Positions 1 through 64,000 of a DNA stretch of 64,000 nt are shown piece by piece (within the stretch, counting starts at the first letter, position 1; each line of letters begins with the position of its first letter). This DNA comes from Devosia beringensis. GTDB taxonomy: Bacteria; Pseudomonadota; Alphaproteobacteria; Rhizobiales; Devosiaceae. The stretch is taken from the NCBI RefSeq assembly GCF_014926585.1, contig NZ_CP045422.1, positions 620,001-684,000 of the forward strand, in the 5' to 3' direction. The translations under genes and the position numbers were made by a program. The notes below the pieces were generated by a model. It did no database searches. It worked only from the letters and a program-made list of their open reading frames with translations, and was not told where the DNA came from.

Positions 1-1
1 C

Positions 2-325
2 ATGCTGGCGGCCTTGGCAGGAATCGTGTTCTCGCTATACACCTCGGCCGGATATCCGCTGGCTGCGGTGGGCGTGGAGCTGGACGCCATCAGCGCGGTG
101 GTGATCGGCGGTACGTTGCTGACGGGTGGGTATGGGTTTGTGCTGGGCACGTTTGTGGGCGTGATGCTGCTGGGCCTGGTGCAGACCTACATCATCTTTG
201 ACGGCACGCTGTCGAGCTGGTGGACCAAGATCGTCATCGGCGTGCTGCTGTTCCTGTTCATCGTGCTGCAGCGTATCATATTCGCGGCCTCCACCCCCGG
301 AGAGAAGTCGCCCGAGAAAGCGTAG
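2..325 (+). CDS. Sugar ABC transporter permease, C-terminal part (RbsC/YjfF type)
   Basis: This is the last 107 codons of a gene that begins before the window. The visible part is hydrophobic, with about three membrane helices and the glycine-rich stretch GVELDAISAVVIGGT. That stretch is typical of the BPD_transp_2 permeases of ribose/galactose-type importers, where it lies near the end of the inner-membrane subunit. The tail after the last helix is short and charged. The GntR-type regulator starts 1 bp after the stop, so the two are very likely co-transcribed. The substrate cannot be read from this fragment. Confidence 0.85.
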   Translation: MLAALAGIVFSLYTSAGYPLAAVGVELDAISAVVIGGTLLTGGYGFVLGTFVGVMLLGLVQTYIIFDGTLSSWWTKIVIGVLLFLFIVLQRIIFAASTPGEKSPEKA

Positions 326-326
326 C

Positions 327-1064
327 ATGATCGAAGCAGGCAGCCTTATTCGCTCCCTATCCGGGCGACCCGCTGCACGGAACTTCCATACCTTCGTCAT
401 CAACGAAATCGGGCTGGGCATTGTTACGGGCCAGTTTCCGGTCGGCTCGATCCTGGCCAATGACGCGGTGATGATGGAGACCTATGGCGTGTCGCGCACG
501 GTGCTGCGCGAGGCGCTCAAGACGCTCGAGGCCAAGGGCATGGTGGAGGCGCGGCCCAAGGTGGGCACCCGGGTCACCCCGACCAGCCGCTGGAGCTTTT
601 TCGATCCCCAGGTGCTGAGCTGGCACTTCTATGCCAAGCCGGACCAGCGCTTTTTCGAGAGCCTGTTCGATGTCCGCGGGGCGCTGGAAAGCCGGGCCAT
701 TGCCCTGGCCAGTGCGCGGCGCACCGCCGAGCATGTGCGACTGATGAAATACTGGCTGCACCAGATGGACCTGGCCGAGGGGAATCTGGAAGCCCATGGT
801 CTGTCGGCGCTGGAAATCCACCGCACCATTGCCGAGGGCTCGGGCAATGCCCTGCTCCGCTCGGTGACCGGTATTGTCGAGCTGACGCTGGCGCTGGCAC
901 TCAAATCGCTGGATGAGGCCAGCACGGCGCCCTATTGCGCGGCCTCGCTGGCGGCCCATACGGCGCTGGTCGGTGCCATCGAAGCGGGGACGGCAGCGGC
1001 GGCCGCCCTGGCCGGCGAGGCGGTCATCGTGCTCGACAATGCGCGGGCGATGACGCTGTGCTGA
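327..1064 (+). CDS. GntR-family transcriptional regulator, FadR/FCD type
   Basis: A 245-residue DNA-binding regulator. The N-terminal winged helix covers about residues 15-90, with the typical VSRTVLREALKTLEAKGMV segment and a following GTRV wing. The rest is an alpha-helical FCD ligand domain that contains the conserved FDVRGALES segment and later histidines (LEIHRTIAEGSGN) that bind metal in this family. I chose the ATG 1 bp after the upstream permease stop; longer starts would run into that gene. Position suggests it controls the upstream sugar transport operon. It is also a second candidate, after the LacI protein at 9423, for the palindromes that begin about 95 bp past its stop. Confidence 0.9.
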   Translation: MIEAGSLIRSLSGRPAARNFHTFVINEIGLGIVTGQFPVGSILANDAVMMETYGVSRTVLREALKTLEAKGMVEARPKVGTRVTPTSRWSFFDPQVLSWHFYAKPDQRFFESLFDVRGALESRAIALASARRTAEHVRLMKYWLHQMDLAEGNLEAHGLSALEIHRTIAEGSGNALLRSVTGIVELTLALALKSLDEASTAPYCAASLAAHTALVGAIEAGTAAAAALAGEAVIVLDNARAMTLC

Positions 1065-1158
1065 GGCCGCGCAAGCGGCTCCACACCAGCTTTTGCAAGC
1101 CGGTCATGGGGTTGCGCCAAGCGTCCGCGCCCGTCCGTATCGGCCACATGGGGGCGTT

Positions 1159-1197
1159 TTGCATACGAATGCAAAAAGCAATTGCATTCGTATGCAG
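1159..1197. promoter_or_regulatory. Double operator upstream of the ABC importer
   Basis: Two 16-bp near-palindromes lie 7 bp apart: TTGCATACGAATGCAA at 1159-1174 and TTGCATTCGTATGCAG at 1182-1197. The second is the reverse complement of the first except for its last base. Related sites occur at 7297, 10565 and 14987, always just before a gene of the same catabolic region. The central CG and 16-bp length fit a LacI-family operator. The 283 bp between the GntR gene and the binding-protein gene hold nothing else I can recognise. Confidence 0.75.
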
Positions 1198-1347
1198 GCT
1201 CCCTTACCAATTGTGACGTGCGGAAGACAAAGGGCCGGTGCGGGACCGATTGGACTTGTGTCAGCCGCGGGAGCGTAGATCATCAAACAGGGGATGGCGG
1301 GCGCATCTGGCCGTTGGACAGTGCAGACCGCTCATCAGGAGAACCAA

Positions 1348-2586
1348 ATGAAGCTTATGTTGAAGACGACTGTCTGCCTGGCTGCCATGTGCCTCAGCGC
1401 CGGCGCGGCCTTTGCAGACTGCGGGATCGAAGGCACCGGTTCGGTGCGGATCCTGTCCAACGATTTCGAGGCACTGCGCCTGATCAATACCACGGCTGAA
1501 GAGTGCGCTGCCGAGGGCATCACCGTTACCGCCAATGCCAATGCCGAGCACAAGAACCTGCAGGTTCCCGCGCTCTCGATCAACCCGGCCGAATATAGCG
1601 TTGCCGTTGTTGCCAACAATTCCATCGTGCCGCTGCTGAACGACGACCTGATCCGTCCGCTCGACGATCTGGTGGCCCAGTATGGCCAGGCGCTGCAGCC
1701 CAACCAGCTGATCACCATCGACGGCAAGGTGATGGCCGTGGCCTTCATGGGTAATGCCCAGCACCTGTTCTACCGCAAGGATATCCTTGATGCAGCCGGC
1801 GTTGCCGCACCAATGTCCTATGAGGACATGCTGGCGGCTGCCGAAGCGATCAAGGCCTCGGGCGCCATGGACTATCCCATTGCCGCCTCGGTCAAGCCCG
1901 GCTGGGATCTGGCCGCCGAATTCGTCAACGCCTATCTCGGCACCGGTGGCGAGTTCTTCGCGCCCGGCACCGCCGAGCTGGCCATCGACAACGAGAATGG
2001 CCTCAAGGTGCTCGAGACCATGCGGGCGCTGACCGCCTATATGGACCCTGACTACCTGACGTTCGATGCCAACTCGATCAAGGCCGAATATGAAGCCGGC
2101 AACACCGCCATGATGGTGGAATGGGGCTCGCTGGCCGGCGCTACCATCGACGCGGAAGGTGCCGCCGAGGGCGTGGTCGAAAACACCGTGCTGGCGGCAG
2201 CGCCGACCATTGGTGGCGGCACGATCCCGGCCGTGGCTCTGTGGTGGGACGGCTTCACCATTGCCAAGAATATCTCGGATGAAGACGCCGCCGCCTCGTT
2301 CCAGGCCATGGTGCATGGCATCAGCCCGGAGATGGTTGCCGCCAATCCTGGCGTCGCTACCTGGCTGGTCGCCGGCTACGAGCCCGGTCCGGCTGCCGTG
2401 GGCGTGATCGCCACCGCCAATGCCGGCGCCCGTGCCTATCCGATGCAGCCCTATATGGGCCTGCTGCACACGGCGCTGTCGAGCGAACTGGCCGAGTTCA
2501 TGGCCGGCACGGAAGACGCTGCCCAGGCCCTGGCCGACGTCAAGGCAGCCTATGACACGGCTGCGCGCGAAGGCGGCTACCTGTAA
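1348..2586 (+). CDS. ABC transporter extracellular solute-binding protein (family 1)
   Basis: A 412-residue periplasmic binding protein of the carbohydrate uptake (CUT1) type. Residues 1-22 form a signal peptide (basic start, hydrophobic core, cut after AGAAFA). The mature protein begins with a Cys-containing stretch. The start is the ATG at 1348, placed by the AGGAGA at 1337-1342 and by the signal peptide; upstream codons in frame would spoil it. It opens an importer operon with two permeases and an ATPase. A strong hairpin after its stop probably raises its mRNA level over the membrane subunits, as is usual for binding proteins. The ligand is unknown; neighbouring enzymes argue against a plain sugar. 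Confidence 0.92.
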   Translation: MKLMLKTTVCLAAMCLSAGAAFADCGIEGTGSVRILSNDFEALRLINTTAEECAAEGITVTANANAEHKNLQVPALSINPAEYSVAVVANNSIVPLLNDDLIRPLDDLVAQYGQALQPNQLITIDGKVMAVAFMGNAQHLFYRKDILDAAGVAAPMSYEDMLAAAEAIKASGAMDYPIAASVKPGWDLAAEFVNAYLGTGGEFFAPGTAELAIDNENGLKVLETMRALTAYMDPDYLTFDANSIKAEYEAGNTAMMVEWGSLAGATIDAEGAAEGVVENTVLAAAPTIGGGTIPAVALWWDGFTIAKNISDEDAAASFQAMVHGISPEMVAANPGVATWLVAGYEPGPAAVGVIATANAGARAYPMQPYMGLLHTALSSELAEFMAGTEDAAQALADVKAAYDTAAREGGYL

Positions 2587-2600
2587 GCCTAGCATGACCG

Positions 2601-2622
2601 GTGGGGCGCTCCAGCGCCCCAC
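2601..2622 (+). terminator. Intercistronic hairpin after the binding-protein gene
   Basis: A perfect inverted repeat with 10-bp arms (GTGGGGCGCT / AGCGCCCCAC) and a 2-nt gap, placed 15 bp after the binding-protein stop and 88 bp before the first permease. No T-run follows, so it more likely protects the 3' end or attenuates transcription than stops it. A second, imperfect GC-rich stem follows at roughly 2631-2655. Confidence 0.6.
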
Positions 2623-2709
2623 CAAGCCGTTTGCGCCTCCCTAGAGGAGGGGCGTCGACTGAGCGTTCAGCTCAGCGCGTACTCGCCAGTTCGCTTTTGG
2701 AGAGGCTTG

Positions 2710-3741
2710 ATGCCACACAAGACATTCTTTGCCTTCATCCTGCCCTCGCTAATCGCGATGGTGCTGTTCATCGCCCTGCCGATCGTCTCGGTGGTGATCC
2801 AGAGCCTTTATGTCGAGCATCCGCAGGCGCTGGTCGAGGTCGAAAACTGCCAGCCCTTCGGTGGCTGCACCAAGGAAGTGCGGGTCGATACCGCCGCCAT
2901 GGCGCAGATTCAGCAGGAGCAGCCGCTGGGCCAGTTCAACGGCTTTGGCACCTATCTCAATCGCGGCCACCTGGCGGTGGCGGAAATCGGCGCGATCCTC
3001 ACGAGCAATAGCGGCCTGGGCGATGTGGTGAACCGCATCTACAACCTGCCCTTCTACAAGGCGCTGGCCTTCACGCTGGTGTTCTGCTTCGTGGTGACGC
3101 CGCTGGCCATGGGCCTGGGCTTTCTCATCGCACTGGCGGTCAATGCCATTCCCAAGATGATCAAGGGGCCAGTGATCTTCTTTTCGCTGCTGCCGATGAT
3201 CATTACCCCGCTAGTGGGCTCCCTCATCCTCTACTGGATGATTCAGTCCAATGGCATCATTGGCGCGAGCCTGCAGCACCTGTTCGACGACCCTACCCTG
3301 TCGCTGCGCCAGTCGCCGGCGCTGACCTGGGCGTCGCTGCTGTTCTATGGCGTCTGGACAAATGCCCCGTTCAGCTTCGTGGTGTTCTATGCCGGGCTGC
3401 AGACCGTGCCGCACGATACGGTGGAATCGGCGATGATCGACGGGGCCAGCCGCTGGGAGCGCATCCGCTATGTCATCATCCCCCATCTGATGCCGCTGGC
3501 GACCTTCGTGGCGCTGGTACAGCTGATGGACAATTTCCGCGTCTTTGAACCCATTGTCGGCTTTTCCGCCGAGTCCAGCGCGACCTCGCTGAGCTGGCTG
3601 ATCTTCAACGACCTCAGCGGCGATGCGCAGCTGTTCGGCTCGGCCGGCGCCACCTCGGTGCTGACCATTGCCGGCGTCATCGTCCTTCTCATGCCGGTGC
3701 TGATCCGCACCTGGCGCGACTTCAACCACAAGGTGGTGTGA
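2710..3741 (+). CDS. ABC transporter permease (MalF/UgpA type)
   Basis: A 343-residue inner-membrane permease with about six helices. The EAA loop that docks the ATPase reads ESAMIDGASRWERIRYVIIP. Between the first and second helices is an unusually long polar periplasmic segment of about 90 residues with two cysteines (roughly residues 30-120), larger than in short UgpA proteins and reminiscent of the MalF P2 loop. The ATG at 2710 follows a purine-rich GGAGAGG. The next permease starts 2 bp after its stop. Confidence 0.92.
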   Translation: MPHKTFFAFILPSLIAMVLFIALPIVSVVIQSLYVEHPQALVEVENCQPFGGCTKEVRVDTAAMAQIQQEQPLGQFNGFGTYLNRGHLAVAEIGAILTSNSGLGDVVNRIYNLPFYKALAFTLVFCFVVTPLAMGLGFLIALAVNAIPKMIKGPVIFFSLLPMIITPLVGSLILYWMIQSNGIIGASLQHLFDDPTLSLRQSPALTWASLLFYGVWTNAPFSFVVFYAGLQTVPHDTVESAMIDGASRWERIRYVIIPHLMPLATFVALVQLMDNFRVFEPIVGFSAESSATSLSWLIFNDLSGDAQLFGSAGATSVLTIAGVIVLLMPVLIRTWRDFNHKVV

Positions 3742-3743
3742 CC

Positions 3744-4631
3744 ATGTCCGACGCTGTACAGGCCCAACGCCGCCCGCTGCCGCTGCTGCTGATCATCAGC
3801 GCCTTCCTCGTCATCTGGGTGATCCTGGCCGCCTTCCCCTTCATCTGGACGGTGTGGGGATCGTTCAAGGTCGAGCCGGATTTCTTCTCCCGCGAAAGCT
3901 GGTGGCACGCCATTTTCGGCACCTATACGCAAAGCCAGACCGGCAGCGCCTTTACCGGCGACGGCTATCACGGTGCCTGGGTGACGCGCGAATTCTGGCG
4001 TGCGGTGATGAACACCGCCATCGTCACCGTCTCGGTCACGGTGATCTCGTTGACGCTGGGTACGCTGGGCGGCTATGCGCTGGCGCGGTCCGGGCACCGC
4101 TATGCCTTCTGGATCCTGATCGCGGCTTTGGTGTTCCGCGCCATGCCGCATATCACCCTGGTCTCGGGCTATCTGCTGCCCTTCTTCCAGCTCAATATCT
4201 GGGGCGTGCTGCCGACCTCGATCATCGTGCTGGTGGCGATCAACCAGCCGTTCACGCTGTGGATGCTGCACTCGTTTTTCCTGTCGATCCCCAAGGATCT
4301 CGACGAGAGCGCCATGGTGGACGGCTGCACGCGCTTCCAGGCCTTCAGGCTGGTTATCATCCCGGTAATGTGGCCTGGCGTGGTAACGACGGGGCTGTTC
4401 AGCTTCCTCCTCGCCTATAACGACTTTGCCGTCACCTCGATGCTGCTCAGCGCCGACAACCAGACCATGGTGCCCAAGATTTCCAGTTTCCTCGGCTCGG
4501 TGCAGGAACAGGGCAATGTCATGTATGCCGTGGCCGCGGTTGTCTCGGCGACGGTGCCGCTGTTCATCCTCGTGCTCTTCTTCCAACGCCAGATCGTCAG
4601 CGGATTGACCGCCGGCGCAGTGAAAGGCTGA
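3744..4631 (+). CDS. ABC transporter permease (MalG/UgpE type)
   Basis: A 295-residue second permease of the importer with about six membrane helices and the EAA loop ESAMVDGCTRFQAFRLVIIP. The ATG at 3744 is 2 bp after the previous stop. A GTG six bases earlier is possible but would overlap that stop. It pairs with the upstream MalF-like protein to form the channel; the ATPase follows 4 bp downstream. Confidence 0.92.
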   Translation: MSDAVQAQRRPLPLLLIISAFLVIWVILAAFPFIWTVWGSFKVEPDFFSRESWWHAIFGTYTQSQTGSAFTGDGYHGAWVTREFWRAVMNTAIVTVSVTVISLTLGTLGGYALARSGHRYAFWILIAALVFRAMPHITLVSGYLLPFFQLNIWGVLPTSIIVLVAINQPFTLWMLHSFFLSIPKDLDESAMVDGCTRFQAFRLVIIPVMWPGVVTTGLFSFLLAYNDFAVTSMLLSADNQTMVPKISSFLGSVQEQGNVMYAVAAVVSATVPLFILVLFFQRQIVSGLTAGAVKG

Positions 4632-4635
4632 TCCC

Positions 4636-5694
4636 ATGGCTCAGATCCGTCTCAAGAACGTCTCCAAGCGCTGGAACAGCTTTGTCGGCGTCAAGGATTT
4701 CAACCTCGACATTGCCGACCAGGAATTCCTGGTGCTGCTGGGGCCCTCGGGCTGCGGCAAGACCACGACCATGCGCATGATCGCCGGCCTCGAGGACATC
4801 ACCGAAGGCGAGATCTGGATCGGCGACCGGCTGGTCAACAAGCTCGAGCCCAAGGACCGCGACATCTCGATGGTGTTCCAGAGCTATGGGCTCTACCCCA
4901 ACATGACGGTCTACGAAAATATCCGCTTCCCCCTCAAGGTGCGCAAGGTTCCCCAGGACCAGCATCATGAGCGGGTCATGGCGGCCAGCAAGATGGTCGA
5001 GCTCGACGACTTCCTGCAGCGCCGGCCGGCAGCCCTGTCGGGCGGCCAGCGCCAGCGCGTGGCTTTGGCCCGCGCCATCGTGCGCGAGCCCAATGCCTTT
5101 CTGATGGACGAGCCGCTGAGTAATCTCGACGCCAAGCTGCGCGTCTCGACCCGGGCGCAGATCAAGAACCTGCACCACACGCTCAAGCGCACCACCATCT
5201 ATGTAACGCATGACCAGATCGAGGCCATGACGCTGGCCGACCGCGTGGTGGTGATGAGCAAGGGGCTGATCCAGCAGGTCGGCACGCCGATGGACATCTA
5301 TGACCGGCCGGCCAATACCTTCGTGGCCAGCTTTATCGGTTCGCCCGCCATGAACCTGATCAAGGGCACGATCAGCGATGGCGTGTTCACGGCAGAGCGG
5401 ATCCGCATCGAGGGCCTGTCCAAGGCCGTCAACGGCCCGGTGACGCTGGGCTTCCGCGCCGAAGATGCGAGTCTCGCCGAGGCCAATGGCCAGATCGAGG
5501 CGCCGATCTATACGGTCGAGCTGCTGGGTGAGGCCACCATGCTGTCGATGCGGGTGGCCGGCGAGCTGATTTCGATCAAGGTGAGCAAGGACTATCGCGC
5601 CGAGATCGGCGAGCTGGCCCGCGTCAACATCGCCGCCAGCGCCTGCCACCTGTTCGACCAGGCCAGCGGCGTGCGGCTGGAGCATGCCCAATAA
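4636..5694 (+). CDS. ABC transporter ATP-binding protein (UgpC/MalK type)
   Basis: A 352-residue ATPase driving the importer. It shows Walker A GPSGCGKTTT, the Q-loop VFQSYGLYP, signature LSGGQRQRVALARA, Walker B AFLMDEPLSNLD and the switch histidine in YVTHDQ. After about residue 235 comes a shorter-than-usual TOBE/OB regulatory domain typical of CUT1 ATPases. The amidase gene overlaps its last 11 bp, so the operon continues into catabolic enzymes. Confidence 0.93.
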   Translation: MAQIRLKNVSKRWNSFVGVKDFNLDIADQEFLVLLGPSGCGKTTTMRMIAGLEDITEGEIWIGDRLVNKLEPKDRDISMVFQSYGLYPNMTVYENIRFPLKVRKVPQDQHHERVMAASKMVELDDFLQRRPAALSGGQRQRVALARAIVREPNAFLMDEPLSNLDAKLRVSTRAQIKNLHHTLKRTTIYVTHDQIEAMTLADRVVVMSKGLIQQVGTPMDIYDRPANTFVASFIGSPAMNLIKGTISDGVFTAERIRIEGLSKAVNGPVTLGFRAEDASLAEANGQIEAPIYTVELLGEATMLSMRVAGELISIKVSKDYRAEIGELARVNIAASACHLFDQASGVRLEHAQ

Positions 5695-7267
5695 TGCCTT
5701 GTGCGGAGCGCCGGCCGTGAGCCCCCTGCCCCCGGACGGCATTGCGGCCCTGCGCGCGCAGCTGGAAGCGGCCGGCATCAGCCTGTCGGCGGCCGAAACC
5801 GACAGCGTCGCCACGCTGGCCGACTGGCTGCATGACGGGCTTGCCCGGTTGGATACCGATGCCCATGAGGCGGCGCCCGAGCTTATCGTGCCGGCCCTGG
5901 ATGCCGACACCCTGCTGGACTCCGACCTCTTTGCCCAGAGCCAGGCGCTGCGCGACGGCAGCATCACGGCCGTAGCGCTGACCCGCGCCTATCTCGCGCG
6001 CATCACCCTGCGTGAACCGGCTTTTCGCGCCTTCTACGCCATCAGCGATACGCGCGCCCTGGCCGATGCGGCGCAGGCCGATGCGGACTTTGTAGCGGGC
6101 CTGGATCGCGGCCCGCTGCAGGGTATTCCTGTCGGCATCAAGGACATGATCGACGTGGCCGGTGTGGCAACCACGGCCAATGCGCCCGGTAGGGCCGAGG
6201 CGATTGCCGAGCGCGACGCTGTGGCCGTGGCGCGGCTGGCCGAGGCCGGCGCGGTGCTCATCGGCAAGACCGCCACCTATGAATGGGGCACGGTGGGGCC
6301 CGACAGTCGCGGGCTGTTTCCGCCCGCGCGCAACCCCTGGAGCCTTGAGCATATTACCGGCGGCTCGTCCTCGGGCAATGGCGCTGCGATTGCCGGCGGC
6401 ATGCTGCGCGTGGCGCTGGGCGGGGATACCGGCGGCTCGCTGCGCGGGCCCGCCTTCTATTGTGGCGTGGTCGGGCTGAAACCCACTTTTGGCAGCGTGC
6501 CCGTCGACGGGGCGCTAACCATGTCGCCGAGCATGGATCATGTCGGGCCGATGGCCGCCAGCGTCGCCGAGGCGGCGGTCATGCTCGACGCCATTGCCGA
6601 CACGGGCGCAGCGCCCGCGGCTGCCGCCTGGCTGGGGCGACCGGTCACCGGGCTGCGTATCGGCTATGCCCGCAACTGGTTCGCGCATGATTCGCAGATC
6701 ATGCCCGCCGTGCTGGCCGCCATGGATGCGGCGGCATCGACGCTGTCGCAGCTGGGCGCGGCGATCGAGGAGATCGAGCTGCCCGACTATGCCGCCATCG
6801 AAGTGGCGGCAGCGGCGATCCTGCACAAGGAAAGCTTTGACTATCACGCGGCCGCGCTCCGCGATCATCCCGAGGCCTATGGACGGCGCGCATTTCTCAG
6901 CCTCGTGACGGGCGTGGCTATCAGCGATGGCGAGCTCGTCGCGTCGCGCCAAGCTGGACGCGCCTTCAGCGCCGCGGTGGATCAACTGCTGGGCCAGCAT
7001 GACGCCCTGCTCACGGTCGGCGCGCTGACCACGGCCTTGCTGGCGGCGCCGTTCGAGGAAGAGGCCGTGTGGACGCCGATGCGCACCATTGGCTTTAATG
7101 TCAGCGGCCACCCGGTGCTGGCCATGCCCATTGGCCTGCATGAGGGCCTGCCCATCGGCATGCAGCTGATCGGCAAGCATCATGACGAGGCGCGCATCGT
7201 GCAGATCGGCCACGCCTTCGAGCGGGCCACCGATCATGCCGTGCAGCGGCCACCCAACCTCACCTGA
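5684..7267 (+). CDS. Amidase signature family hydrolase
   Basis: A 527-residue amidase of the GatA/AtzE/FAAH superfamily. The Ser-cisSer-Lys machinery is visible: Lys153 in GIKDMIDV, the serine cluster at 228-230 in GGSSSGNG, and the probable nucleophile Ser252 in GGDTGGSLRGPA. Residues 1-80 precede the core and resemble the N-terminal part of AtzE-like biuret/carboxyamide hydrolases. The start overlaps the ATPase by 11 bp; an in-frame GTG at 5717 is an alternative. Its place inside an importer operon implies that the imported compound or an intermediate has an amide bond. It is not GatA, since gatB and gatC are absent. Confidence 0.88.
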   Translation: MPNNALCGAPAVSPLPPDGIAALRAQLEAAGISLSAAETDSVATLADWLHDGLARLDTDAHEAAPELIVPALDADTLLDSDLFAQSQALRDGSITAVALTRAYLARITLREPAFRAFYAISDTRALADAAQADADFVAGLDRGPLQGIPVGIKDMIDVAGVATTANAPGRAEAIAERDAVAVARLAEAGAVLIGKTATYEWGTVGPDSRGLFPPARNPWSLEHITGGSSSGNGAAIAGGMLRVALGGDTGGSLRGPAFYCGVVGLKPTFGSVPVDGALTMSPSMDHVGPMAASVAEAAVMLDAIADTGAAPAAAAWLGRPVTGLRIGYARNWFAHDSQIMPAVLAAMDAAASTLSQLGAAIEEIELPDYAAIEVAAAAILHKESFDYHAAALRDHPEAYGRRAFLSLVTGVAISDGELVASRQAGRAFSAAVDQLLGQHDALLTVGALTTALLAAPFEEEAVWTPMRTIGFNVSGHPVLAMPIGLHEGLPIGMQLIGKHHDEARIVQIGHAFERATDHAVQRPPNLT

Positions 7268-7296
7268 CACATCGCCGCCAGTTCGGCGGTTTCCAT

Positions 7297-7312
7297 TTGC
7301 ATACGTATGCAA
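7297..7312. promoter_or_regulatory. Operator palindrome before the first HisD-like gene
   Basis: A perfect 16-bp palindrome, TTGCATACGTATGCAA, 32 bp before the ATG of the HisD-like gene and 29 bp after the amidase stop. It is the best copy of the motif seen at 1159, 1182, 10565 and 14987. Its closeness to the start codon suggests repression of an internal promoter. Confidence 0.8.
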
Positions 7313-7344
7313 GAATGCTATAACTGACGAAAAGGGAGCGCTTC

Positions 7345-8673
7345 ATGGCGATTTGGCTCAAACGCGGCAAGGATGTTGAGGCACGCGCCGAGGCGGACCG
7401 CCAGGTTCGTATCACGGTCGAGACCATTCTGGGCGATATCGAAAAGCGTGGCGACGCTGCCGTGCGCGAGCTCAGCCAGAAGTTCGACAAATGGGACCGC
7501 ACTGACTTCCGCCTCAGCCAGGCCGAGATCGACGACTGCCTGCACCAGCTGACCGACCAGGACCTGATCGACATCGAGTTCGCCCAGACCCAGGTGCGCA
7601 ATTTCGCTCAGGCGCAGCGCGCCACCATGACCGACCTGACGGTCGAGACCCTGCCCGGCGTGACGCTGGGCCACAAGCATGTGCCGATCACCAATGTCGG
7701 CTGCTACGTGCCCGGCGGCAAATATCCGCTGCTGGCATCAGCGCATATGTCTGTCATCACCGCCAAGGTGGCCGGCTGCGCGCGCGTCATCACCTGCGCG
7801 CCGCCCTTTCACGGCAAGCCGGCTCCCGCCGTGGTCGCCGCGCAGGCCATGGCCGGCGCTGACGAAATCTATGTGCTGGGCGGCATCCAGGCGATCGGCG
7901 CCATGGCCATCGGCACCGAGAGCATCGAGCGCGTCGACATGCTGGTCGGGCCCGGCAATGCCTTTGTCGCCGAGGCCAAGCGGCAGCTGTTCGGCCGGGT
8001 CGGCATCGACCTCTTCGCCGGCCCGACCGAGACGCTGGTGATTGCCGACGAGACAGTGGACGGGGAAATCTGCGCCACCGACCTGCTTGGCCAGGCCGAG
8101 CATGGCCCGACCTCGCCAGCCATCTTGCTGACCAATTCGGAAAAGCTGGCGCGCGATACCATGGCCGAAATCGAGCGGCTGCTGACCATCCTGCCGACGG
8201 CCGATATTGCCCGCAAATCCTGGGACGATTTCGGCGAGATCATCGTCTGCGATAGCTATGACGAGATGCTGGCCATCGCCGATCACATCGCCTCGGAACA
8301 TGTGCAGGTGATGACCGACCGGGACATGTGGTTCCGCGACAAGATGAGCAATTACGGCGCATTGTTTCTGGGCCCGCGCACCAATGTCGCCTATGGTGAC
8401 AAGGTCATCGGGACCAACCACACACTGCCCACCATGAAGGCAGCGCGTTATACCGGTGGCTTGTGGGTGGGGAAGTTCATGAAGACCTGTACCTGGCAGA
8501 CCGTCACGACCGACGCGGCTTCGGCCATGATCGGCGAATATGGTTCGCGCCTGTCCATGCTGGAAGGCTTTGTCGGCCACGCCGAGCAGGCCAATGTGCG
8601 CGTGCGCCGCTATGGCGGCCGCAACGTGCCCTATGGCACCGGGGCGACGCCCCGCACGGAGGCCGCAGAATAG
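7345..8673 (+). CDS. Histidinol dehydrogenase family enzyme (HpsN-like alcohol dehydrogenase)
   Basis: A 442-residue zinc- and NAD-dependent dehydrogenase of the HisD fold. The catalytic set is intact: zinc ligands Gln250 and His253 (GQAEHG), Glu318-His319 (SEHVQV), Asp352 and His359 (GTNHTLPT). Family members outside his operons, such as sulfopropanediol 3-dehydrogenase HpsN, oxidise other alcohols to acids. No his genes are nearby, and the gene sits after an amidase under its own operator, so a catabolic role is likely. The SDR gene starts directly at its stop. A paralogue lies at 13602-14897. Confidence 0.85.
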
Positions 8674-9438
8674 ATGACCCTGCCCCGTACCCCCAGTTTC
8701 CGGCTTGATGGACGGCGTGCCCTGGTCACCGGTGGCACGCGCGGCATCGGCCTGGGGGCGGCGGTGGCCCTGGCCGAGGCCGGCGCAGCGGTGACCATTG
8801 CCGCGCGCACGGCGGCGGATGTGACACTGGTGGTGGACCAGTTTGCCGAGGCGGGCCTGGCGGCCGAGGGCGTGGCCATCGACATTACCGATACCGACGC
8901 CGTCCGTGCTTTCGTGGATGAGGTCGAGCCATTCCAGGTGCTGGTCAATTCGGCCGGGACCGGTCGGCATTCAAGCTTTGCCGAGATCACGCCGGACGGC
9001 TACCAGGCGGTGATGAACCTCAATGTCGCGGCGACCCTGTTCGTGTCGCAGGCCGTGGTGGGGCGGTTGCGCGCAGCCGGGCTGGCCGGGTCGATCATTC
9101 ACATCTCATCGCAGATGGGCCACGTGGCCGGGCCCGACCGGGCCGTCTATGCGGCCAGCAAATTTGCCGTGGAAGGCCTCAGCAAGGCCATGGCGATCGA
9201 ACTCGGGCCGGATAATATCCGGGTCAATACGGTGTGCCCGACCTTTATCGAGACCGACCTGACGGCCAAGAACCTCAGCGATCCCGATTTCCGCGCCTGG
9301 GTGCTGTCCAAGATCGTGCTGGGGCGGCTGGGCCGCATCGAGGACCTGATGGGGCCGATCGTCTTCCTGGCCTCCGACGCGTCGGCATTGATGACGGGAT
9401 CTTCTCTTCTGGTGGATGGCGGATGGACTTCGGCGTAA
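8674..9438 (+). CDS. Short-chain dehydrogenase/reductase (SDR)
   Basis: A 254-residue classical SDR. The cofactor motif TGGTRGIG is at residues 19-26 and the catalytic Tyr159-x3-Lys163 is in YAASKFA, preceded by the serine of HISSQ. The C-terminal LLVDGGW is standard for the FabG/gluconate 5-dehydrogenase group. The glycine-rich loop followed by AART suggests NADP(H) use, but this is a weak inference. It abuts the HisD-like gene and overlaps the LacI gene by 16 bp. Confidence 0.9.
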   Translation: MTLPRTPSFRLDGRRALVTGGTRGIGLGAAVALAEAGAAVTIAARTAADVTLVVDQFAEAGLAAEGVAIDITDTDAVRAFVDEVEPFQVLVNSAGTGRHSSFAEITPDGYQAVMNLNVAATLFVSQAVVGRLRAAGLAGSIIHISSQMGHVAGPDRAVYAASKFAVEGLSKAMAIELGPDNIRVNTVCPTFIETDLTAKNLSDPDFRAWVLSKIVLGRLGRIEDLMGPIVFLASDASALMTGSSLLVDGGWTSA

Positions 9439-10493
9439 AAAAACCGGGCGTCACCTCCTCCCAGGTGGCCGAGCATGCGGGCGTGTCGCAGTCGGCCGTG
9501 TCGCGCACGTTCACGCCTGGCGCGTCGATCTCCCCCAAGACGCGGCAGAAGGTACTTGCCTCGGCCAAAGTGCTTGGCTACCGGCCCAATGCCATTGCCC
9601 GCTCGCTGATCACCAGCCGTTCGCGCATCATCGCCGTGGTGATGGCGTATCTCGAAAACCTGTTCTACCCCGATGTGCTCGAAGAACTGGGCCGGGCACT
9701 GGCGGCGGAGAATTATCACCTGCTGCTGTTTACCGGCTTCATGGACCGCGACAGCGATCCGGTCTTTGACCAGCTGATGCAGTATCGCGTCGACGGCATC
9801 ATACTGGCGTCAACCTCGCTGTCGTCCGAGCTGTCGGAAGAATGCGCCACGGCCGGCATTCCCGTCGTGCTGTTCAACCGCACCACCGAGCGCGACGCCG
9901 TATCGAGCGTCACTACCCGCAACAAGGAGGGCGGCAAGCGCATTGCCGAATTCCTCGTCGCCGGCGGGCATAAAAGCTTCGGCTATATTGCCGGGCTCGA
10001 AAACTCCTCGACTAATCGCGACCGCCAGCAGGGCTTTGTCGAGGCCCTGGCGGCGCATGGCTTTGACGATGTCATCATCGAGACCGGCAATTATTCGCGC
10101 GATGACGCCCAGGAGGCGGCGCGGGCCATGCTGTCGCGCCCCGAGCGGCCAGAGGCGCTGTTCGTCGCCAATGACCATATGGCCGTCGCCGTGATGGACG
10201 TGGCGCGCTACGAATTCGGGCTCAAAATCCCCGAGGACCTGTCGATTGTGGGCTATGACGATGTCGGCCCGGCGCGCTGGACCTCCTATGGCATCACCTC
10301 GATGAGCCAGCCGGTCAAACGCATGGTGGAGGCCACGGTCGATATCCTGATGGACCAGATCGCCAGCGGCGAGATCGAGGCCGAGCACCGCATCCTCAAT
10401 GGCGAGCTGATCGTGCGGACCTCGGCACGGCTGCCGAGCAGCGGCATTGTCGAGCGCGACGGCCAGCAGATCTACCGGCCCAAGGAGGCATAA
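9423..10493 (+). CDS. LacI-family transcriptional regulator
   Basis: A 356-residue repressor. The N-terminal helix-turn-helix (TSSQVAEHAGVSQSAVSRTF, about residues 10-30) and the hinge segment ending NAIARSL precede a periplasmic-binding-like effector domain. The ATG at 9423 lies inside the end of the SDR gene (16-bp overlap). It is the only LacI gene within the catabolic region and the best candidate to bind the five TTGCATACGTATGCAA-like sites at its four promoters. Its HTH resembles that of the second LacI protein at 45888-46901, but I see no convincing copy of this palindrome beside that gene. Confidence 0.9.
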   Translation: MDFGVKKPGVTSSQVAEHAGVSQSAVSRTFTPGASISPKTRQKVLASAKVLGYRPNAIARSLITSRSRIIAVVMAYLENLFYPDVLEELGRALAAENYHLLLFTGFMDRDSDPVFDQLMQYRVDGIILASTSLSSELSEECATAGIPVVLFNRTTERDAVSSVTTRNKEGGKRIAEFLVAGGHKSFGYIAGLENSSTNRDRQQGFVEALAAHGFDDVIIETGNYSRDDAQEAARAMLSRPERPEALFVANDHMAVAVMDVARYEFGLKIPEDLSIVGYDDVGPARWTSYGITSMSQPVKRMVEATVDILMDQIASGEIEAEHRILNGELIVRTSARLPSSGIVERDGQQIYRPKEA

Positions 10494-10564
10494 TGACTGT
10501 CCTGCTCCCTGCCCGACCCGCCCGGCCCGGAACCAACAACCCTGCAGCGTGCTTAGCGCGCGCT

Positions 10565-10580
10565 GTGCATACGAATGCAA
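10565..10580. promoter_or_regulatory. Operator palindrome before the cupin gene
   Basis: GTGCATACGAATGCAA, one of the five related 16-bp sites, lies 35 bp before the cupin ATG within a 122-bp gap after the LacI gene. It differs from the perfect palindrome at two positions. It probably controls the cupin-MetE-like-RraA unit. Confidence 0.65.
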
Positions 10581-10615
10581 AATCTATCCCCGTTTGCGCG
10601 TGAAAGGACGACCCC

Positions 10616-11653
10616 ATGACCAAGTGGACCCAGACTGAAATGGAAAAGCGCCTGGTGCGCTATGCGGACCTCAAGGGCCTGCGCAATGCGTTTATCGACG
10701 CGCGCACGCCCGGCTCCGACCGCAAGGAAAACTTCACTATCATCGGACCGGGCGTTTCCGAGAACAAGGCGCAGGTGGTGCATATCCCCGAGGCGCACGG
10801 CTTCAATTTTGGCGCGGCGCGCCAGCCCTTCGGCTGCACCAATAGCCAGCACAGCCACCTGACAGCCGAGACATTCCTGGTGCATACCGGCAAGTGGCGC
10901 TTCGTCTTTGGCGCCAACAAGGACGAGGGCTATCTCGATGTCGAGCCCGGCGATGTGGCAACTGTCCCCACCCACATGTTCCGCGGCTTCGAAAAGCGCG
11001 ACGAGGGCACCGGTTTCCTCGCCGTTGTGCTCGGCCATGACGATCCGGGCAAGGTGGTCTGGGCGCCGAGCGTGTTCAAGATGGCCGAGGATTTCGGGCT
11101 GAAACTGCTCAAGGGCGGCAAGCTGGTCGATACCACGCTGGGCGAAACCGTGCCCGAGGGCGCCGAGCTCGAACTGCCGCCGGACGCGGCCAAGATGGCT
11201 GAACTGGCGACCCCGCCGATGGAGGAACTGGCCAAGTATTACCTGCCGCATGCCAAGATGGCGGGCAATCCGAACTCGCCGCTGGCCGGCGAAGGCGTCG
11301 AGGAAGCCGCGCTGATCGGCGATGTGGAAGCCGCGGACGGCTTTGCGGCCGGCCCGATCGTGGGCCACTGGCAGCATGGCTTTGCGCTGCGCCGGCTCAA
11401 GCTGGAAACTGGGGCCAGCATCGCGCCCCATAGCCGCAGCGAGCAGGAAGTGGTCTTCGTGCAGTCCGGCACGCTTGAGTTCAACTGGGAAGAGGGCAAG
11501 CTGATCCTGGGCGCCGGCGATACGCTGACCGTGCCGGTGGGCCTGGTGCATGGCTTCCGCAACCCGGCTTCGGCCGATGCCATTGCCTTTGTCATCCGTG
11601 GTTCGGCAGCCCCCGCCGCACCGCAATTCGCCACCGCCCAGGCTGCAGAGTAA
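10616..11653 (+). CDS. Two-domain cupin protein
   Basis: A 345-residue protein with two cupin barrels. The first has HSHLTAETFLVHTG and the PGDVATVPTHMFRGF motif (about residues 80-130). The second has HSRSEQEVVFVQSG and GAGDTLTVPVGLVHGF (about 265-330). The second barrel keeps fewer histidines. The bicupin layout recalls gentisate dioxygenase and related ring-cleaving or isomerase enzymes, but I do not see enough to name a reaction. The start follows AAAGGA. The MetE-like gene begins 5 bp after the stop. Confidence 0.8.
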   Translation: MTKWTQTEMEKRLVRYADLKGLRNAFIDARTPGSDRKENFTIIGPGVSENKAQVVHIPEAHGFNFGAARQPFGCTNSQHSHLTAETFLVHTGKWRFVFGANKDEGYLDVEPGDVATVPTHMFRGFEKRDEGTGFLAVVLGHDDPGKVVWAPSVFKMAEDFGLKLLKGGKLVDTTLGETVPEGAELELPPDAAKMAELATPPMEELAKYYLPHAKMAGNPNSPLAGEGVEEAALIGDVEAADGFAAGPIVGHWQHGFALRRLKLETGASIAPHSRSEQEVVFVQSGTLEFNWEEGKLILGAGDTLTVPVGLVHGFRNPASADAIAFVIRGSAAPAAPQFATAQAAE

Positions 11654-11658
11654 GCAAT

Positions 11659-12789
11659 ATGACCCACAAGATCCTCACCACCCATGTCGGCTCGCTGCCG
11701 CGTTCCAAGCAGGTGACGGACCTTGTGTTCGCGCGTGAGGCCGGCGTCCCCATCGAGGAGGCCGGCTTCAACCAGATCATTGCCGCCGCGGTCGACGATA
11801 TCGTCGCCCGGCAGAAGGCGGCGGGCATTGACCTGCCGTCGGACGGCGAGATGAGCAAGATCAGCTACGCCACCTATATCAAGGATAGGCTGACCGGCTT
11901 TGACGGGGACAGTTCGCGCCAGCCCCCCGCGGATCTCGAGCTGTTTCCGAGCTTTCTCAAGCGGCAGGCCAGCAGCGGTGGCACGCCGAGCTATCGACGC
12001 CCGAAATGCGTCGGTGCGATCACCGTCAAGAGTCTGGAGCCGCTCAAGGACGACGTGGACAATTTCCAGGCGGCGCTGAGCACCCACGGCTATGCCAAGG
12101 GCTTCATGAATTCGGCGACGCCGGGCGTGATTGCCCTGTTCCAGCCCAATGAGTTCTATGCCAGCCAGGACGACTATCTCGAGGCCGTGGCCGAGGGCAT
12201 GCGGGTGGAATATGAGGGCATTGTCGCGGCCGGCTTCATGCTCCAGCTCGACGCGCCCGATCTCGGCCTGGGCCGGCACATGATGTACAAGGACCTCGAC
12301 GATGACGGCTTCGTTGTCGCTGCGGGCCGACATATCGAGGTGATGAACCACGCGCTGCGCAATATTGCCGGCGACAAGGTGCGCATGCATGTGTGCTGGG
12401 GCAATTATGAGGGCCCGCATGTCTGCGACATTGCCCTCAAGAAGATCCTGCCCAGCCTGCTCAAGGCCAAGCCACGGGCGCTGCTGTTCGAGGGCGCCAA
12501 TCCGCGTCATGCGCATGAATGGATCGACTGGAAGAATGTCCACCTGCCGGACGATTATGTGCTGATCCCCGGCGTCATCGACTCGACCTCCAACTTTGTC
12601 GAGCACCCCGAGCTGATCGCGCAGCGGCTCAGGAATTTCACCGACACAGTCGGCGCCGAGCGGGTCATCGCCGGCACCGATTGCGGCTTCTCCACCTTTG
12701 CCGGGTTCGGCGCGGTGGATAGCGAGATCGTCTGGGCCAAGCTCAAGGCCCTGGCCGAGGGCGCAGAGATCGCCAGCAAGGCGGCGTAA
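11659..12789 (+). CDS. MetE C-terminal-domain-like methyltransferase
   Basis: A 376-residue stand-alone protein of the cobalamin-independent methionine synthase fold (UROD/MetE-C). It begins THVGSLPR, a family hallmark. Probable zinc ligands are seen in MHVCWGNYEGPH (His-x-Cys) and in GTDCGFSTFAG. It lacks the N-terminal half of true MetE, which is about 750 residues long. Such short homologues occur in catabolic clusters, where they may move a methyl group or act as lyases. Here it follows the cupin gene by 5 bp and precedes an RraA-like gene, pointing to a catabolic job and not to methionine synthesis. Confidence 0.8.
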   Translation: MTHKILTTHVGSLPRSKQVTDLVFAREAGVPIEEAGFNQIIAAAVDDIVARQKAAGIDLPSDGEMSKISYATYIKDRLTGFDGDSSRQPPADLELFPSFLKRQASSGGTPSYRRPKCVGAITVKSLEPLKDDVDNFQAALSTHGYAKGFMNSATPGVIALFQPNEFYASQDDYLEAVAEGMRVEYEGIVAAGFMLQLDAPDLGLGRHMMYKDLDDDGFVVAAGRHIEVMNHALRNIAGDKVRMHVCWGNYEGPHVCDIALKKILPSLLKAKPRALLFEGANPRHAHEWIDWKNVHLPDDYVLIPGVIDSTSNFVEHPELIAQRLRNFTDTVGAERVIAGTDCGFSTFAGFGAVDSEIVWAKLKALAEGAEIASKAA

Positions 12790-12807
12790 CTTTCGGCCCT
12801 GCGCCGG

Positions 12808-12827
12808 CCTCTCCCTAAGGGGAGAGG
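12808..12827 (+). repeat. Small intergenic hairpin
   Basis: An inverted repeat with arms CCTCTCCC and GGGAGAGG and a 4-nt loop, between the MetE-like stop and the RraA-like start. There is no T-run. Similar C-rich/G-rich stems sit at 13565 and 54363-54449, so it may belong to a class of intergenic palindromes. Confidence 0.5.
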
Positions 12828-12852
12828 TAATCTAGTGCTTGAGGAGAAGCCT

Positions 12853-13554
12853 ATGCCCATGATCGATCCCGACGTCCTGGCCGCGCTGCGCGGCGCTGAT
12901 ACCCCGACCGTCTGCAATGCGCTCGAGCATGTGATGGGCGGCCGCACCGCCGAGGGCTTTACCAAGACGCCGGTGGTCTGCGCCGATCCGGCTTTACCGC
13001 CGGTGGTGGGCTTTGCCCGCACCGCCAAGATCCGCGCCTCATCGCCGGCGCAGAAGCCGGCTGCCGAGGTGCGCGCGCTGCGCATGGGCTATTATGAATA
13101 TGTCGCGGCCGGCGCCGGCCCCAATCTGGTGGTGATCGAGGACACTGACTTCCCCCATGCCATTGGAGGCTTCTGGGGCGAGATGCAGGTGGCCCAGCAC
13201 AAGGGCCTCGGCATTGCCGGCACGCTGACTAATGGCGTGCTGCGCGATCTGGGCATGCTCGATGAGGGCTATCAGGTGATCGCCGGCTCGGTCGGCCCCA
13301 GCCACGCCTTCGTGCATGTCACCGAGCTCGACTGCCCGGTGACTGTGTTCGGCATGACAGTGCGCCCCGGCGACCTGGTGCATGCTGACCGGCATGGCGG
13401 CGTCGTCATCCCGGCCGAGCATATCGCCCGCATGAAATGGGCCATCGACGTGGTGATGCGCAAGGAAGTGCCGGTGCTGACCGCAGCCCGCGCGCCGGGC
13501 TTTACCGTCGAAAAGCTCAAGGCGGCGTGGCTTGAGGCTGACAAGATCAGCTGA
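12853..13554 (+). CDS. RraA-family protein (HMG-aldolase/decarboxylase-like)
   Basis: A 233-residue protein of the RraA/RraA-like fold. Family members include the RNase E inhibitor RraA and the metal-dependent 4-hydroxy-4-methyl-2-oxoglutarate aldolase/oxaloacetate decarboxylases. Typical elements are the N-terminal DTPTVCNAL, the central GTLTNGVLRD and the C-terminal PGDLVHADRHGGVVIP. In a catabolic cluster the aldolase or decarboxylase role is more likely than RNase control. The ATG at 12853 follows GAGGAG at 12841-12846; a GTG 18 bp earlier would bury that site. It is the last plus-strand gene before a convergent terminator. Confidence 0.85.
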   Translation: MPMIDPDVLAALRGADTPTVCNALEHVMGGRTAEGFTKTPVVCADPALPPVVGFARTAKIRASSPAQKPAAEVRALRMGYYEYVAAGAGPNLVVIEDTDFPHAIGGFWGEMQVAQHKGLGIAGTLTNGVLRDLGMLDEGYQVIAGSVGPSHAFVHVTELDCPVTVFGMTVRPGDLVHADRHGGVVIPAEHIARMKWAIDVVMRKEVPVLTAARAPGFTVEKLKAAWLEADKIS

Positions 13555-13564
13555 GATCGCAGGG

Positions 13565-13594
13565 CTTTCCTCCCCCGCAAGCGGGGGAGGAAAG
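13565..13594. terminator. Bidirectional terminator hairpin between convergent genes
   Basis: A perfect inverted repeat with 14-bp arms (CTTTCCTCCCCCGC / GCGGGGGAGGAAAG) and an AA loop. It lies between the stops of the RraA-like gene (plus) and the second HisD-like gene (minus), 10 and 7 bp away. Short A/T tails flank the stem on both sides, so it can end transcription from both directions. Confidence 0.75.
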
Positions 13595-13601
13595 AAGACT
13601 G

Positions 13602-14897
13602 CTAGATCTTGACCTGCATGCGATCCAGGCGCAGCTGGGCTGCCCGGCGGTGGCCTTCAAGGCCTTCGCTGGCGGACTGGCGGGCGGCGGGCGGGGCGAC
13701 CTGCTTGACGCCCTCTTCGCTCAGCCACTGATGGGTGGCGATCTTGACATAGGCGCCGACCCAAAGGCCGCCGGTATAGGCGCCCGCGCCCATGGTAGGC
13801 AGGGTGTGGTTGGTGCCGCTGCACTTGTCGGAATAGACCACGCTGGCCAGTTCGCCGATGAACAGGCTGCCATAGTTGCGCAGCTTGAGCGCGAAGGCTT
13901 TGGCGTCGGCCGTGTGCACCTGCAAGTGCTCGGCCGCGATCAGATCGGAATAGGCGATCATGGCCGCCTCGCTGTCGCAGACTGTGATTTCGCCATAGTT
14001 GATCCAGGCTTCGCGGGCCGTGGTGGCGGTGGAAAGCGTGGCCAGTTGCGCCTCGATCTGCAGCAGGGTGGCCTCCGCCAGCGCGCGATCGGTGGTGATC
14101 AGGCCGACGCGGGTGCGGATGTCGTGCTCGGCCTGGGCCAGCATGTCGGTGGCGATCATCTCGGCATCGCCGGTGGCGTCAGCGACGATGAAGATCTCGG
14201 AAGGACCGGCCAGCTGGTCGATGCCGACGGGACCAAACACCTGGCGCTTGGCCTCGTTGACGAAGGCGTTGCCGGGGCCGACGATCTTGTTGACGGCCGG
14301 CACGCTCTCGGTGCCATAGGCCATGGCAGCGATGGCCTGGGCGCCGCCAATGCGGAAGATACGATCGGCGCCCGACAGGTGGCAGCCGGCGATCATGGCC
14401 TTGTGCGCATTGGGTGGCAGGCAGGCGATGACCTCGTCGACGCCGGCAACCTTGGCCGGGACAATGGTCATGATCGGCGCGCTGAGCAGCGGATAGCGAC
14501 CGCCGGGCACGTAGCAGCCGACGCGCTGGATGGGGATGACACGGTGGCCCATATGCACCCCGGTCAGGGTCTCGACCTCAAGCGGCAGGATGGTGGCCAG
14601 CTGGGCCTGGGCGAACTTGCGCACATTATCGATGGCAAATTCGGTGTCCTTGCGGGTCTGCGGATCGAGCTCGGCCACGGCCTGCTGGCGCTCGACCTGG
14701 GTGACCTCGAAGACGGCTAGGTCGGACTTGTCGAACCTGGCCGAGTATTCGCGCACGGCGGCGTCGCCGTTCTTGCGGACATTGGCGATGATCTCGCTGA
14801 CCAGGGTTTCGACCGGCGCATTGTCGCCGAGCGACGAGCGCTCGGGCGCCTTGACATAGGTGACGCCGGGAAAGGGCGAAGCGGGATTTAGGGTCAT
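13602..14897 (-). CDS. Histidinol dehydrogenase family enzyme, second copy
   Basis: A 431-residue HisD-fold dehydrogenase, related to but clearly diverged from the one at 7345. It keeps the zinc pair of AQAEHD, the catalytic AEHLQV and the [13 protein letters not shown] motif. It is read away from the hydrolase-SnoaL gene across a shared regulatory gap that contains an operator copy. No other histidine genes are present. Two HisD-like enzymes in one regulon suggest two separate alcohol oxidations, or action on two stereoisomers. True histidine biosynthesis is possible but unlikely. Confidence 0.85.
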   Translation of the reverse strand: MTLNPASPFPGVTYVKAPERSSLGDNAPVETLVSEIIANVRKNGDAAVREYSARFDKSDLAVFEVTQVERQQAVAELDPQTRKDTEFAIDNVRKFAQAQLATILPLEVETLTGVHMGHRVIPIQRVGCYVPGGRYPLLSAPIMTIVPAKVAGVDEVIACLPPNAHKAMIAGCHLSGADRIFRIGGAQAIAAMAYGTESVPAVNKIVGPGNAFVNEAKRQVFGPVGIDQLAGPSEIFIVADATGDAEMIATDMLAQAEHDIRTRVGLITTDRALAEATLLQIEAQLATLSTATTAREAWINYGEITVCDSEAAMIAYSDLIAAEHLQVHTADAKAFALKLRNYGSLFIGELASVVYSDKCSGTNHTLPTMGAGAYTGGLWVGAYVKIATHQWLSEEGVKQVAPPAARQSASEGLEGHRRAAQLRLDRMQVKI

Positions 14898-14986
14898 GCG
14901 GGGTCACTCCGGAAAGCGTAGCAGACGGTGCGAATGCGTTAGCAGACTGCTAACATCGAGCGTCACGTGAAGGTGTCGTTTTGATC

Positions 14987-15002
14987 TTGCATACGTATTC
15001 AA
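14987..15002. promoter_or_regulatory. Operator palindrome in the divergent promoter
   Basis: TTGCATACGTATTCAA, a one-mismatch copy of the regulon palindrome, lies 89 bp before the minus-strand HisD-like start and 48 bp before the plus-strand hydrolase start. One site could therefore control both directions. The AT-rich bases around it suit overlapping promoter elements, but I cannot fix the -10 and -35 boxes. Confidence 0.75.
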
Positions 15003-15050
15003 AATTTGCCAGAGTTTTTTGGCAAATTGGTCTCGGCCTTTCGTCGAGAC

Positions 15051-16985
15051 ATGTGGATCGTGATGAACCAGATTATTTTCGCTCCGGCCGAAACGGTGGG
15101 TGCCGCCACGGCGCCGGTGCCGCTCGTGCTGCTGGGCGGCACGGCCTGCGACGACAGATTGTTCGCGCCGCTGCTGGAGCGGTTGGGCTGGCCACTGACG
15201 CAGGTGATGGCGCTGGAGGGGGCAGCGACAGCGCCGGCCCTGGCCGCGCACCTGCTGGCGCAGGCGCCGCCGCGCTTTGCCCTGCTGGGCTTTTCGCTGG
15301 GTGGCATCGTGGCGCTGGAAATGATCGCCCAGGCGCCCGAGCGGATTGCCGGGCTGGCGCTCATCGGCACGACCCCCCTGCCCGATCCGGCCGACAATGC
15401 CGGCCAGCGCCGCGCTGCGGTGGCAACTGCCCGTGCCGATGGGATGGACAGCTTTATTGTCGACAGCTGGGACAAACTGGTGTCCCCCGCCCATGCTGAC
15501 AATGCCGCGCTGCGCGCCCTGATCACCGCCATGGCGGCCGACACCGGCGTCGACCTGCTCGCTGCGCAGATAGAAGTCGCCATTCACCGGGCCGATAGCC
15601 GGCCCCGATTGTCTGCCATCGCCGTGCCCACGCTGATCCTGGCCGGGGCCGACGAGGCGGTGTGCCCGCTGTCGGCGCACCAGGAACTGGCCGACGGCAT
15701 TGCCGGAGCGCGCTACTTTACCATTCCACAAGCGGGCCACTTTGCGCCGCTTGAAAATCCTGCCAGCGTGGCGCGTCATGTACGCGACTGGCTGGCCCTG
15801 TGCACGACCGATCCAGCCATTCCGGCAGAACCTCAAGGAGCCATCATGAACGACGCCCCCAACCCAACCAAGAGCAAGGGCAGTCCCGCCATGGCGGCCG
15901 CGGAATCCGTGCTGCAGGTCGAACGCCGTGACTACAAGGATCTGGCGCCGACAGACCGGCCGCGCAGCCAGTCGCTGGACGGCTTCGACGACATCTATAC
16001 CGACATCGTCGATTACATCATCCGCTGCACCCACAAGATCTGGGACGAGCGCGATATCGGGCTGATCTATACCCATTACACGCATAACTGCGTGCTCTAT
16101 GGCACGACCGGCAATATCTACAATCGCGAAGATATCGTGCGCGACACGATCCAGCGGCTGGTGAGCTTTCCCGAACGGCGCGGCATGGGCACCCAGGTGA
16201 TCTGGAATGGCAATGATCAGGACGGCTTCTATACCAGTCATCTGGTGACCGGTTCGGGCCGCCACACCCAATATGGCCATCTCGGCCAGCCCACCGGCAA
16301 GCCCTTTGTCAGCCGCACGATTGCCGACTGCATGATCCACCGCAACATGATCTATCGCGAGTGGGTGGTGTCGGACCAGATGGCCATCATCAAGCAACTC
16401 GGCCTCGACCCCAACCACTTTGCCATGCGCACCGCCAAGGCCAAGTTCGATGCCGGCCTGACCTCGCTGGATATTGGCGAAAACCGCCGTGTCCTTGGCC
16501 AGACACGACCGACCGAGAAAGCCGATGTGAGCCTGGCGCATAACGATATCGAGGCGCAGACCATCGAGATGCTGCACGAGATTTTCGTCAAGCGCATGTT
16601 CGGCAAGATTGCCGAATGCTATGCGCCCAATGCGCAGTATCACGGCCCGCTGATGAAGGAGCTCTACGGCGTTGCCGCCATCATCCACCAGCATCTGGGG
16701 CTGATCGGCTCGCTGCCCGACGCCAGCTACGAGATCCAGCATGTCGCCTCCAATCCCTGCGAAGAGGGCGGCACCAAGGTGGCCGTGCGCTGGATCATGG
16801 AAGGCCACCATCTGGGCTATGGCATTCTGGGCGAATTGGGCGACCCGACCGGCAAGCGCGTGCAGGTGATGGGCATGAGCCATTATCACTGGAAGGACGG
16901 CAAGGTCGTTGACGAGTGGAATGTCTATGACGAGCTGAGCCTGCTCGTGCAGATCAAGCTGGGCCAGTTGGCCGAAGCCGCCTGA
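15051..16985 (+). CDS. Alpha/beta hydrolase joined in frame to a double SnoaL/NTF2-like protein
   Basis: One open frame of 644 codons. Residues 1-260 are an alpha/beta hydrolase with nucleophile Ser82 (GFSLGG) and the late histidine in QAGHFAPLEN. From the internal ATG at 15846 (379 residues) come two SnoaL/NTF2-type cone folds, about 15950-16420 and 16540-16960, of the kind used by isomerases, cyclases and hydratases. No stop codon separates the two parts, yet AAGGAG at 15835-15840 sits 5 bp before that ATG, exactly as for a separate gene. Products may be one fusion protein, two proteins, or both. The 5' start is uncertain (15051 or 15063). A terminator follows. Confidence 0.75.
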   Translation: MWIVMNQIIFAPAETVGAATAPVPLVLLGGTACDDRLFAPLLERLGWPLTQVMALEGAATAPALAAHLLAQAPPRFALLGFSLGGIVALEMIAQAPERIAGLALIGTTPLPDPADNAGQRRAAVATARADGMDSFIVDSWDKLVSPAHADNAALRALITAMAADTGVDLLAAQIEVAIHRADSRPRLSAIAVPTLILAGADEAVCPLSAHQELADGIAGARYFTIPQAGHFAPLENPASVARHVRDWLALCTTDPAIPAEPQGAIMNDAPNPTKSKGSPAMAAAESVLQVERRDYKDLAPTDRPRSQSLDGFDDIYTDIVDYIIRCTHKIWDERDIGLIYTHYTHNCVLYGTTGNIYNREDIVRDTIQRLVSFPERRGMGTQVIWNGNDQDGFYTSHLVTGSGRHTQYGHLGQPTGKPFVSRTIADCMIHRNMIYREWVVSDQMAIIKQLGLDPNHFAMRTAKAKFDAGLTSLDIGENRRVLGQTRPTEKADVSLAHNDIEAQTIEMLHEIFVKRMFGKIAECYAPNAQYHGPLMKELYGVAAIIHQHLGLIGSLPDASYEIQHVASNPCEEGGTKVAVRWIMEGHHLGYGILGELGDPTGKRVQVMGMSHYHWKDGKVVDEWNVYDELSLLVQIKLGQLAEAA

Positions 16986-17005
16986 TCGAGTCCGACGAAG
17001 CGATC

Positions 17006-17044
17006 GGCCGAGCCCCGTCGAGACGACGCGGCTCGGCCTTTTTT
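17006..17044 (+). terminator. Rho-independent terminator after the hydrolase-SnoaL gene
   Basis: Stem arms GGCCGAGCC (17006-17014) and GGCTCGGCC (17030-17038), with further pairing inside the loop, followed by six T residues. It closes the catabolic region and separates it from the trehalose genes. Confidence 0.85.
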
Positions 17045-17146
17045 CGACACGGTCCCGGCGCCGCCCTGCTGCGCCGGAAAGCTTTGTCCATCGGGCGGAA
17101 CGCCCATGGTGACTGTCACGTTAGCCCTGCAACAAGAGGGCAAAGC

Positions 17147-18868
17147 ATGACACATCACTGGGGCGCCGTTCCCCATGACGACGGCACCTGGTCAGTCGCG
17201 ACCTGGGCGCCATCCGCCAAGGCCGTGACCGTCGAGCTCAAAGGCGGCAAGCAGGCCATGGTGCCCGATGGCGATGGATGGTGGTACGCGCGCGTCGGCG
17301 CGTCGCCCGGCACGTCCTATCAGTTCATCTCCGACGGCCAGACCATGCCGGATCCGGCCAGCCGGCTGCAGGCGGGCGGCGTACATGCTCAATCGGTGCT
17401 GGTCGACCACCGGACCTATCCATGGCGCTCGAGCTGGCAGGGACGTCCCTGGCCCGAGGCGGTGATCTACGAATTGCATGTCGGCACCTTTACGCCGGAA
17501 GGCACCTTTGCTGCGGCCATGGACAGACTGGACGAACTGGCGGATCTGGGGATTACCGCTATCGAGGTGATGCCGGTCGGCCAATGGTCGGGCAAGCGCG
17601 GCTGGGGCTATGACGGCGTCCTGCCCTATGCGCCCCACCCCGCCTATGGCACGCCGGACGCGTTCAAGGCCTTTGTCGACCACGCACATGGTCTGGGCAT
17701 GATGGTGATCCTGGACATTGTCATGAACCATTTCGGGTCCGAAGGCGCTCATCTGCACAGCCTGGCGCCGGAATTCTTCGCGCCCGAGCGCCATACGCCC
17801 TGGGGGGCGGCCATCCATTTCGACCTGCCGGCGGTGCGCGAATTCTGGATCGCCTGCGCCAGCATGTGGATTGCCGATTACCGGCTGGACGGGCTGCGCT
17901 TTGACGCGGTGCACGAAATCACCGGCCCGGGAGCCGACGACTTCCTGGCCGAGATGGCGACCCGGCTACGGGCGCTGGACCCGGCGCGCCGCATTCACCT
18001 GATCACCGAGGATGATCGCAATAGTCCGCGCTGGCGCGAGGACGGGCTTTATGATGCCAGCTGGAACGACGATTTCCACCACGCTATCCATACCGCGCTG
18101 ACCGGCGAAGACCACGACTACTATGCCAGCTATGCGGTGGACCCGATCGGCGACCTGTGCCGCGCGCTGGCGCATGGCCAGGTCGAGGAAGGGCAGGAGC
18201 GCCAGGGACGCGATGGGCCGCGCGGGGAAAAAAGCGATCACCTGCAGCCAACCGCCTTCGTCAACGCCATCCAGACGCATGACCAGATCGGCAATCGTCC
18301 GCATGGCGAGCGGCTGATCACGCTGGCCGATGCAAAGGCTGTGGAAGTCGCCTATGCCATGCTGCTTGTGGCCCCCTATGTGCCGATGATCGTGATGGGC
18401 GAGGAGCGGGGCGAACAGGCGCCGTTCCTGTTCTTTGCCGATTTTCACGGGGAGTTGGCCGACAATGTCCGCGAGGGACGGGCCGCGGAGATCGGCGCGA
18501 TTGCCGCGGCCGAGGAACCACCCCCCGATCCGCTGGCCGTGGACACCTTTGCCGCCTCCAAGCTGACCTGGAAAACCGATGCGGCAGCGCAAAGCTGGCT
18601 GGCGCTGACACGGCAAGCCCTGGCCTTCCGCCGGGACTATGTCGTGCCGCTGCTGAAATCGGGGCGGGTCGGCGCGGCGCAGGCTCGCCGGATCGGCGGC
18701 AGTGCCATTGAGGCGAACTGGCGGTTTGCTGCTGGCTCGCTGCATCTGGCGGTCAATTTCGGCACTGTCGGCGCCTTCCCTCCGGGGGCGCAAGAGCCCC
18801 AGTTCACGCTCAACCGTATCGAGAGAGACAATTTTGCGCTCTCCGTCCAAGGCCATTTCCATGATTGA
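17147..18868 (+). CDS. treZ: Maltooligosyltrehalose trehalohydrolase
   Basis: A 573-residue GH13 enzyme that releases trehalose from the maltooligosyltrehalose made by TreY. An N-terminal carbohydrate-binding-like domain (about residues 1-95) precedes the barrel. The nucleophile is Asp253 in LRFDAVHEI and the acid is Glu288 in LITEDDR; a conserved histidine-aspartate pair lies in QTHDQIGN. The start was set at the ATG after AAGAGGG. The stop overlaps the treY start by 8 bp. I see no treX/glgX or treS in the window. Confidence 0.93.
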   Translation: MTHHWGAVPHDDGTWSVATWAPSAKAVTVELKGGKQAMVPDGDGWWYARVGASPGTSYQFISDGQTMPDPASRLQAGGVHAQSVLVDHRTYPWRSSWQGRPWPEAVIYELHVGTFTPEGTFAAAMDRLDELADLGITAIEVMPVGQWSGKRGWGYDGVLPYAPHPAYGTPDAFKAFVDHAHGLGMMVILDIVMNHFGSEGAHLHSLAPEFFAPERHTPWGAAIHFDLPAVREFWIACASMWIADYRLDGLRFDAVHEITGPGADDFLAEMATRLRALDPARRIHLITEDDRNSPRWREDGLYDASWNDDFHHAIHTALTGEDHDYYASYAVDPIGDLCRALAHGQVEEGQERQGRDGPRGEKSDHLQPTAFVNAIQTHDQIGNRPHGERLITLADAKAVEVAYAMLLVAPYVPMIVMGEERGEQAPFLFFADFHGELADNVREGRAAEIGAIAAAEEPPPDPLAVDTFAASKLTWKTDAAAQSWLALTRQALAFRRDYVVPLLKSGRVGAAQARRIGGSAIEANWRFAAGSLHLAVNFGTVGAFPPGAQEPQFTLNRIERDNFALSVQGHFHD

Positions 18869-21116
18869 TCCGATCCCGACCGCGACCTACCGCATCCAGC
18901 TGCGCGAGGGCGTCGGCTTTGCCGAGGTTGCCGCGCAGCTCGACTACTTTGCCGCGTTGGGGATTTCCCACCTCTACCTGTCGCCGATCTTTGCTGCGGC
19001 AGCCGGCTCCACGCATGGCTATGACGTGATTGATCCGACCGCCATCGAACCAAGCCTGGGCGGCCGCGCCGGGTTCGAGGCGCTGGCCGCTGCAGCGCAT
19101 GAGAAGGGGTTGGGCGTGATCCTCGACATCGTGCCCAACCACACGGCGTTCACGCTGGACAATCCCTGGCTGGCCGACGTGCTGGCGCATGGCGAGGAGA
19201 GCCGCTATGGTCGGCATTTCGATATCGACTGGGCAGCGGGACTGCTGGCCCTGCCCTTCCTGCCAGAACCCTTTGCCGCAATGCTGGCGGCCGGGGCGTT
19301 TTCTGCATCGGACGGCTTTTGGCGCGTCGGCGAGATGGAAATCCCGCTGGCAGCCGACGGACGCCAGGGCGCGAGCACCGTCGATGACCTGCAGGCGCTG
19401 CACAAGCGGCAGCACTGGCGGTTGCGGCACTGGGAGACCGAGCGCGACAGCATTACCCATCGGCGGTTTTTCAACGTCACCGGGCTGATCGGCATGCGGG
19501 TGGAAGACGAGGCGGTGTTCGCCGACACGCATAGCCTGATCCTCGAGCTGGTCCGCGCTGGCCATGTCGACGGGCTGCGGGTGGACCATATTGACGGGCT
19601 GGCCGACCCAAGGACCTATCTCGAGCGGCTGGCCGCCGCGCTGCCGGGGACGCCGGTCTGGGTCGAGAAAATCCTGGTCGGGCGCGAGACACTGCCTTCG
19701 GGCTGGCAGACGGCCGGCACCACCGGCTACGAGGCCGGACGACTGCTGGCGCGGGTGCTGACCGATAAAGATGGGCGGGCGCGGCTGGAGCAGAGTTGGC
19801 GGGCCTATACCGGCCAGGCCGGCGACTTTGCCGATGTGCTGACGCAGGCCAAACTGGATATCCTCCATAATGAGCTGGCGGCCGAACTGCATCAGCTGGT
19901 CCGACTGGGCGCGGCGGCACTGGCCGACGATGGGACGGTCGAACCGGGGCCGGAAAGCCTGCGCGATGCGGTGACGGCGCTGCTGACCGGGATGACGCGC
20001 TACCGCACCTATGTGGATGGCGACGGCGCCGATGCGCAGGACCGCGCGCTGATCGACGACATCGTGGAAGCCGCGCGGCCAGGACTGCGCTCCGCGCGGG
20101 TGCTGGAGCATCTGGCGGCCAGGCTGGTGACGCCGGCATCGGCGGCGGCCTTGGCCTTTGCCGTGCGTTTCCAGCAGGTGTCGGGGGCGCTCTTGGCCAA
20201 GGCACAGGAGGACACCGCCGGGTTCCGCTGGACGGCCTATCTGGCGGGCAATGATGTCGGCGCCGAGCCGGCCGAGGCGACGATCGAGGCGGATGAAGTC
20301 AATGCCTTCCTGGCGCAGCGCCGCCCGTCGGACATGACGCTGAGCACCAGCCACGACACCAAGCGCTCCGAAGACGCAAGGATGCGGCTGGCGGCGATCA
20401 GCCACTTGCCGGACGAGTTTGCCGGACTGGTGGAAGCGGCCGGCATGCTGCCGGAAGCAGCAGACGTATCGCCGCGCTGGCGCTGGTATATTGCCCAGTC
20501 GGCCCTGGCCATCTGGGGAGCCGAACCCGAGGCGCTACAGGAACGGCTGGCGGCGCATATCGTCAAGGCGATGCGCGAGGCCAAGGAGGTCACATACTGG
20601 ACCCGGCCGGTGGCCGCGATCGAGGATCCGGCGATCGCTTTTGCCGCGGCGCTGAGCGCGCAGTGGATCGAGACCAGGCCGGCGGCGCTGGCGCGGCTGC
20701 TCGAGACCGGCGACGCCCTCAGCCTGACGCAGCTGACGCTCAAATGCCTGATGCCGGGCTTTCCCGACATCTATCGCGGCTGTGAGGCGCCTTATTACAC
20801 GTTAACCGACCCCGACAGCCGGCTGCCGGTGGACTGGGATGGGTTGCACGGGGCAGCAGAAGCGGAGGGTTTTGTCGGCGACAAGGCGCGGCTGACGCAG
20901 ACATTGCTGGGGCTGCGGGCAGAGGAGCGGGCGTTCTTCGACACTGCCGATGCGCGGATGACGCTGGAGGATGACGGGCTGAGCCTGGTGCGGACAATGG
21001 GCTCACGAACGCTTATCTGCACGCAGAGCGCCGGGCCGCATGCGCCGCTCAGCCAGACCGTGTGGCAGAGCCAGTATGGCGGGCGCCGGCTGACCATTGG
21101 CTGGCAGAACGGCTAG
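18861..21116 (+). CDS. treY: Maltooligosyltrehalose synthase
   Basis: A 751-residue GH13 enzyme that turns the reducing-end alpha-1,4 link of a glucan into alpha-1,1, yielding the TreZ substrate. It begins with the typical TATYRIQL and FAALGISHLYLSPI of this family. The nucleophile is Asp242 in LRVDHIDGL, and WVEKIL carries the acid. LSTSHDTKRSEDAR holds the third catalytic aspartate, and the family PDIYRGCE motif is near the C terminus. It overlaps treZ by 8 bp and ends 4 bp into the convergent kdpE. Confidence 0.94.
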   Translation: MIDPIPTATYRIQLREGVGFAEVAAQLDYFAALGISHLYLSPIFAAAAGSTHGYDVIDPTAIEPSLGGRAGFEALAAAAHEKGLGVILDIVPNHTAFTLDNPWLADVLAHGEESRYGRHFDIDWAAGLLALPFLPEPFAAMLAAGAFSASDGFWRVGEMEIPLAADGRQGASTVDDLQALHKRQHWRLRHWETERDSITHRRFFNVTGLIGMRVEDEAVFADTHSLILELVRAGHVDGLRVDHIDGLADPRTYLERLAAALPGTPVWVEKILVGRETLPSGWQTAGTTGYEAGRLLARVLTDKDGRARLEQSWRAYTGQAGDFADVLTQAKLDILHNELAAELHQLVRLGAAALADDGTVEPGPESLRDAVTALLTGMTRYRTYVDGDGADAQDRALIDDIVEAARPGLRSARVLEHLAARLVTPASAAALAFAVRFQQVSGALLAKAQEDTAGFRWTAYLAGNDVGAEPAEATIEADEVNAFLAQRRPSDMTLSTSHDTKRSEDARMRLAAISHLPDEFAGLVEAAGMLPEAADVSPRWRWYIAQSALAIWGAEPEALQERLAAHIVKAMREAKEVTYWTRPVAAIEDPAIAFAAALSAQWIETRPAALARLLETGDALSLTQLTLKCLMPGFPDIYRGCEAPYYTLTDPDSRLPVDWDGLHGAAEAEGFVGDKARLTQTLLGLRAEERAFFDTADARMTLEDDGLSLVRTMGSRTLICTQSAGPHAPLSQTVWQSQYGGRRLTIGWQNG

Positions 21117-21799
21117 GACGCTGTCGCGACCAGCCGATAGCCGACCCCGGCCTCGTTCTCGATGAGGCGGGGTTCGGCATTGTCCGAGAGCTTGGCGCGC
21201 AGCTGGGCGACGAGGACGCGCAGATATTGCGTGTCCTGGGCATGGGCAGGGCCCCAGAGGCGCTGCAGTGCCATGCCATGAGTAACGACGCGGCCGGCGT
21301 GATCGGCGAGCAGGACGAGCAGGTCGTATTCCTTGGGGGTAAGGTGCACGGGATCGTCGCCCACACGTACGAGTCTAAGCTGCCGATCGAGGGTCACCCG
21401 ACCGAAGTGCTGCGGACCCGGGGGCGCGTCGCCAGGCTCGGCGTGGCGCAAAGCCACGCGGATACGAGCCAGCAGCTCGCCGATGCCGAAGGGCTTTTCG
21501 ATATAGTCATTGGCGCCGGCATCGAGGGCGGCGATCTTTTCGATTTCCTGATCGCGGGCGGACAGGACGATAATGGGGACCGACGAGAAGGCGCGCACGG
21601 CGAGGATGACATCCTTGCCGTCGCCATCGGGCAGGCCCAGATCGAGCACGATCAGCGCCGGCGCGCGCGTCGCGGCCATCCGCCTGGCCATGGCGGCGGT
21701 GTCGGCGGTTTCGACATCGAAATCGCTGGCTTCGAGCGCCGGCCGCAGGAAGCGCTGGATCTGTGGCTCGTCATCAACGACGAGGATACGCGGCTTCAT
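21113..21799 (-). CDS. kdpE: KDP operon response regulator KdpE
   Basis: A 228-residue OmpR-type response regulator. The receiver domain has the acidic pocket VVDDE, phospho-acceptor Asp53 in VLDLGLPDG, and the conserved late lysine in EKPF. The C-terminal winged helix (about 130-225) contains LTPKEYDLL. It would be phosphorylated by KdpD and activate the kdp operon. Its ATG overlaps the kdpD stop (ATGA), and its last 4 bp overlap treY on the other strand. Confidence 0.94.
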   Translation of the reverse strand: MKPRILVVDDEPQIQRFLRPALEASDFDVETADTAAMARRMAATRAPALIVLDLGLPDGDGKDVILAVRAFSSVPIIVLSARDQEIEKIAALDAGANDYIEKPFGIGELLARIRVALRHAEPGDAPPGPQHFGRVTLDRQLRLVRVGDDPVHLTPKEYDLLVLLADHAGRVVTHGMALQRLWGPAHAQDTQYLRVLVAQLRAKLSDNAEPRLIENEAGVGYRLVATAS

Positions 21800-24453
21800 G
21801 GCGCGGCCGGCCCGGCCAGCGGCAGGCGGATGACAAAGCGGGTGCCGCGCCGACGCATGGCCGGGCTTTCCGCGGTGATGGTGCCGCCCATGGCGGTGAG
21901 CAGGCCGCGGGCAATGGCCAGGCCCAGACCGGTGCCGGCCTGGCGGCCATCGCCCTTGGCGCGGCGGTAGAACTTGTCGAAGATGCGCTCCAGGTCGGCC
22001 GCAGCAATGCCCTTGCCCTGATCGGTTACCGTGATCATCACACTGTCTTTCTCTGCGCGCGCATAGATCGTGAGCGGGCTGTCGCCGGCATATTTGGCAG
22101 CATTGTCGAGGAGATTAAAGAGCACCTGTTCGAGCAGGACCGGGTCGGCGCTGGCGACGGGGGTCGGATCGGCGAGGCTGACCTCAACCTCCAGGCCGGG
22201 ATGGGGTCGCCGTGCCCGGCCGACCGCCGCGGCAATGACATCGGCTACGATAGTGGGCTGGCGTTTCGCCCGGATCATGCCGGATTGGATGCGGGTCATT
22301 TCGAAGAGATTGGCAACGAAGCGGTTGAGGCGGCCGGCCTCCTCCTCGATCGAGAGCAGGAGATCGGCCCTGGTGGCGGCGGGCATGCGCTCGCCCAGTT
22401 CGCGCAGGCTGGTGACCGCGCCGGTAATGCTGGCCAAGGGCGTGCGCAGATCGTGCGACAGCGAAGACAGCAGCGCCGCCTGGACCTTTTCGCTTTCCCG
22501 GGCAATGGAGGCCGCATTGCTCTCACGCGCTAGCTGGGCGCGGTCGAGGGCAATGGCGGATTGTTCCAGAATGGCGTTGAGGGTGCGCTGTTCCTCATCG
22601 CTTTCGGGTCCATTGGCCGCTTGCATGGCCAGACCCACCACGGCGAGCACGCGCTGGCCCGAGCGGACCGGATGAAACAGATAGGGCACCTGGGGCAGCG
22701 TGCCGGTCATGAAGCCGGCCGGCTCGCGCTTGTCGCGGGCCCAGAGCGCCGCCATCATCGCGGTGGCGTCGAGATCCTGATCGGGCGGCCAGGCAGCGGC
22801 CAGTGCAAGCTCGCCCGCCTCGTCAGCGGCCAGGACCACGGTGGGCGAGCCCAGCGCAGCGTGGATGTGGCTGGCCATGGCATCAAGCACCTGGTCGCGG
22901 CCGAAGGCGCCAGCCATCTTGCGGGCGAAATCGAGCAAAGCCTGGGCCTGGCTGGTCTGCTGCCGGGCGCGGTCGATGCTCAGCCGCAGGCGGGCAGCGA
23001 GCTGGCCGGCGGCCAGAGCAACGCCGACAAAGATCACCAGCGACAGCACCTCTTCGGGCCGGGCAATGGTCAGCCGCCCGGTGGGGGTGATGAAGAAGAA
23101 ATTATAGGCCAGGAAGGACAGGACCGAGGCCAGCAGGGCCGAAAAACGCCCAGCCACCACCGCCGATAGCAGCACGGCGGCCAGGTAGAGCATGGAGAGG
23201 TTCTGCAGCGCCACGATGGCCGACAGGCCAAAGCCGAGCAGCGTGGTGGCGCCCACCGCCAGCACGGGCGTGGCGACGACCAGTGCCCATTCGGGGGCGG
23301 TGCGGCGGCGCGAAGCGGCATTCCGCTCGGCCCGCTGGCCAGCAACGATATGGATGCCGATATCGCCAGCCTGATGCAGCAGGGCATCGGGAAGGGAACG
23401 CTGCCAGAAATGGCGGCGCCGGCTGCGGCCGATGACGATCTGGGTGATGTTTTCGCGCCGCGCCAGCCTGAGGATAGCGGCGACGAAGTCGGTCGCGGAT
23501 TCGCGCCGCGTCTCGGCGCCGAGCCGTTCGGCCAGCTGGAGCGTGGTTTCGAGGCGGGCGCCGGCCTCGGCATCGGGTGGCATTCCATGCGGATTGGCGA
23601 GCGAGAGCACCAGCCAGCGGGCATTAAGCCCGGAGGCGAGGCGGCTGGCCTGCCGCACCACGCTGTCGGACATGTCGTCGGGACCGACGCAGACCAGCAG
23701 GCGCTCGCCGCTGGCCCAGGGCCCCTCGATGGCGCCCTGGCGCAGCAGATCGACCATCTGGTCATCGACCCGGTCGGCGGCACGGCGCAGCGATAGCTCG
23801 CGCAAGGCGGTGAGGGTGGCCGGGGTGAAGAAGCCGGCCAGGGCGCGGTCGGCATTGTCGGGCAGATAGACCTTGCCGGCCCGCAGGCGTTCAATCAGCT
23901 CGTCGGGTGGCAGATCGACCAGCACGATATCGTCGGCCGTCTTGAGCACCACGTCCGGCACCGTCTCACGCACCGGCACGCCGGCAATGCGGGCGACGAG
24001 GTCGGAGAGGCTTTCGAGGTGCTGGATATTGAGCGCGGTCCAGACATTGATGCCGGCAGCGGTCAGCTCGGCAATGTCCTGGTGGCGCTTGGGATGGCGC
24101 GAACCGGGCGGATTGGAATGGGCCAGCTCGTCGACGATGAGCAATTGCGGACGGCGCTGCAGCGCCGCATCGAGGTCAAAGCCGCCATATGCCCCTGCCC
24201 CGTCACGGCGCGGCAGGATCTCAAGACCGTCGGCCAGCGCGGCGGTCTCATCCCGGCCATGGGTTTCGACGAGGCCGATGACGACATCGACGCCCTTGGC
24301 CTGGAGCGCGCGGGCGCGCTCCAGCATGGCATAGGTCTTGCCGACGCCGGGGGCCATGCCCAGGAAGATGGTGAGCTTGCCGCGCCCTTCGCGGGCGGCA
24401 AGCTGCAGCAGCGCGACGGGATCGGGGCGGAGCGGGTCGGCGGCGCGCTGCAT
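21796..24453 (-). CDS. kdpD: Osmosensitive potassium channel histidine kinase KdpD
   Basis: An 885-residue sensor kinase. The N-terminal KdpD domain carries the Walker A GMAPGVGKT (residues 32-40), then a universal-stress-like domain, four closely spaced membrane helices in the middle, a GAF-like region, and the kinase core with His667 in SLSHDLRTPL and the ATP-binding N, G1 and G2 boxes (FNLLDNAAKYA, DQGKGI, GTGLGLAIA). The ATG at 24453 is 2 bp past the kdpC stop. Longer frames would overlap kdpC. Confidence 0.94.
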   Translation of the reverse strand: MQRAADPLRPDPVALLQLAAREGRGKLTIFLGMAPGVGKTYAMLERARALQAKGVDVVIGLVETHGRDETAALADGLEILPRRDGAGAYGGFDLDAALQRRPQLLIVDELAHSNPPGSRHPKRHQDIAELTAAGINVWTALNIQHLESLSDLVARIAGVPVRETVPDVVLKTADDIVLVDLPPDELIERLRAGKVYLPDNADRALAGFFTPATLTALRELSLRRAADRVDDQMVDLLRQGAIEGPWASGERLLVCVGPDDMSDSVVRQASRLASGLNARWLVLSLANPHGMPPDAEAGARLETTLQLAERLGAETRRESATDFVAAILRLARRENITQIVIGRSRRRHFWQRSLPDALLHQAGDIGIHIVAGQRAERNAASRRRTAPEWALVVATPVLAVGATTLLGFGLSAIVALQNLSMLYLAAVLLSAVVAGRFSALLASVLSFLAYNFFFITPTGRLTIARPEEVLSLVIFVGVALAAGQLAARLRLSIDRARQQTSQAQALLDFARKMAGAFGRDQVLDAMASHIHAALGSPTVVLAADEAGELALAAAWPPDQDLDATAMMAALWARDKREPAGFMTGTLPQVPYLFHPVRSGQRVLAVVGLAMQAANGPESDEEQRTLNAILEQSAIALDRAQLARESNAASIARESEKVQAALLSSLSHDLRTPLASITGAVTSLRELGERMPAATRADLLLSIEEEAGRLNRFVANLFEMTRIQSGMIRAKRQPTIVADVIAAAVGRARRPHPGLEVEVSLADPTPVASADPVLLEQVLFNLLDNAAKYAGDSPLTIYARAEKDSVMITVTDQGKGIAAADLERIFDKFYRRAKGDGRQAGTGLGLAIARGLLTAMGGTITAESPAMRRRGTRFVIRLPLAGPAAP

Positions 24454-24454
24454 G

Positions 24455-25021
24455 TTACCTCGCCAAGGGCGCCTGCTGATCGAGGGCCAGATTGAGCGCC
24501 AGGACATTGACGCGCGGTTCGCCGAATATAGCCAAGATCGGCAGCGCCGTCTTGTCTGCCAGCAGCGCTTCGAGCGTGGCCAGCGGCACGCCGCGGGCGG
24601 CAGCAATACGGGGCAGTTGCTGGCGGGCATTGGCCGGGGAGATATCGGGATCAAGCCCCGAGGCCGAGGTGGTGGCGGCGTCAGCCGGCAGCGGCGCACC
24701 GCCCAGGCTGGCCACGGTGTCGTCGACGCGCGCCACGAGACGGGCATCGGTGGCGCCAAGATTGGAGCCGCTGGAGGCCGCGGCATTATAGGGCGCGGGG
24801 CCGGTGGCGGAGGGCCGCGGCCAGAAATAGCCGGGCTGGGTGAAGTCCTGGCCGATCAAAGCCGAGCCGATGATGATGCCGTCGCGATCGAGGCGACTGC
24901 CATTGGCTTGGGCGGGGAAGGCCAACTGGCCGAAGCCGGTGATGGCGAGGGGATAGACGAGGCCGGTCAGCAGGGTGAAGAGGACGGTCATGACGATGGC
25001 CGGGCGGATTTGGTTGAGCAT
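24455..25021 (-). CDS. kdpC: Potassium-transporting ATPase subunit C
   Basis: A 188-residue subunit that helps ATP binding in the Kdp pump. It has a single N-terminal membrane helix, the family motif YPLAITG, and the segments FWPRPSA and SGSNLG that are diagnostic of KdpC. The C-terminal RVNVLALNLAL is also typical. It lies 9 bp after kdpB and 1 bp before kdpD. Confidence 0.95.
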   Translation of the reverse strand: MLNQIRPAIVMTVLFTLLTGLVYPLAITGFGQLAFPAQANGSRLDRDGIIIGSALIGQDFTQPGYFWPRPSATGPAPYNAAASSGSNLGATDARLVARVDDTVASLGGAPLPADAATTSASGLDPDISPANARQQLPRIAAARGVPLATLEALLADKTALPILAIFGEPRVNVLALNLALDQQAPLAR

Positions 25022-25030
25022 GATCGGTTC

Positions 25031-27088
<2,058 letters not shown>

Positions 27089-27099
27089 GAAATGGGGTC

Positions 27100-28809
27100 C
27101 TAAAAGCTCTGGCCGGACAGCATGGCAAAATGCTCGACGATGGGCCCGAGAGCGAGAGCGGGGAAAAATTGCAGCCCGCCCATGATGAGGATGATGCCGA
27201 TCAGCAGGCCGACAAAGAGCGGGCGATCGGTGGGGAAGGTGCCGGCGGAGGCCGGCAGGCGCGGCTTGGCAGCCAGCGCGCCGGCAATGGCCAGCACCGG
27301 CACGATATAGGCGAAGCGCCCGAGCAGCATGGCGATGGCCAGGGTGGTATTGTACCAGGGCGTATTGGCCGAGAGGCCGCCAAAGGCCGAGCCGTTATTG
27401 CCGGCGGCCGAGCTATAGGCATAGAGGATTTCGCTGAGGCCATGCGGGCCGGGCGTGGTGACGGCGCTGATGCCGAAGGGCAGGATGGCCGAGACAGAGG
27501 TAAAGCCCAGGATGACCAAAGGCAGGATGAGCACGGCCAGCATGGCCAGCTTCATTTCGCGCGCCTCGATCTTCTTGCCGAGGAATTCGGGCGTGCGCCC
27601 CACCATGAGGCCGGCGACGAAGACGGCGAGAATGGCAAAGACCAGCATGCCGTAAAGCCCCGAGCCGACGCCGCCGGGCAGAACTTCGCCCAGCTGGATC
27701 AGGAACATGGGCACGAGGCCGCCTAGCGGGGTCAGCGAGGAATGCATGGCGTTGACGCCGCCGTCGGACAGGCCGGTGGTGACGGCGGCATAGAGCGCGG
27801 TCATGGCCTGGCCGAAGCGGACCTCCTTGCCCTCCATATTGCCGAGCGCCGGATCAAGGCCCGCTGCGTGCAGCAGCGGATTGCCGGCGGTTTCGGCCCA
27901 GTAGACGGCGCCGGTGCCGACCAGCAGCAGGGTGACGGTGACCGCGATCAGCGCCCAGCCCTGGCGTCGATTGCCGACCAGCTGGCCGAAGGCATAGACC
28001 AGGGCCGTCGAGATGGAGAGCATGGCGATGATATTGAGATAATTGGCAAAGGCGTTGGGGTTCTCAAAGGGATGGGCGGCGTTGACGTTGAAGAAGCCGC
28101 CGCCATTGGTGCCCAACTGCTTGATGGCTTCCTGGCTGGCCACCGGGCCGATGGCGATGGTCTGCTGGGCGCCTTCGAGCGTGGTGGCGGCAAAGCTGGG
28201 ATCGAGGGTCTGCGGCAGGCCCAAGGCGATGAAGGCCACGGCGACGACGATGGCCAGCGGCAGCAGCACATAGAGCGTGGCGCGGGTCATATCGACCCAG
28301 AAATTGCCGATCGCCGTAGCGCCCGAGCGCATGAAGGCGCGGGTGACGGCGATGGCCACGGCCATGCCGGTGGCGGCAGAGAGGAAGTTCTGCACCGTCA
28401 GGCCCGCCATCTGGCTGAGATGGCTCATGGTGGTTTCGCCGGCATAGTTCTGCCAGTTGGTATTGGTGACAAAGCTGACGGCGGTATTGAAGGCCAGATC
28501 GGGCGCAAGGCCGGCAAAGCCCTGCGGGTTGAGCGGCAAAAAGCCCTGCAGGCGCAGCAGGGCAAAGAGCGCGAGAAAGCCGGCAAGGCTGAAGGCGAGC
28601 ACGCCAAAGGCATAGGCTAGCCAACCCTGTTCGTGGTCCTGGCGAATGCCAGCGAGGCGATAGAAGCCGGATTCGAGGGGGCGCAGGACGGGCGAGAGGA
28701 AGGTGCGTTCCCCGGCAAAGACGTGGGCCATGTAGAGCCCGAGCGGCTTGGCGAGCAGCAGGACTGAGAACAGCACGAGGCCGATCTGCAGCCATCCGAT
28801 AATAGTCAT
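27100..28809 (-). CDS. kdpA: Potassium-transporting ATPase potassium-binding subunit
   Basis: A 569-residue channel-like subunit with about ten membrane helices and the four selectivity-filter-like repeats of the superfamily of K+ transporters, for example [19 protein letters not shown] and AAGNNGSAF. It selects and passes potassium. It is preceded by kdpF, 13 bp upstream. Confidence 0.96.
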
Positions 28810-28822
28810 GAGGGTTCTCCGC

Positions 28823-28903
28823 TCAGAACTGTTCGGGGCGCAGCAGCGTCACGAGCAGATAGATGGCGAGCGCTAGGGCGATGATGAAAGCGATGAGCAG
28901 CAT
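28823..28903 (-). CDS. kdpF: KdpF small membrane subunit
   Basis: A 26-residue peptide: one membrane helix and the ending LLRPEQF, which is the KdpF signature in many bacteria. KdpF stabilises the KdpABC complex. Its position directly before kdpA supports the call. It has a weak ribosome-binding site, so translation may depend on coupling to the small ORF that ends 7 bp before it. Confidence 0.85.
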
Positions 28904-28910
28904 GGCCGGC

Positions 28911-28994
28911 TCACAAGCGGTCGAGCGCAACGGCATAGGCGGCAAGGGCCGCCAGGATGCCGGCGCCGGCGAGAACAAAGAGAACGTCAAGCAT
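28911..28994 (-). CDS. Small membrane peptide upstream of kdpF
   Basis: A 27-residue ORF (ATG at 28994, TGA at 28911-28913) with one hydrophobic helix and a C-terminal DRL. A GGAG lies upstream, at a rather long spacing. It sits 7 bp before kdpF on the same strand. From memory, short ORFs with a similar hydrophobic body and a CDRL/LDRL-like end precede kdpF in other alphaproteobacteria. No function is known to me. It may be a further small Kdp subunit or a leader peptide. Confidence 0.55.
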   Translation of the reverse strand: MLDVLFVLAGAGILAALAAYAVALDRL

Positions 28995-29070
28995 GGCGAG
29001 ATACTCCAGAATGGAGTGCCGTGATGCGCCCTGGGGCCATCAGGTTTCCATGCGGAAGGCAGGCGCTGGG

Positions 29071-29087
29071 TATAAAATTGTCATAAG
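29071..29087 (-). promoter_or_regulatory. Candidate kdp promoter/KdpE site
   Basis: An AT-rich island in GC-rich DNA, about 80 bp before the first small kdp ORF. Read on the minus strand it gives CTTATGACAATTTTATACCC, which resembles the T-rich element upstream of enterobacterial kdpFABC. The match is by eye only. Confidence 0.3.
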
Positions 29088-29115
29088 TTCGGCAGCGCGG
29101 GCACGATGATGCTGG

Positions 29116-29430
29116 CTAGAGGCACATCGAGACGAAGGTTACCGGGGCCAGTGTGACCAGGGTGGCCGCCAGGGCGGCAATGGTGGCGCCGACTCCGATG
29201 CGGTCGATGGCGGTGGGTGCCGTCTGCGGCCGGCGCAGCGCCCTGAGCTGGAAGGCGAGGCAACCGGCCAGCAGGGCGAGCGAGACGATGGCGGCGGCGA
29301 TCAGCAGTGTGCGGTGCAGGGCCGGATCCCAGGCATAGTAGCAGCCGAGATATTGCATTGCGTAGAGCACGATGAACGCCAGCGCCCAGAGGGTGAAGCC
29401 AGGCAGGATGGGCCAGAGGGTCCTGCTCAT
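29116..29430 (-). CDS. Small membrane protein of the oxidase cluster
   Basis: A 104-residue protein with three probable membrane helices. Its ATG overlaps the stop of the subunit I+III fusion gene (ATGA), so it is translationally coupled to the oxidase. I do not recognise a named family. Position and topology suggest an accessory subunit, perhaps in the place of subunit IV. A longer start 42 bp upstream is possible but would overlap the oxidase gene further. Confidence 0.6.
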   Translation of the reverse strand: MSRTLWPILPGFTLWALAFIVLYAMQYLGCYYAWDPALHRTLLIAAAIVSLALLAGCLAFQLRALRRPQTAPTAIDRIGVGATIAALAATLVTLAPVTFVSMCL

Positions 29431-31952
29431 GCCGGTCCTCCCGCATTGGCCAGCAGCAGGATCAGCGCCCAAGCCGGCAGCAGGGCCAGGGCGGCGTAGT
29501 CGGTCCAGAGTACAGACAGGCGCAGATCGGTGGCCCGGGCCGCCGAGACATAGCCCTGGTGCCAGCGCCAGGCGGCGTGACCGGCAATCAGCATGGCCAC
29601 GGTCGTGTGCACGGCACAGTAGAGATAGAGCGCGAAGCGCAAAGCCAGGTTGGCGTGAACGGTGGAGTCACCCAGCAGCACCATGCCCACAATGCAGAAC
29701 AGGGCCGTGGCTCCCGAAAGGCCGGCGGCGCCGAGCAGAAAGGCGGGGGGCGGCTGGCCCGTGGCGTTGAGCGCGCGGGCCCGATGCGCGAGGAATGAGG
29801 CAGCGAAGGCGGTGACCAGCCCGAGGGCTGGCAGCCAGTTGGTGGCGGGCGCGGCGCCCTCCCAGCCCGGCGCGACAACGGCCAGGTAAAGCCCGCCAAA
29901 CAGCAATGACGCGTAGAGCGTGGAATCAACGGCGACGGCAAAGAGTGACGCCCACCAAGTGACATTGTCGGTGACCTCGCCATCGGCGGGGACGGCAGTG
30001 TCCTGGCCGATTTCGATGGGGCCGATATCGCGTTGGGCGCCCAGGTCCCGCGGCCAGAGCAGGAACAGCCCTACCACCAGCGCGGCCCCGATGGGCACGA
30101 TCCAATAGACCTTGAACAGCAGGCCGAGAAAGAACACGCCGGTGGCCAAAGCCGTCCAGAGCGGCATGAAGCTCGAGCGCGGCAGGATGATGACCTGATC
30201 GGGAATGCCGGTCATCATGTCGACGCCGAGCGTCTCCTGGCGGTTGGCGCGGGGGAAGCCGAGATAGCCCTCGCCGCCCGCCAAAGTGGCGCCAAGGCTA
30301 TCGGGATCGAGATCATCGGCGCGCTTGGTAATGGCAGGCAAAGCAGCGAAATTATAGGAGGGCGGCGGCGTGGGCGTCGCCCATTCCAGTGTCCGCGCGC
30401 CCCAGGGATTGCGCGGCGATGGCACGCCAAAGCGGAACTGCATGATGATGTCTATCAGCACCAGGGCAAAGCCCATGGTCATGATGAAGCCGCCAAAGGA
30501 GGACAGCAGGTTGAGCCAGTCCCAGCCCCAGTTGGATGGATAGGTGGAGATGCGGCGCGGCATGCCCATCAGCCCGGTGACGTGCATCAGGAAGAAGGTG
30601 AGGTTGAAGCCGATGATGATCAGCCAGAAGGCGGGCACGGAAAGCCGATAAATGCTGGAGCGGCCGGTGAAGTGGGGCAGCCAGTAATAGAGCGCGGCCA
30701 GCATGGGGAAGACGAAGCCGCCGACCAGCACATAATGCAGGTGGGCGACGACGAAATAGCTGTCATGCGCCTGGCTGTTGAACGGCACCATGGCCAGCAT
30801 GACGCCGGTCAGCCCGCCACAGACAAAGACGATGAAGAAGCCCACGACATAGAGCATGGGAATATCGAATTTGGGCTTTCCGGAAGCCAGCGTGCCGATC
30901 CAGGCAAAGATCTGCACCGCCGTGGGAATGGCGACCAGTGCACTGGCCGCCGAAAAGAAGGCCAAGGCCAGATGGGGAATACCCACCGTGAACATGTGGT
31001 GGACCCAGAGGCCAAAGCTCAAAAAGGCCATGGCGACGATGGCGACGATGATGGCGTTGTAGGCGACCAGAGTCCGCCGGGCGAAGGTGGGGATGATGGT
31101 GGACAGCACGCCGGCGGCCGGCAGGAAAATGATGTAGACCTCCGGATGCCCGAACAACCAGAACAGGTGCTGCCAGAGCAGCGGATCGCCGCCGCGCGTG
31201 GGGTCGAAAAAAGGCAGATCGAAAGCCCGCTCCATTTCGAGCAGGATGGAGCCCAGGATCAGCGGCGGGAAGCCGATCAGCATCATGCCGGCGGTGACCA
31301 GCATGTACCAGCCGAAGATGGGCATGCGGGTCAGCGACATGCCCGGGGCGCGCATCTTGAGGATGGTGACCATGATCTCGACGGCGGCGGTAATGGCCGA
31401 GATTTCGACAAAGGTGATGCCGAGCAGCCAGACATCGGCATTGATGCCCGGCGTGTAGGTGCCCGACGACAGTGGCGTATACATGAACCAGCCGGCATTG
31501 GGCGCATAGCCCGTCACCATGGCGACGATCAGGATCATGCCGCCGAACAGGTAGCACCAGAAGCCATAGGCGGTCATGCGCGGGAACGCGAGATCGCGCG
31601 CACCCAGCAGCTTGGGCAGCATGTAGATCGCCAGGCCCTCGAACATGGGAATGGCAAACAGGAACATCATCACCGTGCCATGCATGGTGAAAAGCTGGTT
31701 GTAGAGTTCCGGGCCGATAAAGGCGCTGTTGGGCGTGGCCAGCTGCGCGCGGATCAGCATGGCCAGCAGGCCACCAATGGTGAAGAAGATCAGCGCCAGC
31801 ACCATGAAGCGCTTGCCCAGAATGGTGTGGTTGACCGAGGACAGCCGGCCCCAGCCGGGTGGCGTATCCCAGATGGCCGACAGCGCCTTGTGCAAAGCGA
31901 TGGGCGAGAGCGGCTCGCCACCTGTCTCGGGGCTGCGCGTGTTGCGGCTCAT
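29427..31952 (-). CDS. ctaD: Cytochrome c oxidase subunit I+III fusion
   Basis: An 841-residue fusion. Residues 1 to about 560 are heme-copper oxidase subunit I: heme a ligand in FTMHGTVMMF, the CuB histidine and cross-linked tyrosine in GHPEVYI, the histidine pair in WVHHMFTVG and the late ligands in VAHLHYVLVGG. After a loop, from about residue 650, come five membrane helices matching subunit III (WWASLFAVAVDSTLYASLL onwards). It reduces oxygen at the inner membrane. The ATG overlaps the subunit II stop. HPEVY marks an A-type oxidase. Confidence 0.92.
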   Translation of the reverse strand: MSRNTRSPETGGEPLSPIALHKALSAIWDTPPGWGRLSSVNHTILGKRFMVLALIFFTIGGLLAMLIRAQLATPNSAFIGPELYNQLFTMHGTVMMFLFAIPMFEGLAIYMLPKLLGARDLAFPRMTAYGFWCYLFGGMILIVAMVTGYAPNAGWFMYTPLSSGTYTPGINADVWLLGITFVEISAITAAVEIMVTILKMRAPGMSLTRMPIFGWYMLVTAGMMLIGFPPLILGSILLEMERAFDLPFFDPTRGGDPLLWQHLFWLFGHPEVYIIFLPAAGVLSTIIPTFARRTLVAYNAIIVAIVAMAFLSFGLWVHHMFTVGIPHLALAFFSAASALVAIPTAVQIFAWIGTLASGKPKFDIPMLYVVGFFIVFVCGGLTGVMLAMVPFNSQAHDSYFVVAHLHYVLVGGFVFPMLAALYYWLPHFTGRSSIYRLSVPAFWLIIIGFNLTFFLMHVTGLMGMPRRISTYPSNWGWDWLNLLSSFGGFIMTMGFALVLIDIIMQFRFGVPSPRNPWGARTLEWATPTPPPSYNFAALPAITKRADDLDPDSLGATLAGGEGYLGFPRANRQETLGVDMMTGIPDQVIILPRSSFMPLWTALATGVFFLGLLFKVYWIVPIGAALVVGLFLLWPRDLGAQRDIGPIEIGQDTAVPADGEVTDNVTWWASLFAVAVDSTLYASLLFGGLYLAVVAPGWEGAAPATNWLPALGLVTAFAASFLAHRARALNATGQPPPAFLLGAAGLSGATALFCIVGMVLLGDSTVHANLALRFALYLYCAVHTTVAMLIAGHAAWRWHQGYVSAARATDLRLSVLWTDYAALALLPAWALILLLANAGGPA

Positions 31953-32614
31953 GGTGCGCCTCCAATGACAGCGGCGTAATCGGCCGGGGCATGCGCCTCG
32001 ACCACAAAGCCCATGGTCTCGTGCCCCTGCCCGCAATATTCGGCGCAGATGCCGCGATAGATGCCCGGCTCGTCGGCCTGCAGGCGGATGACATTGGTGT
32101 GACCGGGAATAGCGTCCATCTTGCCGCCCAGGCGCGGCACCCAGAAGGCGTGAATGACATCTTCGGCGGTGACGACGATATCGACCGGCTCGCCCGCGGG
32201 CAGATGCAAGGTTTCAGTGGGGGCTGCACCCGGACTATCGGGATAACTGAAACGCCATTGCCACTGGCTGGCATGGGCCTCGACCCGAACGGTCGATCCG
32301 CCCGGCTTGGGCAGCAGTTGCTCACCCAGGACCAGAGCGGCGATCAGCAGGCCGATCAGGATCGGGATGGGCATGAGCAGGCCGCCGCCGATGATCCAAT
32401 GCGATGGCTTGATCGACGCAATGAAGGCGGGACGGATGAAGCTGAGGGCCAGCAGGGACAAGACCAGGACAAAAAGGACGGTGGCGCCCCAGAACATCAC
32501 CCACCACAGGGTGGCGATATTGGCGGCTGCAGGGCCGGCGGGATTGAGGGCAGACAGGGGCGTGGCGCAACCTGTGAGCGCCAGCGGCGTTGCTGCAAGA
32601 GCAGCAAACCGCAA
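31949..32614 (-). CDS. ctaC: Cytochrome c oxidase subunit II (lipoprotein)
   Basis: The CuA-carrying subunit. After a lipobox (LALTGC) come two membrane helices and a cupredoxin domain with the CuA ligands in VIHAFWVPRLGGKMDAIPG and GICAEYCGQGHETMGF (two Cys, two His, Met). Electrons from cytochrome c enter here. The stop overlaps the subunit I start (ATGA). The start is unclear: a TTG at 32614 gives a short lipoprotein signal peptide, while an ATG at 32710 gives a longer N terminus that overlaps the divergent DUF2231 gene. I list the shorter form. Confidence 0.8.
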   Translation of the reverse strand: MRFAALAATPLALTGCATPLSALNPAGPAAANIATLWWVMFWGATVLFVLVLSLLALSFIRPAFIASIKPSHWIIGGGLLMPIPILIGLLIAALVLGEQLLPKPGGSTVRVEAHASQWQWRFSYPDSPGAAPTETLHLPAGEPVDIVVTAEDVIHAFWVPRLGGKMDAIPGHTNVIRLQADEPGIYRGICAEYCGQGHETMGFVVEAHAPADYAAVIGGAP

Positions 32615-32629
32615 AGCCAGGGGGCCAGC

Positions 32630-33190
32630 TTGTCCGAACAAGACGCCAAACAAGCCGAAGAAGCCGAAATGCAGTCCGAAGAATCGACGGGAGAGGCCGA
32701 CGCCTCGCATGCCAATCCGCGCATCCGCGACATGGCGCAGCAGGATGTCGGCTCTGCCGTTGCGGTGGCCGGCCACCCCATTCATGCCATGCTGGTGCAT
32801 TTCCCCATTGCTTTGGTGATCTGCACCCTGGGCGCCGACGGCATGTACTGGATCACCGCCGACCCGTTCTGGGTGCAGGTTGGATTGTGGGGAGCCGGCG
32901 CGGCCTTTGCCTTCGGTCTCCTGGCGTCCGCCGCCGGCACGGTCGAACTGCTTGCAGTACCCGGCATTCGCGTGCGGGTGGCCAGCTGGAACCATGCGAT
33001 TGCCGCGATTACCCTGATCGCCATGATCGGCGCCAATTTCGGCCTGCGCATGACCGCGCCAGAGGCCATTCTGCCGCACGGCTTGTTGCTGTCCCTGCTC
33101 TCGGCGGTGCTGACTGCGCTGGCGGGCTGGCATGGGGGCAAGCTGGTCTTTGATCATGGTGTGGGTCTCATCATCTCAACCAAGCACTAA
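32630..33190 (+). CDS. DUF2231 membrane protein
   Basis: A 186-residue membrane protein with four helices and the DUF2231 hallmark GHPIHAMLVHFPIALV near the start of the first helix. The family is often found beside oxidase or copper genes; its role is unknown. AGGGGG at 32619-32624 favours the TTG at 32630. An ATG at 32669 is an alternative. It is divergent from subunit II with little or no gap, and its end overlaps the convergent CopD-like gene by 20 bp. Confidence 0.7.
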   Translation: MSEQDAKQAEEAEMQSEESTGEADASHANPRIRDMAQQDVGSAVAVAGHPIHAMLVHFPIALVICTLGADGMYWITADPFWVQVGLWGAGAAFAFGLLASAAGTVELLAVPGIRVRVASWNHAIAAITLIAMIGANFGLRMTAPEAILPHGLLLSLLSAVLTALAGWHGGKLVFDHGVGLIISTKH

Positions 33191-33671
33191 GGAAGGGGAG
33201 CATCTCGCCCAGGGCGCCGGGGGCAAAAAAATCGTTGATCCAGCCGGCGGTCACCCATTGCGGCTTGCCCAGCACCGTCACCAGAATGGCGGCGATGACG
33301 GTCGCCGTCAGCGTGATGACGATGATGACGCGGCTGGTGGGGTAGGTCTGGCCCGGCTCGAACAGGCGCAGGATGACGAGGCCACTCAGGACATGGATGA
33401 AGACCATGGCACCGACCAAAGCCAGCTTGACCGAGAACCACGGCACGAAAGTGGACTCGACAAAGATCAGGGCCGTGCCCGTCACCACGGCGACGAAGGC
33501 CGCCGGGGACACGAGCTTGATATAGAAGAAGCGCACAAAATTGTGCAGACTGAACAGCGCTTTGTCCTTGAGCTGGCGCCGCTGGCTGTAGAGAAAGGGC
33601 AGGCTCAGCAGCCCGACCGACCACATGGCAATGGCCAGGACATGGACGAATTTGAGGAGAATCGCGGTCAC
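33171..33671 (-). CDS. CopD-like membrane protein
   Basis: A 166-residue protein with four membrane helices and conserved histidines in KFVHVLAIAMW and HNFVRFFY. It resembles CopD/DUF2269-type proteins linked to copper or heme handling. The GTG start at 33671 overlaps the CtaG stop (GTGA), so the two are coupled. In this place a role in oxidase assembly is likely. The family assignment is moderate. Confidence 0.65.
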   Translation of the reverse strand: MTAILLKFVHVLAIAMWSVGLLSLPFLYSQRRQLKDKALFSLHNFVRFFYIKLVSPAAFVAVVTGTALIFVESTFVPWFSVKLALVGAMVFIHVLSGLVILRLFEPGQTYPTSRVIIVITLTATVIAAILVTVLGKPQWVTAGWINDFFAPGALGEMLPFLSAWLR

Positions 33672-34432
33672 GCCTGTCGCGCCTCGCTCTGGCGCAGCCA
33701 GGCTGCCAGGCGCCAGACGGCGACCAGCAGATAAGGCAGGCTGGCCGGGACCCACATGATGAGGCCGGCCAATTGCTGATCGTCAAGGGCGCCCAAGCCG
33801 AAAGCCCCGGTGGTGGCGAAATGGGGCACGTAAAGCGGCTGGCCTGAAAACACCAGCAGCGCCCCGAGCAGGCCCATCTGGATGGTGACGGCGACGAGCG
33901 CCACGATGGCACGGCCCGGCGAGGCCAGCAGGACGGCGCCCCAGAACAGCATGGCGCTGCCCAGCAATGTCAGCTGCATCAGCCAGTAGACGCGCGTACT
34001 GGTCAGGGCCAGCAGATAGGCATCCGGCGCGTGCCAGAGCCAGAAGATGACCGTGTGCAGCACCAGGAGCGGGGTGGCCAGGCGCGGCAAGGCTGACGCC
34101 AAAAATGCGAGCCCGGACCGCTTCTGCTGGATCAGCGCCCAGGCCAGCAGCGGCGCGGCCACGGCGACCAGCAGGACATGATGCACGACCCGGGCGGAGA
34201 ACAGCGCCACCGTGAGGGCGCAGAGCGGGCTGATGAAAATGATCGCCAGTACGCCCATGCCGGCAGCGAAGCTGGCACTGGCGCGGCTGCGCAGGGGCCG
34301 GCCGAACCAGAACAGGACTGCGGCGGCAAGCACGACTGAAAGCAGGACCGGATCAAAATTCCACCGCTCCCAGAGGTTTTCCGGGAGCGGCGACGGGCCA
34401 CAATAGCTCATGATGGACAAGGCGTTTTGCAT
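33668..34432 (-). CDS. ctaG: Cytochrome c oxidase assembly factor CtaG (caa3 type)
   Basis: A 254-residue membrane protein with about seven helices. Histidine motifs RVVHHVLLV, VLHTVIFWLWHAPDAY and a C-terminal MWVPASLPYLL segment fit the caa3_CtaG family needed for CuB/CuA insertion. It is unrelated in sequence to the CtaG/Cox11 of other alphaproteobacterial oxidases. It is the first gene of the small ctaG-copD unit, downstream of the glucose dehydrogenase terminator. Confidence 0.85.
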   Translation of the reverse strand: MQNALSIMSYCGPSPLPENLWERWNFDPVLLSVVLAAAVLFWFGRPLRSRASASFAAGMGVLAIIFISPLCALTVALFSARVVHHVLLVAVAAPLLAWALIQQKRSGLAFLASALPRLATPLLVLHTVIFWLWHAPDAYLLALTSTRVYWLMQLTLLGSAMLFWGAVLLASPGRAIVALVAVTIQMGLLGALLVFSGQPLYVPHFATTGAFGLGALDDQQLAGLIMWVPASLPYLLVAVWRLAAWLRQSEARQA

Positions 34433-34470
34433 GACGGTCCTGACGCTTGAACCAGAATTCTAGTCTGCTC

Positions 34471-34502
34471 TTTGCGGAGAGGTGAAGCCACCTCTCCGCA
34501 AA
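34471..34502 (-). terminator. Terminator hairpin after the glucose dehydrogenase gene
   Basis: A perfect inverted repeat with 14-bp arms (TTTGCGGAGAGGTG / CACCTCTCCGCAAA) and a 4-nt loop, 6 bp after the stop of the minus-strand dehydrogenase and 38 bp before ctaG. It should stop read-through into ctaG. Confidence 0.75.
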
Positions 34503-34508
34503 GGCGCT

Positions 34509-37121
34509 TTAGGGCGTAGCGCTCTCCGGCAGGGCATAAGCGATGAAGTAGTCGCCTATGGGGGTCTCCATGAAGTCATGCCCGCCGGCATTGATGACGA
34601 CGATCTGGCGACCCTCGGCCTCATAGGTCATCGGCGTCGCCTGGCCGCCGGCTGGCAGCACGACACTCCAGACTTCCTCGCCCGTCTCGATATCGACGGC
34701 GCGCAGGATGTCGTCGGTTGCGGCAGCGATAAAGAACAGGCCCGAGGCGGTAACAAAGCCGCCGCCATTATTGGGCGTGCCGATATCGATGGGCAGCATG
34801 GAGGGGATGCCAAAAGGACCATTCTTGCGGGCCGAACCGAAGGGGCGGTCCCACAGCACTTCACGGGTTTCCAGATCGATCGCCGCGATTCCGCCATAGG
34901 GTGGCTGCTTGCACAGCAGGCCGGTGAAGGGCACGCGCCAGCCCGCATTCACCCGGATACCATAGGGCGTCAGAGCCTGCGGGCTCAGGCTACCATGCGA
35001 GCCACCACCGGCATCGGCGTCATAGCTCGGGTCGGTGATCGGCACGACGCCTAGTGCATCGACTTCCTCACGGGGTACCAACTGGTTGTAGTTGGGCATA
35101 TTGTTATAGTTGGTGATCATGATGTTGTTCACCGGATCGACCGCAACGCCACCCCAGTCCACGCCGCCATTATAGCCAGGGAACTGGATCCAGGGCTGAT
35201 CGACGGTGGGCGGGGTGTAGACGCCGTCATAGCTGGCCTGACGGAACTGGATGCGGCACCAGAGCTGGTCGAGCGGCGTCATGCCCCACATGCTGGCCTC
35301 GGTGAGGTTTGGCTTGAGCAGATTGGGGAAGTCGGTGACATAGGGCTGGGTCGGCGACAGGCGCTCGGGCTCGACGCCACCCTGGGGGGCGGGACGGTCC
35401 TCGATATTGACGAGCGGCTCGCCGGTTTCGCGGTTGAGAATATAGAACTGCGCCTGCTTGGAGGGCATGATGATGGCCGGAACCGGGCCGTCAGCGGTGG
35501 GGAAGTCCACCAAAGTGCCCTGCCCGCCGAGATCGTAATCCCAGACGTCGTAATGCACGGTCTGATAGCTCCAGGCGACTTCACCGGTTTCGACGTCGAG
35601 CGCGACGATGGCGGTTGAATAGGTGTTTTCGGCCTCGGAGCGATCACCGCCCCAATAGTCGACGGCAGAATTGCCCATGGGCATATAGACCAGGCCCAGT
35701 TCGTCATCACCCGAGGCAATGGTCCACATATTGGGCGTGCCGGGGGTATAGACTTCGCCTTCTGGCGGCAGACCGGTTTCGCCGGGACGGCCCATATCCC
35801 AGGCCCATTCCAGCTCGCCAGTGACGACGTTGTAGCCGCGGATCACGCCCGAGGGCGCTTCGCGGGTCTGCCCATCGCTGACCTGGCTGCCGACGACGAG
35901 GACGTCCCGCACGAGAGTTGGCGGCGAAGTCGGCGCATAAAAGCCGGGCGCGGTATCGCCAATGCCTTCGAGCAGATTGACGGTGCCGACATTGCCGAAG
36001 TCGGCGCAGGGCTGGCCGGTTTCGGTGTCGAGCGCGATCATGCGCGCATCGTGGGTGAGGTTGACGACGCGGGTGGCGCAGAGATCGGTTTCATCGGCCG
36101 CCGGATCGGCAAAATAGATCAGGCCGCGGCAGGAGGCATTGTAGCCAACGGCGTCGACGGGCGTTTCCGGATCATAGGTCCAGAATTCGGCGCCGGTAGC
36201 GGCGTCGAGCGCGCTGATCTTGTTGAGTGCCGAGCACAGATACAGGCGATCGCCCACCTTGATCGGCGTGTTCTGGTTGCCGAAGGGTTCGTCATTCTCT
36301 GGCAGATCGCCGGTGCGGAATTCCCAGATCTGCTCAAGTTCGCCGATATTTTCAGGGGTAATCTGTGCGAGCGGGGAATAGCGCGCGGCGCGGTGAGTGC
36401 CGCCATAGGCGGGCCAATCCACACCGGTTTCGAACTGATTGTCGACAACTTGTTCGGCCACTGACTGTTCGGCTGCAGGCGCGAGATCGCCAGTCGGAGC
36501 AGCGCCCTCTGCGGGCGCATCCGGGGCAGGTGCATCGGTAGGCGGAACCGCGGGCTCAGCCGGCGACAGTGGCGCGGTCGGCGCTGGCGCGGGAGTCTGC
36601 TCAGGGGTGACTGGAGCAGCCGGCGTTTCAACCGGTGCAGGGGTTTCGGTGACCGGTGGCGGCGTCGTTTCCTGCGCCACAAGATTGCCATCGCGCACGG
36701 CGCTCAGGCCCAGCAGGGAGGCGCCCACGGCGACAACTGCGGCGGCCGCTGCGGCCATGGCACGGCGCGGCGCTGCTGTGCGGCCTTTCAATGCCGGGAT
36801 GGTCAGCAGCACTAGAACCAGAATCACGGTCGGCGCGACCAGGCGCGGCACCTGGGCCCAGCCGTCGAGCCCGGCTTCCCACAGTGCCCAGACCAGCGTG
36901 CCGAGATAGGTAACGAGATAAATCCACACGCCGGTCATTTGCTGACGGAACAGGAACCAGGCAGAAGCCAGCAGGCCGAGACCGGCCAGCGCATAGTACC
37001 AGGAGCCGCCCAGCGTGATGAGATAGAGGCCGCCGAGCATTATTGGCAAGCCGAACAGCACCATCACGACAGCCAGCGCCACCGTCCCCCAATAACCGAA
37101 TGAGTGACTGGGATTGGACAT
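34509..37121 (-). CDS. gcd: Membrane-bound PQQ-dependent glucose dehydrogenase
   Basis: An 870-residue quinoprotein. Five membrane helices (about residues 10-150) anchor it and deliver electrons to ubiquinone. A Pro/Ala/Glu/Thr-rich linker of about 75 residues (roughly 155-230) leads to the periplasmic eight-blade PQQ propeller, which begins DWPAYGGTHRAARYSPLAQI. Typical Gcd stretches include GFYAPTSPPT, VHYDVWDYDLGGQ and the late AGGHDF. It oxidises glucose to gluconolactone. The start is the ATG just before the first helix. No pqq genes are in the window. The linker is much longer than in the E. coli enzyme. Confidence 0.9.
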   Translation of the reverse strand: MSNPSHSFGYWGTVALAVVMVLFGLPIMLGGLYLITLGGSWYYALAGLGLLASAWFLFRQQMTGVWIYLVTYLGTLVWALWEAGLDGWAQVPRLVAPTVILVLVLLTIPALKGRTAAPRRAMAAAAAAVVAVGASLLGLSAVRDGNLVAQETTPPPVTETPAPVETPAAPVTPEQTPAPAPTAPLSPAEPAVPPTDAPAPDAPAEGAAPTGDLAPAAEQSVAEQVVDNQFETGVDWPAYGGTHRAARYSPLAQITPENIGELEQIWEFRTGDLPENDEPFGNQNTPIKVGDRLYLCSALNKISALDAATGAEFWTYDPETPVDAVGYNASCRGLIYFADPAADETDLCATRVVNLTHDARMIALDTETGQPCADFGNVGTVNLLEGIGDTAPGFYAPTSPPTLVRDVLVVGSQVSDGQTREAPSGVIRGYNVVTGELEWAWDMGRPGETGLPPEGEVYTPGTPNMWTIASGDDELGLVYMPMGNSAVDYWGGDRSEAENTYSTAIVALDVETGEVAWSYQTVHYDVWDYDLGGQGTLVDFPTADGPVPAIIMPSKQAQFYILNRETGEPLVNIEDRPAPQGGVEPERLSPTQPYVTDFPNLLKPNLTEASMWGMTPLDQLWCRIQFRQASYDGVYTPPTVDQPWIQFPGYNGGVDWGGVAVDPVNNIMITNYNNMPNYNQLVPREEVDALGVVPITDPSYDADAGGGSHGSLSPQALTPYGIRVNAGWRVPFTGLLCKQPPYGGIAAIDLETREVLWDRPFGSARKNGPFGIPSMLPIDIGTPNNGGGFVTASGLFFIAAATDDILRAVDIETGEEVWSVVLPAGGQATPMTYEAEGRQIVVINAGGHDFMETPIGDYFIAYALPESATP

Positions 37122-37384
37122 GTTGACGCTCCTCAGATTTTTGGCTGACCTTGACCAACGCCACGCGGGGTCGAAGGTTCCGTCCCGGCTGTCCATGATG
37201 TCTTCCGGCCATGACAGAGGCGGCGGCGGCGCGCGGGGCCGACGGACCTCACCACAGGACGTCGGCGCGCACAGGGAACAATCGCCCTGCCCTGTCGTTG
37301 AGACTGGACCGCGGCAGCAGCGCGCGGAGAGCGCAGGACAGGCCCCTATGTTGCCAATGTCCATCAATGCAGGAGGAGAGATTA

Positions 37385-37570
37385 ATGGCTGAACTTGACC
37401 AGAACGAGATCCGCGTCGTCGCCCATCAGCTGTGGGAGCGCGACGGTCGCCCCGAGGGAAAGGCCGATGACTACTGGCATGCGGCGGTCAAGCTGCTGTC
37501 TGCTGAGAGCCATGCCGATGAGACGGAAACGCCCGCGCCCATCCTGCCGGTACCGCCGGCGCCGGTCTGA
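37385..37570 (+). CDS. DUF2934 small protein
   Basis: A 61-residue soluble protein with the DUF2934 pattern IRVVAHQLWERDGRPEGKADDYW followed by an acidic, proline-rich tail. A strong AGGAGGAGAG precedes the ATG. It is transcribed away from the glucose dehydrogenase across a 263-bp gap where I see no clear operator. Function is unknown for the family. Confidence 0.8.
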   Translation: MAELDQNEIRVVAHQLWERDGRPEGKADDYWHAAVKLLSAESHADETETPAPILPVPPAPV

Positions 37571-37609
37571 GCTCATAAATGGCGCTTGCCTGGCCAATCC
37601 CAGGGATGG

Positions 37610-39310
37610 TCAGGCAGGCCCATCGGCGGGCAGATTGTAGCGTTCGGCGATCTCGGCGCGCAGTAAAGCCCGGCTGGCCGCGGCTGTGGACGAGCCGGCG
37701 TCCCGGATGGCATCGGCTACCCTGACGAGGGCCTGGTCGCGGATCACGCTGGTGAACCAGCGGCTGACGTCGCCATTGTGCAGATGATGGGTCCATACTT
37801 CGTCTGCCACCGCATCGCCCTTGGACAGGAACTCAAAGAGGTTCCTCGCCTGAACGCAGACCCGGTTGTCCGGTCCGCGAAAATAGAAGCTGCGTTGGTC
37901 GCCCACATCGCCGGTGGCATATTTGCCGGCATGGCGCACATGCGTCTGGAGCGGTGCATGAGGCCGCACCACTACCCCGACAAAATTGCGCCGCCAGACC
38001 AGCATCTCGCCCGGCTCCGGCACGGAAGCGCCGTTCATGGCGGGTGCTTCCAGACCGGCCAGTGAACAAAAGTCCCTGACCATGAATTCAGCGCTCGCCC
38101 CCAGCGCGCAGACCGTGCCGACGCTGGCCAGCACGTCGGCGCTCAGCAGCCGGGGAGAGACGGTGATGAAGATGACGCAGGGCTGCTCGCCAAACTCCAC
38201 CCCGTTCGACACGGCAAAGCCCTGATGGGCCTCGTCAATGATAACAAAGGCCGGTGCGCCCATGTGCTCGCGCCGGGCACTGGCGGCGGCCATGGCATCG
38301 AGCATGAAGTGCCGCCGGACCTCATGCTTCATGCCGCGCAGGACCACGACCGGATTGAGACCGGCGGCCAGCAGGAGCTCGAAATCGGCGACATTGACGG
38401 CAGGATTGCTGGCATCGAGCACGCTGGTGCCGCTGATGGTGTGATAGTCGCCCTCCGGGTCGAGCACGGCCAGGCCGCAGTCATGGGTCAGCATCTGTTC
38501 GATCAGCATGGTGGCAAAGGTCGATTTGCCGATCTGCGACGGGCCGACCACCAGCACATTGCCCTGATGGACCGGCATGCTGATGCGCTTGCCGCTGCGC
38601 GCCGTGCCGATGGCCAGATCGTGTCGCCCGGCGGGCAGCAGGTCGCCGTCGAGCTTGTGCAGGGCTTCGGCCAGAAAGCGCACGCCGGCCCCGTGATCCT
38701 GCCCCAGCACCAGGTCGGCCTCGGCCTTGATGGAAGGCACGGCATTGGCCACCGCCACCGAGCAGCCGCAGATGGCCAGGAAGGAGTGATCGTTCTCGGC
38801 GTCACCCACGCCGACCAGGGCGCTTGGCGACAGGTTGAGGTCACGTGCAGCGGCCCGCAGGCCGCTGGCCTTGTTGATCCCGGTGGGCAGCACCATCAGG
38901 GCGCCCTTGTTGAAGGTGATCTGCAGCTCGAGCCCCGACTGGCGGATGGCATCGAGTACCTTGCCCTGATCGGGTTCCCAGGCGGCGATGATCGCCTGCC
39001 CGACGGACAGGCGCTCCACGCCCAGTCCGCGAAGATGCTGCACCAGGTCCGGATCGGGCGGTGGCGCCAGGACGCGCGTCTGCCCGCTGGCAGGGTCATG
39101 CAGCACGGCACCATTTTCGAGGACCAGACGATCAAACATGCCATAGTCGGGGAAGGTGGTGGCCAGGTCTCCCAGTTCCCGCCCCGTCACCAGGATCAGC
39201 CGCCTGCCGCTGCGCTGCAGCGCCGCCAGGGCGTCCCGCGTGGCGGCTTCGACCTTGCCGTCGGTGGCGATGGTTCCATCAAAGTCAGCGGCCAGCCCCA
39301 GAAAGTACAT
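37610..39310 (-). CDS. HAD-type phosphatase fused to a HerA/DUF87-like ATPase
   Basis: A 566-residue two-part protein. Residues 1 to about 230 are a Cof/sucrose-phosphatase-type HAD hydrolase: Asp9-x-Asp11 in AADFDGT, VTGRE, a lysine in GINKASGL, and GVGDAENDHSF. Residues about 235-566 are a P-loop ATPase with Walker A 256-264 (GPSQIGKST, Lys262) and Walker B Asp359-Glu360 in VIIDEAHQG, similar to the central domain of HerA-like ATPases. The start is the ATG directly before the HAD motif. It stands alone between DUF2934 and tRNA-Gln. The substrate and partner are unknown. Confidence 0.8.
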   Translation of the reverse strand: MYFLGLAADFDGTIATDGKVEAATRDALAALQRSGRRLILVTGRELGDLATTFPDYGMFDRLVLENGAVLHDPASGQTRVLAPPPDPDLVQHLRGLGVERLSVGQAIIAAWEPDQGKVLDAIRQSGLELQITFNKGALMVLPTGINKASGLRAAARDLNLSPSALVGVGDAENDHSFLAICGCSVAVANAVPSIKAEADLVLGQDHGAGVRFLAEALHKLDGDLLPAGRHDLAIGTARSGKRISMPVHQGNVLVVGPSQIGKSTFATMLIEQMLTHDCGLAVLDPEGDYHTISGTSVLDASNPAVNVADFELLLAAGLNPVVVLRGMKHEVRRHFMLDAMAAASARREHMGAPAFVIIDEAHQGFAVSNGVEFGEQPCVIFITVSPRLLSADVLASVGTVCALGASAEFMVRDFCSLAGLEAPAMNGASVPEPGEMLVWRRNFVGVVVRPHAPLQTHVRHAGKYATGDVGDQRSFYFRGPDNRVCVQARNLFEFLSKGDAVADEVWTHHLHNGDVSRWFTSVIRDQALVRVADAIRDAGSSTAAASRALLRAEIAERYNLPADGPA

Positions 39311-39474
39311 GACGTCACCATGCCGGTCTCTCGATGGCGCGCAGCTTGCCGCACAATGGCGCCGGGCTTCTTGACCGAAATCAACGCACTGCCACCCTGG
39401 GCGCGATTTCGCTGCGCTGGCGGCATCTGGCCCGCATGCGCCGGGGTGACGACCGGCGAAACAGCGAAAAAAGC

Positions 39475-39549
39475 TGGCTGGGGCGCTAGGATTCGAACCT
39501 AGGGATGCCGATACCAAAAACCGGTGCCTTACCACTTGGCGACGCCCCA
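39475..39549 (-). tRNA. tRNA-Gln (anticodon TTG)
   Basis: A full cloverleaf on the minus strand: acceptor TGGGGCG/CGCCCCA, D arm GCCAAGTGGTAAGGC, anticodon stem CCGGT/ATCGG with loop TTTTGGT (TTG at positions 34-36), and T arm with GGTTCGAATCC. The discriminator is G and CCA is encoded. Confidence 0.95.
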
Positions 39550-39731
39550 ACTGGCGCGGTTCGTACACGGTTTGCCCCGGGTTCGCAACATGGTCCACGA
39601 GCTCGCAAAAAGCCTTTTGCAGACGCTTGAACGGCGCCGTCAGCGGGTCTATAACGCCCGCCGTCGCGTGTGGCACAGCGGGCTTTGCAGCCCGCTGCCA
39701 GCCAGAACAAGCCCGAGATCGCGACACCTGA

Positions 39732-39808
39732 CGGAGTATAGCGCAGCCTGGTAGCGCACCTGCTTCGGGAGCAGGGGGTCGAGTGTTCGAATCACTCTAC
39801 TCCGACCA
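39732..39808 (+). tRNA. tRNA-Pro (anticodon CGG)
   Basis: A full cloverleaf: acceptor CGGAGTA/TACTCCG, D arm with AGCCTGGTAGCGC, anticodon stem CCTGC/GCAGG with loop TTCGGGA, T arm with TGTTCGAATCA, discriminator A and encoded CCA. The 180 bp between it and the divergent tRNA-Gln holds one 9-bp-arm hairpin (39676-39697) and no gene. Confidence 0.95.
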
Positions 39809-39811
39809 ATC

Positions 39812-39846
39812 AGCCCGGCCTCCTGCGAGGTCGGGCTTTTTTCTGC
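39812..39846 (+). terminator. Terminator after tRNA-Pro
   Basis: Stem AGCCCGGCCTC / GAGGTCGGGCT, with one imperfect pair, a short loop and six T residues, 3 bp after the tRNA CCA end. Confidence 0.85.
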
Positions 39847-39918
39847 CGAGAGGATGGCCCCTGCGCGTCCTGGCCGGCCGGCCGGTCGGCCGTGGTGTGC
39901 GCGGCGAATGGCCTGCGA

Positions 39919-40727
<809 letters not shown>

Positions 40728-40731
<4 letters not shown>

Positions 40732-41564
40732 GATTGCAGCGCCATTGCCAGGCCCTCGGGATCGTCTGTGGTGATTTGGTCAACCTTGAGCGCCAGGAGG
40801 CGCTCGACCTGGGCCAGGCTGTCGGGATTGACCTCACGGATGGTCCAGGCGTCGACGCGTTTGCCGGCGGCATGGAAGGCCGCAATGATGTCAAAGCCAT
40901 CCTCGGCAAACAGCAGCGGGATCTGCCAGTAGAGGTAGATCAGGTCGGCGGTTGGCGCCGCCGCCAGCGTCTCGGCGACGAAGGCGGCATGGCTGCCGCT
41001 GGCGCGGGCAGCGTTGACCCTCGCCTCGTCGCTGGGATCAAAGCCGACCCTGATGCCGGGCACCTCGGCGGCCAGCATGGCGATGGCCTTGGCATTGCCC
41101 GAGGAGAGGATGAGATTGCCGGCAACGGGCCTGGTGGCCCGGGCGAAATTGGCCAGCGCCGTGGCGTCGAGGACGGAGTCGTCCTCCTTGTAATCGAGCT
41201 GCAGCAGGGCATCGGGATGGACGCTGCCCGAGACCATCAGCGCGCAGAGGTCATCGAGCAGCATGACCTTGTCGGGGATCGGTGCGCCGTCATTGTCGCG
41301 CAGCTGCAGCTGGCGCAGAGCGGCGTCGCTGGTGTCGGCGACCAGGCCGATGCCGGTGGTTTCCTCTGACAGGTCGAGATTGTGCAGCACGGCAAAGCCC
41401 TTGTCGCCGGTCACCACCAGGTCGACCTCGATCGAGGCGCCCAGCGCCATGCCCTCGAGAATGCGCTGGCCGGTAAAGACCGGATCGGCCCGGCGGCGGC
41501 GGCCGCGATGCCATTTCAGCCAGGTGCGGTGGCCGTTGCGTTCAACATGGACAGGGTCGTGCAT
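40728..41564 (-). CDS. Glycerophosphodiester phosphodiesterase family protein
   Basis: A 278-residue GDPD-like protein. His19-Arg20-Gly21 supplies the HRG motif, Glu46-x-Asp48 (IEVDLV) the metal pair, and His61 the second catalytic histidine; the usual HD after it is HN (Asn62) here. It would split a phosphodiester into an alcohol and a phosphomonoester, which the adjacent phosphatase could take. There is no signal peptide, so it acts after import. It follows the ABC ATPase gene by 56 bp. Because of the HD to HN change and divergence, the exact substrate is open. Confidence 0.75.
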
Positions 41565-41620
41565 CAGGTGATGGCCTTTTTGTCGGCAAGGAGAAGCGGC
41601 GCGGGTGCCGGGTCGACTGG

Positions 41621-42703
41621 TCAGGCGTCGAGCGGCTCGGGCTGGTTGATGAGCTCGGCAGCAACCGCCGTGCGGTGCAGCAGCACGCCATGGCGGTAGG
41701 CGGCCATTGCCTTGGGGTGCAGCGCCACGCCCTGCCCCAGCTGGAACAGGTCGGGATGGGACACCATGGCCTTGATGCGCGTGCCGTCGGGCAGCGCCAG
41801 ATCGACGAGGCCATGGGTGCCGAAATCGGTAACGCGGTGCACCGTGCCGTGGCCGCCCTGCGGCGCGACGCTGAGCTCGAGCGCCTCGGGCCGGACGCAA
41901 AGCGTGGTCGGACCGTTGCTGACCGGCAGCGGAATGGCAAAATTGGCGGTGCGGAAGACGCCGTCGGTGACCTCGCCCTCAAGCGTATTCATCGAGCCGA
42001 TGAAGCCGGCAACGAAGGGGGTGAGTGGGGCGCGGTAGACCACGTCGGGCCGGTCGATCTGCTCGGTGCGCCCGTCGCGCATGACGACGATACGGTCGGC
42101 CATCGAGAGCGCCTCGTCCTGACCGTGTGTGACAAAGAGGGTGGTGATCTTGAGGCGCTGCTGGATGTCGCGCACTTCTTCGCGCAGGCGTTCGCGCAGA
42201 TGCTGGTCCAGACTGGCAAAGGGTTCGTCGAGCAACAGGATCTTGGGCTCGAGCACCAGCGAGCGGGCCAGGGCCACGCGCTGCTGCTGGCCGCCGGAGA
42301 GCTGGGTGACGCTGCGCAGGCCATAGCCGCCCAGCCCCACCAGGTCGAGCACACCCTCGACGCGCCGCTTGATCTCGTCGGCCGGCACTTTGCGCAGCTT
42401 GAGGCCGAAGGCGAGGTTCTTGAAGACGTTCATATGCGTCCACAGCGCATGGCTCTGGAACACCATGCCGGTGGGGCGGCGCTCGGGCGGCAGGCGGGTA
42501 ATGTCCTCGCCATCGATGGTCATCGCGCCGCTGGTGGGCGTCTCGAAGCCGCCGACCATGCGCAGCAGGGTGGATTTGCCCGAGCCGGATGGCCCCAGCA
42601 GGCAGACCAGCTCACCATCGGCCACGTCGAGCGAGAAGCTGTCCACCGCCTTGGTGCCATTGGGGAAAATCTTGGAGATATCGTTGATCTTGAGAACGGA
42701 CAT
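41621..42703 (-). CDS. ABC transporter ATP-binding protein (PotA/FbpC type)
   Basis: A 360-residue ATPase with Walker A GPSGSGKST, signature LSGGQQQRVALARS, Walker B ILLLDEPFASLD, the switch histidine in FVTHGQDE, and a C-terminal TOBE domain (from about 240). This subtype works with two-permease importers of iron, polyamines, phosphonates or sugar phosphates. It follows the second permease by 8 bp. Confidence 0.9.
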   Translation of the reverse strand: MSVLKINDISKIFPNGTKAVDSFSLDVADGELVCLLGPSGSGKSTLLRMVGGFETPTSGAMTIDGEDITRLPPERRPTGMVFQSHALWTHMNVFKNLAFGLKLRKVPADEIKRRVEGVLDLVGLGGYGLRSVTQLSGGQQQRVALARSLVLEPKILLLDEPFASLDQHLRERLREEVRDIQQRLKITTLFVTHGQDEALSMADRIVVMRDGRTEQIDRPDVVYRAPLTPFVAGFIGSMNTLEGEVTDGVFRTANFAIPLPVSNGPTTLCVRPEALELSVAPQGGHGTVHRVTDFGTHGLVDLALPDGTRIKAMVSHPDLFQLGQGVALHPKAMAAYRHGVLLHRTAVAAELINQPEPLDA

Positions 42704-42711
42704 GGGTCTTC

Positions 42712-43533
42712 CTAGCCGCCGAAGCCGCGGGCGAACGAACCGGAATTGACGACCCGGCGCGCGAACAGCAAAGCGATGAAACTGGGCACCCAGAGCAGCA
42801 CGGAAAGCACTGCGCCATACTGGATGACCGGCTGGTTATTGATAAAGGAGATCATCAGCACCGGCAGGGTACGCACTTGTGGCGCGCCGATCAGCCAGGC
42901 GCCTTCGGTTTCGTAGAAGGTGCCGACAAAGCTGAGCAGGATCGCGGCTGCGATGGTCGGGCCGGCCTGTGGCAGGGTGATCGACCAGAAGACGCGGAAG
43001 GGGCTGGCGCCGACATCGCGGGCCGCCTCCTCCATGCGCCGGTCGACCGACTGGAAGGCGGCCACCGGAATCCAGATCATGAACAGCAGCGTGCCCACCA
43101 GCTGGATCAGCACCACGCCCCAGAAGGTGCCGATGAGGTTGAGCTGCAAGAAGATACCCGCAATGGCGACCAAGAGGCCGAATTTGGGAAAGGCATGGCC
43201 GGCCAGGAACGAGAAGAACAGCAGGTTGCGGCCGGGGAAATCGAGCCGGGCAAAGGCATAGGCGGCCGGCAGGCAGATGGCGGCGGACAGAGCGGTCACG
43301 GTGAAGGCCAGCGTCAGGCTCATGGAAATCGAGCTCCAGACGTCGGCGCGGGCCAGGGTCTGGTTCCAAAAGCGCAGGCCGAATTCCTGCGGGATCACCG
43401 AGGGATAGCGCCAGACATTGGTGAAGGCCCAGGTGCCCACGACCAGCAGCGGGAAGACGATGACCAGGGTCAGCACGGCGGCAAAGGCGATGCCGGTCCA
43501 GTCGATCTTGCGATGGATGAGTGTTGCAGCCAT
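42712..43533 (-). CDS. ABC transporter permease (PotC-like)
   Basis: A 273-residue inner-membrane permease with six helices and the EAA loop EEAARDVGASPFRVFWSITLP. It abuts the other permease directly (stop at 43534, ATG at 43533). The pair forms the channel of the importer. Confidence 0.9.
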   Translation of the reverse strand: MAATLIHRKIDWTGIAFAAVLTLVIVFPLLVVGTWAFTNVWRYPSVIPQEFGLRFWNQTLARADVWSSISMSLTLAFTVTALSAAICLPAAYAFARLDFPGRNLLFFSFLAGHAFPKFGLLVAIAGIFLQLNLIGTFWGVVLIQLVGTLLFMIWIPVAAFQSVDRRMEEAARDVGASPFRVFWSITLPQAGPTIAAAILLSFVGTFYETEGAWLIGAPQVRTLPVLMISFINNQPVIQYGAVLSVLLWVPSFIALLFARRVVNSGSFARGFGG

Positions 43534-44403
43534 TTATGCGGCCCTGTTCTTGGCGACGGAGCGCACATAAAAGAGCCCGAAGACGATGCAGAAGCCGAAG
43601 GTGACCACGGCCTGGGTAATAGCGGTCTGCGGATCATAGAGATCGCGGAAGGTGCGCTGCATGAACGGGCCCATCATTTCGGGCGCGGCCGGGCCCAGGA
43701 TATAGGGCAGGGTGAAGGCCGAGAAGATGCCGAGCACGGCAAAGGAAATGGCCACCAGAATCGAATTGGAGAGGCGCGGCAGGATAATGTGCCAGAGCAG
43801 CGCGATCCGGCCGGCGCCGACATCGCGCGCAGCCTCGACCGCCTGGTTGGAGACATTGCCCAGGCCCGAGAGCAGGATCAGCACGGTGAGCGGGATATTG
43901 TCCCAGACGAGGCCGATGACGGGCCCCCAGGGCGTCAGATAGGGCGAGCGGATATGCGGCAGGCCGACGGCATTGAACAGCAGGTCGACGGTCCCATTGG
44001 GGCCCAGCACGCGGATGAAGGCAAAGCTCAGGATGATCGAGGGTACGAACATCGGAAAGATGGCCAGGCCCTGCACGTAGGCGGCCACTTTGGTGTCGGA
44101 AAAGCGCAGGTAAAGCGCGATGGGCAGGCAGACCAGCAGCAGCAATATGGCGCAGACGCCCGTGGTCCACAGCGTCATCGACAGGTTGGAGAGGCTATAG
44201 CCATCGGAAAAAAAGAACCGGTAGGTCTCGACGGAAAAGGCATTGCCCTCCGGCGTCTTGACCCAGAGCGTGGTGATGATCGCCGAGATGATCGGCCAGA
44301 TGATCAGCCAGAGCACCAGCAGCACCGGCGTGGCGACGAGCAGGAGGCCATAAGGCCTCCTGCGGATGGGTGTAACGGACCCGATCTGGTCCGGGGCGGT
44401 CAT
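43534..44403 (-). CDS. ABC transporter permease (PotB-like)
   Basis: A 289-residue inner-membrane permease with six helices and the EAA loop VEAARDVGAGRIALLWHIILP. The ATG at 44403 is 2 bp after the binding-protein stop; a GTG at 44409 would overlap that stop. It belongs to the same importer as the next two genes. Confidence 0.9.
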   Translation of the reverse strand: MTAPDQIGSVTPIRRRPYGLLLVATPVLLVLWLIIWPIISAIITTLWVKTPEGNAFSVETYRFFFSDGYSLSNLSMTLWTTGVCAILLLLVCLPIALYLRFSDTKVAAYVQGLAIFPMFVPSIILSFAFIRVLGPNGTVDLLFNAVGLPHIRSPYLTPWGPVIGLVWDNIPLTVLILLSGLGNVSNQAVEAARDVGAGRIALLWHIILPRLSNSILVAISFAVLGIFSAFTLPYILGPAAPEMMGPFMQRTFRDLYDPQTAITQAVVTFGFCIVFGLFYVRSVAKNRAA

Positions 44404-44405
44404 GG

Positions 44406-45557
44406 TCACGAAGCGGGGTCCACGTTTGGTGCCACGGCGCGATACCAGCCGTCATTGATGGCCGCTTCCCAATCGCCGCTCGGGAAATTGGGAATGGTCT
44501 GCGGGATCAGGTCGGCGAACTTCTCGCGCAGTTCAGGCGCGACGTGATCCCAGCTGACGCCGGGGAAGCCGCCCAGTTCGGTCAGCACGGCCGACTGGAT
44601 TTCTTCGGTCAGCAGGAAGTCGGCGAGCTTGAGGGCTGCATCCTTGTTGGCACCATTGCTGAGCACGCCAAGCTTGGTGAAGCCGCCGGGCAGGCCGAGA
44701 TCCTGGAGCTGCACGAGACCGGTGGTCTCAGGCAGCACGCCCTGGGCGATGGCCGACAGGGCCTGATCGGACCAGGCCGGGATCATGGTGACGGCCGACT
44801 GGCCGAGCAGCTGCAGCGACTGGGTATTGCCCGAGGTATAGGCGCCGCCGTCGAACAGCGACGGGGCCAGATCGAGCAGCATGTCAAAGGCGGGCTTGAG
44901 CATGGTGTCGTTCTTGTCGGCGCTGTAATTGTCGACGGTGAACTGGCTGGGGTCCTTGCCGTTCACTTCATAAATGGCGCGACGGACGAAATTGCCGCCC
45001 GAACCGCCCTTGTTGGGACGGTTATAGATGAACTGGCCAGGATTGGCCTTGATCCAGGTGACGAGGTCGGCAAAGGTCTTGGGCGCGTCGGCTGGCGCCA
45101 GCTTGGTGGTGTCATAGGCCAGCAGCACCTGCGACCCGCGGTAAGGCAGGTTGGTGGGAATGTCGAAGGCCAGCGGGTTGATCTTGGAATAGTTGGACAG
45201 ACCAGCTGCCTCGAAGTCGACATAGAGGCCCTTGGCAATGCCATCGACCGTGACGCGGGTGTCGAAGCCTTCGAAGAGGTCAGCCTGGGGATCGGTGCCC
45301 GAGGCCAGAGCGGCCAGAGCGCGGTCGCCAATGGCGGCGACACCGGCGCCGTCGCCACCGTCAACCAGGTTGAGCGTGATGCCGGCATTGGCGGCTTCAA
45401 ATTTGGGCTTCACCACATTGGTCCAGAAGTCGATGACGTTCTGGTCCGAGCTGAAATAGACGTCGATGACGCCCTCGGCAGCGAAGGACATGCGGGGCAG
45501 GACCAGCATGCCGGCGGCGGTACCGGCAGCCGAGATCATAAAAGCACGACGTTTCAT
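44406..45557 (-). CDS. ABC transporter extracellular solute-binding protein
   Basis: A 383-residue periplasmic protein. The N terminus KRRAFMISAAGTAAG, followed by a hydrophobic stretch and a cut site near SFA, is a signal peptide with twin arginines, possibly Tat. The fold segments (VIDVYFSSDQNV, YNRPNKGGSGGNFV) fit the class of binding proteins used by iron, polyamine and sugar-phosphate (AfuA-like) importers. Two ATGs lie side by side; GGGAGA spacing favours 45557 over 45560. With the phosphodiesterase and phosphatase downstream, a phosphate-bearing ligand is more likely than iron. Confidence 0.87.
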   Translation of the reverse strand: MKRRAFMISAAGTAAGMLVLPRMSFAAEGVIDVYFSSDQNVIDFWTNVVKPKFEAANAGITLNLVDGGDGAGVAAIGDRALAALASGTDPQADLFEGFDTRVTVDGIAKGLYVDFEAAGLSNYSKINPLAFDIPTNLPYRGSQVLLAYDTTKLAPADAPKTFADLVTWIKANPGQFIYNRPNKGGSGGNFVRRAIYEVNGKDPSQFTVDNYSADKNDTMLKPAFDMLLDLAPSLFDGGAYTSGNTQSLQLLGQSAVTMIPAWSDQALSAIAQGVLPETTGLVQLQDLGLPGGFTKLGVLSNGANKDAALKLADFLLTEEIQSAVLTELGGFPGVSWDHVAPELREKFADLIPQTIPNFPSGDWEAAINDGWYRAVAPNVDPAS

Positions 45558-45560
45558 CAT

Positions 45561-45887
45561 ATTCTCCCATCTAGGCGATCCCGGGCGGGACCACGGCGCT
45601 GTCTCACCGGTCGCGGAGGCGATGCGGGATCGGACGATCACATGGCGTGCCGGGACCGGTCCCGACGCGCCCACCTCATGGGGCTCCTCCCCAGATTGCG
45701 GCAGCAATCGGCAGGCATCCCAATCTTTGTCGGGGTTCGCCAGCCTGCGTCGCAATGCAGACCAGAAAACACCGGATGGCGACTGCACACAAGTGCATTG
45801 GCCAAGAAATATGGGAGCTTCCTTAGGGGGACTGCATAACGCTTTGATGACAATTATGACGTTGCTCAGCTGTGCAAGATTTGCACA
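45561..45887 (-). promoter_or_regulatory. 327-bp intergenic control region of the second importer
   Basis: This gap separates the LacI gene from the importer operon on the same strand. It holds two small inverted repeats: TGCAC-ACAA-GTGCA at 45784-45797 and TGTGCAA-GAT-TTGCACA at 45871-45887, the latter ending directly at the LacI stop codon. They share TGCAC half-sites and could bind the neighbouring LacI protein. The second could also act as a weak terminator. No ORF with a credible start is seen. Confidence 0.4.
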
Positions 45888-46901
45888 TCACTGCGCAGAA
45901 GGGCGAACCGACTGGCGCCAAACGGGGACCGGTTCGAAGACAATGCGCCGGGAACTGCCGGATTCCGGGTGCAGCAGCAGCTGCACCACCTGGTCGGCCA
46001 TGGCCTCGAGCGGCTGGGCAAAGGTGGTCAGCCGATAGGCCGACCAGCCGGCCTGTTCAATATCGTCAAAGCCGATAATGCACAGGTCCTGGGGGATGCG
46101 GAGGCCGAATTCGTCGCGCGCCACATCCATGAAGCCGAGCGCCAGCAGGTCGGTGACGCAAAAGACTCCGTCCGGACTATTGGAGCGGCCGAAGACCAGC
46201 CGCGCCGCCTCGGCCCCCGACTCGTAGACGGTGGGACCGGCTCGGGTGACCGCCACGTCGACGCCGGCCGCGGCGGCGGCGGCGAGGAATACGGTTTCGC
46301 GCTCAACCAGGCTGGCCGTGCGGGCGGTGGAGCTGATCAGCCCAAGCCGCTGGCAGCCGGCCCGGCGCAGCAGGTAAAAGGCCTCGCGCCCGGCCAGGGC
46401 ATTGTCGACACCCAGATTGTTGGAGCCGCTGAGCTGCTCGTCGCGGTTGATCAGCACCACCTGCTGGCCATTGGCCAGGCAGGTTTCGATCAGCGAGGCC
46501 GAGGGCGTGCCCGAGAGCACGACGGTGGCGTCGGCCCGATAGTTGAGGGTCTGGCGCAAAGCCGTCGAGACGCTGGCGGTATCGGTTTCGGTATTGATCA
46601 CCATGGTGATCTTGCCCACGGCCTGCAGTTTGCGGGTCATGACGTCGACCATGCGGGCGCGAATCGGCGTGGTCATGTTGGAGACCACCAGGCACACGAT
46701 ATTGCTGCGTTCGCGCAGGCCGCGGGCCAGGTGGTTGACGTGATAGCCCAGGGCCTCGGCGGCTTCGAGCACCTTGCGGCGCGTCGCCTCCGACACGCTG
46801 GCCCCGGCGGTGAAGGTGCGCGACACGGCCGAGCGCGACACGCCGGCACGTTCGGCCACGGTTTGTGCGCTGACGAAACCGGGAGTCTTCAGATCGCTCA
46901 T
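45888..46901 (-). CDS. LacI-family transcriptional regulator of the second importer
   Basis: A 337-residue repressor. The N-terminal HTH (VSAQTVAERAGVSRSAVSRT) and hinge ending NHLARGL lead to a ligand-binding domain with the typical IIGFDDIEQAGW segment. It is first in a minus-strand run with the ABC importer, phosphodiesterase and phosphatase, which it probably controls. The ATG at 46901 follows AGGAAG. Confidence 0.9.
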   Translation of the reverse strand: MSDLKTPGFVSAQTVAERAGVSRSAVSRTFTAGASVSEATRRKVLEAAEALGYHVNHLARGLRERSNIVCLVVSNMTTPIRARMVDVMTRKLQAVGKITMVINTETDTASVSTALRQTLNYRADATVVLSGTPSASLIETCLANGQQVVLINRDEQLSGSNNLGVDNALAGREAFYLLRRAGCQRLGLISSTARTASLVERETVFLAAAAAAGVDVAVTRAGPTVYESGAEAARLVFGRSNSPDGVFCVTDLLALGFMDVARDEFGLRIPQDLCIIGFDDIEQAGWSAYRLTTFAQPLEAMADQVVQLLLHPESGSSRRIVFEPVPVWRQSVRPSAQ

Positions 46902-46956
46902 GGCGGCATGCTTCCTGCGGCAGAGCAGGCAGATAGTGGGAAGAATCGCGCCAGCG

Positions 46957-47673
46957 TCAAGCTGCAGGCGGGCCGGACGGGGTCTGGGGTTTGGCTGCCG
47001 GCCGTCTGGCGAGCCAGATATGGTGGCGCTCGCCGCCCTTGTTGCCGCGGGCCCGGACCTTTTCCTCGCGCACGGCAAAGCCGGCCGTGGCCAGCCGCTT
47101 GGTGAAGGGGGCGCTGGTATGGGAGGACCATACGGCCAGCACCCCGCCGGGGCGCAAAGTGGTCAGGGTGCGGCGCAGGCTTTTGACGCTGTAGAGCTGC
47201 TGGTTGGAATCGCGCGTCAGCCCCTCGGGGCCGTTGTCGACATCGAGCAGAATGGCATCATAGCGGTTCTCGCCGGCCAGAGCCGTGCCGACATCGCCCA
47301 GGCGGATGGTGACGCGCGGATCGTCGAGGCTGGTGCCGAACACGTCCGCCATTGGCCCGCGCGCCCAGGCGACCACGGCGGGCACCAGTTCGGCCACGGT
47401 GATGCGGGCATCGGCCGGCAGGATGGCCAGCGCCGCACGCAGGGTAAAGCCCATGCCCAGCCCGCCGATCAGCATATGGGCTTGCTTGTGCGTGTTGATG
47501 GCGGCCCAGCTGAGACTCGCCAGCGCCTCTTCCGAGCCGCTCATGCGGCTGTTCATCAGCGCGGTCGAGCCGGTCATGATGCAGAATTCACTGCCGCGCT
47601 GCATCAGGCGCAGATCGCCTTCGCCGCCAGGCACCGTGGCCGTATCGAGCAGAGTCCAGGGGGTGACGGCCAT
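46957..47673 (-). CDS. Spermidine-synthase-like SAM-dependent protein
   Basis: A 238-residue Rossmann protein of the spermidine synthase/methyltransferase type: MLIGGLGMGFTLRAAL is the SAM loop, ITVAELVPAV the acidic second strand, and DAILLDVDNGP the fourth-strand motif. It lacks the full N-terminal beta domain of true spermidine synthases, so a methyltransferase or aminopropyl transferase with another substrate is possible. The start is the ATG at 47673. It is 17 bp after the bioY terminator. Confidence 0.75.
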   Translation of the reverse strand: MAVTPWTLLDTATVPGGEGDLRLMQRGSEFCIMTGSTALMNSRMSGSEEALASLSWAAINTHKQAHMLIGGLGMGFTLRAALAILPADARITVAELVPAVVAWARGPMADVFGTSLDDPRVTIRLGDVGTALAGENRYDAILLDVDNGPEGLTRDSNQQLYSVKSLRRTLTTLRPGGVLAVWSSHTSAPFTKRLATAGFAVREEKVRARGNKGGERHHIWLARRPAAKPQTPSGPPAA

Positions 47674-47690
47674 GCATACTCGCAAAAACA

Positions 47691-47718
47691 GAAAGCCGGC
47701 CGCGGGGGCCGGCTTTCG
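47691..47718 (-). terminator. Terminator after bioY
   Basis: Arms GAAAGCCGGCC and GGCCGGCTTTC around a short loop; on the minus strand a T-rich TGTTTTTG follows. It lies 20 bp beyond the bioY stop. Confidence 0.85.
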
Positions 47719-47738
47719 TTGAAAATGTCGACCAGCGT

Positions 47739-48350
47739 CTAGCGCTTGGCGATGAGCGTCCAGGCACCGGTAACGGTGAGGGCAGCCAGAGCCATCTTGA
47801 GGATGTCCCAGACGATGAAGGGCTGCACGGCGCCGGCAAAGGCGGATGCCACGACATTGTTCTGGTCAATCCAGCCAGCCTGGCCGGACATGGTCAGCAG
47901 CCAGGTAAATCCCAGGGCATAGAGGACAACATTGCCGACGATCATGGCGCCAAACAGCGCGATCGGCTTGCCGGATGCGCCACGATCGGCGGCCCAGCCG
48001 ATGATTGCCGCCATCAGCGGATAACCGATAAGAAAACCGCCAGTGGGACCAGCCATATAGGCGAGACCGCCGCCGCTAATGAAGACCGGCAGACCAAATG
48101 CGCCTTCCAGCAAGTAGAGCGCCACTGTGGCGACGCCGATGCGCAAACCAAATGCCGCAGCGATGGCGGCAATGGCGAAGCTGCCCATGCTGATCGGCAC
48201 GGGCCAGACCGGTACACTGATCTTGGCGCAGATGGTGATGAGCAGCGTGCCGAGCACGACGGTCACCAGATTGGACACCAGCTTGGCAGTGTCACCCTTG
48301 GGCTGATAAAGGCCAAGCAGCGTGTTGGGCGTGGTCAAAGTGACGGCCAT
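47739..48350 (-). CDS. bioY: Biotin transporter BioY (ECF S component)
   Basis: A 203-residue membrane protein with six helices. The BioY motif GGLAYMAGPTGGFLIGYP and the KISVPVWPVPISM segment are present. It binds biotin and takes it up alone or with BioMN, which are not in the window. I see no clear BioR box in the 97-bp gap before the divergent hydrolase gene; that gap has a CCGGCA/TGCCGG inverted repeat at 48377-48394. Confidence 0.93.
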   Translation of the reverse strand: MAVTLTTPNTLLGLYQPKGDTAKLVSNLVTVVLGTLLITICAKISVPVWPVPISMGSFAIAAIAAAFGLRIGVATVALYLLEGAFGLPVFISGGGLAYMAGPTGGFLIGYPLMAAIIGWAADRGASGKPIALFGAMIVGNVVLYALGFTWLLTMSGQAGWIDQNNVVASAFAGAVQPFIVWDILKMALAALTVTGAWTLIAKR

Positions 48351-48447
48351 TTCTTACCTTCCATGCATTCGTGGAACCGGCATCCCTGTGCCGGGACGCT
48401 CACCAATTCGTAATGTCACTTCATAATCTGCTGTCCCCGAGAGCGCA

Positions 48448-49359
48448 ATGGCCGCCCCTATCGCCTTCAAACGCCAATTTGAGCCGCAGACCGGCATGGC
48501 CGTGCCGGTGGCCCCCGGGCTGGTGCGGGTGACCGCGCCCAATGCCAGCGCCTATACCTTTACCGGCACCAACAGCTTTCTGATCGGCCATGAACGGCTG
48601 GCTTTGCTCGATCCCGGCCCGGATGATGAAGCCCATCTCGATGCGCTGCGCCGGGCCATCGGCGGCCGGGCGCTCGAAACCATCATCCTGACCCATACCC
48701 ACCGCGACCACAGCGCCGCGGCGGCGCGGCTGGGTCGGGAATTTGGCGTGCCGATCTGGTTCGGCGGGCCGCACCGCCTGTCGCGGCCGCTGCACCGATT
48801 CGAGCGCAACCGGCTGGCGCGTTCCTGCAACTGGGACCTGGTGCCCGACCGGACGCTGGTCGATGGCGAAACCATTGCGGCGGGCGATGTCAGCCTCAGC
48901 GTCCACACCACGCCCGGCCATTGCGCCAATCATCTGGCCTTCGGCCTGGGCGATGTGCTGCTGAGCGGCGATCACGTCATGGGCTGGAACTCCACCCTGG
49001 TCTCGGTGCCCGATGGGTCGATGGCGGATTATCTGGCCTCGCTGGACAAGGTCATCGCCCTGCCCCAGCAGCTTTACGTACCGGCGCATGGCGGGCCGAT
49101 CGCGCATGGCCCCGTCTTTGCCGCAGCGCTCAGGGCGCACCGGCAGCAGCGCAATGAACAGGTGATTGCCGCGGTCGAGGCTGGCGCGCACCGCGTCGGG
49201 GCCATCGTCGACGCCATCTATCCGCAGCAAAACCTGCTGGTGCGGCGGGCGGCCAGCATGACGATCATGGCGCATGTGGAATATCTGGCGGGTCTGGGCC
49301 GGGTCAGCCTGCGCCGGAGCCTGTTCGGCGTGCGGATCAGCCCGGCGCCGAAAGACTGA
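48448..49359 (+). CDS. MBL-fold metallohydrolase
   Basis: A 303-residue metallo-beta-lactamase-fold enzyme with the metal motif HTHRDHS, later histidines in TPGHCANH and GDHVMGW, and a C-terminal winged-helix-like tail (about 225-290) seen in LACTB2-type proteins. Substrates of this group vary (RNA, thioesters, lactones), so no reaction is assigned. It is divergent from bioY. Confidence 0.85.
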   Translation: MAAPIAFKRQFEPQTGMAVPVAPGLVRVTAPNASAYTFTGTNSFLIGHERLALLDPGPDDEAHLDALRRAIGGRALETIILTHTHRDHSAAAARLGREFGVPIWFGGPHRLSRPLHRFERNRLARSCNWDLVPDRTLVDGETIAAGDVSLSVHTTPGHCANHLAFGLGDVLLSGDHVMGWNSTLVSVPDGSMADYLASLDKVIALPQQLYVPAHGGPIAHGPVFAAALRAHRQQRNEQVIAAVEAGAHRVGAIVDAIYPQQNLLVRRAASMTIMAHVEYLAGLGRVSLRRSLFGVRISPAPKD

Positions 49360-49371
49360 ACAGGGTCTGGA

Positions 49372-50202
49372 CTAGTTTGCGGGCGGCGCGTCATCCTCGA
49401 CCACGACGTCCGCATCCGGTTCGATCTCGGGCTGGTTGATCGTGGGATTGTCGCGCAGCAGCACGGTCACGGCGGTGTCGAGATCGGCCAGGAAACGCTC
49501 GATGCGGCGGCCATTGGCGCCGAAATCGTGCGGGGCATGCAGCGAGGCCGAGCGCATGTCCACCACGGCGCTGGCCTCGTCGCCGGTGACGCGCAGCACC
49601 ACCTCGTCGCGCCAGCCCGGCAGCGTCACGATCTGGGCATTGAGCAGCGCCGGATCGAAGGCCGCATCGGGCGCCCGGACACGACGCACGTCCCAACCGG
49701 CATCGGCAACCAGCTGTTCGACCAGGGCAAAGACCTGGGCCTGGCTCAGCGGATAGATGCGGGTCTCGGCGCTGGGAAACAGGGTTTCGGCCTGTTGCCG
49801 TGTCAGCAGCAAAGGCGGCGGCATGGAGACGGTGCCGGGCTCAAAGACCAGCGGCAGCCCGTCGCGGGCGGTGGTGGCGAGGTCGGTGACCGGCGGATAG
49901 GTGAGCGCCAGGCTGCCATACCAGGCATAGGGGACCAGACAGAGCAGGCCGAGGAACAGGCCAAGCAGCGAACTGCCCCAGCCGCGATCGCCCGTCTGCC
50001 ACAGCCGAGCCAGGGCGATGATGCCGGCCAGCACTGCCAGGCCGGCGACCAGTGCCCCCCCCAGCGCGGCATTGACGAAGGCCTCGCTGCCGATCAGGCG
50101 CAGGTGGTGCAGCAGCACCGACAGGACGACGAGCGGCACCGCGACGCTGCCCAGTCGGCGCGCCCAGATGGCCCATCGCGATGTCCGGATCAGTATGCGC
50201 AT
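49372..50202 (-). CDS. DUF1499 membrane protein
   Basis: A 276-residue protein with three N-terminal membrane helices (about residues 15-105) and a C-terminal DUF1499 domain. That domain contains RTRIYPL-like text (ETRIYPLSQAQVF), GWRDEVVLRV and the conserved MRSASLHAPHDFGANGRRI. The tail is acidic. The family is widespread in alphaproteobacteria and has no known role. Confidence 0.8.
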   Translation of the reverse strand: MRILIRTSRWAIWARRLGSVAVPLVVLSVLLHHLRLIGSEAFVNAALGGALVAGLAVLAGIIALARLWQTGDRGWGSSLLGLFLGLLCLVPYAWYGSLALTYPPVTDLATTARDGLPLVFEPGTVSMPPPLLLTRQQAETLFPSAETRIYPLSQAQVFALVEQLVADAGWDVRRVRAPDAAFDPALLNAQIVTLPGWRDEVVLRVTGDEASAVVDMRSASLHAPHDFGANGRRIERFLADLDTAVTVLLRDNPTINQPEIEPDADVVVEDDAPPAN

Positions 50203-50278
50203 GGTGCCGCCATTGCTTGGATGCGCCCAGACATAGCGGCAAGTTCTTGCCCGAATTTGAAGATTTGGCCGTGGCCGG

Positions 50279-51439
50279 TCATTTCATCAGGGTTTTACCC
50301 ACATCGATGGGGGTGCTGCGCCGCTCGAGGTCGCCGCCGCACATGGTCTTGATGGCGAGCCACTCGGCCAGGCTGAAGGGACGCGCAAGCCCGGCGGGCC
50401 GTCCGAGGCTCAGCTGGTTCAGCGCCGCCTTGCGGTCAGCGGTCAGCGGATGGCTGCTGAGCAGGGCCAGGGCGCGGGCGAAATCATCGTCGCGGCCAAC
50501 GCGGTCGAGCAGATCGGCCAGGCCCGCCGGCTCGAAATCGAGGCGCTGGGCCACCTGGGCGGCGAAGACGTCGGCCTGACGTTCGGCCTGCCGGGAAAAG
50601 CGGGTATCGATGATGGTGGCGCCCAGGCCCGCCGCCACGGAAATCCCGGTCATGTCGCCCAGGATGAAGCCGATCAGCGCGCCGGTGCCGGCCGAGGAGA
50701 GCAGCTGCTCCATGCCGTGGCGATGGGCGACGTGGCCGATCTCATGGGCCAGCACGCCGGCGAACTCGTCCTCGGTCCGGGCCTGATCGAGCAGCGCCGA
50801 GAGGAAATAGACCTGCCCGCCCGGCAAGGCGAAGGCATTGGGAACATCGGAGCGAGCGATATTGATGGTCAGCGTGAAGGGCGTGTCGCTGCCCGCCAGC
50901 GCCGCCTGACCAAAGCGGGCCAAAGCGCGGTTGGCGAGACTGTCGGGATCGGGGTCGCAGAGTTCGAGCCCGCCCAGGCTGGACTCCATCTGCTCGGCAA
51001 GCGTGGCGCCCAGACGCTGCTCCCAGGCGGGCGGCACCAGAGCCACGATGCGGCTGGCCAGCAGCGGCACGCCGAACAGATAGGCCAGGATCACCGCCGC
51101 CAGCGCCAGCGTGGCCATGACCGCCAGGCGCATCTGGCGCCCGGCCTCGCGCCGCTGCCGGGACTGCAGCGCCGGCAGGGTGGCGCGGATGCGGGCAATG
51201 GTGTTGGTGCCCTCGACCACCACCTGGGCGCCATCGGGCTGGCCGGTGGCGGCAAGGCGCAGCCGGTCGTCGCTGCCATGGCGCTGATAGAGGTCGCTGG
51301 CGGCCCAGCGGGCGACCTCGCTACCATCGATGGCATCATTGATCAGCAGCGCGCCGGATTCATATTCGGCCAGATAATGCAGATGCACCGGGCGCACCGC
51401 GGCGACCTTGCCGTCGTAATAGCGCGCCAGCACGGGCAT
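50279..51439 (-). CDS. M48-family zinc metalloprotease
   Basis: A 386-residue protein. An N-terminal cytosolic domain of about 100 residues and one membrane helix (about 110-135) precede the peptidase domain, which has HEIGHVAHRHG and the downstream glutamate in ERQADVFAAQ. It resembles YcaL/LoiP-like membrane proteases of envelope quality control, with an extra N-terminal domain. Its ATG overlaps the stop of the YjgN-like gene (ATGA), so the two act together or at least are coupled. Confidence 0.87.
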   Translation of the reverse strand: MPVLARYYDGKVAAVRPVHLHYLAEYESGALLINDAIDGSEVARWAASDLYQRHGSDDRLRLAATGQPDGAQVVVEGTNTIARIRATLPALQSRQRREAGRQMRLAVMATLALAAVILAYLFGVPLLASRIVALVPPAWEQRLGATLAEQMESSLGGLELCDPDPDSLANRALARFGQAALAGSDTPFTLTINIARSDVPNAFALPGGQVYFLSALLDQARTEDEFAGVLAHEIGHVAHRHGMEQLLSSAGTGALIGFILGDMTGISVAAGLGATIIDTRFSRQAERQADVFAAQVAQRLDFEPAGLADLLDRVGRDDDFARALALLSSHPLTADRKAALNQLSLGRPAGLARPFSLAEWLAIKTMCGGDLERRSTPIDVGKTLMK

Positions 51440-52653
51440 CAGTAGCCCCCCACATTGAGCGCATCGGCCAGGCCCTCGCCGGCCAGGGCCTTGTCCTCGG
51501 CGCGGGCACGTACGGTGCGGAGGCTCTCGACCCCGGCAATACTGGCGCTGCTGGCCAGCAGCCGCCACAGGCCCAGGCCGATGAACAGCTCGGTGATCGC
51601 AGTAAAGGCGCCCAAGAGCAGCAGGTAGCCGGTGATGATGGCGCCCAGGGTAAGCAGGCTCCCCTGCATCTGCTGGAAGAAGATATCGGCGTCAAAGCCG
51701 CCACCGGCAAAGGCCTCGCGCGCGACGAGGCCGAGCACGACCACCCCGCCCAGGGCCAGGGCAGCAAAGGCGACGAGCAGGGCCAGGCCGCACAGCACAT
51801 ATTGCCAGAGGAGCGCGCGTCCGCGCAGCCGCACAGTCAGCACCGCATCGCCCAGCCGGACGGAAGAATAAAACAGACTGAGCTGGCGCGCCTGGTAGCG
51901 CAGCGTCAGCGGCCCGATGATCAGGGCGGCGGCGGCCAGCGGTAGAAAAGCCAGTGGCTCAACCGGCCCGCCATCGGGCAGCGCGCCCATGCTGATGGCC
52001 AGGGTCGCGCCGGTGCCGCCGATCAGGACGATGGCGGCATAGGTGACGTAGAACGGTGCCGCGAGCTGCTGCCAGCGACCGGCAAAGCCGAAGCGGCGAT
52101 CGCCATACCAGGTATGGTCATAGCGATAGCGCCATAGGCTGGTGGCCATCAGCGGATAGACCAGGCCCAGAGTGGCCAGCATCAGCAGGCTCCAGCCGAA
52201 GCGGCGCAACCCATAGGCCCAGCCATTGCCTGTCTGGTCGAAGCGGATGCCGCGCCAGAGCGTGCGCGACAGGCGGAAGTCGCGGGCCCGGTAGATGGCG
52301 TAGCCGGAGAGAAACCACAGGCCCAGGGCAATGCCGGCATAGCCGATAATGGCTGCGTCGCGCGCCAGGGTGGAGAGATAGAACAGCAGGCCATAGAGCG
52401 GCAGGAAGACCGCCAGCGCCATGAGGAAGCCGACCAGCAGCTGCATGGCATTGCCGGTATATTCCAGGCTATCGCCGTCGATATCGGTATGGCCCCAATA
52501 GAAGCGCCGCTTCCAGGTGAGCAGCCAGAAGCGATAAAGCCCGATGGTGGGCACCAGCAGCAGATAGCCGCGCAACAGCAGGAGGGCCAGGTCGCCTCGC
52601 CTGCCCCGGAACCGCACTGGCACCGGCTGGCCGGGCCCCTGCTGCATGGCCAT
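51439..52653 (-). CDS. YjgN/DUF898 family membrane protein
   Basis: A 404-residue inner-membrane protein with about ten helices and two repeats of the DUF898 pattern, for example LGLYRFW-like TIGLYRFWLLTWKRRFYWGHT and a second WRYRYDHTWYGDRRF. No biochemical function is established. It is coupled to the M48 protease gene, and pdxH ends 11 bp before its start region on the same strand. Confidence 0.85.
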   Translation of the reverse strand: MAMQQGPGQPVPVRFRGRRGDLALLLLRGYLLLVPTIGLYRFWLLTWKRRFYWGHTDIDGDSLEYTGNAMQLLVGFLMALAVFLPLYGLLFYLSTLARDAAIIGYAGIALGLWFLSGYAIYRARDFRLSRTLWRGIRFDQTGNGWAYGLRRFGWSLLMLATLGLVYPLMATSLWRYRYDHTWYGDRRFGFAGRWQQLAAPFYVTYAAIVLIGGTGATLAISMGALPDGGPVEPLAFLPLAAAALIIGPLTLRYQARQLSLFYSSVRLGDAVLTVRLRGRALLWQYVLCGLALLVAFAALALGGVVVLGLVAREAFAGGGFDADIFFQQMQGSLLTLGAIITGYLLLLGAFTAITELFIGLGLWRLLASSASIAGVESLRTVRARAEDKALAGEGLADALNVGGY

Positions 52654-52664
52654 GGCAGCCCGCC

Positions 52665-53294
52665 CTAGGGGTAGAGCCGCGCGCTGGTCCAGGCCTGGCC
52701 AGCGCCGGTGCGGGTGAAACGCACCCGGTCATGCAGGCGGAATTCGCCATCCTTCCAGAACTCGATGCTGGTGGGCACGAGGCGGAAGCCGGACCAGTGC
52801 GGCGGCCGCGGCACCACGCCGTCATCGATCTCGGTGGCCAGCAGCGACACGGCGTCGAGCAGGGTCAGCTTGCTGTCGAGCACCCGCGATTGCCGCGAGG
52901 CCGACGACGCGATCTGGCTGCCCTTGGGCCGGCTGGCAAAATAGGCATCGGCCTCTGCCTCGGTCACGACCTCGACGGGGCCGCGCATCCGCACCTGGCG
53001 GCGCAACGACTTCCAGTGCATCACCATGGCCGCCTTGGGCTGGGCCAGCAGCTGGGTGCCCTTGGTGCTCTCGAAATTGGTAAAAAAGGTGAAGCCGCGT
53101 TCGTCGCGGGCATTGAGCAGCACCATGCGGACATCGGGCATGCCGTCGGCATCGACACTGGCCAGGGCCATGGCGTGCGGGTCATTGGGTTCGGCTTCCC
53201 CGGCCAGCGCGAACCATTCCTCGAACAGCGCCAGCGGGTCGAGCGCGGTGCGGTCACCATCGTCGAACAGGCGTTCCGTCAGGGTCTGCAGCAT
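52665..53294 (-). CDS. pdxH: Pyridoxamine 5'-phosphate oxidase
   Basis: A 209-residue FMN enzyme that makes pyridoxal phosphate from PNP or PMP. Typical stretches include PDVRMVLLNARDERGFTFFTN, the FMN-binding KGTQL, VRMRGPVEVV, ASRPKGSQIASSASRQS and the C-terminal HDRVRF...W..RLYP. The ATG at 53294 matches the usual length; upstream TTG or GTG starts would add 12 residues. Confidence 0.94.
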   Translation of the reverse strand: MLQTLTERLFDDGDRTALDPLALFEEWFALAGEAEPNDPHAMALASVDADGMPDVRMVLLNARDERGFTFFTNFESTKGTQLLAQPKAAMVMHWKSLRRQVRMRGPVEVVTEAEADAYFASRPKGSQIASSASRQSRVLDSKLTLLDAVSLLATEIDDGVVPRPPHWSGFRLVPTSIEFWKDGEFRLHDRVRFTRTGAGQAWTSARLYP

Positions 53295-53392
53295 ATCAAT
53301 CTCATCTCTTTGACGCACAAAACTGGACAAGCCGAGGGTCGGTGGCCATATAGGACTCGAAACCGGGGCGAAGCAACGCCCGCATCAATTGA

Positions 53393-54349
53393 ATGGACCA
53401 AATGCGCGATCCCTATACCGTGCTTGGGGTGCCCCGTTCAGCGAGCGAAAAGGACATCAAGTCCGCCTACCGCAAGCTGGCCAAGAAATATCACCCCGAT
53501 CAAAACCCAGACGATCCTGCATCGCACGGCAAGTTTGCCGAGGCGACCAATGCCTATGATCTGCTCAATGACACCGACAAGCGCGCCCAGTTCGACCGCG
53601 GTGAAATCGACGCTGACGGCAACCCCAAATTTGCTGGCTTCCCGGGTGGCGGGCAGCGTGGCGGCCGCACGGCAGCAGGCGGTTTCACCGCCGAGGACAT
53701 TCTCAAGGAGTTCATGAGCGGCTTTGGCGGCCAGCCGCGCGGCGGTCCCGGTCCCGGTGCCGGTCGCGGCCCGGGTGCCGGCGGAGCGCAGTGGGATCCG
53801 TTTGCCGGGGCAGCCGCGGGCGGGCCCGGCGCCGGACGCACGATGAAGGGCGAGGATATCGTGGTCAATGCCACGGTCAGTCTGGAAGAGGCGCACAAGG
53901 CGGCCTCCATCCAGGTGCGCATGCCCAGCGGCAAGGTGCTGTCGGTCAAGCTGCCGGACAAGGTCGATGAGGGTCAGCAGATCCGCCTCAAGGGCCAGGG
54001 CGCCGCAGGCATGGGCGAAGCGGGCGACGCGCTCGTCACCGTGCGCTTTGGCAAATCCAAGCAGTTCCGCCGCGACGGCGCCGACCTGCGCACCGATGTG
54101 CCGATCACGCTTTATGAAGCGGTTCTCGGCGCCAAGGTCCGCGTGCCGACGCTGGACGGCTCGGTGGAGCTCAACCTGCCGCCGGGAATCGATACCGGCA
54201 AGGCCCTGCGCCTCAAGGGCAAGGGCCTTTACGGCGATGGCGACCTCTATGCCAATCTCAAGGTCATCCTGCCGCCGGGCGGCGACGCCGACCTCGAAGC
54301 CCTGGCACGGTTCATGCGCGACCAGAAGCCCTACAAGGTGCGGGACTAA
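53393..54349 (+). CDS. DnaJ-class co-chaperone (CbpA type)
   Basis: A 318-residue J-protein. The J domain (residues 4-72) has KYHPDQN with the HPD motif. A Gly/Phe/Pro-rich linker (about 80-160) leads to two C-terminal substrate-binding barrels (VRMPSGKVLSVKLPDKVDEGQQIRLKGQG and the later LPPGIDTGKALRLKGKG). The cysteine zinc-finger of true DnaJ is absent, which makes it CbpA-like. It is convergent with tsaC across a repeat-like gap. The start may also be the ATG at 53402. Confidence 0.92.
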   Translation: MDQMRDPYTVLGVPRSASEKDIKSAYRKLAKKYHPDQNPDDPASHGKFAEATNAYDLLNDTDKRAQFDRGEIDADGNPKFAGFPGGGQRGGRTAAGGFTAEDILKEFMSGFGGQPRGGPGPGAGRGPGAGGAQWDPFAGAAAGGPGAGRTMKGEDIVVNATVSLEEAHKAASIQVRMPSGKVLSVKLPDKVDEGQQIRLKGQGAAGMGEAGDALVTVRFGKSKQFRRDGADLRTDVPITLYEAVLGAKVRVPTLDGSVELNLPPGIDTGKALRLKGKGLYGDGDLYANLKVILPPGGDADLEALARFMRDQKPYKVRD

Positions 54350-54362
54350 ACGCCCCACCTAA

Positions 54363-54449
54363 CCTCCCGCTGAAGCGGGAGGGACCGTTCCGAGCGGTGT
54401 GCGCGATATTGCCAAGTACACCATCTGTCCCTCCCCCTTCAGGGGGAGG
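54363..54449. repeat. Paired palindromes between convergent genes
   Basis: Two hairpins: CCTCCCGC-TGAA-GCGGGAGG at 54363-54382 and CCTCCCCC-TTCA-GGGGGAGG at 54430-54449. The loops are inverted copies of each other, and the segment between them is not coding. The layout looks like an interspersed intergenic palindromic element. It can also end transcription of the DnaJ-like gene and of tsaC. Confidence 0.6.
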
Positions 54450-54474
54450 CTAGGAGGGGGTTAAACAACCCACC

Positions 54475-55407
54475 CTACCCCCTTGGCGCTGCCGCACGCT
54501 GCAGCCGGTCGTTGATGGCTTCGCCCAAGCCCGTATCGGGTATCGGCGCCACCGCGATCATGGCTTTGCCCAGTGCATCGAGTGCGTGCAGCATGGAGAA
54601 CAGGTTGCGTGCCGCCTCGTGCAGGTCGCCGCTCGGCGACAGGTTATGCATCGGCCCGGCAAAGGCCGGTGCGGGCCCAAAGGCCAGAAAAGCCTCGCCG
54701 GCGCGCGGCTCGGCATTTAGCCGCAGCAGCGCCCTGGGCGCATAGTGGCTGGCCAGCATGCCGGGCGCCGTGATCGCCTCGCCTTGCTCGGCCAGTTCAA
54801 CCGTCACGCCCAGGCGCCGCTCGATCTCGCTGCGCGCCAGGGCGCCGGCCCGCAGCTGCACCAGCCGATCGCCCTCGACCCTTATGATTGTGGATTCGAC
54901 GCCGGCCTGGCAGGGGCCGCCGTCGAGCACGGGCACCGCGCCGGCAAAGCCCAGGCGGACCTGCTCGGCCGTGGTGGGCGAGAGCTTGCCGGAAGGATTG
55001 GCCGACGGCGCGGCCAGCGGTCGGCCGACCTTGGCGAGCAAAGCCAGCGCCAGGGGATGGTCGGGAATACGGATGCCGACGCTGTCGAGCCCGGCCGTGG
55101 CCACGTCGACGAGGCCATTGCCGGGGCGGGCCGGCAGCACCAGCGTCAGCGGCCCGGGCCAGAGCGTGGCCAGAAGGCGCGCCAGCGGCGAAAATTCGGC
55201 CAGGGTCTCGGCCATGGCAAGGTCGGCGCAATGGATGATCAGAGGGTTGAAGCGCGGCCGGCCCTTGGTCTCATAGATGGAGAGCACGGCGTCGGCATTG
55301 GTCGCATCGGCGCCCAGGCCGTAGACGGTTTCGGTGGGAAAGGCGCAAAGTTGGCCCGCCCGCAGCAGCACCGCGGCGTCTTCGACCGATTTTGGGTCCG
55401 CTGTCAT
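54475..55407 (-). CDS. tsaC: Threonylcarbamoyl-AMP synthase (Sua5 type)
   Basis: A 310-residue enzyme making the threonylcarbamoyl adenylate for the t6A37 modification of tRNA. The YrdC domain (about 10-200) has FPTETVYGLGADA, KGRPRFNPL, and APSANPSGKLSPTTA with STIIRVEG. The extra C-terminal Sua5 domain (about 215-310) includes SHYAPRALLRL. The length shows it is the long Sua5 form. Confidence 0.94.
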   Translation of the reverse strand: MTADPKSVEDAAVLLRAGQLCAFPTETVYGLGADATNADAVLSIYETKGRPRFNPLIIHCADLAMAETLAEFSPLARLLATLWPGPLTLVLPARPGNGLVDVATAGLDSVGIRIPDHPLALALLAKVGRPLAAPSANPSGKLSPTTAEQVRLGFAGAVPVLDGGPCQAGVESTIIRVEGDRLVQLRAGALARSEIERRLGVTVELAEQGEAITAPGMLASHYAPRALLRLNAEPRAGEAFLAFGPAPAFAGPMHNLSPSGDLHEAARNLFSMLHALDALGKAMIAVAPIPDTGLGEAINDRLQRAAAPRG

Positions 55408-55498
55408 CCGTCATCCGTTCATAGTGGTGAGCGCTGTTTGACAACCCGACCCCGGCGCGTCAAGACGAAGTGACGAATCGACAGGAGACTCGCCCCGC

Positions 55499-56446
55499 GT
55501 GACCACGCTGCTCCTCAGCCAGCCCAACTTTGCCGACCACGTGACGCCGCAGGGTCATCCCGAGCGCGCAGACCGCATTGCCGCCGTCGAGGAGGCGCTG
55601 CTGCGGAGCCGCTTTGACAAGCTGATCCGGCGCGAGGCGCCGAGCGGCGACCTCACGCTGGCCGAGCTGGTGCATGACGGCCGCTATCTCGCCAGGCTGC
55701 GCGACGCGCGGCCGGCCGAGGGCATCGGCCAGCTCGACCCGGATACCTTCATTTCAGCCAATTCGCTGGCCGTGGCCGCCACCGGCCTCGGCGGCGCCCT
55801 CGACGCGCTCGACGCGGTGCTGCTGGGCGAAGTCGACAATGCCTTCTGCGCCATTCGGCCGCCCGGCCACCATGCCGAGATCGCCACGCCAATGGGTTTC
55901 TGCCTGATCAATACGGTGGCGATCACGGCGCGCGAGGCGCAGCGCAAATATGGCGCCGAGCGCATCGCCGTCGTCGATTTCGACGTGCATCACGGCAATG
56001 GTACGCAGGATATCTTCAAGGCCGATCCGAGCGTTTTCTATGCCTCGAGCCACCAGATGCCGCTGTTTCCGGGCACCGGAAAGCCCAGCGAAACCGGCGT
56101 TGGCAATATATTGAACGTGCCGCTGGACGAGAACAGTGATGGCGCAGCGATGCGCGACGCCTATCTCACCCGCATCATTCCTGCGCTGATCGATTTCTCC
56201 CCGGACCTGATCCTGCTGTCGTCCGGCTTTGATGCCCATGCGCGCGATCCGCTGGCCCAGCTCAACTGGAGTTCGGCCGATTATGGCTGGCTCACGGGCA
56301 AGTTGATGGACGTGGCCGACCGCATGTGCGGCAATCGCATTGTCTCGCTGCTCGAAGGTGGCTATGACCTCAAGGGACTGGCCGGCGGGGTTTCCCACCA
56401 TGTGGCCATGCTGATGGACGGCGCCATCGGGCGCCTCGATGAATAG
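55499..56446 (+). CDS. Histone-deacetylase-like (acetylpolyamine) amidohydrolase
   Basis: A 315-residue zinc hydrolase of the class II HDAC/acetylpolyamine amidohydrolase group. Motifs are RPPGHHAE, the zinc ligands in [15 protein letters not shown] and the later aspartate in [14 protein letters not shown]. Likely substrates are acetylated polyamines or other small acetylamides. A GTG at 55499 is the start, following AGGAGA. It overlaps or abuts xseB, as is usual in Rhizobiales. Confidence 0.9.
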
Positions 56447-56456
56447 GAATCTGCTG

Positions 56457-56699
56457 ATGGCCGACAATGACGATGTGAAGACGCTCAGCTTCGAGGCCGC
56501 CCTGGCGCAGCTGGAAGAAATCGTCGGCAAGCTGGAATCCGGCCGCGCCCCGCTGGCCGAGTCGATCGCCATCTATGAGCGCGGCGAGGCCCTCAAGGCC
56601 CATTGCGAGGCCCTGCTCAAGGCCGCCGAGGCCCGCATCGAAAAGATCACGCTGTCGCGCGACGGGGTTGCCACTGGCACCGAGCCGCTCGACGCCTAG
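56457..56699 (+). CDS. xseB: Exodeoxyribonuclease VII small subunit
   Basis: An 80-residue helical protein with the XseB pattern [19 protein letters not shown] and later [17 protein letters not shown]. It binds XseA, which is not in the window, to make exonuclease VII. The ATG at 56457, 6 bp after AGGAA, gives the normal length; an ATG at 56439 would overlap the upstream gene. Confidence 0.93.
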
Positions 56700-56720
56700 C
56701 CCGAAGGGCCAGCACCAGAC

Positions 56721-57323
56721 ATGACGACTCCCAAATCCCTGCGCACGTTCCGCATCATCCTGTGGACCCTGGTCGGCCTTGTCGCCCTGGGCGCCACGGC
56801 GCTGTTCGTATTCCAGCCCCCTGCCCGGCCGCTGGGCATTACGGGCCAGGAATTCGCGCTGAACTCGACGCGGGGTGGTGCCTTTACCCAGGACGACCTG
56901 GTGGGCACGCCGAGCCTGATCTTTTTCGGCTATACCTTCTGCCCCGATGTCTGCCCCACAACGTTGGCGGAAACCACGGCCATCCGGGCCAAGCTCGGCC
57001 TGACGCCCGAACAGCTGCGCATCATCTTCGTTTCGGTCGACCCCGAGCGCGACACGCTCGAGATGGTCAAGGGCTATGTCGAGGGCTTTGACCCAAGCAT
57101 TATCGGCCTCGTCGCCAGCAGTCTCGAAGAGACCGAAAATGCCAAGACGGCCTTTGGCGTGTTCTCGGAAAAGACCGGCGAACCCGGCGATCCCTACTAT
57201 CTGGTCAACCACACCGCGCTGACCTTCCTGATCAAGGCCGACGGCACGTTTCAGGGCACAATCGCCTATGAGGAAGACCAGGATACCGCGGCCGCCAAGG
57301 TCAAGCGGCTGGTGGAGGGATGA
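56721..57323 (+). CDS. SCO1/SenC copper chaperone
   Basis: A 200-residue membrane-anchored thioredoxin-fold protein. One N-terminal helix (about 10-32) is followed by the copper-binding Cys74-x3-Cys78 (FCPDVCP) and His164 (LVNHTA). It delivers copper to the CuA site of cytochrome oxidase, so it may serve the oxidase at 29-32 kb. It lies between xseB and tlyA, where related genomes usually carry dxs. Confidence 0.93.
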   Translation: MTTPKSLRTFRIILWTLVGLVALGATALFVFQPPARPLGITGQEFALNSTRGGAFTQDDLVGTPSLIFFGYTFCPDVCPTTLAETTAIRAKLGLTPEQLRIIFVSVDPERDTLEMVKGYVEGFDPSIIGLVASSLEETENAKTAFGVFSEKTGEPGDPYYLVNHTALTFLIKADGTFQGTIAYEEDQDTAAAKVKRLVEG

Positions 57324-58069
57324 GCGAGCGCATCCGCCTCGACCTGGCCATGGAACAGCGGGGCCTCGTGCCCAGCCGCGCCCGCGCCCGTGACGCCATC
57401 CTGCGCGGCACGGTAACGCTCAATGGCGTCACCGCCGTCAAGCAGAACCAGATGGTGGGCAAGGACGATGTGGTCGCGCTCAGCGATCCGGCGGCCAACT
57501 ATGTCTCGCGCGCCGCGCTCAAGCTGGTGGCGGGGCTTGATGCCGGCGGCATCGATCCCCGGGACAAGGCCTGCGTGGATATCGGCGCCTCGACCGGCGG
57601 CTTTACCCAGGTGCTGATGGAGCGTGGCGCCCGGCGCATCTATGCCGTCGACGTGGGCCATGGGCAGTTGCACGAGCGGCTCAAGGGCAGCGATCGCGTG
57701 GTCAGCATGGAAGGCGTCAATGCCAAGGACCTGACCGCAGAGATGATCGCCGAACCGATCGAGCTGCTGGTGTCCGATGTGAGCTTTGTCTCGGTCACCA
57801 AGGTGCTGGCCGGCCCGCTGGCGCTGTGCGCCGCCGGCGCCGATGCGGTGATCCTGTTCAAGCCGCAGTTCGAAGTCGGTCGCAAGAATGTCGGCAAGGG
57901 CGGCATTGTGCGCAGCGAAGAGGCCATCGCCACCGCACTGACCGAAATGATCGCCTTCATGGCCGAGCAGGGCTTTGCGCACCGCCAGTCCATCCCCTCG
58001 CCGATCACCGGCGGCGACGGCAATACGGAAACTGTCGCAATTTTCAGGAAGAATGCCGTCCTCGTCTGA
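57320..58069 (+). CDS. tlyA: TlyA-family rRNA 2'-O-methyltransferase
   Basis: A 249-residue protein with an N-terminal S4 RNA-binding domain (about 4-65, RIRLDLAMEQRGLVPSRARA) and an FtsJ-like methyltransferase domain with the SAM loop VDIGASTGGFTQVL. TlyA methylates ribosomal RNA, despite its old hemolysin name. The start overlaps the SCO stop by 4 bp. Confidence 0.92.
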   Translation: MSERIRLDLAMEQRGLVPSRARARDAILRGTVTLNGVTAVKQNQMVGKDDVVALSDPAANYVSRAALKLVAGLDAGGIDPRDKACVDIGASTGGFTQVLMERGARRIYAVDVGHGQLHERLKGSDRVVSMEGVNAKDLTAEMIAEPIELLVSDVSFVSVTKVLAGPLALCAAGADAVILFKPQFEVGRKNVGKGGIVRSEEAIATALTEMIAFMAEQGFAHRQSIPSPITGGDGNTETVAIFRKNAVLV

Positions 58070-58080
58070 GGGACTGCGCC

Positions 58081-58334
58081 GTGAGCTACCTGCTGACACC
58101 GTTGCTGCTGATCGTCTTTGTCATCGGGCTGATCCTGGCACCGACGCCCATCCCGCTCGGCGTGCCGCTGATGGCGCTGTCGGTCTTCCTGCTGATCGCC
58201 ACCAATCGCCACGCGGCCCGGACGGTGGCGCGGCTGCGCAAACGCTTTGGTTGGCTCAACCGGGCATTCTGCTTCATCGAGGATCGGGCTGGTCCCAAGA
58301 TCGGCCGCACCCTGAAGCGAACGCGGCCGCGCGG

Positions 58335-58338
<4 letters not shown>
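58081..58338 (+). CDS. Small two-helix membrane protein
   Basis: An 85-residue protein from a GTG at 58081. Two membrane helices (about 4-22 and 28-43) with a PTPIPLGVP turn between them are followed by a basic tail. It resembles the short PGPGW-like membrane proteins of alphaproteobacteria, but I do not assign a family. It lies 11 bp after tlyA and its stop overlaps the convergent aroC by 4 bp. Confidence 0.6.
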
Positions 58339-59450
<1,112 letters not shown>

Positions 59451-59517
59451 GGCAGACCCCGGATGTTGCCGACGTTCTAGGGGCCCAAGGCCGAGTGGTC
59501 AATCAAGCTCGGCGCGC

Positions 59518-60150
59518 TCAGTCGGCATCCCAGGTCCTGGTGGCCGAATGCAGCGTCATGCGGTTGCCGACGAAATGGGCGATGACGCCCTGCGGGGGCG
59601 GCCAGTTGAGCACTTCGCCGCGCTCGGTGCCCTCCACCAGATGGCGCAACACGCGCAGCACGCCGCCATGGGCGACCACCACGGTGTGCTGGGTCAGTTC
59701 CTGGGCAAAATCGAGCAGGCGCTCTGCCACGTCCTGATAGTTCTCGCCGCCTTCCGGCCGGAAGTGCCAGTAGCTGGCGTCGCGTTCGCCCGGGGCCAGG
59801 GCCATTTCGCGGTTGATTTCGGAGTGCAGACGACCCTCGAGATTGCCGAAGGAAATCTCGATCAGCCGCTTGTCATGGATGACCGGCGGCAGCGTCCCGT
59901 CGAAGGCGGCGCGCATGCGGTCCATGGTTTCGGACGCCCGGCTGAGCGGGGAGGCAAACCAGCGCAGCGAAGCCGGATCGACGCCGTCGCGCTCGAGCAT
60001 CTCGCGCAGCAGCAGGCCATTGGCGTCGGCCTGCAGCTGTCCGGTCTTGTTGAGTGGAATATCCCGGCTGCCCTGGTAGCGCTGTTCGCGGTTCCAGTCG
60101 GTTTCGCCATGCCGGGCAAAATAGAAGTCCGGCCACTGATAGCTCGTCAT
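59518..60150 (-). CDS. Histidine phosphatase family protein
   Basis: A 210-residue phosphoglycerate-mutase-like phosphatase. The phospho-acceptor histidine is in FARHGETDWN, with the second catalytic histidine in VVAHGGVLRVL and the acid in GNLEGR. The substrate is not clear; many such proteins are broad phosphatases. The ATG at 60150 follows AGGCAGG. The 280 bp before the next gene contain no recognised feature. Confidence 0.87.
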   Translation of the reverse strand: MTSYQWPDFYFARHGETDWNREQRYQGSRDIPLNKTGQLQADANGLLLREMLERDGVDPASLRWFASPLSRASETMDRMRAAFDGTLPPVIHDKRLIEISFGNLEGRLHSEINREMALAPGERDASYWHFRPEGGENYQDVAERLLDFAQELTQHTVVVAHGGVLRVLRHLVEGTERGEVLNWPPPQGVIAHFVGNRMTLHSATRTWDAD

Positions 60151-60430
60151 GATCCTGCCTGCTCTTGCCGACATCAAGCCGGCTCTGGGGCAAGCCATTC
60201 GGCCCGCCGTCTCGGTCGTGGTCAGGGCTGTCGCCCGCCCCATGGTGCGCAAGCTTTAGGCCGGCACCGTTAAAGCTCATATTAACGTAGCCGAATTCGT
60301 CCATCATGCTACCGGTGCCGGCGCGTGGCAGCCATGTGCCCGAGCAGGCGGTGCTTGCCTGGCAGCGGGCCCATGGTTCATTGTCGATATCCCACCGCTG
60401 CGGCCGCTGCAGCCCAACATCCGGTTTCCC

Positions 60431-61846
60431 ATGTCCCTTGCCGCCGCCAGCATTATCGACCAACTCACCACTCTGCTCGGCGCCAATAGCGTGATCGGCC
60501 TGCCCGAGCAGATGGGCAATTATCTCAGGGAGCCGCGCAAGCGCTTCCATACCGGCGCGGCCGCCGTGGCCCTGCCGGCTTCGGTCGAACAGGTGCAGGC
60601 GATTGTGCGCTGGGCCAATGAAAACGCCGTCGGCATCATCCCGCAGGGCGGCAATACGGGCCTGGTCGGTGCCCAGGTGCCGCTGCGCGGCGACGAGGTC
60701 ATTGTCAGCCTGGGCAAGCTCGACCGCATCCGCGCCGTCGACACAGCCGCCGGCACGATGACGGCCGAGGCCGGGGTGATCCTCGAAAACGCCCACAAGG
60801 CGGCGGAAGCGGAAAATACCATCTTCCCGCTCTGGCTGGCCTCGCAGGGCTCGGCGCGCATTGGCGGGCTGCTGTCCTCCAATGCCGGCGGGGTCAATGT
60901 GCTGGCCTATGGCAATGCGCGCGAACTGACGATGGGGGTCGAGGCCGTGCTGGCCGATGGCCGGCTCTATCAGGGGCTCAATTCCCTCAAGAAAGACAAT
61001 ACCGGCTATGACCTGCGCGACCTGCTGGTCGGCGCCGAAGGCACGCTGGGCATCATCACCGCGGCGACGCTCAAGATCTTCCCCAAGCCGGAAGACTATG
61101 AGACCACGCTGGTCAACATTGCCGGGCCCGAGGCCGCGCTGCCGCTGTTCGAATTGCTGCGCGCCCGGGTTGGCGGGCGGCTCAATGCCTTCGAGATCAT
61201 GCCGCATCTGGGGCTGGAAATGCAGCTGCGGCAGGGCATGCTCGACGCCGATCCCACCGCTTCGCCCTCCCCCTGGTACGCCTTGATCGAAGTCTCGCGC
61301 ATGGCCGGCACGGCGCCGGGGGCGCTGCAGGCGGCCGTCGAGGCCGCCTTCGACAAGGGGCTGATCGACAATGCGGTACTTGCCGAATCGCTGGCCGACC
61401 GCACGCGGATGTGGGCCTTCCGCGAGCAGATGAGTGAGGTGCAATCGAAGGAAGGCGCCTCGATCAAGCATGACGTCTCTGTGCCGATTGCCGCGGTACC
61501 AGAGCTGATCGCCGAGGGCATTGCCGTGGCCGAGCGCCTGGTGCCCGGCATTCGCCCGGTGCCCTTTGGCCATATGGGCGATGGCAATATCCACTTCAAT
61601 TTCAGCCAGCCGGTCGGCGCCGACCCCAAGGCCTTCATGGCCGAGAATGACGAGAAGCTGCATGAGGCAATCTATGCCATCGTGCTCAGGCTGGGCGGCT
61701 CGGTTTCGGCCGAACATGGTATCGGCCAGCTCAAGGTGGACCTGTTGCGGCAGGTGAAAGACCCGGTGGCGCTCGACATGATGCGGGCGATCAAGATGGC
61801 GCTCGATCCCAAGGGGATTCTCAATCCGGGAAAAATGCTCGGCTGA
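60431..61846 (+). CDS. FAD-binding oxidoreductase (D-2-hydroxyacid dehydrogenase type)
   Basis: A 471-residue VAO-fold flavoprotein. The FAD domain (about 40-220) has PQGGNTGLVGAQVP and LLSSNAGGVNVLAYG. The C-terminal domain (about 230-465) ends with the characteristic histidines GHMGDGNIHFN and EHGIGQLK. It belongs with GlcD, D-lactate and D-2-hydroxyglutarate dehydrogenases. The substrate is not decided by sequence alone. Confidence 0.88.
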   Translation: MSLAAASIIDQLTTLLGANSVIGLPEQMGNYLREPRKRFHTGAAAVALPASVEQVQAIVRWANENAVGIIPQGGNTGLVGAQVPLRGDEVIVSLGKLDRIRAVDTAAGTMTAEAGVILENAHKAAEAENTIFPLWLASQGSARIGGLLSSNAGGVNVLAYGNARELTMGVEAVLADGRLYQGLNSLKKDNTGYDLRDLLVGAEGTLGIITAATLKIFPKPEDYETTLVNIAGPEAALPLFELLRARVGGRLNAFEIMPHLGLEMQLRQGMLDADPTASPSPWYALIEVSRMAGTAPGALQAAVEAAFDKGLIDNAVLAESLADRTRMWAFREQMSEVQSKEGASIKHDVSVPIAAVPELIAEGIAVAERLVPGIRPVPFGHMGDGNIHFNFSQPVGADPKAFMAENDEKLHEAIYAIVLRLGGSVSAEHGIGQLKVDLLRQVKDPVALDMMRAIKMALDPKGILNPGKMLG

Positions 61847-61902
61847 CAGTCACAAATTGGTGCCGTCTTGCCCTTGCCGGCAAACCGCTCCATCTATCGG
61901 CC

Positions 61903-62463
61903 ATGTTGCTCAATATCGCTTTTCTCGACGACGCTACGCGTCCCCCCGCCCCCAAGCTCGAAGGCCTGACTGACGCACAGCGGCAGCCCGGCGCGCATTT
62001 GCGGATGATTCACGACCATCTGCGCGACAATATGAAAACTCTGGGCAAGCTGATCGAGCGCGCCGCGGCCGGCAGCGTGACCCCGGCCGAGATCGCCGCG
62101 GAAACCGACAGCCTGGCCATGGTCTCGAACTATCGCCGCTTCGGTAATCTGTGCGGCCAATATTGCCAGGTGGTGCATACGCACCATTCCATCGAGGACT
62201 ATGCCATTTTCCCGGCGCTGGCCCAGCAGGGCGGCGTGTTTAAGGCGATTGCCGAGCGGCTGGCTGCCGAGCATGTGGTGGTGCATGAGCTGCTGCTGGC
62301 GCTGGTCGATGCGCTCAACGCGCTGGCCGGCGATCCGAGCCCCAGCCATTTCGACGATGCCAAAGAGGTCTACCAGGCGCTTGAACGCGTGCTGCTGTCC
62401 CATCTGGGCTATGAAGAAGATGCCATGGGCGACGCGCTGGGCTATTTCGAGATCGGCGTCTAG
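61903..62463 (+). CDS. Hemerythrin-domain protein
   Basis: A 186-residue helical protein with HHE-type iron ligands: HLRMIHDHLRDN, HTHHSIEDYAIFP and EHVVVHELL, and a late HLGYEE. Such proteins bind oxygen, NO or iron. It overlaps the convergent SRAP gene by 4 bp. Confidence 0.85.
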   Translation: MLLNIAFLDDATRPPAPKLEGLTDAQRQPGAHLRMIHDHLRDNMKTLGKLIERAAAGSVTPAEIAAETDSLAMVSNYRRFGNLCGQYCQVVHTHHSIEDYAIFPALAQQGGVFKAIAERLAAEHVVVHELLLALVDALNALAGDPSPSHFDDAKEVYQALERVLLSHLGYEEDAMGDALGYFEIGV

Positions 62464-63191
62464 AACAGATCGAGCTGACCGCCACCGGCCGCTTTCTTCA
62501 GCCGAACCGGCTCGGGTTTTTCCAGCGTTACCGGCACGATCAGCCCGGGATCATCATCGCGGGCAGAATTGACCCGTGTCGAGACCGGGTGAAATTTGAG
62601 CGCGCCGTCGGCCAGGGGCAGCACCAGCTGCGCGGCGGCATCGGCCCGCACCTCGCGTACATTGAGCCAGTCGTCGATCGCCTGACCCTCCAGGATCGCC
62701 GGCATGCGGTGATGAATGGGTTCGAGCTGGGCATTGGTGGGCACGGTAATGGTGGCGAGGCTGTCGATCTCCTCGCCTTCGGGGCCGACCCAGGTGGCAT
62801 AGAGCCCCGCCAGCGCCATGGGGCGGTCATCTTCCATGGTGATGTAATAGGGCTGCTTGGATTTGTCGGGATTGGTGTGCCACTCGTAATAGCCGCTCGC
62901 CGGGATGATGCAGCGGCCATGCTTGAGCGCGTCGCGGAAGGCGGGCTTTTCGCCCATGGTTTCCACCCGCGCATTGACCAGCAGCGGAAACTCGCGCGGA
63001 TCCTTGACCCAGCGCGGCACCAGTCCCCAGCGGGCGAAATGGCCCTCGCGGCGGCCGCCCTCCTCCCAGATGGCCACCACGGGCTGGGTGGGCGCGATAT
63101 TGTAGCGCGGCACCAGCTCGATATGGTTGAGCAGCTTGAACAGCTCTTCCATCATCTCGGGCGGCAGGGTGGACGCGTAGCGGCCGCACAT
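62460..63191 (-). CDS. SRAP-family abasic-site protein (YedK/HMCES)
   Basis: A 243-residue SOS-response-associated peptidase. After Met removal the catalytic Cys2 (MCGRYAS) forms a thiazolidine with abasic DNA; the family asparagine (LVNARVET), glutamate (SGYYEW) and histidine (HHRMPAIL) are all present. The start was fixed at this methionine because Cys2 must be exposed. Confidence 0.94.
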   Translation of the reverse strand: MCGRYASTLPPEMMEELFKLLNHIELVPRYNIAPTQPVVAIWEEGGRREGHFARWGLVPRWVKDPREFPLLVNARVETMGEKPAFRDALKHGRCIIPASGYYEWHTNPDKSKQPYYITMEDDRPMALAGLYATWVGPEGEEIDSLATITVPTNAQLEPIHHRMPAILEGQAIDDWLNVREVRADAAAQLVLPLADGALKFHPVSTRVNSARDDDPGLIVPVTLEKPEPVRLKKAAGGGQLDLF

Positions 63192-63258
63192 GTTCGGTAT
63201 CTCCCAATTGGCCAACAACAGGTAGTCTGTGCATCAGCGAATCGCAATCGGACGCAAA

Positions 63259-63672
63259 GTGACCCACGACCAACCCACCGATCTCCCAAATGCTGCCAGC
63301 GTCGCCCTGGTGCGCGATGGCAAGGTGCTGCTGATCAAGCGCGCCTATGACCCCTATAAGGGGCTGTGGACCCTGCCGGGCGGACGCCTCGAGCCGGGCG
63401 AGAGCATCGAGCAATGCGCCATCCGCGAGATCGCCGAGGAGATCGGCGTCACCATCCGCAATCCGCGTCCGGTCATGCTGCAGGCCCTGGGACGGGACCT
63501 GGCGTTCCGGCTGCAGGTCTTTGTCACCGGCGACTTCACCGGCAAGGTGGTGGCCTCCGACGAGGTGGCCGACCACCTCTGGGTCGATCCGACGGCGCTG
63601 ATCGCCCTGCGCACCACCAGCCGGCTGGATGACGTGTTGGCGAGGGCCTTCACCATATTGGCGCAAAGCTGA
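63259..63672 (+). CDS. Nudix hydrolase
   Basis: A 137-residue hydrolase of nucleoside-diphosphate-linked compounds. The Nudix box reads GGRLEPGESIEQCAIREIAEEIG with all key glutamates. The start is a GTG at 63259, 67 bp after the divergent SRAP start; another GTG at 63229 is possible. Confidence 0.9.
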   Translation: MTHDQPTDLPNAASVALVRDGKVLLIKRAYDPYKGLWTLPGGRLEPGESIEQCAIREIAEEIGVTIRNPRPVMLQALGRDLAFRLQVFVTGDFTGKVVASDEVADHLWVDPTALIALRTTSRLDDVLARAFTILAQS

Positions 63673-63701
63673 TAGAGGGTAGCGCCAACCTGCGGACCGC
63701 C

Positions 63702-64000
63702 ATGACCAACCAGCTGCGCATTCTCGTTCTTGCCCTGCTCCTGGTGCTGGCGCCCCTGCCCGCGCTGGCCATCGACCCGCCCTATCAGCGGCAGATGGAG
63801 CGGCTCTCCGAGATCATGGGGAGCCTCTATTTCCTGCAGCCGCTCTGCAATAGAAGCGGCGAGGACTGGCGCGCCCAGATGGCCGAGCTGATTGCCCTGG
63901 ACCAGCCTGACGAAGACCGAAGGCAGAGACTGGCCGGCGCCTTCAATGCCGGTTATACCGCCTATGCGCGCTTCCATCATGCCTGTACACCGGCAGCGCA
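63702..64000 (+). CDS. TIGR02301-type exported protein, N-terminal part
   Basis: An open frame from the ATG at 63702 that runs off the window. Residues 1-20 form a signal peptide (cut near ALA). The mature part has RLSEIMGSLYFLQPLC and later CT, which fit the TIGR02301 family (DUF2385) of alphaproteobacteria, where two cysteines are conserved. Function is unknown. Confidence 0.75.
   Translation, partial: MTNQLRILVLALLLVLAPLPALAIDPPYQRQMERLSEIMGSLYFLQPLCNRSGEDWRAQMAELIALDQPDEDRRQRLAGAFNAGYTAYARFHHACTPAA

Follow-up and report, generated by a model that had tools for sequence, protein, structure and literature searches.

A fused HAD-type phosphatase, HerA-fold ATPase and OrfY/DUF5752-like protein in Devosia beringensis: a possible nucleotide-switched enzyme of stress metabolism

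A single gene of Devosia beringensis encodes a 566-residue protein in which a HAD-IIB phosphatase domain, a HerA-fold ATPase and a helical domain related to OrfY and DUF5752 follow one another in one chain. It lies in the window that we analysed, a stretch of 64,000 nucleotides (NZ_CP045422.1, positions 620,001 to 684,000), and a reading-frame check gave 566 codons plus a stop on the minus strand, with an ATG at 39310 (Table 1). A preliminary description of this DNA had proposed that a HAD phosphatase and a HerA-like ATPase are joined in one protein. The fusion is real, its coordinates were right and both folds were matched in our model; the third, C-terminal domain (residues 456-566) had been overlooked. 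We prefer, tentatively and as a reading somewhat short of an even chance, to see in it a soluble phosphatase of small molecules that is associated with stress, carries its own nucleotide switch, is ATP-gated and acts in compatible-solute metabolism. The HAD domain would dephosphorylate a sugar phosphate or a comparable compound from the metabolism of compatible solutes (trehalose or related glycosides), the ATPase would bind and hydrolyse ATP and thereby switch either the phosphatase or the way in which the protein assembles, and the OrfY-like domain would dock the fusion protein to glycoside-synthesising partners. The genomic context of the relatives supports action under general or osmotic stress; the trehalose-type substrate is the weaker step. 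Because a small-molecule phosphatase is combined here with an ATPase without DNA-motor residues and with a domain related to the neighbours of trehalose genes, an enzyme of stress metabolism is probable, rather than one of defence or of moving DNA.

Table 1. Features of the fusion gene and of the surrounding DNA, in positions of the window.
Feature	Position	Strand	Basis
CDS, 566 aa, HAD-IIB phosphatase / HerA-fold ATPase / OrfY(DUF5752)-like	37610..39310	(-)	translation, profile and structure matches
HAD-IIB phosphatase domain, residues 1-224	38639..39310	(-)	Hydrolase_3 E 1.8e-24; TIGR01484 above cut-off; 1wr8 Z 27.2
HAD motif I DFDGT, residues 9-13	39272..39286	(-)	D9, D11, T13 invariant in 43
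HerA-fold ATPase domain, residues 226-452	37955..38635	(-)	DUF87 E 1e-4; 4d2i Z 21.9; 8xav Z 20.8
Walker A GPSQIGKST, residues 256-264	38519..38545	(-)	G256, S258, G261, K262 invariant in 43
DPEGDY motif, residues 284-289, taken as site of HerA D176	38444..38461	(-)	invariant in 43
Walker B FVIIDEAH	38225..38248	(-)	D359, E360, H362 invariant in 43
C-terminal OrfY/DUF5752-like helical domain, residues 456-566	37613..37945	(-)	family-level profile and fold matches
tRNA-Gln(ttg), flank only	39475..39549	(-)	
tRNA-Pro(cgg), flank only	39732..39808	(+)	
Membrane-bound PQQ-dependent dehydrogenase, downstream neighbour, separate protein	34509..37220	(-)	TIGR03074 915.9 bits, cut-off 832.65
treZ	16970-18766	(+)	profile score over cut-off
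treY	18702-21116	(+)	profile score over cut-off
kdpE-like regulator	21113-21799	(-)	
kdpB	25031-27088	(-)	
kdpA	27100-28809	(-)	

Structure prediction, proposed in the preliminary description as a check, bears out both folds. The AlphaFold2 model of the whole protein, made with 43 homologues as input, had a pLDDT of 89.7 and a pTM of 0.79; within it, residues 2-224 match the archaeal phosphatase PH1421 (1wr8; Z 27.2, rmsd 2.5, 221 residues aligned), the Sulfolobus solfataricus HerA structure 4d2i is matched by residues 227-491 (Z 21.9, rmsd 2.8, 224 aligned), and these matches of predicted domains lie far beyond chance. The N-terminal 220 residues match Pfam Hydrolase_3 (E 1.8e-24), and a score of 73.2 bits for a cut-off of 41.8 places the domain in the HAD-SF-IIB family (TIGR01484). 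The HAD motifs are complete, as had been claimed: DFDGT, VTGR, K147 and GDAEND are all present, and D9, D11, T13, K147, D170 and D174 are invariant both in the 43 aligned homologues and in a 50-row set. We take D9 to be the nucleophile and D11 the acid of HAD motif I. Sequence and model together show a predicted catalytic domain of the HAD-IIB (Cof/phosphoglycolate-phosphatase-like) type that is intact. It has the fold and the catalytic motifs of PH1421 and the other HAD-IIB (Cof-type) phosphatases, but differs from them in standing within a three-domain chain and in scoring below the equivalog cut-offs.

The nearest NCBIfam equivalogs of this domain are phosphoglycolate phosphatases, with the window copy below their cut-off. 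The protein might on these grounds be a metabolite-repair phosphatase of the phosphoglycolate type, unrelated to solute synthesis, whose ATPase senses energy status; we judge this fairly unlikely. The phosphoglycolate phosphatase models TIGR01487 and PRK01158 match all 43 aligned proteins, and the best solved structure, PH1421, bears that name in PDB entry 1wr8. However, the window copy reaches 66.8 bits against an equivalog cut-off of 122.75 for TIGR01487, the best score seen (118.4) belongs to a HAD-only copy, and the reading leaves both the OrfY-like domain and the stress promoters described below unexplained. Among other activities for the HAD domain, trehalose-6-phosphate phosphatase (OtsB) was considered and dropped, because the E-x-R/K motif of OtsB, which presumably has a role in that enzyme, is missing: compared with four OtsB proteins of DUF5752 loci, the domain has NKGALMVLP instead of E-x-R/K before the motif III Lys, and M139, L141 and P142 are invariant in the 43 homologues.

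The ATP site of the second domain appears to be equally well preserved. Walker A and B are intact, as first described, and G256, S258, G261, K262, D284, D359 and E360 are invariant in the 43 homologues; in the 50-row set the same catalytic residues are invariant with the exception of D359, which is kept in at least 90% of the rows. Decay of the ATPase half in most relatives, which the preliminary description had named as evidence against its proposal, is not what we see in the aligned relatives, where the catalytic residues are kept. The window's ATPase domain is the most divergent of the 43 (mean identity 0.31 against a median of 0.40) with its catalytic residues kept. It scores just under the Pfam cut-offs for DUF87 (E 1e-4, 22.9 bits for a cut-off of 23.2) and AAA_22 (26.8 bits for 27), and DUF87 matches were found in all eight family members examined. 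By fold and by Walker A and B it belongs to the HerA/FtsK group, with a second structural match to HerA of an anti-phage complex (8xav; Z 20.8). Sequence and model show what we predict to be an intact HerA-fold ATP site.

The features that distinguish a motor are another matter. The alignment with HerA begins at HerA residue 118, so that its N-terminal 117 residues, a region that we take to be the HAS-barrel, have no counterpart here. Four key residues of Sulfolobus HerA, K154, D176, E356 and R381, are given in an excerpt of the relevant report (PMC4351679), and the putative equivalents of the first three are invariant in the 43 homologues. An excerpt of a second source (PMC10853773) assigns to the HerA/FtsK clade a sensor-1 Gln and an arginine finger that immediately precedes strand 4. 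Neither feature is kept in the 43 aligned homologues: the sensor-1 position holds T in 41 and S in two, never Gln, and from Walker B to strand 4 the count of Arg in a single column does not exceed 15 of the 43. Distant copies from Chloroflexota and planctomycetes have an S/T-Y-R motif in the sensor/finger region, which suggests that the ancestral form may have been nearer HerA. R332, R459 and R547, conserved elsewhere in the protein, could serve as fingers, and a ring is conceivable. The fusion protein thus shares with HerA (4d2i, 8xav) the ATPase fold, Walker A, DPEGDY and a Walker B with Glu, but differs from it in the missing N-terminal region, finger and sensor and in the attached phosphatase. 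The balance favours a switch over a DNA pump for the ATPase half, and a signalling or regulatory role is possible.

Two further readings give the ATPase a different task. In one, the protein would be a bifunctional kinase/phosphatase, its P-loop half adding phosphate to the substrate from which the HAD half takes it. PNKP and HPr kinase/phosphorylase are analogues of this kind, and a HAD and a P-loop domain in one chain are a known enzyme plan; the loss of motor-specific residues would fit, as would one Chloroflexota locus in which a Usp gene, the fusion gene and an APH-type kinase gene follow one another on the same strand. The fold is nevertheless close to that of HerA (Z 21.9), with DPEGDY and DEAH motifs, and we regard this reading as quite improbable. 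A HerA-type nucleic-acid motor, possibly anti-phage, with a HAD domain trimming ends or signals, is very improbable: the HerA fold shared with the anti-phage complex, the sparse and scattered distribution, weak PADLOC matches to HerA and single neighbours of that kind (for example Uma2 and 3'-5' exonuclease genes next to the copy in Calothrix) would suit it, but it is opposed by the missing N-terminal part and clade residues and by the finding that, among the families listed (25 of 175), none of nuclease or defence type reaches three members in the set of 121 neighbours. PADLOC itself returned only weak P-loop matches, the best to mad8 (E 2.2e-6), and no match to a system-specific model. The defence function once thought conceivable finds no support in this, and on present evidence the fusion protein is not a defence protein.

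The preferred reading, a switched phosphatase of stress metabolism, draws in part on the third domain. Since full-length fold matches were mostly to HAD structures, this domain was folded and searched alone. The resulting model (pLDDT 83) matched OrfY of Thermoproteus tenax (4cso) with Z 10.7, rmsd 2.1 and 95 residues aligned, the next entry having Z 4.9; in Foldseek its E value against OrfY was only 0.41. A profile of the domain searched against all PDB sequences found 4cso at E 6e-4, with the next at 0.31, and DUF5752 itself matches 4cso at E 1.2e-34. When 40 C-terminal domains were aligned with six DUF5752 (PF19027) proteins, hhalign gave a probability of 95.1% and E 3.3e-8 over 93 columns. 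Two relatives show a weak match to Pfam DUF5752 (E 0.027 and 5e-4); the C-terminal piece of the window copy alone gave no Pfam match, DUF5752 included, so that the assignment holds by profile homology at family level and not for the window sequence alone. Fourteen DUF5752 matches over the Pfam cut-off were found in 400 Chloroflexota genomes, and six of these are HAD-HerA fusions (L212-L215, L218, L220), three of them 97-98% alike. Profile, PDB and fold matches together argue for three parts and show, at the level of sequence and model, a predicted relationship of the domain to OrfY/DUF5752. R459, H460, K463, Y464, F475, N490, L491, H509, W518, R547 and Y558 are invariant within it in the 43 homologues. 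In our reading of the alignment full-length DUF5752 seems to be made of two repeats, whereas the fusion has about one unit, joined in the same chain to the ATPase and the phosphatase. The domain also occurs by itself, at 105-109 residues, in L221 (4908-5222, plus strand), beside alpha-glucan phosphorylase and GH57 genes, and in L222 (4950-5276, minus strand). A 988-residue protein of L223 (3993-6956, plus strand) has a DUF5752-like stretch between a response-regulator-like stretch, itself just under the cut-off, and a PPDK_N ATP-binding domain.

The relatives of this domain are what connects the fusion to trehalose. Full-length DUF5752 proteins adjoin a gene for a TreT-type trehalose synthase in all six cases examined (five from Chloroflexota and one other). 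Four of the six, all from Chloroflexota (L207, L209, L210, L211), are fused to an MscS-type channel, as assigned by MscS/YnaI matches for L210 and by 38-63% identity to L210 for the other three. OtsB or OtsA-OtsB precedes DUF5752 in four of the five Chloroflexota loci, OtsB standing before three of the four MscS-DUF5752 fusions within the DNA examined and OtsA-OtsB before the remaining Chloroflexota DUF5752 gene. For the msc-gt-tpsp operon of T. tenax, an excerpt of PMC3634074 describes a trehalose-synthase complex in which GT activates trehalose synthase by complex formation. By analogy, the loci with MscS-DUF5752, TreT and often OtsB look like a bacterial counterpart of that operon. The fusion protein itself resembles the T. 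tenax complex only by way of a HAD-type phosphatase, the stress setting and DUF5752 relatives with MscS and TreT; it differs in containing no synthase in its own chain, and its partners are putative.

Around the fusion genes themselves, sugar genes are few. Any of ten trehalose/glycogen-type queries matched in only three of 100 fusion loci, 43 of them from Mesorhizobium (E 1e-15, 40% of query, median 21.7 kb examined), so direct genomic support for a trehalose pathway is thin. TreT had no match in the flanks of these 100 loci at the same thresholds; the DUF5752-beside-TreT arrangement does not recur there. Two phosphatase-only genes, L198 and L199, head a cluster of GT4, debranching-enzyme-like (GDE) and GT20 genes, which makes two of the seven phosphatase-only loci with flanks. 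The Aminobacter fusion adjoins the same three gene types, and genes related to GT4 are found close to the fusions of Caballeronia and Paraburkholderia. The GT4-GDE-GT20 cluster is absent from the five cyanobacterial phosphatase-only loci; of those scanned, three have Competence, peptidase S66/PTPS and Uma2 genes alongside. In the window, treZ-treY lie 16.5 kb from the fusion gene. Given this thin context, the missing OtsB motif and the phosphoglycolate phosphatases as nearest equivalogs, we hold the solute role only with the reserve already expressed and claim no exact substrate.

The survey of orthologue neighbours that had been suggested earlier found no constant neighbour and a recurrence of stress genes. 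The Pfam set covered 121 of the 128 nearest neighbours in 36 loci, genes above 950 aa or at a distance beyond 3.5 kb having been dropped and seven more removed for size (which reduced 37 loci to 36). A fixed operon partner was looked for, by clustering the neighbours and by Pfam, and rejected, since no family had more than four members among the 121 (short-chain dehydrogenases 4, Usp 4). Of 48 diverse fusion loci, which come from three phyla and total 832 kb, 12 contain Usp genes, as do none of 15 other loci (187 kb); the Usp profile was built from sequences of five of these 12, and the control set is a small one. The window contains no Usp gene. Where the fusion is on a plasmid, genes for CBS, BON, Dps, hemerythrin and catalase proteins have been seen in its vicinity.

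Promoters point in the same direction. We searched for the EcfG general-stress promoter, whose consensus we take to be GGAAC-N15-18-CGTT, and found it within 250 bp of the start in 12 of 69 alphaproteobacterial copies, where the make-up of the loci would predict 0.8; relaxing the pattern gave 14 of 69, with 1.8 expected. In 23 alphaproteobacterial-type fusion loci such sites stood before only two of 285 other genes (Fisher p 9e-8, which overstates the case because the strict sites are confined to two genera and are not independent: Sinorhizobium 7/7, Mesorhizobium 5/43, others 0/19). The same pattern found no site in the 250 bp before the window copy.

A wider and more doubtful proposal is that a HerA-fold ATPase has given up the pumping of nucleic acid and protein entirely and become the nucleotide-driven switch of a metabolic phosphatase, held by an OrfY-type domain in a bacterial 'trehalosome'-like assembly, and that this would be an undescribed branch of osmotic-stress metabolism in at least six phyla. 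If true, a HerA-type ATPase has been re-used to regulate small-molecule metabolism, DUF5752 gains a second setting and a testable role, and stress-induced rhizobial genes are linked to archaeal trehalose complexes. If only the ordinary part holds, there is still a widespread three-domain protein of which the plasmid annotations examined name only the phosphatase half. In the open-licence literature we found no description of a HAD-HerA fusion, nothing on DUF5752 or on OrfY of T. tenax, and nothing on RpoE2 of S. meliloti with a haloacid dehalogenase; one paper, PMC7159879, was not relevant to the fusion in the excerpt available.

The architecture is conserved but sparse across at least six phyla, and the HAD-HerA combination is no chance or sequencing fusion. 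Record titles and taxonomy place it in at least alpha-, beta- and gammaproteobacteria, Cyanobacteria, Planctomycetota, Myxococcota and Chloroflexota, and a plasmid title adds an actinomycete. In the GTDB collection the best 80 of 542 confirmed matches were all full length, and 11 of 72,556 plasmid or chromid records carry the fusion (match of at least 80% of the query). Phylum surveys at E 1e-30, counting whole or part matches, gave 11 of 398 genomes in the window's phylum, 10 of 246 in the planctomycete phylum and 8 of 292 in the cyanobacterial phylum, the last comprising three whole fusions and five phosphatase parts. Within the window's genus one of 37 genomes has the fusion, and a survey of 61 genomes that included the genus yielded four matches, of which one is a whole fusion from a different family within the order (47% identity) and two are weak part matches. 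Such scatter is typical of an accessory gene that moves horizontally. The longest terminal branch (1.48) in a tree of 66 rows is that of the window copy. Two diverged fusion copies are found in one genome in G858 (L180, L186) and in Acidisoma sp. L85 (L015, L026).

Orthologues split into two genes would, according to the preliminary description, have told against a true fusion. We find half of that. The phosphatase does exist alone, in two genomes of one genus of the same order (one of which also has a whole fusion), in five of the eight matching cyanobacterial genomes and on one Nostoc plasmid. An ATPase with the C-terminal domain but no phosphatase was not seen on plasmids, where all 11 matches are whole fusions. 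The HAD-only pair L198/L199 is sister to the Aminobacter fusion in the 66-row tree (SH-aLRT 93, inside a clade of 99), and L198 terminates within the linker to the ATPase; HAD-only Nostoc L003 and L188 stand in a clade of 98 with fused cyanobacterial genes. The simplest reading is that the ATPase and C-terminal domain were probably lost repeatedly, the short rows weakening the tree. With HAD-only copies nested among fusions and the reverse not seen, the phosphatase looks like the part that is kept.

The gene had also been said to stand alone next to tRNA genes. This is true in the window; it looks like a local accident, as the blocks that meet here are separate in the relatives examined. The fusion gene is the meeting point, in this genome, of the tRNA pair, a PQQ-dehydrogenase block and an IMP/GDPD block. 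In one congener (G002) the IMP/GDPD block lies about 89 kb from the PQQ-dehydrogenase on one contig, with the tRNA-Gln/tRNA-Pro pair on another. None of 11 congeneric IMP-gene loci has a tRNA gene within 1.5 kb on either side, and IMP and PQQ genes are absent from all five tRNA-pair loci examined. The tRNA genes therefore mark a junction and are no evidence of function. The stretch 34509-39808 joins blocks that are apart in congeners, as at a site of rearrangement or insertion next to two tRNA genes.

PQQ-dependent dehydrogenase genes are found near several fusion copies (L005, L007, L034, L054, L062), directly downstream in Caballeronia as in the window, and are common in the window's genus without the fusion. 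A small ORF sits between the fusion gene and the PQQ dehydrogenase gene. The treZ, treY and kdp genes of Table 1 form an osmotic-stress cluster (16970-28809), again 16.5 kb from the fusion gene. An antisense frame of 425 codons (38225-39502, plus strand) overlaps the fusion gene; its tblastn match tracks the fusion gene's own, and it is thus likely a shadow of high G+C coding DNA.
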